Source of the DNA: Microcaldota archaeon
GTDB lineage: Archaea; Micrarchaeota; Micrarchaeia; Micrarchaeales; Micrarchaeaceae
DNA length: 35,360 bases
Direction: 5' to 3'
Assembly: GCA_027317945.1 (NCBI GenBank)
Contig: DAHVQB010000006.1
Coordinates: forward strand, 1-35,360
Shown here: positions 1 through 35,360 of the stretch, piece after piece
Layout: every line of letters begins with the position of its first letter
How positions within the stretch are numbered: position 1 is the stretch's first letter
Notes under the pieces: generated by a model
Database searches by the model: none
Told to the model about the DNA's origin: nothing
The model's input: the letters and a program-made list of their open reading frames with translations, nothing else
Position numbers and translations under genes: made by a program

Positions 1-47
1 GTAGCGTCAGGGTAGATTCTGAACTTGTAGGCTCTTGTCAGTTCCAT
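1..47 (-). CDS. tnpB: TnpB (IS200/IS605 family), N-terminal fragment cut by window edge
   Basis: The minus strand from 47 reads MELTRAYKFRIYPDA and runs off the left edge. The pattern AYKFRIYP is the typical first strand of TnpB, the RNA-guided nuclease encoded by IS200/IS605 and IS1341-type elements. A TATA box at 64-75 lies about 25 nt upstream of ATG 47, which suggests a leaderless message starting at this codon. An in-frame ATG at 68 is possible but falls inside the TATA box. Only 15 full codons are visible, so whether the gene is intact cannot be judged. Confidence 0.75.
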   Translation of the reverse strand, partial: MELTRAYKFRIYPDA

Positions 48-63
48 GCAACCTATATTTCCA

Positions 64-75
64 TCCATATTTATA
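64..75 (-). promoter_or_regulatory. TATA box for tnpB
   Basis: On the minus strand this reads CGTATAAATATG. Its centre is about 24 nt from ATG 47, the usual distance from an archaeal TATA box to the transcription start. Confidence 0.5.
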
Positions 76-99
76 CGCCTTACTACGGTTCGCTTTCAT

Positions 100-142
100 C
101 CCACCCATGAATGGTGTGGGATTTCCCGCTCACTTTGTTAAA
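100..142 (-). mobile_element. IS200/IS605-type terminal hairpin, copy A
   Basis: A hairpin at 100-120 (stem CCCAC/GTGGG, then CCA/TGG around a TGAA loop) is followed by a 22-nt tail to 142. Read on the minus strand it follows the familiar IS1341/IS605 right-end pattern: GGGAAATCCC, hairpin, then GGGATGAA. A second copy at 29833-29875 matches at 41 of 43 positions, and the two differences form one compensating base-pair change in the stem. Copy A sits about 50 nt upstream of the tnpB start. It could be that element's own left end or the right end of a lost neighbour. Confidence 0.65.
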
Positions 143-282
143 ACCCTCTTGCCGTTTGCTTTACCAAAATTTGCACGAATAATAGTCGGCGGCGCAGGCA
201 TTGCGATTTGAAGAACGTGGCGTCAGGGTTGATGCCCACATGATAATCTGCCGTCAGCCTGCCCAACTCGAAAACACCGCCC

Positions 283-537
283 TCAGTGGTTGTTAGAACG
301 AGCGTAATATGAGACGGATATGATTATGATGCCTATGATAACTAAAACCGAACCCCCATAGATTAGATCGACAATCGAAGCATCAAGGCAGCATGGGACT
401 ACGGGTTGCCCCACTATTTGTGCAGGGCAATTGCAAATCCTGTTTGAGTATGACATAAAACCCAGGATTGCGATAATTGACCCTACGATAATTAGCGCTA
501 ATCCGGGATTTCTCAATCTTTCCGTTTTCTTTTGCAT
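283..537 (-). CDS. small two-helix membrane protein, unknown function
   Basis: This 84-residue protein has a charged N-terminus (MQKKTERLRNPG), a first membrane helix at about 13-30, a loop of about 30 residues with four cysteines (CNC and a CC pair), and a second helix at about 58-78 ending in a short basic tail. The paired cysteines in the loop could form disulfides or hold a metal if the loop faces outward. I do not recognise the family. It starts 46 nt downstream of the ubiX stop on the same strand, so the two may be co-transcribed. Confidence 0.6.
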   Translation of the reverse strand: MQKKTERLRNPGLALIIVGSIIAILGFMSYSNRICNCPAQIVGQPVVPCCLDASIVDLIYGGSVLVIIGIIIISVSYYARSNNH

Positions 538-583
538 GCACTGCCTTTTGTTTCCGATGAAACCCGATTTTGTCAGCCAATGT

Positions 584-1159
584 TTACTTCTTTGCGCTAG
601 GCCATCGAGGGTACATGTTATGGCTTATTGACATGGCGTCCAGTGCCTTTCCGACCACGAAATCGATCATGTCTTCGACGCTCTTTGGATGCGAATAAAA
701 AGCGGGCGATGCGGGCAATATTATGCCGCCTGCCCTTGTTATGCGCAGCGCGTTCTCGAGCTCTATCATGCCAAGCGGAGCCTCCCTTACGACCACGACC
801 AGCCTCTTCCTGCTCCTCAGCATGTTAAGCGCAGACCTGCTTATGAGGTTGGACGCTATTCCGGACGCCACCTCCGCCATGGTCTTTATGCTGCATGGTA
901 TTATAATCATGCCGTAGACATCGAAGCTGGAGCTGGAGATATCCGCGCCGAGGGCGTCCTCATCGTAGACTTTCTTGGAATATTTCTTTAGTCCTGAAGC
1001 GAAGGCAGGGTATCCTTCCGCGGCTGCTGTCTTCTTGGCCCAGTCCGACACTACGGTGTGCACATCGAAGCCCAGACCGGAAAGCACTTCTGCTGCCCTT
1101 ACCCCGTATTGCAGCCCGCTGGCCCCCGTAATGCCGATTATAACGCGCCCTTTCGCCAT
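584..1159 (-). CDS. ubiX: UbiX flavin prenyltransferase
   Basis: UbiX joins dimethylallyl phosphate to FMN to make prenyl-FMN, the cofactor of UbiD decarboxylases. The 191-residue length is normal. Visible hallmarks are the flavin-binding GITGASG at 9-15, PCSIKTMAEVASGIASNLI at 88-106, VVREAPL at 123-129 and ILPASPAFY at 147-155. A UbiD gene lies about 3.6 kb away at 4813-6231 on the other strand, so this enzyme probably supplies its cofactor. A TATA-like CATATATAG about 35 nt upstream supports the ATG at 1159. Confidence 0.93.
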   Translation of the reverse strand: MAKGRVIIGITGASGLQYGVRAAEVLSGLGFDVHTVVSDWAKKTAAAEGYPAFASGLKKYSKKVYDEDALGADISSSSFDVYGMIIIPCSIKTMAEVASGIASNLISRSALNMLRSRKRLVVVVREAPLGMIELENALRITRAGGIILPASPAFYSHPKSVEDMIDFVVGKALDAMSISHNMYPRWPSAKK

Positions 1160-1331
1160 TGCATCAATTTTATTTTAGGTATAGATTCTATATATGCTAC
1201 TATGAAGCGCGGCTATGCGCCGCGTCAAGGAATGAAACTTTATGCGAATCTATTACATGAAAGAATAAAATAATGCGCAGGAATTGCACCCGCGCAAAGT
1301 CCTTATTGTATGCTTTGTATGCTTCGGACGC

Positions 1332-1958
1332 TCACGGAGGGGATACCAAGTGTCCGGCAACGGCAGTCGCACCGGCGTACATGCCGCCCAGACCCGCGAA
1401 AATGAACGCGAGCCAGCATATGACCAGGAGGGCATGCCAACCTCCCCAGACGCTCTTCTGGTAACCAGGGAGCCGGTCCATCACTATTGTTGCGGGATAA
1501 GAGAATATGCCCGCCACGCCGAACAGTGTGAACAGCATCAAGAGCTCGAACGGATCCTGCGTGAGTTGCAGCACATAACCGTTGTAGCCGTACCATATGG
1601 CCATGACGCCTATCAGCAGGGCGAGTAGCCCGACGAACTGCAGCTGGATGCCGCGGCGTATCGCCATTGCAAAAGCGAGCAGCACTATGCCGAACGAGAC
1701 GTACGGATCCATGAACAGTATGTTATACGGTGACGTAATTCCCAGCGGCCACAGGAACTGGTCCACTATGCCAGAGACGAGCATATAACCGCCCAATACT
1801 GCGAGGGGCACTGCTGCGGCTTTTAGCCCTCCCGTTATATCCTTCGCTCTTTTGCGGTACTGCATATACACGTACGACATCAGGTACGCTATCAGCAATG
1901 CTGCGAATCCTATGACAAAAAGCTGGTAAGCCAGGTTGTCCACGAAAGCCAATTCCAT
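1332..1958 (-). CDS. DUF981-like multi-pass membrane protein
   Basis: About 208 residues with six or seven hydrophobic helices and short basic loops (QYRKRAKD near 35). Length and pattern resemble the archaeal DUF981 membrane family, which has no assigned function. That assignment is from memory of the family and is moderate. The start is uncertain: GTG 1961, ATG 1958 or TTG 1952. Against the GGTGA site, TTG 1952 has the spacing seen for other genes here. A 172-nt gap with its own promoter region separates it from ubiX. Confidence 0.7.
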   Translation of the reverse strand: MELAFVDNLAYQLFVIGFAALLIAYLMSYVYMQYRKRAKDITGGLKAAAVPLAVLGGYMLVSGIVDQFLWPLGITSPYNILFMDPYVSFGIVLLAFAMAIRRGIQLQFVGLLALLIGVMAIWYGYNGYVLQLTQDPFELLMLFTLFGVAGIFSYPATIVMDRLPGYQKSVWGGWHALLVICWLAFIFAGLGGMYAGATAVAGHLVSPP

Positions 1959-1990
1959 CACCGCTTCATACTTCTATTTAACAATTTAAA

Positions 1991-2085
1991 TAGGCAGCGC
2001 TATAGGGCAGTATAGTTGGCGCGAGCTGCGTCCTTGCGGCTGCCTATGCCGGCGCCTGGAGCCGGCCGCTCTGTCGGCTAATGCA
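1991..2085. repeat. GC-rich intergenic segment with inverted repeats
   Basis: Between the divergent DUF981 and HxlR genes there is an 8-bp inverted repeat, TAGGCAGC at 1991-1998 and GCTGCCTA at 2039-2046. A second GC-rich dyad (CCGGC/GCCGG) follows at about 2048-2068. The stretch is markedly more GC-rich than the AT-rich promoter DNA around it. It could be a structured RNA, an operator for the HxlR protein, or an upstream leader. Nothing decides between these. Confidence 0.3.
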
Positions 2086-2182
2086 CTATCAGAATATATA
2101 GTTTGCAACTTATAAAGCGGGGAAATCCCAACCGTATTGGGCAGGATCGCGAAACAGTGAAAAACCTAAATGCAGTGATATT

Positions 2183-2566
2183 ATGAAAACTCAAAAAAAG
2201 GATGGATGCCCTACCCTGAACCTTATACACGTAGTGGGCAAGAGGTGGACCATACCTATAATTGAGGAGGCGTATTTCTCGGAAGGCAGCGTATCATTCA
2301 ACGAGCTACAGCGCTCACTCTACGGAATAACGCCCAGGATGTTGAGCAATAGCCTTGATGAGCTGCAGGAATATTCGCTCCTGGAGAGGAGGGAGAACAA
2401 CTCGGGCAATGCCACGCACACGCAGTACTCGCTCACGGACAAAGGGCACGAAGTCGCCAACCTGATAAGGGAGATAAAGGAGCTTGGCAGGTGCTTCTAC
2501 ACGTATGACACCAATGCGGCGTGCAAGAACATGAAATGCAGCGCATGCGGACTTCTGGACAGGTAA
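2183..2566 (+). CDS. HxlR-family winged-helix transcription regulator
   Basis: A 127-residue winged-helix protein with the HxlR pattern: Cys9 in an N-terminal CP pair, VVGKRWTIPII at 17-27, FNELQRSLYGITPRMLSNSLDEL spread over 39-61, and YSLTDKG at 82-88. Such proteins sense thiol or electrophile stress, often through the N-terminal cysteine. An unusual C-terminal tail carries CX4CX2C (Cys114, 119, 122) plus Cys104, which could bind metal or form a redox switch. TTATAAAG at 2110-2117 is a plausible TATA box. The gene faces the mfnB-ubiA operon with a 232-nt gap, so it is a candidate regulator of that operon. Confidence 0.85.
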   Translation: MKTQKKDGCPTLNLIHVVGKRWTIPIIEEAYFSEGSVSFNELQRSLYGITPRMLSNSLDELQEYSLLERRENNSGNATHTQYSLTDKGHEVANLIREIKELGRCFYTYDTNAACKNMKCSACGLLDR

Positions 2567-2755
2567 GCGCGGAGCGCCTTGCATGGGCGATTTTCCAGAT
2601 GCCTTGAGCTTATGCCCCTTATTCTGATTATATGAATATATGAATAGGCAGCCGATGCCAGCAACGCTGGCCATTCGGACATGGCCGGAGCCCATCTATA
2701 TATTTAAACGATGCAGTATGCATCATGATAGCCTTGCATCGTTACGGCTATTAGA

Positions 2756-2770
2756 AAAAGGATTAAATAG
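2756..2770 (+). promoter_or_regulatory. BRE/TATA promoter of the mfnB operon
   Basis: AAAAGGATTAAATAG centred about 33 nt before the mfnB ATG. The identical 15-mer occurs at 16780-16794 before the aminopeptidase gene. This fits a purine-rich BRE plus a TATA box. Confidence 0.55.
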
Positions 2771-2798
2771 GCTACATGCAAAATATTATTGTGATTTC

Positions 2799-3539
2799 AT
2801 GATGCTGATGGTAAGCGTGCAGAACCTTGCTGAGGCAAGGGAAGCAGTGGAAGGAAATGCAGACATAGTGGACGTCAAGAACCTGGATGAGATATTCATA
2901 GGAGCTAATTATCCCCCTGTAATCAAGGAGGTCAGGGAGGCATTCCCCAAGGAAAGGCACGTCAGCGTGACCCTGGGATCGGTTCCTGAAGCTGTCGGCA
3001 CAGTTGCCCTTGCAGTGTACGGCGCGGCCGTGCTGAAGGCCACGTCAGTCAAGGTGGGATTCGTGAACATGTCCTACGATACGGCGCTGAGGACGCTCAA
3101 GGAGTGCAAGAAGGCGCTCAAGGGCTTCGACACGAAGCTGATAGCCGCAACTTTCGCGGACAGCCACCTCTACAATGGGATAGACCCGAAGCTCGTGGTG
3201 AAGCTTGCCAAGGAGAGCGAGAGCGACGGCATACTTATAGACACGCTCACGAAGGACGGGAGGAACCTGTTCGACTTCATGGACGAGCCCACGCTTAAGA
3301 GCCTGACCGACGAGGCCAAGGATCTGGGCATGAGCACCGCACTGTCAGGCGCGCTCAAGATAAGCAACTTCGACACTCTTGTCAGGATAAACCCGGACAT
3401 AGTCGGGGTTAGGGGCGCGGTGTGCAAGGGCGAGGACAGGTACAATGGAAGGGTTGACGCCAAGGCAGTTGCCAACGTGAAGAACGAGCTGGACATGAGG
3501 GTAGAAGGCAAGATAGAGGTATTCAACAATACCAAGTAG
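2799..3539 (+). CDS. mfnB: MfnB-family (5-formylfuran-3-yl)methyl phosphate synthase
   Basis: MfnB converts two glyceraldehyde 3-phosphates into the furan aldehyde 4-HFC-P, the first ring precursor of methanofuran. The 246-residue protein matches the known methanogen enzyme end to end. The presumed active-site lysines are present: Lys27 in DVKN, Lys85 in VKVG and Lys152 in DTLTKDG, with Asp148. IVGVRGAVCKGEDRYNGR at about 201-218 is also typical. The ATG at 2799 is chosen over the longer frame because GTGA lies 4 nt upstream and the TATA box is correctly placed. It is the first gene of a five-gene run. No methanogenesis genes are in the window, so the final product is unknown. Confidence 0.87.
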   Translation: MMLMVSVQNLAEAREAVEGNADIVDVKNLDEIFIGANYPPVIKEVREAFPKERHVSVTLGSVPEAVGTVALAVYGAAVLKATSVKVGFVNMSYDTALRTLKECKKALKGFDTKLIAATFADSHLYNGIDPKLVVKLAKESESDGILIDTLTKDGRNLFDFMDEPTLKSLTDEAKDLGMSTALSGALKISNFDTLVRINPDIVGVRGAVCKGEDRYNGRVDAKAVANVKNELDMRVEGKIEVFNNTK

Positions 3540-3559
3540 TAGCAGGCAAAGTGACCGGA

Positions 3560-3787
3560 ATGCTTATAGATGCCACGAAGAAGAACTGCAAGGGCGTAAT
3601 AACCGAACTGGAGAAGGCCATGGCAGGGCTGAAGTCCGGGGATAATGTTGAGACCATAGTCTACGGCATACCAAACAAGATGGACGTCTACGCCTGGGCA
3701 AGGAGGAAAGGCCACAGGATAGAGAGCGAGCAGAGGGATGGCGCCAATTTCAGGATTACCGTAAGCAAGGGGACACCTACCTCCTAA
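3560..3787 (+). CDS. TusA/SirA-fold small protein with degenerate CPxP motif
   Basis: This 75-residue protein has the beta-alpha-beta layout of TusA-type sulfur carriers: a start like LIDATxxNC, a helix ELEKAMAGLKSGD, then WARRKGHRIE and a final strand. In true TusA the cysteine sits in CPxP. Here Cys10 is kept but the prolines are replaced (NCKGV). It may carry sulfur, bind a partner, or have lost transfer activity. GTG 3551 could start the frame, but I take ATG 3560 because GTGA at 3551-3554 then serves as its ribosome site. It begins 20 nt after mfnB. Confidence 0.7.
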   Translation: MLIDATKKNCKGVITELEKAMAGLKSGDNVETIVYGIPNKMDVYAWARRKGHRIESEQRDGANFRITVSKGTPTS

Positions 3788-3825
3788 GACTGCAAATCTT
3801 CTGTTTAACAAATTAGGTTGGTTCA

Positions 3826-4803
3826 ATGGACTATTCGAAAAGGGATTCTAAGCAATGGGCGCGCCAGAATTTGACAGGGCAATGGACCACTATGGTGACG
3901 CCGTTCACAAAGGACGACCGGCTGGACGAGGAAGGGCTGAAGCGCAACATAGAGCACGTACTTTCGCTCGGCACAAAGGGCATGGGATTTTCCTGGAACA
4001 TGGGGGAGTTCTGGAGCCTGACAAAGGAAGAGAGGCTCAGGCTGATGGAGATTGCGCCGGACCTCATAAGGAAGCGCGCCATGGCAGCGTTCCAAGTTAC
4101 TGACACCTCGATAAAGGATGTGATTGGGATGGCGAACAAGGCCGAGCAGTACGGCTACGATTTCGTCATACTCGGGCCGCCGTACATGGTCACGAAGACC
4201 GAGGACCAGGTGGTGAATTTCGTGGGCAAAGTAGCCGAAAAGACCAACATAGGCATAGCGTTCTACAACTCGCCCCAGTTCGGGATCGTGCTCAACGTGA
4301 AGGGGTTGACGAGGATATCTGAAATCGAGAACGTCATAGCGATAAAGGAGGCCAGCTTCAACACGCAGATAGGCATAGACACGCACCTTATGGCAGGCAA
4401 GAACGCGGTGGTGAGCGTGCCAGACGAGGAGATATTCTTTTATGAGCAGTATTACAACTTCCACCAGCAGGCCATGTTCGCTAACACGAGCGACTGGAGG
4501 TTCGACACCAAGACGAAGCACGATTACGTTAATTTCATAGACCTTGCCACATCGGGCCAGATGGACAAGGCGCGCGAGGCGTACAAGGCGGTCTACCCTG
4601 TAAAGAGCGTCTCCAGGAAATGGTGGCCTCGGATAGTGGCCAGGACGGGAGGCTCGCTGCCCGTGCAGATGGCGAAGTACTGGGGAGAACTCATGGGCAT
4701 GGCTGGAGGCCACGTAAGACCGCCAGTGCTGGAGCTTACGCAGGATGAGAGGGACGGCATAAAGAAGGATCTTATAGGGCTTGGGCTCATACCTGCTGAA
4801 TAG
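3826..4803 (+). CDS. DHDPS/NAL-family class I aldolase (pyruvate lyase type)
   Basis: A TIM-barrel enzyme of the DapA family, which forms a Schiff base with pyruvate. The catalytic Tyr is Tyr147 in FYNSP and the Schiff-base lysine is Lys174 in IAIKEAS. GE at 60-61 matches the conserved TTGE loop, but the two threonines of the proton relay are Asn58 and Met59 here. At 325 residues it is longer than usual DapA (about 290) and closer in size to hydratase-aldolases that act on aromatic aldehydes. True lysine-pathway DapA is therefore unlikely. Its place between a furan-aldehyde synthase and UbiD hints at an aromatic or furan aldehyde substrate, which is inference. Confidence 0.83.
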   Translation: MDYSKRDSKQWARQNLTGQWTTMVTPFTKDDRLDEEGLKRNIEHVLSLGTKGMGFSWNMGEFWSLTKEERLRLMEIAPDLIRKRAMAAFQVTDTSIKDVIGMANKAEQYGYDFVILGPPYMVTKTEDQVVNFVGKVAEKTNIGIAFYNSPQFGIVLNVKGLTRISEIENVIAIKEASFNTQIGIDTHLMAGKNAVVSVPDEEIFFYEQYYNFHQQAMFANTSDWRFDTKTKHDYVNFIDLATSGQMDKAREAYKAVYPVKSVSRKWWPRIVARTGGSLPVQMAKYWGELMGMAGGHVRPPVLELTQDERDGIKKDLIGLGLIPAE

Positions 4804-4812
4804 GCGCGCTTT

Positions 4813-6231
4813 ATGATAAAGGATCTACGGGCTTACCTGGATTATCTCCGTTCGAAATCCAGGCTGGCCGTTGTCAAGGATGAGGTAGGCACAGAATTGG
4901 AGATAACGGCGCTTACTGATACCGCCAACAGGGCGCGGAAGTATGACAGCAAGACGTTGATGTTCTCAAACGTACAGGGCTACGACATGCCGGTAGTCAC
5001 AAGCCTATTCGGGTCCTCGAACACGCTCAGTGAGCTTCTGGGCAGCTTCTCGATATCCGACACTGTGATGAGCATACTGCATCCGCAGCAGGCCGGAGGC
5101 GCAGGGTCCATGCTGAAGGGAGCCAAGGCGTTCATTGATTCCAAGCCGAAGGTCGAAAGCTTCAGCGCAAATGGTTACAGGAAGCTGGGCGGGCTTGATG
5201 AGCTGCCCGTTCTCAAATCATGGCCCAACGACGCGGGGAAGTTCATAACGCTGCCGATTGTTGTCACGAACAGCTATGACGACGGTTCGCTTAACGCCGG
5301 AGTTTACAGGATGCAGGTCTTCGACGATGTCACCACAGGGATGCACTGGCAGGCGCAGAAGGGCGGCGCATTGCATGCATATGAGGCGGCGAAGCGCGGC
5401 AAGGCACTCAAAGTTTCGGTCGCGATAGGCACAGATCCGTTCAACATACTTTCAGCTGCGACCCCTCTGCCTCAGGGCATAAACGAATTCGCGTTCGCAG
5501 GCATGGCGAGAGGCTCAAGGACTACTTTGGTGAAGGATGGCGACTATCCTCCAGTGCCTGCCAATTCCGAGATAATCATAAACGGCTACGTGGAGCCGGA
5601 TGAGCGCAGGATGGAAGGGCCGTTCGGCGACCACACAGGATATTACTCCATACCAGAACCCGCCAACGTGCTGCACATAGACAAGATATACGCAAAGAAG
5701 GATGCAGTCTATCCGGCCAGCGTGGTGGGCTTCCCATGGAATGAGGACGCGGTCATAGGGCTCTTCATGATGCAGTACCTCAAGCCGATGATAAGCCTTG
5801 TGAACGACAGCATAATCGACATATACCTTCCGCCGGAGGGGCTTTTCACTGACGTGTGCTTCATAAAGGTGAAGAAGCGGTTCCCGGGCGAGGCCAAGAA
5901 GGCCATGTTCTCAGTGCTTGGGCTGGGACAGCTCTCATTCATAAAGATGATAGTGGCGATGGACGACGACATCGACATAACCGACCTGGGCCGCGTACTC
6001 TGGGCCATGGCGACAAGGGTGGAGCCGGAGAGGGACGTCCAGATAATAAAGGGCACGCCCACGGACACGCTCGACCACACGGCCAACACTGTGGCGTACG
6101 GCTCCAAGATGCTGATAGATGCCACGAAGAAGAGCAGGGGCGAAGGCTACGGCAGGGACTGGCCAGATACCATATCGCTGCCGAAGGGCGTCATGGACGA
6201 CGCGGTGAAGAGATGGCAAAAGCTGAAATAA
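4813..6231 (+). CDS. ubiD: UbiD-family prenyl-FMN-dependent decarboxylase
   Basis: A 472-residue UbiD decarboxylase of full length. GVYRMQ supplies the conserved Arg (166), and EGPFGDHTGYYS at 268-279 supplies Glu268 and Asp273, giving the R-E-D set used with prenyl-FMN and Mn. Typical blocks YPASVVG (about 304-310) and the C-terminal LIDATKK and WPD are present. Family members decarboxylate prenylated hydroxybenzoates (quinone synthesis), anhydromevalonate phosphate (archaeal isoprenoids) or furan carboxylates (HmfF). The next gene is UbiA-like, which favours a quinone-like or other prenylated ring product. It starts 9 nt after the aldolase, with UbiX encoded nearby. Confidence 0.92.
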   Translation: MIKDLRAYLDYLRSKSRLAVVKDEVGTELEITALTDTANRARKYDSKTLMFSNVQGYDMPVVTSLFGSSNTLSELLGSFSISDTVMSILHPQQAGGAGSMLKGAKAFIDSKPKVESFSANGYRKLGGLDELPVLKSWPNDAGKFITLPIVVTNSYDDGSLNAGVYRMQVFDDVTTGMHWQAQKGGALHAYEAAKRGKALKVSVAIGTDPFNILSAATPLPQGINEFAFAGMARGSRTTLVKDGDYPPVPANSEIIINGYVEPDERRMEGPFGDHTGYYSIPEPANVLHIDKIYAKKDAVYPASVVGFPWNEDAVIGLFMMQYLKPMISLVNDSIIDIYLPPEGLFTDVCFIKVKKRFPGEAKKAMFSVLGLGQLSFIKMIVAMDDDIDITDLGRVLWAMATRVEPERDVQIIKGTPTDTLDHTANTVAYGSKMLIDATKKSRGEGYGRDWPDTISLPKGVMDDAVKRWQKLK

Positions 6232-7064
6232 GCAGGATACTCGCGTCACTTTTCAATCCATGGCTCATAATATACAACATATGCTTCGTTTACATAGGCA
6301 TGCTGCTTGCGCCCAACTTCGGCCTCTTTTCCTTCGCGTTCATAACAATCGCCTTCATGGCTGCCAGGCTTGCCGCACTGCTGATGAACAAGTACCTGGG
6401 CAGGGAGATAGACGTCAAGAACAAGAAGAAGCTGGAATCCGACCCCAGCCTCGCGGTGCCGAAGAACCTGCTGCTCGCAAGCTTCATCATACTCACTGCA
6501 ATATTCATTTTCAGCGCTTACATGCTAAACACCCTGGCATTGCTGCTTTCGCCTTTGGTCATACTGCTATTCGTGGTGGACCCGAAACTCAAGAAGCGCA
6601 GCGCCAGCAGGCATTTCAGCGTTGGCACGATAGAGAGCATAGACGTGCTGGCTGGCTACATAGGGGTCGCAGGATCTTTCCCGTACACCGCCGGGCCGTA
6701 CATACTGGTGCTGAGCATGATACTGGTCGGCAGCGGATTCGACATACTGTATTCAGTCATACACATGGATTTCGACAAAAGGCATGGGCTGAAGACCTAC
6801 CCTGTCAAGTACGGCGCGAAAAAGGCGGTCAGGATATCTTCCATGCTGCACTACTCCGCATCCGCACTGATACTGGTTTTCGCTGTAATGAGCGGCTATG
6901 CAGTGGTAATCGTCGGGGCAGTGGTTGCTGCGGTTGCACTGATGCTGCAGCACGTGGGGCTTGATGTGAAAAACGATGCGAGCATAGCGATGAGGATAAA
7001 GATATACAACGCCCTGTTCGCCGCCATACTGCTAGTATCCATAGCCATTGCGAGGCTTGCCTGA
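6213..7064 (+). CDS. UbiA-superfamily membrane prenyltransferase-like protein with altered Asp motifs
   Basis: A 283-residue integral membrane protein with eight or nine helices and the UbiA layout. The first motif NxxxDxxxD reads NKYLGREID (59-67), so the middle Asp is Gly63. The second, DxxYxxxDxxxD, reads Asp177-Tyr180-His184-Asp188, so its middle Asp is His. Both changed positions normally help bind the Mg-diphosphate of the prenyl donor. The start at ATG 6213 overlaps the ubiD end by 19 nt and implies translational coupling. It may still prenylate with altered metal use, or act on an unusual donor. Confidence 0.85.
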   Translation: MAKAEISRILASLFNPWLIIYNICFVYIGMLLAPNFGLFSFAFITIAFMAARLAALLMNKYLGREIDVKNKKKLESDPSLAVPKNLLLASFIILTAIFIFSAYMLNTLALLLSPLVILLFVVDPKLKKRSASRHFSVGTIESIDVLAGYIGVAGSFPYTAGPYILVLSMILVGSGFDILYSVIHMDFDKRHGLKTYPVKYGAKKAVRISSMLHYSASALILVFAVMSGYAVVIVGAVVAAVALMLQHVGLDVKNDASIAMRIKIYNALFAAILLVSIAIARLA

Positions 7065-7104
7065 AGCGCCATGGCTGAGGAGCATTCAAAAAGGAATGGC
7101 GCTT
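7064..7104. terminator. hairpin between convergent genes
   Basis: A perfect 9-bp stem, AAGCGCCAT at 7064-7072 with ATGGCGCTT at 7096-7104, lies in the 48-bp gap between ubiA and the convergent gene at 7113-7520. There is no T-run, so it may be a transcript-end stabiliser rather than a true terminator. Confidence 0.4.
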
Positions 7105-7112
7105 GACGGGAT

Positions 7113-7520
7113 TCATTCCGTATCGTCATAGTACGCGTCATCGGCGGTCACGCCGGTGAGCGACTCCAGGATCTTGTCCCTCATTGCGTGGGACCATTCG
7201 GTCTTGTCGGACATTATCCTGAGCTTATAGCCCTCTTCCTTGTCCGCGGTAAATAACCCTGTCTTCTTGTTGTACCTCTCTATTTCCGCTATTATCCTCT
7301 TTACGCCGTTCACGTCGCCGCTGGATAGTTGGTTGCCGTTGTCCCTTACTTCCTGCACCGACCTTATGAAGAACATGCCCATCTTTAGAATGTTGTCCGT
7401 GTCAAGTCCATATCCTATGGTGCTTACATCGGTTATGCCAAGAACCTTGGCCATGGACGCCATCTTGGCACTCAGGCCCTGCATCGTCTGCTCAAGACTT
7501 TCCTTCTGCGATTCCACCAT
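7113..7520 (-). CDS. hypothetical soluble protein
   Basis: A 135-residue charged, soluble, mostly helical protein: an N-terminal amphipathic helix (SLEQTMQGLSAKMASMAKVLG), a middle segment with MGMFFIRSVQEVRDNGNQL, and an acidic C-terminal end (DDAYYDDTE). I do not recognise a family. A GATGAT-like site just before ATG 7520 supports the start. It is transcribed away from the P-loop fusion gene and toward ubiA, so it is not part of either unit. Confidence 0.65.
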   Translation of the reverse strand: MVESQKESLEQTMQGLSAKMASMAKVLGITDVSTIGYGLDTDNILKMGMFFIRSVQEVRDNGNQLSSGDVNGVKRIIAEIERYNKKTGLFTADKEEGYKLRIMSDKTEWSHAMRDKILESLTGVTADDAYYDDTE

Positions 7521-7608
7521 TCAATCATCCGTATAATAGAATGCGCCATTCTGCATATATAACTGTTCTTATGCAGGTTACTGCCGGTAATCCACGCCGG
7601 GCGAATTG

Positions 7609-7627
7609 TTTATATAGGTGTTATATA
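7609..7627 (+). promoter_or_regulatory. double TATA element before the P-loop/NDT fusion gene
   Basis: Two TATA-like blocks, TTTATATA and TTATATAA, lie side by side. The second is centred about 33 nt before ATG 7657, the spacing typical of this window. Confidence 0.45.
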
Positions 7628-7656
7628 AGAATATTCTGAATTGTACTGGTGTTACA

Positions 7657-8673
7657 ATGATAGTATTCAGCTCGGCTACGGCCGGCTCCAATAGGACCAA
7701 GCTTGAGTCGGAGACAGTGGCCATGGCAAAGAGCAAGGGCAAGAAGCTAATAATAGTGAATCTGGTAGACGAGATGATAAAGGCTGCATCGGAGCTCAAC
7801 AAGGACCTAGACCCGTCCACATTGCCAAACCTGGACAAGAAGGTGCTGGACGTGCTCAAGGAGGATGCGCTGCACGCAATAAACGACATGATAAAGGATA
7901 ATCCCGGTACTGACTACATAATAGACGGCCATACGTCGTTCTGGTGGAAGAGCGGGCCGATAAGCCTCATGGACATAGACGATTTCAAGGAGCTCAAGCC
8001 GGATATCTTCATAACCATAGTATCCCCGCCGGGCGAGCTGGCAGAGTCGCTAAAGAAAAAGAGCGAGTGGTCGAACAAGAAGGTGGACCTTTACGAGGTG
8101 CTGCTATGGTCGGAGGTGGAGCTTTACACCACGGACCTTATAAGCAAGACGCTCGACAAGACCAACTATACCATCGGCGTGTCCGAGGATCCCATAACGC
8201 TTTTCAACCTGATATACCACCCGAAAATGCTCAAGATATACGCAAGCTATTCCATGGAGCACAGGGACGTCAGCTACAACAACGTCTCGAGGTTCGTGGC
8301 GCAGCTCAGGAAGATGGCCATAGTGTTCGACCCGAGGAGCGTGGACCTTGGCGCTTACAGGTACTCATACGACAAGAAGCTCAAGGAGATAGTATTCAAC
8401 CAAACGGTCAGGAGGGACTACCACATGATAGACCAGGCTGACATGGTGGTAATACACTTATCAAGGCTCGTCTATTCCAGCGGAGTTGACAGCGAAAGGA
8501 TGCATGCGCACAGCACCGGAAAGAAGGTGTTCCTGTACTTCCCATTCAGCAAGTACAGCCCGTTCACTCCTTACTTCGTTGACAAAATGTTCAACAAGGA
8601 GGCGGAGCTGCTAAAATCGCTGAAGGAGGTATCTGCAATGAAGGAGAAGGGCAGACGCGGCAGCAACGACTAA
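7657..8673 (+). CDS. P-loop kinase-like domain fused to nucleoside 2-deoxyribosyltransferase-like domain
   Basis: A 338-residue protein in two parts. Residues 1 to about 175 look like an adenylate-kinase-type P-loop fold: strand MIVFSS, a loop ATAGSNRTK in place of GxxGxGKT, then DYIIDGHTSFW and DIFITIVSPP as later strands. From about 188 the pattern KIYASYSMEHRD, FDPRSVDLGAY, MIDQADMVVIHLS, SSGVDSERMHAHSTGKKVFLY resembles the deoxyribosyltransferase/DUF4406 fold, which cleaves or swaps bases on nucleosides. The loop has lost the classic Walker A glycines, so kinase activity is doubtful. GGTG 5 nt before ATG 7657 decides the start. Function is unknown. Confidence 0.75.
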   Translation: MIVFSSATAGSNRTKLESETVAMAKSKGKKLIIVNLVDEMIKAASELNKDLDPSTLPNLDKKVLDVLKEDALHAINDMIKDNPGTDYIIDGHTSFWWKSGPISLMDIDDFKELKPDIFITIVSPPGELAESLKKKSEWSNKKVDLYEVLLWSEVELYTTDLISKTLDKTNYTIGVSEDPITLFNLIYHPKMLKIYASYSMEHRDVSYNNVSRFVAQLRKMAIVFDPRSVDLGAYRYSYDKKLKEIVFNQTVRRDYHMIDQADMVVIHLSRLVYSSGVDSERMHAHSTGKKVFLYFPFSKYSPFTPYFVDKMFNKEAELLKSLKEVSAMKEKGRRGSND

Positions 8674-8684
8674 TGATACAATCG

Positions 8685-9224
8685 TTATTGCTCCTCTATG
8701 TCTTCTATGTCAAGGTCGTGGTCTTCCCCGCCGCCTGATGCACCGGTTCCCGAACCGGTAAAATCCCCAATATTGAGCGGAGCGGCGCCATCGTCTTTCT
8801 TGCCCTCCTGTTTGGGTCCCTGTTCGCCGCCAGTTTCTTCTGGTGCAGCTTGAATTGAAGGCGACCTGGTGCTCCTGCCCGTTATGGTTTCTTTCCTCCT
8901 TATTATGTGCTCGATTTCCGCCTTCAGGAACTCAAGTTCGGCGTAGCCCACAAGCTCGCCTATATTGGACCCCTTGTAAAATATCTTCAGGGTAGGTGTA
9001 GAGTCTATCCCGTACTTCAGCGCGAGGGACATGTTGGAATCGCTCTTGTCTATCACTATGTTAAGTAGCTTGGCTTCCTTGTATTCCATGGAAAGCTTCT
9101 CGTATATGGGCTCCAGCCTCTTGCACCAGACGCAATGCGATCCGCTGAACTTTACTATCACCGGCTTCTCCTCCGGCGCCATGACTTCCCTATTCCAATC
9201 CTCGGCCTCTATTTCCTTTATCAT
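8685..9224 (-). CDS. thioredoxin-fold protein with acidic disordered tail
   Basis: Residues 1 to about 105 form a thioredoxin domain: KPVIVKFSGSHCVWCKRLEP holds the redox pair Cys31-Cys34 (CVWC), and the cis-proline is Pro77 in STPTLKIF. After about 115 the chain becomes low-complexity, rich in Gly, Gln, Glu and Asp, and ends in an acidic stretch (DLDIEDIEEQ). Such a tail is rare in plain thioredoxins and may dock to a partner. It lies 28 nt downstream of the Nudix gene on the same strand, likely as one operon. A GAGGT site precedes ATG 9224. Confidence 0.88.
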   Translation of the reverse strand: MIKEIEAEDWNREVMAPEEKPVIVKFSGSHCVWCKRLEPIYEKLSMEYKEAKLLNIVIDKSDSNMSLALKYGIDSTPTLKIFYKGSNIGELVGYAELEFLKAEIEHIIRRKETITGRSTRSPSIQAAPEETGGEQGPKQEGKKDDGAAPLNIGDFTGSGTGASGGGEDHDLDIEDIEEQ

Positions 9225-9252
9225 TCGAATACCTCGATACGATGAGTGGGGG

Positions 9253-9714
9253 TCAGCTTACTCCTGTAGCAAGTATGTTGGAGTCTCCCATCTTGCTTTT
9301 CTTGGCGTAATAGTCCACTACATCCTTTATCTCGTCGGACTCTATAGACTTTAGGGCGTCTTCCAGTGTGAACCACTTGCACTCTTCCACGTGATCCGGC
9401 TTGGCGAATCCTCCCGAGCCAAAGCACAAGACATCGAAGTATATCGAGTGGTCGGCTTTGCCATCGCCACTCTTGGACGGTATCAGCTGCTTCACCGCAA
9501 GAGTGCCTATTGGATGCACGTTTATTCCTGCATGCTCCTTCGCTTTCCTCTTCGCCGCGTCAAGCACGCTCTCGCCGAACTGCACCGAGCCATAGGGAAC
9601 GACCCATTTCATGCCGCCCTCTTGCTGCTTTATCAACAGAATCTTGTTCTCATTATCCAGAATATAGGCGCGTGTAACGACTTCTGGAAGTCGCTGCGCA
9701 ATTCCGTGGTTCAT
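9253..9714 (-). CDS. Nudix hydrolase-fold protein with degenerate Nudix box
   Basis: A 153-residue Nudix-fold protein with an N-terminal strand (VVTRAYILDNENKILLIKQQ), the substrate-side KWVVPYGSVQFGES, and a Nudix box. The box GX5EX7REUXEEXGU is altered: Gly and the first Glu are kept (GSVQFGE), but REUXEE reads RKAKEH, so the first and last Glu of that metal site are Lys and His. It may be a weak enzyme or a nucleotide sensor. GGTGA just upstream favours ATG 9714 over GTG 9723. It is paired with the thioredoxin gene downstream. Confidence 0.83.
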   Translation of the reverse strand: MNHGIAQRLPEVVTRAYILDNENKILLIKQQEGGMKWVVPYGSVQFGESVLDAAKRKAKEHAGINVHPIGTLAVKQLIPSKSGDGKADHSIYFDVLCFGSGGFAKPDHVEECKWFTLEDALKSIESDEIKDVVDYYAKKSKMGDSNILATGVS

Positions 9715-9810
9715 AAAGGTCACCAGTATTTACTGGCGTGGGCGCTTATAAATCTTTTTATTTTAGCGGAAGTTTCGGTCGGCACTTTCGGCACTTTTGC
9801 GTCGACACAA

Positions 9811-10995
9811 TCATTTCTGCTTTGCTGCAGTTACGATCTTTATCACGTCATTGTCCTTCAGCACATAATCCTTTGCGATCCTCATCTTCTTCTTCACATC
9901 TATCGCGTAAAGCATCCCTTTCGCGATGTCGGTGTGTATCTTCGCTGCAAGATCGTACGCCGTGGAGCCCTCATGGATGAGTATTGCATCCGGAAGCACG
10001 TTTCCGAAATGGTCCGAATACTTGTTCTCATCCTCCACTGGATATGCCACTATGTCATCCAGCAATCCGAAGACTGCGCGGTCTATCACTGCCTGCACGT
10101 TGGTGCCCTCCTTTTCTATGAACGCCCTCATGTACTCCAGGGCTTTCTTCTGCTCTTCGCTTACGTCCTCTTTTTTTATCTCGAAAGACCTGTTCCCGGA
10201 AGTGTACGCTATCACGCCCTGCCGGACGGCTTTGCGCAGCGCAAGCTCTACCGCGGCCGAACAGCCTATCACGTTGGCATCGCCGAATTTGGCTTTCAGA
10301 TCCGATATGTGGCGAGGCGCTTCCTTGGAATCGGACTTGTTTGCCACTATTAGTATCGGCTTTGACACGGAGAGCAGGTTATCCGCGAATACATCTATGT
10401 CGTTGTCGGCCCAGTTTATGTTGCTGGATGTCAGGAAGCTCTTCTCTATCGCCGCTGATATCTGGTCCTTTGTCACTTTCAGCCCCGCAAGAACGGAGTG
10501 CAAAGCCTCGGCGGCGTCGGGATTCCTCGAAATCGTATTCATGTGGTTCCTAACTATGCCTGAAAGCCACGAGACCAGCTCCTTCTTTACCATGATGACG
10601 TCCTGCACCGGATCGTTGTTTTCCTGGCCGGACTGCAGACCTGCGGAATCGGTCTTGCCGCTTGCATCCACGACCAGCAGGTAAGCATCGGCTCCTGCCA
10701 GGTCATTGAGGAATTGGTTGCCCATGCCCTTGCCCTCGTGTGCGCCCTCGACGAGACCTGCGACGTCCATTATGTTTATCGGAAGCATGCGCATACCGTC
10801 AATGCAGAGCGAGTTCCTGGCCCTGCACTTCACGGATAGTTCCTTCTCGACGCACCGGGCCACCGCATACGCCACGCCGACGTTAGGATTTATCGTGGTG
10901 AACGGATAGTCGGCTATTGGCACCTCGTTCATCGTCAGCGCGGAGAAGAGCGTGCTCTTTCCCTTGTTCGGTGCGCCTATTATGCCTATCTGCAT
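9811..10995 (-). CDS. OBG/YchF-related archaeal GTPase with TGS domain
   Basis: A 394-residue GTPase. G1 is GAPNKGKS (7-14), G2 falls in YPFTTINPNVG, G3 is DVAGLVEGAHEGKGMG, and G4 is NKSD in the second third. A helical insert follows G3. The last 80 or so residues form a TGS domain (ILIHEGSTAYDLAAKIHTDI to VLKDNDVIKIV) often linked to RNA or ribosome binding. This matches the archaeal OBG-like family related to YchF and Drg. The start ATG 10995 has GTGA exactly 4 nt upstream. Its neighbour on the same strand is the permease. Confidence 0.92.
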   Translation of the reverse strand: MQIGIIGAPNKGKSTLFSALTMNEVPIADYPFTTINPNVGVAYAVARCVEKELSVKCRARNSLCIDGMRMLPINIMDVAGLVEGAHEGKGMGNQFLNDLAGADAYLLVVDASGKTDSAGLQSGQENNDPVQDVIMVKKELVSWLSGIVRNHMNTISRNPDAAEALHSVLAGLKVTKDQISAAIEKSFLTSSNINWADNDIDVFADNLLSVSKPILIVANKSDSKEAPRHISDLKAKFGDANVIGCSAAVELALRKAVRQGVIAYTSGNRSFEIKKEDVSEEQKKALEYMRAFIEKEGTNVQAVIDRAVFGLLDDIVAYPVEDENKYSDHFGNVLPDAILIHEGSTAYDLAAKIHTDIAKGMLYAIDVKKKMRIAKDYVLKDNDVIKIVTAAKQK

Positions 10996-11005
10996 CCAAT
11001 CACGC

Positions 11006-12322
11006 TCACTTGAACAGCTTTATCCTGACAACCTTCTTTTCCTTCATCTCGCGCAGCGCGTAATACGCGACTATGAGCGCAAGTATCGATACGATGCCTA
11101 TAAGCAGGGACTCCTGCGGCATGCCGTACATCAACAGCATCAGCGCGACTATGCTTACCACCGATACATAAGGATAGAACGGGGAAACGAAAGCGCCCTT
11201 CATGTGCAGCCTCCTGAAGTGTATCAGGGAGAAGGATGACATTATATATGAGAATATCAGCCCGAAGTTTGCGATGGCGGCTATTATGTAAATGTTGCCG
11301 GTGAAGAGCATCACAGCGCCTATCAACGCAGATATGAGCACGGCGTTGGTGGCTACATCCCTGCGTTTGTTGAACGACCTGAATAGCACGGGAAGCAATT
11401 TGTCCTCGCTTATCTGAAATGCTATCCTTGATGCGCTGAGTATCATGGCCAGCGCTGCGGAAGCCGTTGCAATCAGCGCGCCTATGTCCACTATGATAAA
11501 CAGGTAGCCCGGGGCGTGTGATGCATTGAGCGCGAACGACATCGGATCCGCAGCTATCTTATAGCTGGATGAGGGCGCCAGCAGCATCAGCGAGAATACC
11601 ACAATTACATATACCACCATGCTTATCGACACGGCGGCCAATATCGCCTTCGCCGCGCCCAGTCCGCCGCCTTTTATTTTAGAAGTGAACGTGCTGATTG
11701 ACTGGAATCCGGAATAGGCAAAAAGTATTACCACGCTTGCTGCGAATATGGGGCCTATGCCGCTGGTGGATGGCATGATCGAGAAGTTAGATGCGCTGAA
11801 AGGCCCTTTGACGAATGCTATCCAGAACGCGAATGCTATGAATGCAATCAGTATGGACAGCTTCACCAGCACCAGCACGAAATCGGTCTTTGCTGCCTTG
11901 GATATGCCGAGTATGTTAACGATTGTAAGCACGAATATCAGGAGCAGGGCGAAATAGGCGGTCATCGAGGCCTGCAGCCCGAGTATATTGGACAGGTAGG
12001 CGCCGAAACCAAGCGCGACGACGGATATGGAAGTCGCATAGCTGAAGTACAGCAGTATGCCGGTCACGAATCCCATCTCGCTGCCGAGGGCCTTGTACAC
12101 GTATGAGTAGCTGGCGCCCTTTGCGTTTGGTACAATCGAGCCAAGCTCGCCGAACTGCAGCGCCATCAACAGGACCACTATGCCCACTATCAGGAACGCT
12201 ATCAGCGCTTCAGGGCCCGCGAGAGCTATGGCCGTGCCGCTAAGTACGAATATGCCGGCCCCTATTATGGCGCCTAGGCCCACCGAAGCTGCGACAGGCA
12301 CGCTTATACTGCCCTTTGACAT
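11006..12322 (-). CDS. APC-superfamily amino acid/polyamine permease
   Basis: A 438-residue transporter with about 12 membrane helices. The first helix carries the substrate-site signature GLGAIIGAGIFVLSG (about 16-30), typical of APC permeases that move amino acids or polyamines by proton or substrate exchange. The YSYVYKALGSEMGF stretch near 87-100 is also typical. The substrate cannot be read from the sequence. The stop lies 10 nt from the GTPase start, so both may share a transcript. Confidence 0.9.
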   Translation of the reverse strand: MSKGSISVPVAASVGLGAIIGAGIFVLSGTAIALAGPEALIAFLIVGIVVLLMALQFGELGSIVPNAKGASYSYVYKALGSEMGFVTGILLYFSYATSISVVALGFGAYLSNILGLQASMTAYFALLLIFVLTIVNILGISKAAKTDFVLVLVKLSILIAFIAFAFWIAFVKGPFSASNFSIMPSTSGIGPIFAASVVILFAYSGFQSISTFTSKIKGGGLGAAKAILAAVSISMVVYVIVVFSLMLLAPSSSYKIAADPMSFALNASHAPGYLFIIVDIGALIATASAALAMILSASRIAFQISEDKLLPVLFRSFNKRRDVATNAVLISALIGAVMLFTGNIYIIAAIANFGLIFSYIMSSFSLIHFRRLHMKGAFVSPFYPYVSVVSIVALMLLMYGMPQESLLIGIVSILALIVAYYALREMKEKKVVRIKLFK

Positions 12323-12495
12323 AAGTCAGATATTGTAGCTACATCCTTTTAGTGTTAAGCCGCGGATGCGGTGTCCGCAATCCACACGTTGCGTGGCAAT
12401 CCGTTCTATCATGCATGGAACGTTATACACGTCTGAAGCGGATGGATGCCATAAAAGGAGGAAGGACTGAAACTGGGCGATGATCCTACGTAAGA

Positions 12496-12503
12496 TTTAT
12501 ATG
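12496..12503 (+). promoter_or_regulatory. TATA box for tRNA-Leu
   Basis: TTTATATG centred about 30 nt before the tRNA 5' end, consistent with a start just upstream of the mature tRNA. The rest of 12323-12528 shows no gene that I can support. Confidence 0.5.
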
Positions 12504-12528
12504 CTAAAATGAAAGATTATAGATACGC

Positions 12529-12614
12529 GCAGGGGTAGCAAAGACTGGTCAAATGTGACGGGTTCAGGGCTCGTTCCCATAGCGGGTTCGTGAGTTCAAA
12601 TCTCACCCCCTGCA
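12529..12614 (+). tRNA. tRNA-Leu (anticodon CAG)
   Basis: A class II tRNA of 86 nt with discriminator A and no encoded CCA. The acceptor stem is GCAGGGG with CCCCTGC. The anticodon stem ACGGG/CTCGT encloses loop TTCAGGG, giving CAG. A variable arm with CCC/GGG follows, and the T arm is GTGAG TTCAAAT CTCAC. The D-arm bases CTGGTCAAA match archaeal leucine tRNAs. No intron is seen. Confidence 0.92.
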
Positions 12615-12713
12615 AATTCGATTTACGCCGTCAAAGCGGTTATGACATTCCAAGAACAAATCCTCGAAGACCGAGCGCAGTGAAGAATGAATGAGTTGCG
12701 CTAATGGTCAGCG

Positions 12714-13049
12714 TTATTCCTTATTTCCATACGGGTAGATTTTCCGGATAGACTTGCGCAGCCTGCCGTTGAGCAGCAGGAATGTCTCGGATAGCTTCTG
12801 ATAATGCGTGATGAGCAGTATTTCCAGGAAAAGCGCAAGGGATACCATCACTATCGCGGTAAGTGCGTAGCTCAGCAGCTCTATTATCTCGTTCACGCTG
12901 CTGAAACTGTTTATCTGCAACGACACCAATGTTGTCAGCGATATCAATATGTCTATTATGAGCGACCCGTATGCTATGCGCTCTAGGGCCTTCCGTGCCT
13001 TCTGCACACGCCTCATCGATCTTATTGATTGCGCCTTCATCCCGATCAT
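12714..13049 (-). CDS. small membrane protein downstream of mscS
   Basis: A 111-residue protein with a strongly basic N-terminus (SIRSMRRVQKARKALERI), two membrane helices (about 26-45 and 57-80) and a basic C-terminal tail. I do not recognise the family. It begins 8 nt after the MscS stop on the same strand, so it is probably co-translated and may be an accessory subunit of the channel. An overlapping frame at 12721-13053 lacks hydrophobic segments and is taken as a shadow. ATG 13040 is an alternative start. Confidence 0.65.
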   Translation of the reverse strand: MIGMKAQSIRSMRRVQKARKALERIAYGSLIIDILISLTTLVSLQINSFSSVNEIIELLSYALTAIVMVSLALFLEILLITHYQKLSETFLLLNGRLRKSIRKIYPYGNKE

Positions 13050-13057
13050 TCATTTGG

Positions 13058-14014
13058 TTAATTATTCTTTATCGAACCGCTAGCGAGCTTGAACACGAGC
13101 TCTGACAGCTCGCTCTTTACATGCGCTTCGTTTTTCACTGCCACATTAATTTGCACGTCGATGCCATAATTGGAAACTCCGATATCTGTTATATTTACCT
13201 TGACATTCCCTTTCGCGCTTATCCCCAACTTTTTATTCCTGGCGATTCCGCGCTGCAACGCCCCCTTGAACTTAAAGAAGTCGACACTTATGGGAAGTTC
13301 CACCCGGAACTCTACGTTTATGGTGTCCGACGCAGAGTAGTTTACGACGGCGGCCTGGTTCATGACCCCGTTCGGCACAACTAGAACCCTGCCATCGTCA
13401 AGCACTAGCTTTGTATACATGAGGCCTATATTTTTTATAATCCCGGAATACCCTGGCGTTATTACCCTGTGCGCATATGACGGGGGCATCAGCCCATACT
13501 GCCACGTGGTGAATGTAACCCTTTCGCCCACGGCAAACGGCTTCGCAGCCATCATGGATACGCCGGCGAAGAGGTTGCCAAGGGTGGCCTGCGATGCCAA
13601 GCCTATGACTATGCCAAGGAAGCCGGCACTTACCAGCAAACCGGTCAGGTTTACCCCGAAAACCGCCAGTATCGCAAGGAATACTATCGTATACCCAAGC
13701 ATCTTGACGACTCTGGTAAGCTGTACTTCGTCTATGGTTGGCCTGAATTTCCCATACGACAGTATGGCATTTGACAATGCGCTTATGGCCAAGTAACCGA
13801 ACACCAACCCTGCCAAGGCAGCTGCAATTTGGTAGTATATCGGCACCGCGGGAATGTAAAACAGCGAGGGTTCATACGGCAATAGGATGCACAGTGCGGA
13901 GCCGATTATGGTAAATAGAACGAACTCCAGTACATACTTATAATGAGACTTCATGTCATACACCGCTATTTGCATTACAACATACTTGCAATTGACAGGC
14001 ATGCCGCCGGCCAT
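13058..14014 (-). CDS. MscS-family mechanosensitive channel
   Basis: Up to 318 residues. Several N-terminal helices lead into the pore helix and the MscS core, seen as VNLTGLLVSAGFLGIVIG followed by ASQATLGNLFAGVSMMAAKPF, where small residues line the pore. The beta domain follows (VGERVTF, VLDDGRVLVVPNG, VNYSASDTINVEFRVELPI). Such channels release solutes on osmotic downshock. ATG 14014 gives the longest frame. A GGTG site before the Met at codon 21 (position 13954) makes a start there plausible. Confidence 0.92.
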   Translation of the reverse strand: MAGGMPVNCKYVVMQIAVYDMKSHYKYVLEFVLFTIIGSALCILLPYEPSLFYIPAVPIYYQIAAALAGLVFGYLAISALSNAILSYGKFRPTIDEVQLTRVVKMLGYTIVFLAILAVFGVNLTGLLVSAGFLGIVIGLASQATLGNLFAGVSMMAAKPFAVGERVTFTTWQYGLMPPSYAHRVITPGYSGIIKNIGLMYTKLVLDDGRVLVVPNGVMNQAAVVNYSASDTINVEFRVELPISVDFFKFKGALQRGIARNKKLGISAKGNVKVNITDIGVSNYGIDVQINVAVKNEAHVKSELSELVFKLASGSIKNN

Positions 14015-14118
14015 GCATGGATTTTAGTCCGATTATTTGGGGCACGTTGTTTTTTTAATTGTATCTGAATGCCAATTTATAGTGCAAACAAAATCCACCG
14101 TTTTACTTTACAGTGACT

Positions 14119-14143
14119 AGCTTGCGATTCTTGCTCGCAAGCT
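14119..14143. repeat. 9-bp stem hairpin
   Basis: AGCTTGCGA and TCGCAAGCT form a perfect stem around a 7-nt loop, in the gap between mscS and the DUF1059 gene. There is no flanking T-run. Its role is unknown. Confidence 0.4.
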
Positions 14144-14199
14144 GTGCAACGAGATTTGATTAGTAAGCGCAGCGCCGAAAGCTCCGATTTGCTTTATGC

Positions 14200-14232
14200 A
14201 AAAAATAGCGGTTGGATGCAATATCCAACCGC
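14200..14232 (-). terminator. intrinsic-like terminator of the DUF1059 gene
   Basis: On the minus strand, a perfect 10-bp stem (GCGGTTGGAT with ATCCAACCGC, 5-nt loop) is followed within two bases by TTTTTT. It lies 24 nt past the DUF1059 stop. Archaeal termination normally needs only a T-run, so the strong hairpin may also stabilise the message. Confidence 0.6.
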
Positions 14233-14255
14233 AGTTTCAAAAACGCAGGATGCGA

Positions 14256-14432
14256 TTACGCTTCCTGTATTGCTGCCTTCATCTTTGATAGCATAGCCTC
14301 GTCAGCCTCTGCCATCCCGTGTGCAGTCTTTGCATGCTCCTTTGCCTGTGTTAATAGAGCCTCTTCAGTTTCTGCCGTAGCCTCGAAATTGCATTCGAGA
14401 CCCATGTTCTTGCATGCGAATTTTTTTGCCAT
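14256..14432 (-). CDS. DUF1059 small protein
   Basis: A 58-residue protein with the DUF1059 pattern: KKFACKNMGLECNFEATAETEEALLTQ with two cysteines, then AKEHAKTAHGM. The family is common in archaea and has no settled function. The ATG at 14432 is preferred over GTG 14441 because AAGGTGA then lies 5 nt upstream. It has its own terminator and a palindromic site behind its promoter, which suggests tight independent control. Confidence 0.85.
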   Translation of the reverse strand: MAKKFACKNMGLECNFEATAETEEALLTQAKEHAKTAHGMAEADEAMLSKMKAAIQEA

Positions 14433-14487
14433 TCGATTCACCTTAATATCTTTTTTTGTATCTTACATTAAAAACAGTTTTTATGGC

Positions 14488-14523
14488 GTTCCACAATTGT
14501 GGAACATTAGACAATTGTGGAAA
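14488..14523. promoter_or_regulatory. palindromic operator-like site with second half-copy
   Basis: A perfect 18-bp palindrome GTTCCACAATTGTGGAAC at 14488-14505 is followed by a second partial copy ACAATTGTGGAA at 14511-14522. The spacing between matching points is about 17-18 bp, so two proteins could bind on nearly the same DNA face. It lies between the divergent DUF1059 and trpS genes, close behind the probable DUF1059 promoter. The binding protein is unknown. Confidence 0.6.
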
Positions 14524-14629
14524 GAAATTCATTTCCGGATCCAATGAAAAAATCGCAGATACAAGATACAATTAGCTTAAATATATGAATAAATCTAAAG
14601 ACTCTGTATAGTGCTGGCAGTGGTGTTTT

Positions 14630-15778
14630 ATGGAGGATTATGCAGCCAAAGGTTTGGTTGAAGGTAAGTTTTCCGCAAATGAATTGATAGACGACAACAT
14701 AAACCTGATAAAGAATTTCGGCGCCTCGCACATAAGCAGCCTGGCTGACATGCCGGATTTCTACACGTTTAGGAACGGCCTGATATATTCGCACAGGGAC
14801 TTCGGGCAGTTCTACGAAAAGATTAAGAAGGGCGAGAAGGCGGCCATAGTTTCGGGTTTAAACGCAAGCGGCTCCATACATATGGGCCACATAACCGTAT
14901 TCGACACGAACCTATTCTTCCAGCAGAAATACGGCATGGACGTATTCATACCCATATCGGATGATGAAAGCTATGTGTCGCTCAAGGTAAAGACGCAGGA
15001 GGAGGGGCTCAAGAACTCGCTCAGGCTTGCCAGAAGCCTGATCGCTTACGGATTTGACACTTCAAAAACCAAGCTGGTCATAGACCAGCTGTACACTGAA
15101 GTTTACAACACCGCGATAAAGCTGTCGCGCGGCATAAACGTATCTGAGATAAGGGCCACGTACGGCTACAAGAGCGAACAGAACATAGGGCTGCATTTTT
15201 ATCCCGCAGTCCAAGCCGCGCACATAGTCCTGCCGCAGCTGGGCGGCACACGCAATGTGCTTGTGCCCATAGGGCCGGATGAGGACACGCACCTCAGGAT
15301 ATGCAGGGACGTGGCCGAGAAATACGGATACACGAAGCCCGCGGTATTGCATACGGTATATCTGCCCGGGCTTGACGGGACGAAGATGTCCAAGTCGAAG
15401 GGAAACGCCATATTCCTGCTGGACAGGAAGGAGAGCATAAAGAAGAACATAATGTCGGCATTCAGCGGCGGCCAGGCCAGCATTGAGGAGCACAGGAGGC
15501 TGGGCGGAAATCCGGATATCGATGTGGCCTACATATACCTTAAGAGCTATTTCCTGAAGCCGGATGAATCTGCTGCGCTCTACGATGATTACAAGAGGGG
15601 GAAACTGCTGAGCGGGGAGATGAAGGCCATGCTGTTGGATCGCGTCATGAAGCGTGTGGATGAGTTCAGGGAGAGGTATGATAAGGTAAGCGTAAAGGAT
15701 CTAGAAGCCGTGGTTCTCAGGGATGGGGATGTAGACCTGGCTTCAGTGGTGGAGATGAGCGGAGTGCTGGAGGAATGA
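14630..15778 (+). CDS. trpS: tryptophanyl-tRNA synthetase, archaeal type
   Basis: A 382-residue class I synthetase that charges tRNA-Trp. The ATP-binding signature HIGH reads HMGH at 84-87 after GLNASGSI, and KMSKS is at 252-256. The stretch HLRICRDVAEKYGYTKPA and the segment AFSGGQASIEEHRRLGGNPD match archaeal TrpRS rather than TyrRS. The pocket motif usually read as CAIDQDP is GPDEDTH here, a noticeable change. GGTG 4 nt before ATG 14630 and the TATA box at 14577-14586 support the start. Confidence 0.87.
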   Translation: MEDYAAKGLVEGKFSANELIDDNINLIKNFGASHISSLADMPDFYTFRNGLIYSHRDFGQFYEKIKKGEKAAIVSGLNASGSIHMGHITVFDTNLFFQQKYGMDVFIPISDDESYVSLKVKTQEEGLKNSLRLARSLIAYGFDTSKTKLVIDQLYTEVYNTAIKLSRGINVSEIRATYGYKSEQNIGLHFYPAVQAAHIVLPQLGGTRNVLVPIGPDEDTHLRICRDVAEKYGYTKPAVLHTVYLPGLDGTKMSKSKGNAIFLLDRKESIKKNIMSAFSGGQASIEEHRRLGGNPDIDVAYIYLKSYFLKPDESAALYDDYKRGKLLSGEMKAMLLDRVMKRVDEFRERYDKVSVKDLEAVVLRDGDVDLASVVEMSGVLEE

Positions 15779-15786
15779 GGCGCGCT

Positions 15787-16635
15787 TTACAATGATATTA
15801 CTGGGTTTTTCGATTTCGATATTAGGGCCCGGCTCAATTCGTAGAACAGGTAAACATCGAGGGCGAAAGGCAGGTATCCCAAGTAGCCCACAAGCGGCAT
15901 CTCGAAAAGTTTAAGCATAGGCATGCCCAACGGTATGTTGTATATCCATTTTGGGTAGGCCATGTAATTCCAGAATTCCCAGAACAGGCCCATTATTATA
16001 CCTGCGAAGAACAGCTGCAGCATGCGGTTGCCCTTGCCCCTGCTGCACCATAGCACTATGCTGTCCCTTCCAAGAATGTAGTTTATCGGATCCAGAAGCA
16101 GGAAGAGGCCTATCCATACGAACGGGAACCCTACGTAAGGCGCGAATAGGGGCAGGAACACGGCTATTACCCCCAATATCATGAGAGGCATTGCAGCAAG
16201 GTACACATGGCTTTTGGGGCTCCTGTCCCTCCGTTTCCTGGAAAGCGATGGGAATTCCAACTTTATGCCGCTGAAGACCTCAAGCGCCATGACCAAAGTG
16301 AATGTTTCAAGAACTGCGGGCATTATCGTAGTGAAATCCACTATGTGCACGTACCAGATGTAGTTGATGTACGTCCAATTGTTGGTAAAGACGTTGTAAA
16401 TCTCGAATATGAGCCAGAATGGCACCGACACCAATGCCATGAATGCGAATTCCTTGGCGTGATTGCTCATCAGCGACCTGCCCTTCATGTAGTATACGAT
16501 GCTGTCGATGAACATTATGTAGCCGAACCATACTATCGGTATGTACCATTCCGCCAGTGGCTGTATCACAAGTATGAAATTTATATTGGCCAGCATCAGG
16601 AGCGCAAGACCCAGATATCCATACCATTTCAACAT
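15787..16635 (-). CDS. multi-pass membrane protein with internal duplication
   Basis: A 282-residue protein with eight or nine helices and no family that I recognise. It contains two related halves: VWFGYIMFIDSIVYYMKGRSL then FWLIFEIYNVFTNNW in the first, and VWIGLFLLLDPINYILGRDSI then LFWEFWNYMAYPKWIY in the second. Shared acidic D, basic R and aromatic-rich E(I/F)(Y/W)N positions suggest a twofold pseudo-symmetric site in the membrane. GGTG 5 nt before ATG 16635 is preferred over ATG 16653. The stop is 8 nt from the convergent trpS stop. Confidence 0.72.
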   Translation of the reverse strand: MLKWYGYLGLALLMLANINFILVIQPLAEWYIPIVWFGYIMFIDSIVYYMKGRSLMSNHAKEFAFMALVSVPFWLIFEIYNVFTNNWTYINYIWYVHIVDFTTIMPAVLETFTLVMALEVFSGIKLEFPSLSRKRRDRSPKSHVYLAAMPLMILGVIAVFLPLFAPYVGFPFVWIGLFLLLDPINYILGRDSIVLWCSRGKGNRMLQLFFAGIIMGLFWEFWNYMAYPKWIYNIPLGMPMLKLFEMPLVGYLGYLPFALDVYLFYELSRALISKSKNPVISL

Positions 16636-16779
16636 TCCAACACCAAGACACATTTTGGAGGGCGAGCAAGCTGCCTGATGTAAGCAATAATTTATTGGGG
16701 CGCCGACCTTTGGGCGTGCGATTCTCTCAAATTTTTAGGGCAATCCCAACGCGCAGCATAAACAATATTCTTTCTGTTG

Positions 16780-16794
16780 AAAAGGATTAAATAG
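16780..16794 (+). promoter_or_regulatory. BRE/TATA promoter of the aminopeptidase gene
   Basis: AAAAGGATTAAATAG, identical over 15 bases to the mfnB promoter at 2756-2770 and centred about 38 nt before ATG 16825. Confidence 0.5.
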
Positions 16795-16824
16795 CGTTGG
16801 CATCCTATAAATCATGGTAGTTTC

Positions 16825-19371
16825 ATGGCAGATCGCAGCACGCTTGGAACCAACGTTGTGCCAAGCCATTATGTAATAGACATAGAGCCGGATATGAAGC
16901 AGTTCACTTATAAGGGGTCTGAAGTAATAGACGCGCACGTCTCGAGATCTGCCAAGGTCATAAAGCTGAACGCAAAGGAGCTGTCCGTCACGAACGCGAA
17001 GGTAATGGTAAACGGGGTTGAGCAGGATGCAGGAGTATCCTATGACAAGAAGAACCAGCAGGTCATACTTACGCTTCCCAAGGCGGTGCATGGGGACGCC
17101 AGGATAAAGCTGGATTTCGTAGGGGAGAACAACGACAGGATGTATGGATTCTATAGGAGCGAGGTCAAGGACGGGGCCAGCACCAGTTACATGCTTACAT
17201 CGCAGTTCGAGGCTGCAGATGCGAGGGCCGCCTTCCCATGCTTCGACGAACCTGCGCTGAAGGCAACTTATGACCTCTCGCTTAAGGTCGACAAGGGGCT
17301 GGATGCCATTTCCAATATGCCGGTGAAGGAGAAGCGCGCAGAAGGCAACAAGCAGGTCTTCACTTTTGAGACTTCCCCAAAGATGTCAAGCTACCTGCTG
17401 TATATGGGGGTCGGCAAGTTCGATTATGTTGAGGACAAGGTCGGGAGCACTGTGATAAGGCTGGTTACGCCGCCCGGAAGGCAGGGCTATGCGGACCTGC
17501 CGTTGGAATACGCGAAGAAGGCAGTTGAGTTTTACCAGAGCTATTTCGGGATAGATTATCCTCTGCCAAAGATAGACTTCATAGCGGTGCCGGACTTCGC
17601 CGCCGGCGCGATGGAGAACTGGGGCGCGATAACTTTCAGGGAGAGGGCGCTGCTCTGCAACAACAGCTCGTCCGCGTCCACGAAAGAGAGCGTGGCGTCC
17701 ACTATAGCCCACGAACTGGCGCACCAGTGGTTCGGCGACTTAGTTACCATGAAGTGGTGGGACGACCTGTGGCTTAACGAAAGCTTCGCCACGTACATGA
17801 GCTACAAGGCATTGGATAGCGCTTACCCAGAATGGAACGTCATGCTGCAGTATGCAAGCGAGGTGCAGGGCACGGCATTGGGCGCCGATCAGCTTAAGTC
17901 GACGCATCCGATAAACGTGCCTGTCGGGAGCCCGGCAGAAGCAGACGAGATATTCGATGAGATAAGCTACGAGAAGGGCGGCAGCGTACTGCACATGCTG
18001 GAAAGCTACGTGGGGGAAGCAGCATTCAGGAAGGGGCTGCACGAGTACCTGGCGAGCCATGCATACGGGAATGCCAGCAAGGCCGACCTTTGGAAGGCCA
18101 TACAGGATGCGAGCGGGGACAAGAACGTATCGCGCATAATGAAGAAATGGCTGGACATGCCAGGGTATCCTCTGGTCGAGGTAAGGAAGGTCAGTGATGG
18201 TTTTGAGCTCAGGCAGAAGAAATTCACGCTGATAGGGGAGAAGAGCAACAGCGTATGGCCCATACCGGTGACGTTCTCAACTGAAGGAGGCGAAGGCAAA
18301 GTCCTCATGGACAAAGAGAGGATCGTCATAAAAACCAAGAGCCCTTGGATAAAGATAAACACCAAGCAGGCAGGCATATACAGAACCTCTTACGACAAGG
18401 ATACGCTTTCTGAGCTGGGCGCGTTGCTGCAGTCAGGAAAGCTTGGGGGCCTTGATGCATGGGGCATAGAGAATGATCTTTTCGCCTTGGCAAGAGCCGG
18501 GAAAATAAATGTGAATGATTATCTGGACTTCGTGGATAGGTATTGCACAAATGCTGATTATCCGATGAACGAGAACGTGATAGGCAACCTGGATTGGCTG
18601 TCGACCATGTTCTATGGCAAGCCGGTTTCGGATCGGATAAATGAGTCCATAATAAAGGTAGGCGAACCCCTGCTGGACAGGCTCGGATGGGCGGTCAAGG
18701 GTGGGGAAAAGGACATCGACACCATGCTAAGGGGCGCGGTGATTTCAGCGCTGGGACAGGCAGGTTATGCGCCTGTTGTAAGCATGGCGGAAGCCATTTT
18801 CAGGGACTCGTTCGCACAGGGCCAGATAGACAGCAACCTCAGGGGTGCGATATATTCCATAGTCGCGTGGAACGGCGATGCGAATACGTTTGACACTTTC
18901 GTGAAGCGCTATGAGACTGAGACCGACCCTGCCGAGAAGATAAGGCTGCTCAAGGCGCTAGGCATGTTCAAGGATCCGCAGCTGATAGAGCGCGCGTTAG
19001 GCATGTTCTCATCCGATACGATAAGGCTCCAGGACTCGCACGTAATACCGTCCGTGATAAGCGGCAACCCTGTCGGCAAGGACATGATATGGGAGTGGAC
19101 GAAGGCCAATTGGAAGACTTTCATGGCGAAGTATGGCAGCGGAACGCACATGCTGGCCGATTTCGTGGAAAACCTTGGGCTGGGCAATGGCGACAAGATG
19201 CTTGATGAGGTGAAGGACTTCTTCGCCAAGGGGTCGAACATGCGGGATGACATAAGCATGAGCGTCAAGCAGGTGATGGAGCGCATAGCCATAAACACTC
19301 GCTTCATGGAGGAGAACGCCCAGGAGAAGAAGGACGGGGACAGGGCAAGGCGGAAGTCCGCATCGTTCTGA
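16825..19371 (+). CDS. M1 zinc aminopeptidase, tricorn interacting factor F2/F3 type
   Basis: An 848-residue M1 metallopeptidase that trims N-terminal residues from peptides in the cytosol, in archaea often finishing products of the proteasome or tricorn. GAMENWG at 261-267 is the exopeptidase motif. The zinc site HELAH at 296-300 with Glu319 in LWLNES is intact. The N-terminal beta domain and a C-terminal ERAP1-like helical half are full length. Cdc48, which unfolds proteins for the proteasome, is encoded about 1 kb downstream, which fits a protein turnover neighbourhood. Confidence 0.95.
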   Translation: MADRSTLGTNVVPSHYVIDIEPDMKQFTYKGSEVIDAHVSRSAKVIKLNAKELSVTNAKVMVNGVEQDAGVSYDKKNQQVILTLPKAVHGDARIKLDFVGENNDRMYGFYRSEVKDGASTSYMLTSQFEAADARAAFPCFDEPALKATYDLSLKVDKGLDAISNMPVKEKRAEGNKQVFTFETSPKMSSYLLYMGVGKFDYVEDKVGSTVIRLVTPPGRQGYADLPLEYAKKAVEFYQSYFGIDYPLPKIDFIAVPDFAAGAMENWGAITFRERALLCNNSSSASTKESVASTIAHELAHQWFGDLVTMKWWDDLWLNESFATYMSYKALDSAYPEWNVMLQYASEVQGTALGADQLKSTHPINVPVGSPAEADEIFDEISYEKGGSVLHMLESYVGEAAFRKGLHEYLASHAYGNASKADLWKAIQDASGDKNVSRIMKKWLDMPGYPLVEVRKVSDGFELRQKKFTLIGEKSNSVWPIPVTFSTEGGEGKVLMDKERIVIKTKSPWIKINTKQAGIYRTSYDKDTLSELGALLQSGKLGGLDAWGIENDLFALARAGKINVNDYLDFVDRYCTNADYPMNENVIGNLDWLSTMFYGKPVSDRINESIIKVGEPLLDRLGWAVKGGEKDIDTMLRGAVISALGQAGYAPVVSMAEAIFRDSFAQGQIDSNLRGAIYSIVAWNGDANTFDTFVKRYETETDPAEKIRLLKALGMFKDPQLIERALGMFSSDTIRLQDSHVIPSVISGNPVGKDMIWEWTKANWKTFMAKYGSGTHMLADFVENLGLGNGDKMLDEVKDFFAKGSNMRDDISMSVKQVMERIAINTRFMEENAQEKKDGDRARRKSASF

Positions 19372-19373
19372 AA

Positions 19374-19562
19374 TCAGCGTTTGAGCAGCGGCAGCACATT
19401 TTCCCTTATGGACTTTATGAGCTCGCCGTTCGGCATGGCCATGCCGTTATGCTGCACTATGAAAAAAAGTGCCTCATCGAACCCGGAAATCTTTGAGAGA
19501 TTGACCAGTACTTCTTCTATCCGTTTATTCGGATTTATTGTTACTACCTGCGTTAGTTTCAT
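19374..19562 (-). CDS. hypothetical small protein
   Basis: A 62-residue soluble protein. An N-terminal strand TQVVTINP is followed by helices, with DEALFFIVQHNGMAMPNGELI near 29-49. The last part loosely recalls the C-terminal helix region of dual-specificity phosphatases (EALxxV...PN.G.L). The truncated phosphatase-like gene lies just upstream on the same strand, so this could be its displaced tail. A TATA-like AAATATAATA about 32 nt upstream and AAGGT before ATG argue for an independent gene. It converges on the aminopeptidase with a 2-nt gap. Confidence 0.5.
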   Translation of the reverse strand: MKLTQVVTINPNKRIEEVLVNLSKISGFDEALFFIVQHNGMAMPNGELIKSIRENVLPLLKR

Positions 19563-19619
19563 ACCTTATCCCATTGTTGTTCTTGTATTATATTTGCCTA
19601 AAACTTATATGCCCGTTTC

Positions 19620-19660
19620 TTTTCGCATTCATCCCCTATCTCAAGGATAGGGGCTTTCTG
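19620..19660 (-). mobile_element. IS200/IS605-type terminal hairpin, copy C
   Basis: On the minus strand this reads AGAAAGCCCCTATC, a 5-nt loop, then GATAGGGGATGAATG. An AGAAAGCCC lead, an 8-bp stem and a GATGAAT tail form the common right-end pattern of IS605/IS1341 elements. It differs in sequence from copies A and B, so it comes from another element. No tnpA or tnpB is nearby, so it is a solo remnant or a very short non-autonomous element. The phosphatase-like frame runs into it and stops. Confidence 0.6.
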
Positions 19661-19902
19661 CTATGCATTCTGTAAAACAGGTAAACGGGCTTACGGCCAG
19701 ACTTTATCGCCTCATCTATCCGCTTTATTATTTCAATGAACCTTTCAGGAGGGTTTGCGCCATCATTGCTTATCCCGCAATCCACCACTTCATAATCCAT
19801 ATGCGCGCTGCCCAAGTACACTACCGTTTTTATGCCTGCGGCGGCTAGATCTTCTGCAGTAGTTATGCCTCCGAAGTATACGTCTTCGGTCAATTTTTTC
19901 AT
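19636..19902 (-). pseudogene. dual-specificity phosphatase-like gene truncated before its active site
   Basis: The 88-residue frame has the front half of a dual-specificity phosphatase: LTEDVYFGGITTAEDLAAAG, then IKTVVYLG, DCGISNDGANPPERF and IDEAIKSGRKPVYLF. In the family the next residues are the strand and loop HCxxGxxR that hold the catalytic cysteine. Here the frame passes into the IS-type hairpin and ends as RMHSRKPLSLR. The active site is therefore missing and the product cannot be a normal phosphatase. I read this as a gene broken by an insertion, with its 3' part lost or diverged. Confidence 0.65.
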
Positions 19903-20034
19903 TTGGAACGCCGTGCCGTATTTCAGGTAGAAATTTATAGAAAGGTATTTATAAGCAATTATTTATAAAGGAGTTCGGAATGTCTTTGTCGGAATGCGGT
20001 TTATGCATTCTGCTGACATAGAAAGAGTGGTAAA

Positions 20035-20154
20035 ATGAAGATACTCGAAAGAGGCATACTATCAGCTGCTGAAGAGGACGACGATGATGACATGGACGAG
20101 GAAGACGACATGGACGAGGATGAAGAGGACGACGACGACATGGACGAATCATGA
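20035..20154 (+). CDS. 39-residue highly acidic peptide
   Basis: The frame starts MKILERGILSAA and continues with 26 residues of which 23 are Asp or Glu, broken by three evenly placed Met (MDE repeats). The DNA is correspondingly repetitive, with GACATGGACGA three times. TTTATAA-type TATA boxes lie at about 19950-19975 and a GGT-rich site is near the start. Acidic tails bind basic proteins or divalent metals. It is 196 nt upstream of cdc48 on the same strand. Expression is unproven, but conserved start signals favour a real gene. Confidence 0.55.
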   Translation: MKILERGILSAAEEDDDDDMDEEDDMDEDEEDDDDMDES

Positions 20155-20350
20155 TGGCGCACAGGTTTCATTCACCATTTCTTAATCATTTATCCTTTTT
20201 ATTGTGCCAGCACCGATGGCACTTGTTAATTTGCTTTTTAGTACAGCGAAAGCAAAGCAAAAGTATAATAATAGTAAATCGACATAATTTAATCTCGTAT
20301 GAAGGCCGGTGCATATTCGTTAGCCGACCGACGTTACAAATAGTGATTGA

Positions 20351-22510
20351 TTGGCTGAGGGCATAGAGTTGACCGTTGCAGGCGCGCTTGTCACTGATGA
20401 TGGCAGGGGCATGGCCAGGATTGACTCTAAGGCGAGAAAACTGCTGAACGTAATGGCAGGCGACATAATAGAGGTAAAGGGCAAGAGGAGGTCTACTGCC
20501 GCAGTTGTCTGGCCGGCCCACCAGCAGGACGAGGGCCTTGATTTCATAAGGATTGACGGTTACATAAGGCAGAACATCGGAGTCGGGATAGGGGATAAGG
20601 TTTTCGTTGCAAAGGCAGAGGTGAAGAATGCGGAGAAGGTCGTACTTGCCCCGCCGCCCAACCAGCGCACCCCGATATCGCCGGATTTCTCGGAATACGC
20701 AAAGAATAAGCTTGAGGACAAGCCATTGGTAAAGGGTGACGTAGTGCCTGTCGCCATGTTCGGTTACGTTTTCAATTTCGTAGTCGCCCAGGTTACACCG
20801 CACGGAGTCGTGCGTGTCGTAAAGGAGACCCAAGTGGATGTGAGGACCGAGCCGGTATCTGAATCTATGGTGCGCATAGGAGAAGTGCACTACGAGGATA
20901 TCGGGGGGCTGAAGACTGAGATACGGAAGATAAGGGAGATGGTAGAGCTGCCGATAAGATATCCGGAGCTTTTCGAGAGGCTGGGCATAGAGCCGCCAAA
21001 GGGCGTGCTATTGTACGGATCTCCAGGTACTGGCAAGACGCTGCTTGCAAAGGCGGTGGCTAACGAAAGCGACGCCCATTTCATAGACATATCCGGGCCT
21101 GAACTGGTCAGCAAGTTCGTAGGGGAGAGCGAGGAAAAGCTAAGACAGATATTCAACGAGGCGAAGGACAAGGCCCCCACAATAATATTCATGGATGAGA
21201 TAGACGCCATAGCCCCGAAAAGGGAGGAGGCCACGAACGAGGTGGAGAGGCGCATGGTATCGCAACTGCTGGCCCTTATGGACGGAATGAACTCCAGAGG
21301 CCAGGTCATCGTGATAGGCGCTACGAACAGGCCGAATGCGATAGACCCTGCACTTAGGAGGCCGGGCAGGTTCGACAGGGAAATAGAGATAGGCGTACCG
21401 GACAGGAATGCAAGAAAGGAGATACTGCAGATACACACCAGGAACATGCCGCTTGCGAAGGACGTCAACTTGGACGAGCTTGCGGATATGACGCACGGTT
21501 ACACTGGAGCGGACCTGACATCGCTTGCCAGGGAATCAGCCATGGTATCACTGAGGCACATTCTGCCCAAGATAATCGACAAGAAATCAGTACCTAACGA
21601 GGTGCTGATGAGCCTTAATGTTTCAAGAAACGATTTCAGGGACGCTTTCACCATGATACAGCCAAGCGCACTCAGGGAAGTTTTCGTCGAGAGGCCGAAC
21701 GTCCATTGGGATGACGTGGGAGACCTCGAGGAGGTGAAGGCGCAGCTGAAGGAGGCGGTAGAGCTGCCGATAAAGAACCCGGAGGCTTTCGAGAGGATGG
21801 GAATAAGGCCTGTCCGCGGAATCCTTCTAGTTGGGGCGCCTGGCACTGGAAAGACGCTGCTTGCAAAGGCGGTGGCGACTGAGCGCGAATCCAATTTCAT
21901 ATCCATAAAGGGGCCTGAACTGATGAGCAAGTATGTAGGGGAGAGCGAGAAGGCGGTCAGGGAGGTCTTTAGGAAGGCTAGGCAGGCGGCCCCGTGCATA
22001 ATATTCATAGACGAGATAGATTCGATAGCTTACTCCAGGAACGGGGATGACATGGGCGATTCGATGGTGACGGAAAGGGTCGTCGACACACTGCTGACAG
22101 AGATGGATGGGCTGCAGGAGATGAAGAACGTCATAGTGCTTGCCGCTACGAACAGGCCTGACATAATAGATACTGCTTTGCTTAGGCCAGGCAGGTTCGA
22201 CAAGATAATAGAGATACCTATGCCGAACAACACGGCGAGGCTTGCCATTTTCAAAGTCCACACCAAGCGCATGCCGCTTTCTAAGGACGTCGACCTGGAG
22301 GAGCTGGCGAAGATTACCGAAAATTACACTGGAGCAGAGATAGAAAATGTATGCAGGGAAGCCGGAATGCAGGCGATAAGGACCAACAGGACGGTTGTAT
22401 CGAAGGAGGACTTCGCGCGGGCCATGCAGGAGATCAAGCCCGCAATACCGAAGGAGCTGCAGGACCGCATAGCGAGGTTCAAGGATGAACCCGAAAACAT
22501 GTATAGATGA
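20351..22510 (+). CDS. cdc48: Cdc48/VAT two-ring AAA+ ATPase
   Basis: A 719-residue unfoldase that pulls proteins apart and feeds them to the proteasome. Residues 1 to about 180 are the double-psi barrel N domain. D1 has Walker A GSPGTGKT near 222 and Walker [10 protein letters not shown]2 has GAPGTGKT near 494 and IIFIDEID. Arginine fingers lie in the RRPGRFD and LRPGRFD segments. The start is TTG 20351, set by GTGA just upstream, and the N-terminus aligns with VAT. The 3' end is short, without a long acidic tail. S6e follows within 20 nt. Confidence 0.97.
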
Positions 22511-22526
22511 TTAATGGAGTGATTTG

Positions 22527-22937
22527 TTGAAACTAGTATATTCTGATACGAAGACAGGAAGGACCGGCAACAGCGAGCTGGATACCAACAAGGCAGCGGT
22601 GCTCATAGGAATGAAGGTCGGGGAGACGGTGGAAGGTTCTGTCTTCGATCTGCCCGGTTACAAGCTAAAGATAACAGGCGGCAGCGACAAGAGCGGGTTC
22701 CCTCTCGTGCCCTCAATAAGCGGGTCGATAAAGACAAGCATGTTTGCACTACGCGCGAAGTCAGGAGCCAATAAGGGGCAGTACGAAAGGACCACGGTCA
22801 GGGGGAATACAGTGGCTGCGGACACGATGCAGGTAAACACCGTCATAGTGGAGTATGGAAGCAAGCCCATAGACGAGATCCTGCCGCCTAAGGCCAAGGA
22901 GGGAGCAAAGGCGGATTCTGGCGAGGGTAAAAAGTAA
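22527..22937 (+). CDS. rps6e: ribosomal protein S6e
   Basis: A 136-residue small-subunit ribosomal protein. It begins MKLVYSDTKTGRT and has the S6e core with FDLPGYKLKITGGSDKSGFP and the basic RTTVRGNTV segment, which contact 16S rRNA. The last 20 or so residues are low-complexity and charged. Two TTG codons (22524 and 22527) could start it. I take 22527 because GTGA lies 4 nt upstream as in other genes here, and S6e usually begins with MK. It sits in a translation operon with aIF2-gamma. Confidence 0.95.
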   Translation: MKLVYSDTKTGRTGNSELDTNKAAVLIGMKVGETVEGSVFDLPGYKLKITGGSDKSGFPLVPSISGSIKTSMFALRAKSGANKGQYERTTVRGNTVAADTMQVNTVIVEYGSKPIDEILPPKAKEGAKADSGEGKK

Positions 22938-22952
22938 GCTTAAGGTGTGATT

Positions 22953-24167
22953 TTGAGTTTTGAGCAAAGCGTAATCAACATAGGTACTTTGGGCCACATA
23001 GACCATGGCAAGACATCGCTCACAAGAGCGATAACCGGCACGTGGACTGACAGACACAGCGAGAGTCTGAAGAGGAACATGACCATAAAGCTTGGTTACG
23101 CCGATGCAGTGATAAAGAAATGCGAAAACTGCTCAGGGGCGTCCGCTTACACTACGGGAGACAAATGCAAGGGATGCGATGGCGAGCCGCGGCCGTTCAT
23201 CAGGATATCCATGCTTGATGCACCCGGCCACGAGACCCTTATGGCAACTGCCATAGCGGGATCCAGCGTGATAGACGGCATACTTTTCGTGATAGCGGCC
23301 AACGAACCGTGCCCCATGCAGCAGACCAAGGAGCACCTCATGATAATAAACATACTGGGGCTCAAGAACGTGGTAGTCATACAGAGCAAGGTGGACCTGG
23401 TCGGCAAGGAGGGAGCGATCAAGCACTACAACCAGATGAAGGAGTTCCTGAGGGGCAGCAGCATAGAGAATGCGCCGATAATACCGGTAATGACAAACCA
23501 GAACATAAACGTCGATGCAGTGCTCGAGAAGATAGCCAACATGAGCATACCGAAGAGGGATGCGCAGGCAAATCCGCTCATGTACGTAGTCAGGTCGTTC
23601 GATGTCAACAAGCCAAGCATGGACGCGTCTGAGCTAGTTGGCGGCATAATAGGGGGAGCAGTGGTGCAGGGGGCATTCAAGGTAGGCGATGAGATAGAGA
23701 TAAGGCCGGGCATAAAGATGGAGGAACGCGCGAAGAGGGAGAATTATACTCCGATAATAACCACCATAACAGGCATGAGCACAGGCACCGGCCAGATCGA
23801 GCAGGCCGTGCCCGGAGGGCTGATCGGCGTATCTACTGAAGTGGATCCAGCCTTCACCAAGGCTGACGGTCTCATGGGCAATGTGGTGGGCCACGTCGGC
23901 AAACTGCCGGATACTGTGACAAGCCTTGTGCTAACTTACTTCAAGCTTAACAGGAATGATATACCGGAGCAGGGGATGAAGGAGAACGACCCACTTATAC
24001 TAGGCATTGGAACTGCCACATCGGTAGGCTATGTCAAGAAAGCGAAAAAGGACAGGCTTGAACTTGAGCTCAGGCACCCTGCCTGCGTTGCCAAGAACAC
24101 CAAAGTGGCCATAATGAGGAATCTGGGCCAACGATGGAGGCTGACTGGCTACGGCATAATAAACTAG
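22953..24167 (+). CDS. eif2g: translation initiation factor aIF2 gamma subunit
   Basis: A 404-residue GTPase that delivers initiator Met-tRNA to the ribosome. G1 is GHIDHGKTS near 13-21, DAPGHE is G3, and QSKVDL is the G4 region (NKxD is usual; here SKVD). A zinc knuckle with CENC and CKGC (about 52-73) is typical of the gamma subunit. Domains II and III follow to the C-terminus. GGTG 5 nt before TTG 22953 favours that start over GTG 22947. It lies 15 nt after S6e. Confidence 0.96.
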   Translation: MSFEQSVINIGTLGHIDHGKTSLTRAITGTWTDRHSESLKRNMTIKLGYADAVIKKCENCSGASAYTTGDKCKGCDGEPRPFIRISMLDAPGHETLMATAIAGSSVIDGILFVIAANEPCPMQQTKEHLMIINILGLKNVVVIQSKVDLVGKEGAIKHYNQMKEFLRGSSIENAPIIPVMTNQNINVDAVLEKIANMSIPKRDAQANPLMYVVRSFDVNKPSMDASELVGGIIGGAVVQGAFKVGDEIEIRPGIKMEERAKRENYTPIITTITGMSTGTGQIEQAVPGGLIGVSTEVDPAFTKADGLMGNVVGHVGKLPDTVTSLVLTYFKLNRNDIPEQGMKENDPLILGIGTATSVGYVKKAKKDRLELELRHPACVAKNTKVAIMRNLGQRWRLTGYGIIN

Positions 24168-24179
24168 GCGTGCCCGCAT

Positions 24180-25064
24180 TCAGCCGCGCTTAGTGCCTGA
24201 AATCTTTATTATTTTCTTTACCTCTTCCTCTACGTCGAATTTCGCCCCCATTCCCTGCAGGTCATAAAGCGGATACGCTATCGATATGTCCCTGAGCAAC
24301 TTTGCCTCTGTTAGTATATCGGCTTCATCTGCGAGGGGCAACTCGGCGTTTATGGATCTGCATGTCATCGAAAGTATATTCTCAGCCAGCGATATGATGC
24401 CGTCATTGCTCACCAGGCCCTCGCTTATTATCCTCCTTGACTCCTCCATCCCCCATTTGTTTTCGCGGCCCATGTCCACGAACGCCTTGCCAAAGGAGCG
24501 CATGAACTCCGCGGCAACCGGATAGAATACCTTGTAGAATATGAAGCCGAACGGCTTGGCGTATGCATCCCTCAGTATCACATTAAGCGCTATGAGCCTT
24601 TCGTATGGATTGCGTATTTCGCTTATGACCCGGAAGACATCGACCAGTTCCTCTGGAGGGACCCCTACCTTGTAGTTAAGCCCTTCTATAAGGTTCTTTA
24701 TCGCCCTCATCCTGGACGCGTTCAGGTCGGCCATTTCGACCAGATACTCCTTGTACCCGGGCAGGCCATCGTTAAACCAATCCACGGCCCACTGCGCCCT
24801 TATCTCGGATATCCTGCTCTCGCAGTAATAGAATATGCTGAGCAGGCGCACGACGGAGCCCATCTTTATTGTTAGACCGTTAGGCAGCCTGATGCACTTG
24901 TCGGTGACCTCTCCTTTCTTCCTTTTGACCTCTATGAAACTCATGGCGCGCTTTATTGCCTTGGCAGGGCTTCCCCTCACGTACTTGTACAGGTACGGCC
25001 CCATCCAGTTTGGCAAGCCGTATTTCTGCAGAACGCCGTCTATCAGTCCGCTATTGTGGTCCAT
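24180..25064 (-). CDS. hypothetical helical protein
   Basis: A 294-residue, mostly alpha-helical soluble protein that I do not recognise. Notable segments are KRKKGEVTDKCIRLPNG near 48-64, FYYCESRISEIRAQWAVDWF near 78-97, and SEIRNPYERLIALNVILRDAY near 149-169, followed by aromatic-rich FGFIFYKVFYPVAAEF. The helix-bundle look recalls ferritin-like folds, but no ExxH iron motif is visible. GGTG 5 nt before ATG 25064 supports the start. It converges on aIF2-gamma with a 12-nt gap, so it is a separate unit. Confidence 0.7.
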   Translation of the reverse strand: MDHNSGLIDGVLQKYGLPNWMGPYLYKYVRGSPAKAIKRAMSFIEVKRKKGEVTDKCIRLPNGLTIKMGSVVRLLSIFYYCESRISEIRAQWAVDWFNDGLPGYKEYLVEMADLNASRMRAIKNLIEGLNYKVGVPPEELVDVFRVISEIRNPYERLIALNVILRDAYAKPFGFIFYKVFYPVAAEFMRSFGKAFVDMGRENKWGMEESRRIISEGLVSNDGIISLAENILSMTCRSINAELPLADEADILTEAKLLRDISIAYPLYDLQGMGAKFDVEEEVKKIIKISGTKRG

Positions 25065-25390
25065 TGCCGCACCGATCCATGCGATGAATAGATCGCTTTA
25101 CGCAACGGCAACCGCAAAAGCAGTCCGTTGCAGATAAAATATAACTGAGTAATAATTTATACTTTACGCTTATGCCTTCAGGCCCGTTAGTGCCATTCCA
25201 GGTCCATTGCCGTGGCATTGAATCGGCATTGCGACAGCTAGTATTACAATGCAAATACGGATAGCATTAAGTAGCGCGCTTTGAGCCGGCATGTTTGCCA
25301 TGCCCTGCGCAACCGCCCTACGTGCCTAGGCATGGGTAGCTTTATGAAACTGCCCGGAACCTGCACTGCGGCCGCCTGAGGCCGGTAAAA
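25065..25390. other. 326-nt gap without a supported gene
   Basis: The left part, up to about 25165, is AT-rich and holds TATA-like tracts that probably drive the 24180-25064 gene leftward. From about 25175 the sequence is GC-richer with many short imperfect dyads (for example TGCCA and TGGCA near 25192-25216). The only frames are very short. No tRNA, SRP or RNase P landmark was found. A non-coding RNA is possible but unproven. Confidence 0.3.
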
Positions 25391-26848
25391 TCATATGTCG
25401 CCCCTCTCCGAAGTGTACAGGAACATCTCATTGTAGGTTCTTGATACCTGGCCTGCCCTTATGCCATATATCGCCTTGACGTTTTTCCTGTATGCCACCT
25501 CTATGAGCCTTTGCGTTATTATGCCGTCGAATACTATTGCGTGTATCCCCTTGTTGAAGCTCTGCACCGTTTGTATGAGCTCCCTTATTGGTACCTCGGT
25601 AAAATTGCCCTCCGCATCGTATATCCTGCCCCTTAGCGTGTCATGTAGCTCTCCGAGAGCCGAAGCGAGGTTTTCGTCCATCGAAGCCTTCTGCTTCTCC
25701 TGATCCTGCTGGGGTGGGCTTTCGTCTATCGATTGTATGTCAAGCTGCTCGGCAGTTGGCTTATTGGGCGCTGCGTTGGGCTGTTTGGCGGATACGACCT
25801 GTTCCACCGCTGCCTGTGGCCTCTCCACATCCGGCTCCGTCTTGTCCTTAGACATCAGCCTTGAGGATATCTCGGATGGGCTTGGGACGCCTGTGCGCGA
25901 TGGGGCAGATGACCTCTGCTGCATCGGCTCCTGCCTCTGCTGCGGCGCGGACGCAGGCAGGCGATGGCCTGGCTGGCTGCCCTCCTCCCTCTGCTGCCTG
26001 TCGCCCTTGTTCTTTAGGTTGTGGAATATCTGCTCCGTCGGAACCCTTGACCTCAAAGACTTTATTATCTCCTTCCTTGTGAGTTCCTCCACTTCCTTAC
26101 CGTCTGGCGCTTTAGCTATGAAGTCTATTTCAGCTGCATTCACTATGCCCCTCGCTATTATGTCTCCTCCCCTGTCGCCGTCCACGAAGAGCGTCGTCTC
26201 CTTGGCAGCTGCGAGGTTTATTATCGTCTTCGATATCGTGCCTGCCGCTCCGCCCACGGCTACGCAGTTGGTTATGTCGTTCCTGAGCAGGTTGACCACG
26301 TCGGCCCTGCCTTCCACCAGTATCAGGTCCTCGCTCTTGTCTATCTCGGGCCCTGACGGCAGCTGGTCGGCGCCATAAGTCGTTACCACGCTGGACTTTA
26401 CGTCCGCTTCGACTAGGTCGCTTATCTCCTTGCTGTCAGGCATCTCAGTGGTTATCAATGTCTTGACCAACTCCTTGGCCCTGTCTATGATCTTCTTCCT
26501 CTTCTCGTTCCTCGTATCCTCTATCTTGTTAATCTTGAATGTAGTCTCGAACGGGCCTACCCTGTCTACGGATTCTATGGCCGCGCCCAGTATGCACGTC
26601 TCGACCCTGCCGAGCGATGATGGAAGGAATAGCTTGCCAAGCGTCCTGTTGCCCGAAGTGGCGGCTTCTATCTCTATCCTGCCTATCTTGCCGTTCTTCT
26701 GCAGCTCCCTCAAGTCGAGGTCGCCGCCCAGCAGCCCTTCTGTCTGTCCGAAAACAGCGCCTATTATGTCAGGCTTGTCTACCATGCCAGATATCTCGAA
26801 TCTGGCTTCTACCATGTATTTTACTATGTCTATGTATGTTTTTGCCAT
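25391..26848 (-). CDS. dnaG: archaeal DnaG-type primase/exosome subunit
   Basis: A 485-residue archaeal DnaG. The N-terminal part has the archaeal signature KPDIIGAVFGQTEGLLG followed by LDLRELQ. The TOPRIM domain shows the catalytic Glu in LILVEGRADVVNLL and the DxD in TLFVDGDRGGD. A long Gln/Pro-rich linker follows, then a conserved C-terminal region ending in RAGQVSRTYNEMFLYTSE. In archaea it makes RNA primers and also joins the exosome. The Met at 26848 (MAKTYID) is preceded by GATGAT; the frame is open to 26875. The linker is longer and more glutamine-rich than I expect. Confidence 0.95.
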   Translation of the reverse strand: MAKTYIDIVKYMVEARFEISGMVDKPDIIGAVFGQTEGLLGGDLDLRELQKNGKIGRIEIEAATSGNRTLGKLFLPSSLGRVETCILGAAIESVDRVGPFETTFKINKIEDTRNEKRKKIIDRAKELVKTLITTEMPDSKEISDLVEADVKSSVVTTYGADQLPSGPEIDKSEDLILVEGRADVVNLLRNDITNCVAVGGAAGTISKTIINLAAAKETTLFVDGDRGGDIIARGIVNAAEIDFIAKAPDGKEVEELTRKEIIKSLRSRVPTEQIFHNLKNKGDRQQREEGSQPGHRLPASAPQQRQEPMQQRSSAPSRTGVPSPSEISSRLMSKDKTEPDVERPQAAVEQVVSAKQPNAAPNKPTAEQLDIQSIDESPPQQDQEKQKASMDENLASALGELHDTLRGRIYDAEGNFTEVPIRELIQTVQSFNKGIHAIVFDGIITQRLIEVAYRKNVKAIYGIRAGQVSRTYNEMFLYTSERGDI

Positions 26849-27242
26849 GCTGATCATCTTTTCGTGAAACACCAAATGGCATAGTCACGGAGGATCCTAT
26901 TCGGTAGCAGGAATAGCGCTTACGCTTCAGGCCGTTTACCGGTCAAAGGCGCGGCTAGAAAGCTAACCGTGCGAAGAATAGTAAAGCATGAAACATAATT
27001 CACTATTTAACCACCGAAACCTCAATGACTATACGATACTATTATAATACAGGCAATATTTAAATGTGCCTATTGGGCAATTTCTGATGTCATAAGGCAG
27101 TAAAATCTGCAGATTTGACGCCTAGTCGGGATAGGATATTACAGGATGGATATATACGGCGAAAGTAGCCAAAAGGCAAGAAAAGTGCATGAAATGCATG
27201 CCGCATCGCTGAACCTTTCCTACAGCGGTCAGACAAACATGG
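26849..27242. other. 394-nt intergenic region
   Basis: It holds the dnaG promoter side (27000-26849, minus) and a plus-strand TATA-like ATATTTAAATG at about 27057-27067. A weak dyad, CGGCTAG/CTAACCG, lies at about 26952-26969. The stretch after the TATA box could be a short RNA. A 47-codon frame starting at 27146 runs into the hjc end and is too weak to call. No known RNA family was recognised. Confidence 0.3.
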
Positions 27243-27716
27243 TTAGGCTATCTCTACCTCCACTTCAGAATCCTCTTCATTGGACATAGAGTCTTCAGCG
27301 ATTGAGGCTGACCCGTCATCCAGCGCCAGACCCTCGCTCAGTATCGCCTCCAGCGTCCTTGATATCTCAAGCGCGGTCTTCCGCGTCACGGTATAGTTCT
27401 TCTCCGCCAGCCTGAGTTCGCCAAGCCTTATGAAAAACCAGCCCTTGCCGCTCATGCGCCATGCTATGAAGGTGTCCATGCCTGTGTTCTTCTCCCACTC
27501 AACCAAGACCTCGTACTTGTCCGGCTCAATTGAGAGGCTGGTATTGTCCCATGCCTTGCACTCGAAAGCGAAGCCCTTCCTGCCCTTCATGGCTATTATG
27601 TCCGGGCTTATCGCATTAACGCCGCTTCCCGCACTCCTCATAACCGAGTACTTTCTCGTGTAGAACTCGTTCAAGAGTTCCCTCTCGCCTCTAGCACCCT
27701 TTGCATACCTAGTCAC
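27243..27716 (-). CDS. hjc: Hjc Holliday junction resolvase
   Basis: A 157-residue archaeal resolvase that cuts four-way DNA junctions. The catalytic set of the PD-(D/E)XK fold is present: Glu11 in ARGERELL, Asp39 in SPDIIA and Glu52-x-Lys54 in FECKAW. RSAGSG near 27-32 is the DNA-contact loop. About 35 extra residues at the C-terminus are acidic (SNEEDSEVEVEIA), an extension not needed for catalysis. It starts with GTG 27716. Confidence 0.93.
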   Translation of the reverse strand: MTRYAKGARGERELLNEFYTRKYSVMRSAGSGVNAISPDIIAMKGRKGFAFECKAWDNTSLSIEPDKYEVLVEWEKNTGMDTFIAWRMSGKGWFFIRLGELRLAEKNYTVTRKTALEISRTLEAILSEGLALDDGSASIAEDSMSNEEDSEVEVEIA

Positions 27717-27801
27717 TGAATCGCCGTAAATATATCGATTGCAATGATTTTTAATGTTTTCCTATGGCGAGGCTTTGCTACCAAAGTACGAGAATAAGGC
27801 T

Positions 27802-27833
27802 ACTTTAGGAGCAGATTTGTAACTTTAGGAGCA
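27802..27833. repeat. 12-bp direct repeat
   Basis: ACTTTAGGAGCA occurs at 27802-27813 and 27822-27833, 20 bp apart (two helical turns). It lies between the AT-rich orphan gene and hjc and could be a tandem binding site or a recombination scar. Confidence 0.5.
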
Positions 27834-27855
27834 AGCATTAGCTCGTTTATCTAAG

Positions 27856-28308
27856 CTATAATTGGTCAATACTTCTTTTCATATAATCCCGCACTTCTTC
27901 TGGTGTAGGTCCTTCCGTTGAAGAGAAGGTAATTGGTGCCCAATGTGGTGTTTTGTATTGCTTTCGGGGATCTTTTGCTATTGGAAGGGTTAATGCTTTG
28001 CCATCAATCAAATAGCATAAAGTGGCCATTTCACCTGCTCCAGTAACGTGTATCTTTTTTTCTTCAGTTAGGGCAGCGTATGCTGCCAAAACAAGGGCAT
28101 TTTTTGTTGCCCAGAGGATAACATTTTCATTATTTGGAAGTGCCTGTGTAACATTACCATAACTTTCATCTACAAATCTATTAGCCGTCATGAACTTTTC
28201 TAATTCTACAAAGCTAGTACCTTGATGAAACTTTATATATTCATATGCCTTATCCTTAATTACTCCAAAGTTCTTATGTGCGTTCGCAATATCCTGCATC
28301 GTAGTCAT
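27856..28308 (-). CDS. orphan protein in AT-rich island
   Basis: A 150-residue protein that I do not recognise. The first 70 residues look like a helical, winged-helix-like region (FGVIKDKAYEYIKFHQGTSFVELEKFM). The rest holds a hydrophobic helix (NALVLAAYAALTEEKK) and strands with ITFSSTEGPTPEEVRDYM. The DNA is visibly more AT-rich than its neighbours and uses ATT and TTT where they use ATA and TTC, which suggests recent arrival by transfer. GTGA 6 nt before ATG 28308 supports translation. It is alone, with a direct repeat beyond its 3' end and 260 nt of AT-rich DNA beyond its 5' end. Confidence 0.65.
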   Translation of the reverse strand: MTTMQDIANAHKNFGVIKDKAYEYIKFHQGTSFVELEKFMTANRFVDESYGNVTQALPNNENVILWATKNALVLAAYAALTEEKKIHVTGAGEMATLCYLIDGKALTLPIAKDPRKQYKTPHWAPITFSSTEGPTPEEVRDYMKRSIDQL

Positions 28309-28568
28309 ACTCGTTCACTAAGCATATCAATCTTCATAAGAGATATAATAACATTTGGATTAAAGTGGCTCTTTACCTAAAAACAAAAATTACGAATAAT
28401 AAAAATGCAAGTTAATGATTAATATTGCAAAGTACTATGGCGATGTGAGAATCATGTCCGGATATGCCATGAGCAAACCGTTCACTGCGCACATAGGCTA
28501 CATGCAAACTAAATTTATAATTATCCTGATAAATCAATTACGTGGATTTAATCAAACGAGGTAGTTAG

Positions 28569-29801
28569 ATGGAAAAACTTTTCCGACATGATATAGATGA
28601 CCTTGGGGCCTTCTACCATTTCTCCGATGAGGAACTGAAGGTGCTGGACAACGTTGACAAGGCAGTTGAGGAGCTTTCGGTATCAGAAATGGAATGCTAC
28701 CTTGACCACAAGGTCAATGTGGAAGGGCCAAGGATAGCAAAGAAGTACGGGCTGCAGCGCATACCGATAAAAAAGGAGTATGGCGGCTTGGGCATGGCGC
28801 CGCTCGTTTCCGCGCTTGCAAAGATGAGGTGCGGGCAGATAGGGCTGGGCTTCTCCAGTTATCTCAACGTACAGCTTTTCCTCACCGAGCTAACCTTGCA
28901 GAGGTGGGGAAGCGACGAGCAGAAATCCAAGTACCTGAAACCCGCAGTCAATGGCGATTCAATACTGGCATTCGGGCTCACGGAACCGGAGGTAGGCAGC
29001 AACCCTGCGTCGATGAAGACAACGTTCGAGAGCAAGGGAGGCAAGTATGTAATCAACGGGTCCAAGTACCTGATTACCAACGGGCAGCGTGCGGACCACG
29101 CGATAGTGTTTGCAAGGGAGAAAGGCAATACCGAACCCAACGGCGGCATAACGGCGTTCCTTGTAGACACGAAGAGCGCAGGCTTCAGCGTGGCGCTGGA
29201 GCTGAGGGAGAAGATAGGCCTATTCACCTCCGATACGGCAATGCTAGAGTTCAAGGATCTTGAGGTTTCCGAGGAGGACATCATCGGGCCGAAGGGCAAA
29301 GGGCTTCCGGTAGCGTACTCTGCACTGCTCAACGGAAGGGTAGGCATAGCATCCGGATGCGTAGGCATAATAGAGGGCTGCATGTCTGCAGTGATAGAAA
29401 GGGCGAAGGAGAGGGTGCAGTTCGGCAAGCCGATAGGCAAGCACCAGCTCATACAAAAGCACATCGCCGAGATAAGGCAGAACCTGGAGATGGCCCGCTG
29501 GCCAACATACGTAGCAGCGATGAAGAAGGCGGAGTACGAGAAGGATCCGAGCAACAAGCAGCTGCTCGAGGAGACTGACTTGCGCGCATCGCTCGCGAAG
29601 AAGATAGCCTCCAGGCTTGCTTTCGACTCTGCGGATCATGCCGTGCAGATATTCGGCGGGTTCGGATACTCTCTCCTGTCCCCCGTAGGCAGACTATTCT
29701 GCGACAGCAGGGTCACTAGGATATACGAGGGTTCGGATGAGATACAGGAGCTGAAGATAGCGTCGATTATGCTCGGGAAGGGATTCGAAGCGTTTGAATA
29801 G
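28569..29801 (+). CDS. acyl-CoA dehydrogenase
   Basis: A 410-residue FAD enzyme that makes trans-2-enoyl-CoA in fatty acid or amino acid breakdown. Visible are LTEPEVGSNP (flavin and substrate), YLITNGQRADHAIVFAR, RVQFGKPIGKHQLIQ, VQIFGGFGYS, and the C-terminal RIYEGSDEIQ with the probable catalytic Glu387. The N-terminal 40 or so residues are longer than in many homologs. GAGGT precedes ATG 28569. It stands alone, and no other beta-oxidation gene is in the window. Confidence 0.94.
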   Translation: MEKLFRHDIDDLGAFYHFSDEELKVLDNVDKAVEELSVSEMECYLDHKVNVEGPRIAKKYGLQRIPIKKEYGGLGMAPLVSALAKMRCGQIGLGFSSYLNVQLFLTELTLQRWGSDEQKSKYLKPAVNGDSILAFGLTEPEVGSNPASMKTTFESKGGKYVINGSKYLITNGQRADHAIVFAREKGNTEPNGGITAFLVDTKSAGFSVALELREKIGLFTSDTAMLEFKDLEVSEEDIIGPKGKGLPVAYSALLNGRVGIASGCVGIIEGCMSAVIERAKERVQFGKPIGKHQLIQKHIAEIRQNLEMARWPTYVAAMKKAEYEKDPSNKQLLEETDLRASLAKKIASRLAFDSADHAVQIFGGFGYSLLSPVGRLFCDSRVTRIYEGSDEIQELKIASIMLGKGFEAFE

Positions 29802-29832
29802 AACCGGATTTTGGTTAAAGAGGTGACATCCT

Positions 29833-29875
29833 CCCACCCGTGAACGGTGTGGGATTTCCCGCTCACTTTGTTAAA
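29833..29875 (-). mobile_element. IS200/IS605-type terminal hairpin, copy B
   Basis: Near-identical twin of the 100-142 repeat. The single altered stem pair is G-C here and A-T there, so the fold is kept. On the minus strand it ends GGGAGGATGTCAC, the classic IS1341/IS605 right-end form. The 7-mer GTTAAAG occurs on both sides (29814-29820 and 29870-29876), 49 bp apart, perhaps a target trace. The helicase stop codon at 29871-29873 lies inside the repeat. No transposase gene is adjacent. Confidence 0.65.
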
Positions 29876-31436
29876 GGGTTAAGGGCCGCTGCCCTGCGTT
29901 GGCCTTCCTGGCGGAGTAGCTTGAGGCGGCCATGGTGGCCTTTATCCTCATGAGTATGTCGCGCATCCTCTTCTCCCTCATCCTTGAGACCAACAGGTAC
30001 ATCTCGTCCTTTGTGCCCTTGGTCACCATTGTTATGACTTCGCCGAACTTCATGCGGCCTGCCCGGCCTTTGCGCTGTATGCTCCTTATCTCGCTCGGCA
30101 CCGGCTCATAGAATACGACGGCATCCACGCTGGGTATGTCAAGCCCTTCCTCGCCTATGGACGTGGCGACCAGTATCCTGAACTTGCCCTGCCTGAAATC
30201 CTCTATCGCCTGCTGCTGCTGGGATTGGGTAATGCCTTCCTTCTTGCCGACGAATATCATGGAATTAAGCATGTTCTTTAGCAGCATTTCTGATATCATC
30301 TTTGCGGTGGAACGGTATTGCGCGAACACTATGACGCTCTTGTCGCTGAGCTGCCCCTTGAGCAGCTCTATGAGGGCGAACACCTTCTGGTGCTCCTGGC
30401 CGTTCGCAACTGCCGCCTGAACCATCGAGAGAGCGCTGTTGACCTCCTTGTTGTTCAGTATGCTCTTGACAACCCTGCTCTTCAGCTCCTTGCCCTGCAG
30501 CGACTCGAAGTACTTGACGAACGGGGTGAGGCCCTCCGTACTTATTAAGTCATACGCGTGGACCAGGTCGAGAACGTAAACGTAGTTGAACAGAGCATTG
30601 AACTTGTAATTGCTGGCCTGTATCTTGTCTATGTTCCTGCCTATGTCGATGAGCCTGCCCTTCGGCATGTTCTCGAATTTGCTGAAAGGGCTCAGCCCGG
30701 TCCTGTAAAGGTTGCCAAGATGCAGGTCTATTATCGGCTTAAGCATGCCAAGTACCGAATCGATGAGCTGGCTCTTCTTGACATACAACACGCTCATCTC
30801 TTTGTCCATGACGTACGGTTCCACATCCGGGTCGATTGAGACCCTCAGCTCTATGTTCTCGACGCCCAACGCCCCTACCAGCGCGTCTATCTTCTTCTTG
30901 TTGCTGCCCGGAGACGCGGTCAGGCCGAGTAGCTGCACGCCCTTCAGCTTCGCTTCGTCCGCTATGTACGTGTAGGCGTACTTGCCCACCGCCTTGTGGC
31001 ATTCATCGAATATTATTATGCCGAATTCGTCAAGCGAGAGCGCACCGGACTTGAGGTCGTTCGCTATCGTCTGCGGCGTAGCCGCAATGACCCTGGCACT
31101 GGCGTTCTGCTCCTTCCTTGCTGCGCGTGCGGACGCTCCGGTCAGCAGCGCTATCGAAGTGGGCTCGATGTTGAGCATCCTCACCAATGAATTGTAGTGC
31201 TGCTCGCTTAGGGGCTTTGTAGGGGCCATGAGCATTGCGCGCTTTCCCTCGCTCAGCGCCCTTGCTATGGAGAGTATCGCTATTAGCGTCTTGCCAAGGC
31301 CCGTAGGCAGTACAACCAGGGTATTCTTGCCTGCGCCTATGCTAGAAGCTATGTTTATCTGGTAGCTCCTAGGCTCTACCAGTTCTGTATGCACTAGCTT
31401 TGTGCAGTCGCCCAGCTCATCCCATAATGGGGCCAT
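29871..31436 (-). CDS. hef: Hef/MPH1-type SF2 helicase without nuclease domain
   Basis: A 521-residue SF2 helicase. Motif I is VLPTGLGKT (42-50), motif II DECH in IIIFDECHKAVG, motif III LTASPGS, and motif VI SIQRKGRAGR after EEGLDIPSVDAV. A helical insert between the two RecA domains is typical of Hef/MPH1/FANCM, which process stalled forks. Euryarchaeal Hef adds an ERCC4 nuclease and HhH part (about 750 residues in total); none is present here. Some archaeal lineages naturally lack it, but this gene ends in an IS-type repeat that supplies its stop, so truncation is possible. Confidence 0.9.
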   Translation of the reverse strand: MAPLWDELGDCTKLVHTELVEPRSYQINIASSIGAGKNTLVVLPTGLGKTLIAILSIARALSEGKRAMLMAPTKPLSEQHYNSLVRMLNIEPTSIALLTGASARAARKEQNASARVIAATPQTIANDLKSGALSLDEFGIIIFDECHKAVGKYAYTYIADEAKLKGVQLLGLTASPGSNKKKIDALVGALGVENIELRVSIDPDVEPYVMDKEMSVLYVKKSQLIDSVLGMLKPIIDLHLGNLYRTGLSPFSKFENMPKGRLIDIGRNIDKIQASNYKFNALFNYVYVLDLVHAYDLISTEGLTPFVKYFESLQGKELKSRVVKSILNNKEVNSALSMVQAAVANGQEHQKVFALIELLKGQLSDKSVIVFAQYRSTAKMISEMLLKNMLNSMIFVGKKEGITQSQQQQAIEDFRQGKFRILVATSIGEEGLDIPSVDAVVFYEPVPSEIRSIQRKGRAGRMKFGEVITMVTKGTKDEMYLLVSRMREKRMRDILMRIKATMAASSYSARKANAGQRPLTL

Positions 31437-31534
31437 AACAAAGGATTATGATTCAAACAATTTATAATGTTAGTAAGGAAGTGAGCGGATTAAGCGATTG
31501 TTATTTAAATTTTAAACCATAAGACATTGTTGGC

Positions 31535-31606
31535 GCTGCAATAGCTCAGTGGGAGAGCGCCCCGCTGAAGACGGGGCGGTCGCAGGTTCAAATCCTGCTT
31601 GCGGCA
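31535..31606 (+). tRNA. tRNA-Phe (anticodon GAA)
   Basis: A 72-nt tRNA. The acceptor GCTGCAA pairs with TTGCGGC, with one T-G pair. The D arm is GCTC/GAGC. The anticodon stem CCCCG/CGGGG encloses CTGAAGA, giving GAA. The T arm is GCAGG TTCAAAT CCTGC, with discriminator A and no CCA. TTATTTAAAT at 31501-31510 is the likely TATA box. Confidence 0.95.
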
Positions 31607-31755
31607 ATCATTTTTCTTGGGCAGCATGGTGCGTTTGCCGCGCCGTGGGCCCGGTCAAAACATCTTTGACAGCCAGTGCTATGTCAAGATATGTTTGGTG
31701 GGCCAGTTCCGCTTTGGCTCTGCACGAAGATGACACGGCGCAGCAAGCAAGAGGG

Positions 31756-32616
31756 TCAATTGCCCTCCTTTAGCAATGCAGGTATGTCCTGCGGATACTG
31801 CGCCACTTTCACGCCTGCGGCATTAAGCGCCTTTATCTTGGAATCGGCAGTGCCCTTGCCCCTGCTTATTATGGCCCCGGCGTGTCCCATCCTTTTTCCT
31901 GGAGGCGCGCTCCGGCCGGCTATGTAGGCAACGACCTTTTTCTTGAAGCCCTGCTTTATGTATTCGGCGGCGTCCTCTTCTGCAGTGCCGCCTATCTCTC
32001 CGACAAGCACCACAGAATTCGTATCCTTGTCGTCCTTCAGAGCCTTAAGCATGTCAAGGAAACTCAACCCTACAACCGCGTCACCGCCCAGACCAAGCAC
32101 GGTGCTCTGTCCCATTCCGGCATCGGTAAGCGCCTTTACTATCTCGTAGGTAAGGGTGCCGCTCCTGGACACTACTGCGACATCGCCCTTCTTGAATATG
32201 TGATTGGGCATTATGCCCATCTTTGACTCGAATGGCACGGTTAGGCCGGGGCCGTTGGGCCCTATCAGGGTGATGCCGTTCCTCTTCGCGTTAGCGTACA
32301 TCTCCATCTCGTCGTGCTTTGGTACGTGCTCTGTTAGTATGTATATGAGCTTTATGCCGCCTGCCATGGCCTCGAAGAATGCGTCCTTCACGAATGGCGC
32401 GGGCACGCTTATCATGCTGGCGTCAGGCTTGAGGTGCATGCACTCTGCAACAGTATCGAAAACCGGAATCCCGTTCACTGCGGTGCCGCCCTTGCCGGGG
32501 GTTATGCCCGCTACCACGTTAGCTCCGAACCTGACCATCTCCGCGCTATGGAAGGAACCCTGATGCCCTGTTATGCCCTGCACTATTATCTTGCTATTTT
32601 TATCTATGAATACCAT
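31756..32616 (-). CDS. sucD: succinyl-CoA synthetase alpha subunit
   Basis: A 286-residue subunit that binds CoA and carries the phospho-histidine. The N-terminal Rossmann region has GITGHQGSFH (14-23). VVSRSGTLTYEIV lies in the middle, and the phosphorylated His is in GHAGAIISRGKG. Length is normal. Its ribosome site TAGGTG overlaps the sucC stop, and the start is 8 nt after sucC, so the two are coupled. Together they make ATP or GTP from succinyl-CoA in the TCA cycle. Confidence 0.96.
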   Translation of the reverse strand: MVFIDKNSKIIVQGITGHQGSFHSAEMVRFGANVVAGITPGKGGTAVNGIPVFDTVAECMHLKPDASMISVPAPFVKDAFFEAMAGGIKLIYILTEHVPKHDEMEMYANAKRNGITLIGPNGPGLTVPFESKMGIMPNHIFKKGDVAVVSRSGTLTYEIVKALTDAGMGQSTVLGLGGDAVVGLSFLDMLKALKDDKDTNSVVLVGEIGGTAEEDAAEYIKQGFKKKVVAYIAGRSAPPGKRMGHAGAIISRGKGTADSKIKALNAAGVKVAQYPQDIPALLKEGN

Positions 32617-32624
32617 TTGAACAC

Positions 32625-33731
32625 CTACTTGGACAGTTCCGCCACCTTCTTGACGCCGTCGGTCATGTTCGGGAACGCATGTATGCCATTCTGCTCAAGT
32701 ATCTTGCGGCCCTCCTCCTCGTGGACACCTGACAGCCTCACGACAAGCGGTATGCTTATCTTGAACTCGTTCTTGGCAGCCACTATTCCCTGCGCTACGG
32801 TGTCGCACTTTGTCACGCCGCCGAATATGTTGACGAATATGGATTTTGGATTCGCCTTTAGTATAAGAGGGAATGCGTCCTTCACTATGTCGCTGTTGTC
32901 CGTTCCGCCCAGGTCGAGGAAGTTCCTCGGCTTCAGGCCGTGGAGAAGCAGTGTGTCGAGCGTGGCCATTGTGAGGCCTGCCCCGTTTGCCACGACTCCT
33001 ATCGTGCCGTCAAGCTCCACGAATGAATAGCCCTTGAGCCTGGCCTCGTTCTCCAGCTCGGTCAAGTCATCGTATGAGCCCTTGATGTCTGGATGCCTGA
33101 ATAGGGAATCCTGGTCCATGCTGACCTTTGAATCTGCGGCCACTAATTTGCCGTCGTTTGTTATCACAAGCGGGTTTATCTCGACCAGCTCTGCATCATA
33201 CTGCTTGAAGAGCCTGTAAAGCCCGGACAGCATCTTGGAGAATTGCTTGGATAGATCGGCATTCAAACCTAGCGCCTTTGAAGCTGCAGTCGCCATGTAT
33301 GGGCTGAATCCCACGAATGGGTCGATCTGCTGCATGAATATGTCGGAATCGCTTACGCTTTCTATATCGACGCCGCCCTTCTGGCTCACCATTATGATGG
33401 GCTGCTTCCTGGACGTGTCTATCGCTATTGAAACGTAAAGCTCCTTTTCTATGCTGAGCTTGCCCTCTACCAGCAGGTTATTGACCTTGAGGCCTTTGAG
33501 GCGCGCAGCGAAAAGCTCCTTCGCTATTGCCTTGGCCGAATCAAGATTGTCGGCAAATTTTATTCCGCCTGCCTTGCCCCTTCCGCCAACTAGGACTTGG
33601 GATTTTATGGCCACGGGCCACTGCATCTGCCTGCCGTCAAGCTCCCCATCGTTCGATATTACAAAACCATCAGGCACAGGTATGCCGAATTTCCTGAAAA
33701 GCTCCTTCCCCTGGAATTCGAAAAGATTCAT
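32625..33731 (-). CDS. sucC: succinyl-CoA synthetase beta subunit
   Basis: A 368-residue nucleotide-binding subunit with an ATP-grasp fold. It starts MNLFEFQGKELFRKFGIPVP. KSQVLVGGRGKAGGIKFA holds nucleotide-site lysine and glycines. AELVEINPLVI and FLDLGGTDNSD are conserved in the family, and VNIFGGVTKCDTVAQGIV contacts the phosphohistidine. A few residues shorter than the bacterial form. First gene of the sucCD operon. Confidence 0.96.
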   Translation of the reverse strand: MNLFEFQGKELFRKFGIPVPDGFVISNDGELDGRQMQWPVAIKSQVLVGGRGKAGGIKFADNLDSAKAIAKELFAARLKGLKVNNLLVEGKLSIEKELYVSIAIDTSRKQPIIMVSQKGGVDIESVSDSDIFMQQIDPFVGFSPYMATAASKALGLNADLSKQFSKMLSGLYRLFKQYDAELVEINPLVITNDGKLVAADSKVSMDQDSLFRHPDIKGSYDDLTELENEARLKGYSFVELDGTIGVVANGAGLTMATLDTLLLHGLKPRNFLDLGGTDNSDIVKDAFPLILKANPKSIFVNIFGGVTKCDTVAQGIVAAKNEFKISIPLVVRLSGVHEEEGRKILEQNGIHAFPNMTDGVKKVAELSK

Positions 33732-33935
33732 TCACGCGCCCACTAAAGTTTAAACATTAAGGCAAGGAGAAACCGTTATCTTGCCCGAGGACTTAATTTG
33801 GTGGCAAAGTTAATATTCGTTTGCAATGAGGATTGCGCAATTCGCTTGAATTTTGTTTGTTTGCGCTTAAGACAGAACTAGCTGCACTGCATATTAACTT
33901 TTATTAATGTTGCTGCCGAAATTTATGAGTGGTAG

Positions 33936-34008
33936 GCGATCGTAGTCTAGCCTGGTAGGACGCAGGCTTGCCAAGTCTGCAACCCGGGTTCAAATCCCGG
34001 CGATCGCA
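33936..34008 (+). tRNA. tRNA-Gly (anticodon GCC)
   Basis: A 73-nt tRNA. The acceptor GCGATCG pairs with CGATCGC. The D arm is GTCT/GGAC. The anticodon stem CAGGC/GTCTG encloses TTGCCAA, giving GCC. The T arm is CCGGG TTCAAAT CCCGG, with discriminator A. TTTATTAATG at about 33900-33909 is a plausible TATA box. The integrase remnant begins about 50 nt downstream, so this tRNA may be the attachment site of a lost element. Confidence 0.95.
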
Positions 34009-34055
34009 AATTCTATTTGCGAGAGCAAGCTAGGGTTCAGATATAAGCAGACTAG

Positions 34056-34886
34056 AAAATCGGGTTCGACTATAGCTCATTTCTGAACCTCGTTGAAGAA
34101 AACGCCGCACTGCTCACGCGCCACCGGCTCGAAGAGCTTAAATCGCGGCTGCACCACATCTACAAAAGGCGTTACGGGAGGTCAGGCGCAGTAAAGTACG
34201 GCTTGATGAGCAAAGGCTTCACCGAACTTGAGCTTCAGCACTTCCTAAGAAGCGTAAAGAACGAAAAGTTCGGCCTTCGTTTCAGGTACCATGCTTACCT
34301 CGGCTTGCGCATAGGCGAAGTCTGCAAGTTGCAGGTAGGCAACATCGACTTCGACAAGCGCGAGCTCGCCATAAAGAGCGAGAATTCTGGGAAGATGGAC
34401 TCGTTGCTCATCCCGTTGGACTTGTTCAAAGAAACGGTATAATACATAGCTAATAACGCAGACGCGATAAAGGCTGCGAACGGCCGTGTATTCTACAAGA
34501 ACAATGACAACAACCATAATAAAGTGGCACGCGTAGACCAGAATTACGTAAGAAAGGTGTTCAGAGAGGCGATAAGAGCATGAAACCTCGATGCTACTTA
34601 TGGTGTTTCAGATGAAAGTTCAGGCCGCAAAGAACGCACGCTACACTGACTTACGACTCGCAGCCTGCGCCTTACGCTTTGCGCTATGACGCGCTTCGCC
34701 AAATCCACCAACGGAAACGTAGTTTTAGCTTCCAGGTTCGACAGGCACTCTAATCCTTCCACAACAATGCGGTACATAGCGAAGGACAACGGAGGATCAT
34801 ACAAGAACATAGACTTCGCCTTCGGCGCAAAGAAAATAGACGCGATAAAGCAACTAGCAACAGGCAAGAGCGTTACAACGGGATAG
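34056..34886 (+). pseudogene. tyrosine recombinase (integrase) decayed by in-frame stops
   Basis: One frame runs without a shift from about 34056 to 34886 but holds stops at 34440 (TAA), 34581 (TGA) and about 34644 (TGA). It reads as an archaeal integrase: MSKGFTELELQHFLRSV, the first catalytic Arg in YLGLRIGEVCKL, then VRKVFREAIRA, TRSLRL where HxLRH is expected, and RHSNPSTTMRYIA with the nucleophile Tyr. The catalytic His of HxLRH is Arg here. Loss of function is clear, yet the frame is kept, so decay is recent. It lies just past tRNA-Gly, as expected for an integrated element. Confidence 0.82.
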
Positions 34887-34933
34887 ACGCCGCCTTTTTG
34901 TTGGCAGGGCCGCGTCCTTGAAGCGAAACCACG

Positions 34934-35113
34934 TTGCGTAACAGTGCAATATTATTACGAGACGACAGGATAGCATGCCGCTGCAAATGCCGCACGGCCG
35001 TACTCGAATTGCCTCTCGGTAAGGATATTGAACAGGACTTGCATGCCAAAAAAAATTTTAGGCCTGACGACGGTAACAATTATGAACTCTTACGGATTCG
35101 CGCGAAGCTATAA
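34934..35113 (+). CDS. possible small Cys-containing protein
   Basis: A 59-codon frame from TTG 34934 with a protein-like composition: an ACRCKCRTAVLELPLGKDIEQ segment with three close cysteines, then a charged C-terminal part ending ELLRIRAKL. No family is recognised. It could be a small zinc protein or the tail of a broken gene from the integrated element. It ends over the TATA box of the next gene. The start signal is weak, so this is tentative. It is the only candidate in the 258-nt gap. Confidence 0.25.
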   Translation: MRNSAILLRDDRIACRCKCRTAVLELPLGKDIEQDLHAKKNFRPDDGNNYELLRIRAKL

Positions 35114-35117
35114 AAAT
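35107..35117 (+). promoter_or_regulatory. TATA box of the class III signal peptide gene
   Basis: GCTATAAAAAT centred about 33 nt before ATG 35145, the usual spacing in this window. Confidence 0.55.
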
Positions 35118-35144
35118 GCTCCCACTCTCAATAGTGATGATACG

Positions 35145-35360
35145 ATGCCGAGCATCACGATGAAGAGGCGGCATGAGCGGAGGGCCCAGTCGGCGATGGA
35201 GTACCTGATGACGTATGGATGGGCCATATTGGTCATTGCGATCATAGTCTCTTTATTGTTTGCACTCGGTCTGTTCAGCGGTGGGAGCGGCACGCCAAGC
35301 GGATGCGTGCCGCAGTCCGGATTCTCATGCACGAATCCGTCGTACGGTACCAACGGGATA
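35145..35360 (+). CDS. pilin-like secreted protein with class III signal peptide, cut by window edge
   Basis: The visible 72 residues start with a basic head MPSITMKRRHERR, then AQSAMEYLMTYGWAILVIAI and IVSLLFALGLF, a long hydrophobic helix. This is an archaeal class III (type IV pilin-like) signal: cleavage is expected before QSAMEYL by an archaeal prepilin peptidase, and the helix then anchors or assembles. The mature part is Gly/Ser/Cys-rich (GCVPQSGFSCTN). The AMEYLMTYGWAILVI form is frequent in DPANN archaea. GTGATG lies shortly upstream of the ATG. The rest lies beyond the window. Confidence 0.85.
   Translation, partial: MPSITMKRRHERRAQSAMEYLMTYGWAILVIAIIVSLLFALGLFSGGSGTPSGCVPQSGFSCTNPSYGTNGI

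Follow-up and report, generated by a model that had tools for sequence, protein, structure and literature searches.

The window, a stretch of 35,360 nt from the Micrarchaeota contig DAHVQB010000006.1, carries a run of five genes, all on the forward strand. It begins with an MfnB-like gene of a distinct subfamily (2799..3539; PF04476, 208 bits) and continues with a TusA-like single-domain protein (3551..3787, or from an ATG at 3560; PF01206, 39.2 bits with a cut-off of 28.6), a DapA-superfamily Schiff-base lyase/aldolase (3826..4803; PF00701, 100 bits), an MqnL-like UbiD-family prenyl-FMN decarboxylase (4813..6231; three UbiD domains, the largest at 225 bits) and an MqnP/ubiA_other-like UbiA-family prenyltransferase (6213..7064; PF01040, 97 bits with a cut-off of 34). 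Open reading frames and profile matches agree with the original prediction of this run, and its predicted spacing, with gaps of 20, 38 and 9 nt and a UbiD/UbiA overlap of 19 nt, holds when TusA starts at the ATG at 3560. The UbiX flavin prenyltransferase predicted upstream was likewise found, on the reverse strand (584..1159; PF02441; TIGR00421 at 189 bits, cut-off 109). Between it and the run lie a DUF981 membrane protein, a possible accessory (1332..1961, reverse strand; PF06168, 140 bits), and an HxlR-family regulator (2183..2566, forward strand; PF01638, 57 bits).

The order UbiX-DUF981-(HxlR)-MfnB-TusA-DapA-UbiD-UbiA was also present in two further genomes of the genus (L015 and L019), where UbiX again adjoins the five-gene run. 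The HxlR gene holds the same position in L019 and is partial or degraded in L015. Presence of the DUF981 gene beside UbiX is conserved within the genus; a DUF981 gene was also seen close to UbiD-UbiA in one Thermoplasmata genome (L179). Because the order is kept in L015 and L019, and linkage of MfnB, TusA and DapA extends to both archaea and bacteria, the five-gene arrangement goes beyond chance.

Linkage of MfnB with the TusA-like and DapA-like genes, together termed the triad, was counted in the 80 nearest MfnB loci, which span Micrarchaeota, Marsarchaeota, Thermoplasmata, Chloroflexota, one Actinomycetota and one Planctomycetota. TusA was fused or adjacent to MfnB in 80 of 80 and DapA lay within 3 kb in 73. 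A single reading frame holds the three together in 24 bacterial loci. The active sites of all three proteins were invariant across archaea and bacteria. Linkage beyond close relatives, which the original prediction had set as a test, is conserved across phyla and domains. That prediction did not recognize that the triad, often one fused protein, is the functional core of the run. Our literature searches on the gene family did not turn up any account of the triad.

The MfnB-like protein is 43% identical to MJ1099 and retains D25, K27, K85, D151 and K155 (MJ numbering). These five make up the catalytic set of MJ1099. The catalytic residues were invariant in 81 relatives. Lys155 has been described as a catalytic residue of MJ1099, and known MfnB converts two GA3P to 4-HFC-P (PMC11365854). 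The window protein and its relatives form a clade separate from methanofuran MfnB, which they resemble in fold and active-site residues and from which they differ in the linkage to TusA and DapA and in the absence of Ftr from their genomes. MfnB outside methanogens and methylotrophs, as in the run, also occurs in Streptomyces plasmid clusters; in one (L199), aldehyde and alcohol dehydrogenases and methyltransferases adjoin it, with no TusA or DapA annotated.

The motif expected of TusA proteins is CPxP. It was not found here: the window protein has CKGV and its relatives a CxG-type sequence, with Cys13 invariant in 81/81 relatives. The fused form of the domain has a TusA fold, and the protein is a possible sulfur or acyl carrier. 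The DapA-like protein belongs to a subfamily of its own, marked by a GxxWxMGEFW motif, in which Y147 and K174 (the Schiff-base Lys and its Tyr) were invariant in 74/74 relatives. It scores 78 bits against TIGR00674, the true DapA of lysine biosynthesis, below the cut-off of 206. Its AlphaFold model (pLDDT 90.6) led Foldseek to the DHDPS fold at ∼20% identity; these matches were generic DHDPS-type ones, giving no substrate hint, and no NahE/PhdJ-type hydratase-aldolase was named among the best PDB sequence and structure matches listed.

Judged by their profile matches, the tail genes are of the kinds that act in the late steps of quinone biosynthesis: UbiA/MqnP-, UbiD/MqnL- and UbiX-like, with a UbiE-like gene elsewhere. 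The window UbiD passed TIGR00148 (401 bits, cut-off 245) and has its UbiX partner in the window; its best NCBIfam model was mena_SCO4490/MqnL, at 431 bits against a cut-off of 496, an equivalog cut-off that the UbiD of locus L099 does pass (606 bits). The window UbiA reached 148 bits against TIGR01475 (ubiA_other; cut-off 181). The usual Asp-rich motifs of UbiA are NxxxDxxxD and DxxYxxxDxxxD. In the window protein they read NKYLGREID and DILYSVIHMDFD, one Asp having been lost from each. A UbiD-UbiA-UbiX tail cluster recurs in triad genomes, in several with UbiE included, and at L099 the order is UbiD-UbiA-UbiX-triad.

Such tail enzymes invite comparison with the futalosine (Mqn) menaquinone pathway, whose late steps by MqnP, MqnL and MqnM plus MenG are themselves predicted (PMC4746308). 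That pathway likewise has UbiA-, UbiD-, UbiX- and UbiE-type tail enzymes, often clustered, but DapA-MfnB-TusA occupy the place that MqnA/C/D-type genes take in L193 and L194.

We asked which genomes carry the triad, noting that the genomes counted are related to one another and that many are incomplete MAGs. MenB above its curated cut-off was found in 0 of 47 triad genomes, with positive controls, and MqnA/D were lacking in 40 of the 47; judged by MenB and MqnA/D, no full menaquinone gene set was found to explain the genes, such as the original prediction had named as grounds for refuting it. The other seven, all Chloroflexota, had MqnA/D-like matches of 102–143 bits, and the three read in context stand alone. 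An NCBIfam scan of these matches was uninformative, the true MqnA/D of L193 matching no model either. All 47 genomes had the complex I subunit NuoH. Complex I fails as a discriminator within Micrarchaeota, where NuoH is present with or without UbiD. UbiD itself was found in 10 of 11 micrarchaeal triad genomes vs 95 of 283 others. Chorismate synthase, a point that the original prediction had missed, was absent from all 18 Micrarchaeota examined (controls 14/14).

In the Chloroflexota class of G340, UbiA_other was present in 5/5 triad genomes vs 24/196 genomes overall (p ∼2e-5, ignoring kinship). No genome of this class has both the triad and Mqn; among its 24 UbiA_other genomes, five have the triad and nine Mqn, counts too sparse to decide exclusion (p = 0.07). 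Ten of the 24, scored for the triad and for Mqn, had neither.

We consider it probable that the five genes form a cluster that makes an isoprenoid quinone, or a redox lipid like one, with a head group not derived from chorismate via Men or Mqn. The triad recurs in respiring archaea and bacteria mostly without both known menaquinone routes and so may make the head group of an electron-carrying lipid not yet recognised; that it supplies the head-group acid, replacing Men/Mqn head-group synthesis, is our best reading. The original prediction is supported in part: in setting methanofuran aside, in regarding the tail genes as quinone-type and in proposing a quinone substitute or electron carrier. 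Its furan-containing lipid, with 4-HFC-P from MfnB joined to pyruvate by the DapA-like enzyme, is putative, and it was incomplete as to the triad core and the lack of chorismate synthase.

From the computed gene order, fusion, residue conservation, co-occurrence and absence of the tested alternatives we infer the catalytic steps, substrates, product and head-group structure of such a route. The three triad proteins, which are one polypeptide in many bacteria, would jointly turn triose phosphate and pyruvate into a small ring acid, TusA contributing either sulfur or a thio-activated acyl group. The isoprenoid chain would then be added to this acid by UbiA and the carboxylate taken off by UbiD, using prenyl-FMN made by UbiX; relatives would in addition methylate the ring with a UbiE-type enzyme. 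One may speculate from the carbon count, C6 from two triose phosphates plus C3 from pyruvate minus CO2, that the resulting C8 would match a benzofuran or benzothiophene quinone nucleus in size.

The triad could instead serve a pathway of its own, leading to a furan- or thiophene-type cofactor or a thio-compound, such as a C1 carrier or sulfur cofactor, with UbiD and UbiA nearby in some genomes through a shared respiratory lifestyle. This would fit four Marsarchaeota-type genomes that hold MfnB-TusA without UbiA_other, near HemQ-like, XdhC and MoeA-like genes, and a second Micrarchaeota family in which triad and UbiD/UbiA lie apart. UbiD-UbiA moreover occur with neither triad nor chorismate synthase in several Micrarchaeota (e.g. 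G008, G042, G107, G063 and G213), so that the tail genes can do without the triad. These observations weigh against the quinone-type reading, as do the ten Chloroflexota genomes with UbiA_other but no triad or Mqn match, the MqnA/D-like matches in seven Chloroflexota, the presence of NuoH in Micrarchaeota irrespective of UbiD, and the altered Asp motifs of micrarchaeal UbiA. We nevertheless hold the separate-cofactor reading to be unlikely, given the strong co-occurrence of the triad with UbiA_other and the operon-like six-gene order UbiD-UbiA-UbiX-[DapA-MfnB-TusA]-UbiE in the bacterium G322 (L204). In G076, too, DapA-UbiD-UbiA stand together, apart from MfnB-TusA, and Ftr, the methanofuran-dependent C1 enzyme that served as our proxy for MfnD, MfnE and MfnF, was found in 0 of 51 triad genomes.

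Rather less probable is ordinary menaquinone as the product, with the triad providing another way to the dihydroxynaphthoate-type acid that MqnP and MqnL would use. Triad Chloroflexota do have a UbiD above the MqnL equivalog cut-off and a MqnP-like UbiA, in tail clusters resembling those next to the Mqn genes of L193 and L194. But there is no evident path from MfnB/DapA chemistry to a C11 naphthoate, and the micrarchaeal UbiD and UbiA fall under the Mqn cut-offs.

A thiamine-thiazole or similar sulfur-heterocycle pathway was considered because carriers of the TusA type deliver sulfur and because some triads have thi-like neighbours: a ThiE-type gene (PF02581) immediately upstream of MfnB in L017, and a gene read by eye as ThiD at 11 Chloroflexota loci. 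We judge it highly improbable, since these neighbours are clade-limited, whereas the links to UbiD, UbiA and UbiX occur in both domains in several arrangements. Methanofuran- or methylofuran-type coenzyme biosynthesis, for all the MfnB homology and retained catalytic residues, we reject, as Ftr is missing from all 51 triad genomes, the MfnB-like protein falls under the NCBIfam methanogen MfnB equivalog cut-off (225 vs 341 bits), and the methylofuran-type Azospirillum MfnB locus (kinase, DUF447, formylmethanofuran dehydrogenase subunit) has no DapA or TusA annotated.

If the quinone-type reading is right, known unusual quinones offer points of comparison. The ring of caldariellaquinone is of tyrosine origin. 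As a control, Sulfolobus acidocaldarius had no MfnB. Caldariellaquinone and sulfolobusquinone of the Sulfolobales are sulfur-containing heteroaromatic quinones whose pathway is uncharacterised (PMC13386864), and the TusA-type part of the run could likewise hint at sulfur. Methyl-plastoquinone was recently found in Nitrospirota, outside the expected bacterial groups (PMC12324825, PMC13386864). The UbiE-type enzyme of the second Micrarchaeota family has the MpqE model of this quinone among its relatives, but scores 149 bits with it, far under the cut-off of 335, and more (181 bits) with the general MenG/UbiE model.

A more specific proposal, which we advance tentatively and as rather doubtful in its full form, is a chorismate-free quinone route in which a three-domain DapA-MfnB-TusA enzyme makes a new heteroaromatic head group, furan- or thiophene-fused, out of two triose phosphates and pyruvate, with sulfur as a possible further ingredient, leading to an undescribed respiratory quinone in some symbiotic archaea, acidophile archaea and SAR202-type bacteria. 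Many Chloroflexota seem to be without any known quinone pathway, and quinones yet to be discovered are suspected (PMC13386864). One micrarchaeote has cytochrome bd without quinone genes, and was proposed to draw on the quinones of its host (PMC5498576). A conserved module in place of the Men/Mqn head-group genes offers a specific candidate that can be tested. Its confirmation would add another route to respiratory quinones, perhaps to a new quinone, and a genomic marker by which uncultured marine and acidophile lineages could be assessed for quinone capacity.

On our most economical reading, the MfnB, TusA-like and DapA-like proteins form a triad, whether separate or fused, that would supply the head-group acid for a quinone-type lipid. 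The original prediction of a run of five genes (MfnB, TusA-like, DapA-like, UbiD and UbiA) at 2799–7064 was confirmed on the window sequence for every gene, gap and overlap. Upstream on the opposite strand are UbiX and a DUF981 membrane protein gene (1332–1961) that adjoins UbiX in the window's genus; an HxlR regulator gene, also upstream, is on the same strand as the run. The window's gene order is kept in two further genomes of the genus (L015 and L019). A DUF981 gene was also noted near UbiD-UbiA in a Thermoplasmata genome (L179, 12500–13180). The window's genome is 711 kb and 60% complete; its nearest named relatives in a genome-contig scan were Micrarchaeota MAGs. Read by eye, ORFs at 28569–33731 of the window look like genes for an acyl-CoA dehydrogenase and the two subunits of succinyl-CoA synthetase, which suggests that this micrarchaeote has an oxidative metabolism in which a quinone could serve.

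MfnB scored above the family cutoff in 11 of the 294 genomes of the phylum, from the window's genus and a second family of the same order, in which MfnB, TusA and DapA are together and UbiD/UbiA are on contigs other than theirs. In the genome-contig scan the MfnBs nearest the window's came not from methanogens but from Marsarchaeota, Thermoplasmata and Chloroflexota (SAR202/Dehalococcoidia), with one Actinomycetota and one Planctomycetota. TusA accompanied MfnB in all of the best 80 loci (adjoining in 23, fused in 57), with DapA within 3 kb of MfnB in 73, and at 24 bacterial loci DapA, MfnB and TusA share a single open frame. This fusion suggests three activities on one substrate line. Pfam showed the DapA-MfnB-TusA domains in order at L061, TusA falling slightly below its cutoff. 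In the fused protein of L099, a bacterium, Pfam recognized DapA and MfnB and missed TusA, so we modeled the C-terminal domain: it is beta-alpha-beta-alpha-beta-beta (pLDDT 90.7) with the Cys where helix 1 begins, and TsuB/YeeD headed its Foldseek matches, which also included SirA-like and TusA chains. Invariant among relatives are MfnB D25, K27, K85, D148 and K152 (window numbering), the TusA Cys, and DapA Y147 and K174. In a tree with bootstrap short of fully settled and long outgroup branches, the MfnBs of triads cluster together (99/95 support), separate from the 4-HFC-P synthase MJ1099 and from Streptomyces and Azospirillum MfnB. On a Streptomyces plasmid (L199, 5980–12262) the genes after MfnB encode an aldehyde dehydrogenase, an alcohol dehydrogenase and methyltransferases, likely a furan natural-product cluster.

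The nearest model to the window UbiD is MqnL (431 bits vs the cutoff of 496), and the nearest group to its UbiA is ubiA_other/MqnP-like. A UbiX-UbiD-UbiA-(UbiE-type methyltransferase) order recurs in the second micrarchaeal family, in three genomes close to what look by eye like genes for complex I membrane subunits. In G076, of the window's genus, DapA-UbiD-UbiA and MfnB-TusA are split between two contigs. Bacterial orders include UbiD-UbiA-UbiX-[triad] in L099, whose UbiD passed the MqnL equivalog cutoff, and UbiD-UbiA-UbiX-[triad]-UbiE in G322; UbiD was inside the fetched flanks at 13 of 56 bacterial triad loci. In the triad-free relatives L193 and L194 the same tail genes adjoin MqnA/C/D-type genes. 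In one group of triad Chloroflexota, UbiX is often accompanied by a TPP-binding half-protein akin to sulfopyruvate/phosphonopyruvate decarboxylases (L191, 3472–4800; L198, 5498–7783; L202, L203, L208, L210 and L214), usually with a PHP-domain gene alongside; the half-protein was not found at any locus read that was of the Mqn type or of neither type. The arrangement is consistent with a 2-oxo-acid phosphate intermediate, but common descent may account for the synteny among these genomes.

Genome-wide co-occurrence statistics are inflated by kinship, and MAG incompleteness softens absences. NuoH (complex I) was present in 47/47 triad genomes tested and MenB of the classical menaquinone route above cutoff in 0/47, with positive controls. 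MqnA/D of the futalosine route were not found in 40 of the 47; seven triad Chloroflexota had MqnA/D-like matches, solitary in the three read in context. The lone MqnA-like genes, with no other Mqn gene near, are those of triad Chloroflexota L218, L219 and L220. The methanofuran-dependent enzyme Ftr was found in 0/51 triad genomes. UbiA_other matched strongly (≥146 bits) in 45/51; G276, G315 and four genomes of Marsarchaeota type were the exceptions. Within the Chloroflexota class to which G340 belongs, 24 of 196 genomes have UbiA_other; these include all five triad genomes and nine with clear MqnA/D matches (that of G374 partial), with zero overlap between the five and the nine. UbiD was present in 10/11 triad Micrarchaeota vs 95/283 others. 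Tested by kinship, chorismate synthase was found in 0/18 Micrarchaeota, so a ring for UbiA/UbiD from the cell's own chorismate is unlikely, at least there; the enzyme was also not found in triad genome G304 and was present in nearly all remaining triad genomes.

Several observations weaken the quinone reading. Some Micrarchaeota have UbiD-UbiA with neither triad nor chorismate synthase; their head group may be salvaged, or the genes may serve another role. Use of host quinones has been proposed for a relative (PMC5498576). In the micrarchaeal genus g4 (L130, L134 and L138) UbiD is close to UbiA, and MfnB and chorismate synthase were not found. Marsarchaeota retain MfnB-TusA without UbiA_other; Marsarchaeota-type pairs at L027 (8197–8910), L044 (6041–8989) and L047 (11504–17114) are near a chlorite dismutase/HemQ-family gene, two of them also near XdhC-family and MoeA-like genes, and DapA was not near any of the three. 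The Asp motifs of micrarchaeal UbiA are non-canonical whether or not the genome carries the triad; in the UbiA proteins linked to UbiD (window 6213–7061; L124, L125, L127–L131 and L135–L137) they read NxYxGRxxD and DxxYxxxHxxFD, with few exceptions.

If the triad does supply a head-group acid, family roles predict that MfnB would condense two glyceraldehyde 3-phosphates, as the methanogen enzyme does (PMC11365854), the DapA-type lyase would add or remove pyruvate, and TusA would carry sulfur or an acyl group. UbiA would then prenylate, UbiD decarboxylate and UbiE methylate. The tail enzymes of triad genomes are of known kinds, like MqnP/L/M, which have been predicted (PMC4746308). For the triad head-group module, no description was found in the literature searched, and many Chloroflexota are reported to be without known quinone pathways (PMC13386864); on these grounds we file the system as a new form of quinone biosynthesis. 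Its product or route may be categorically new.
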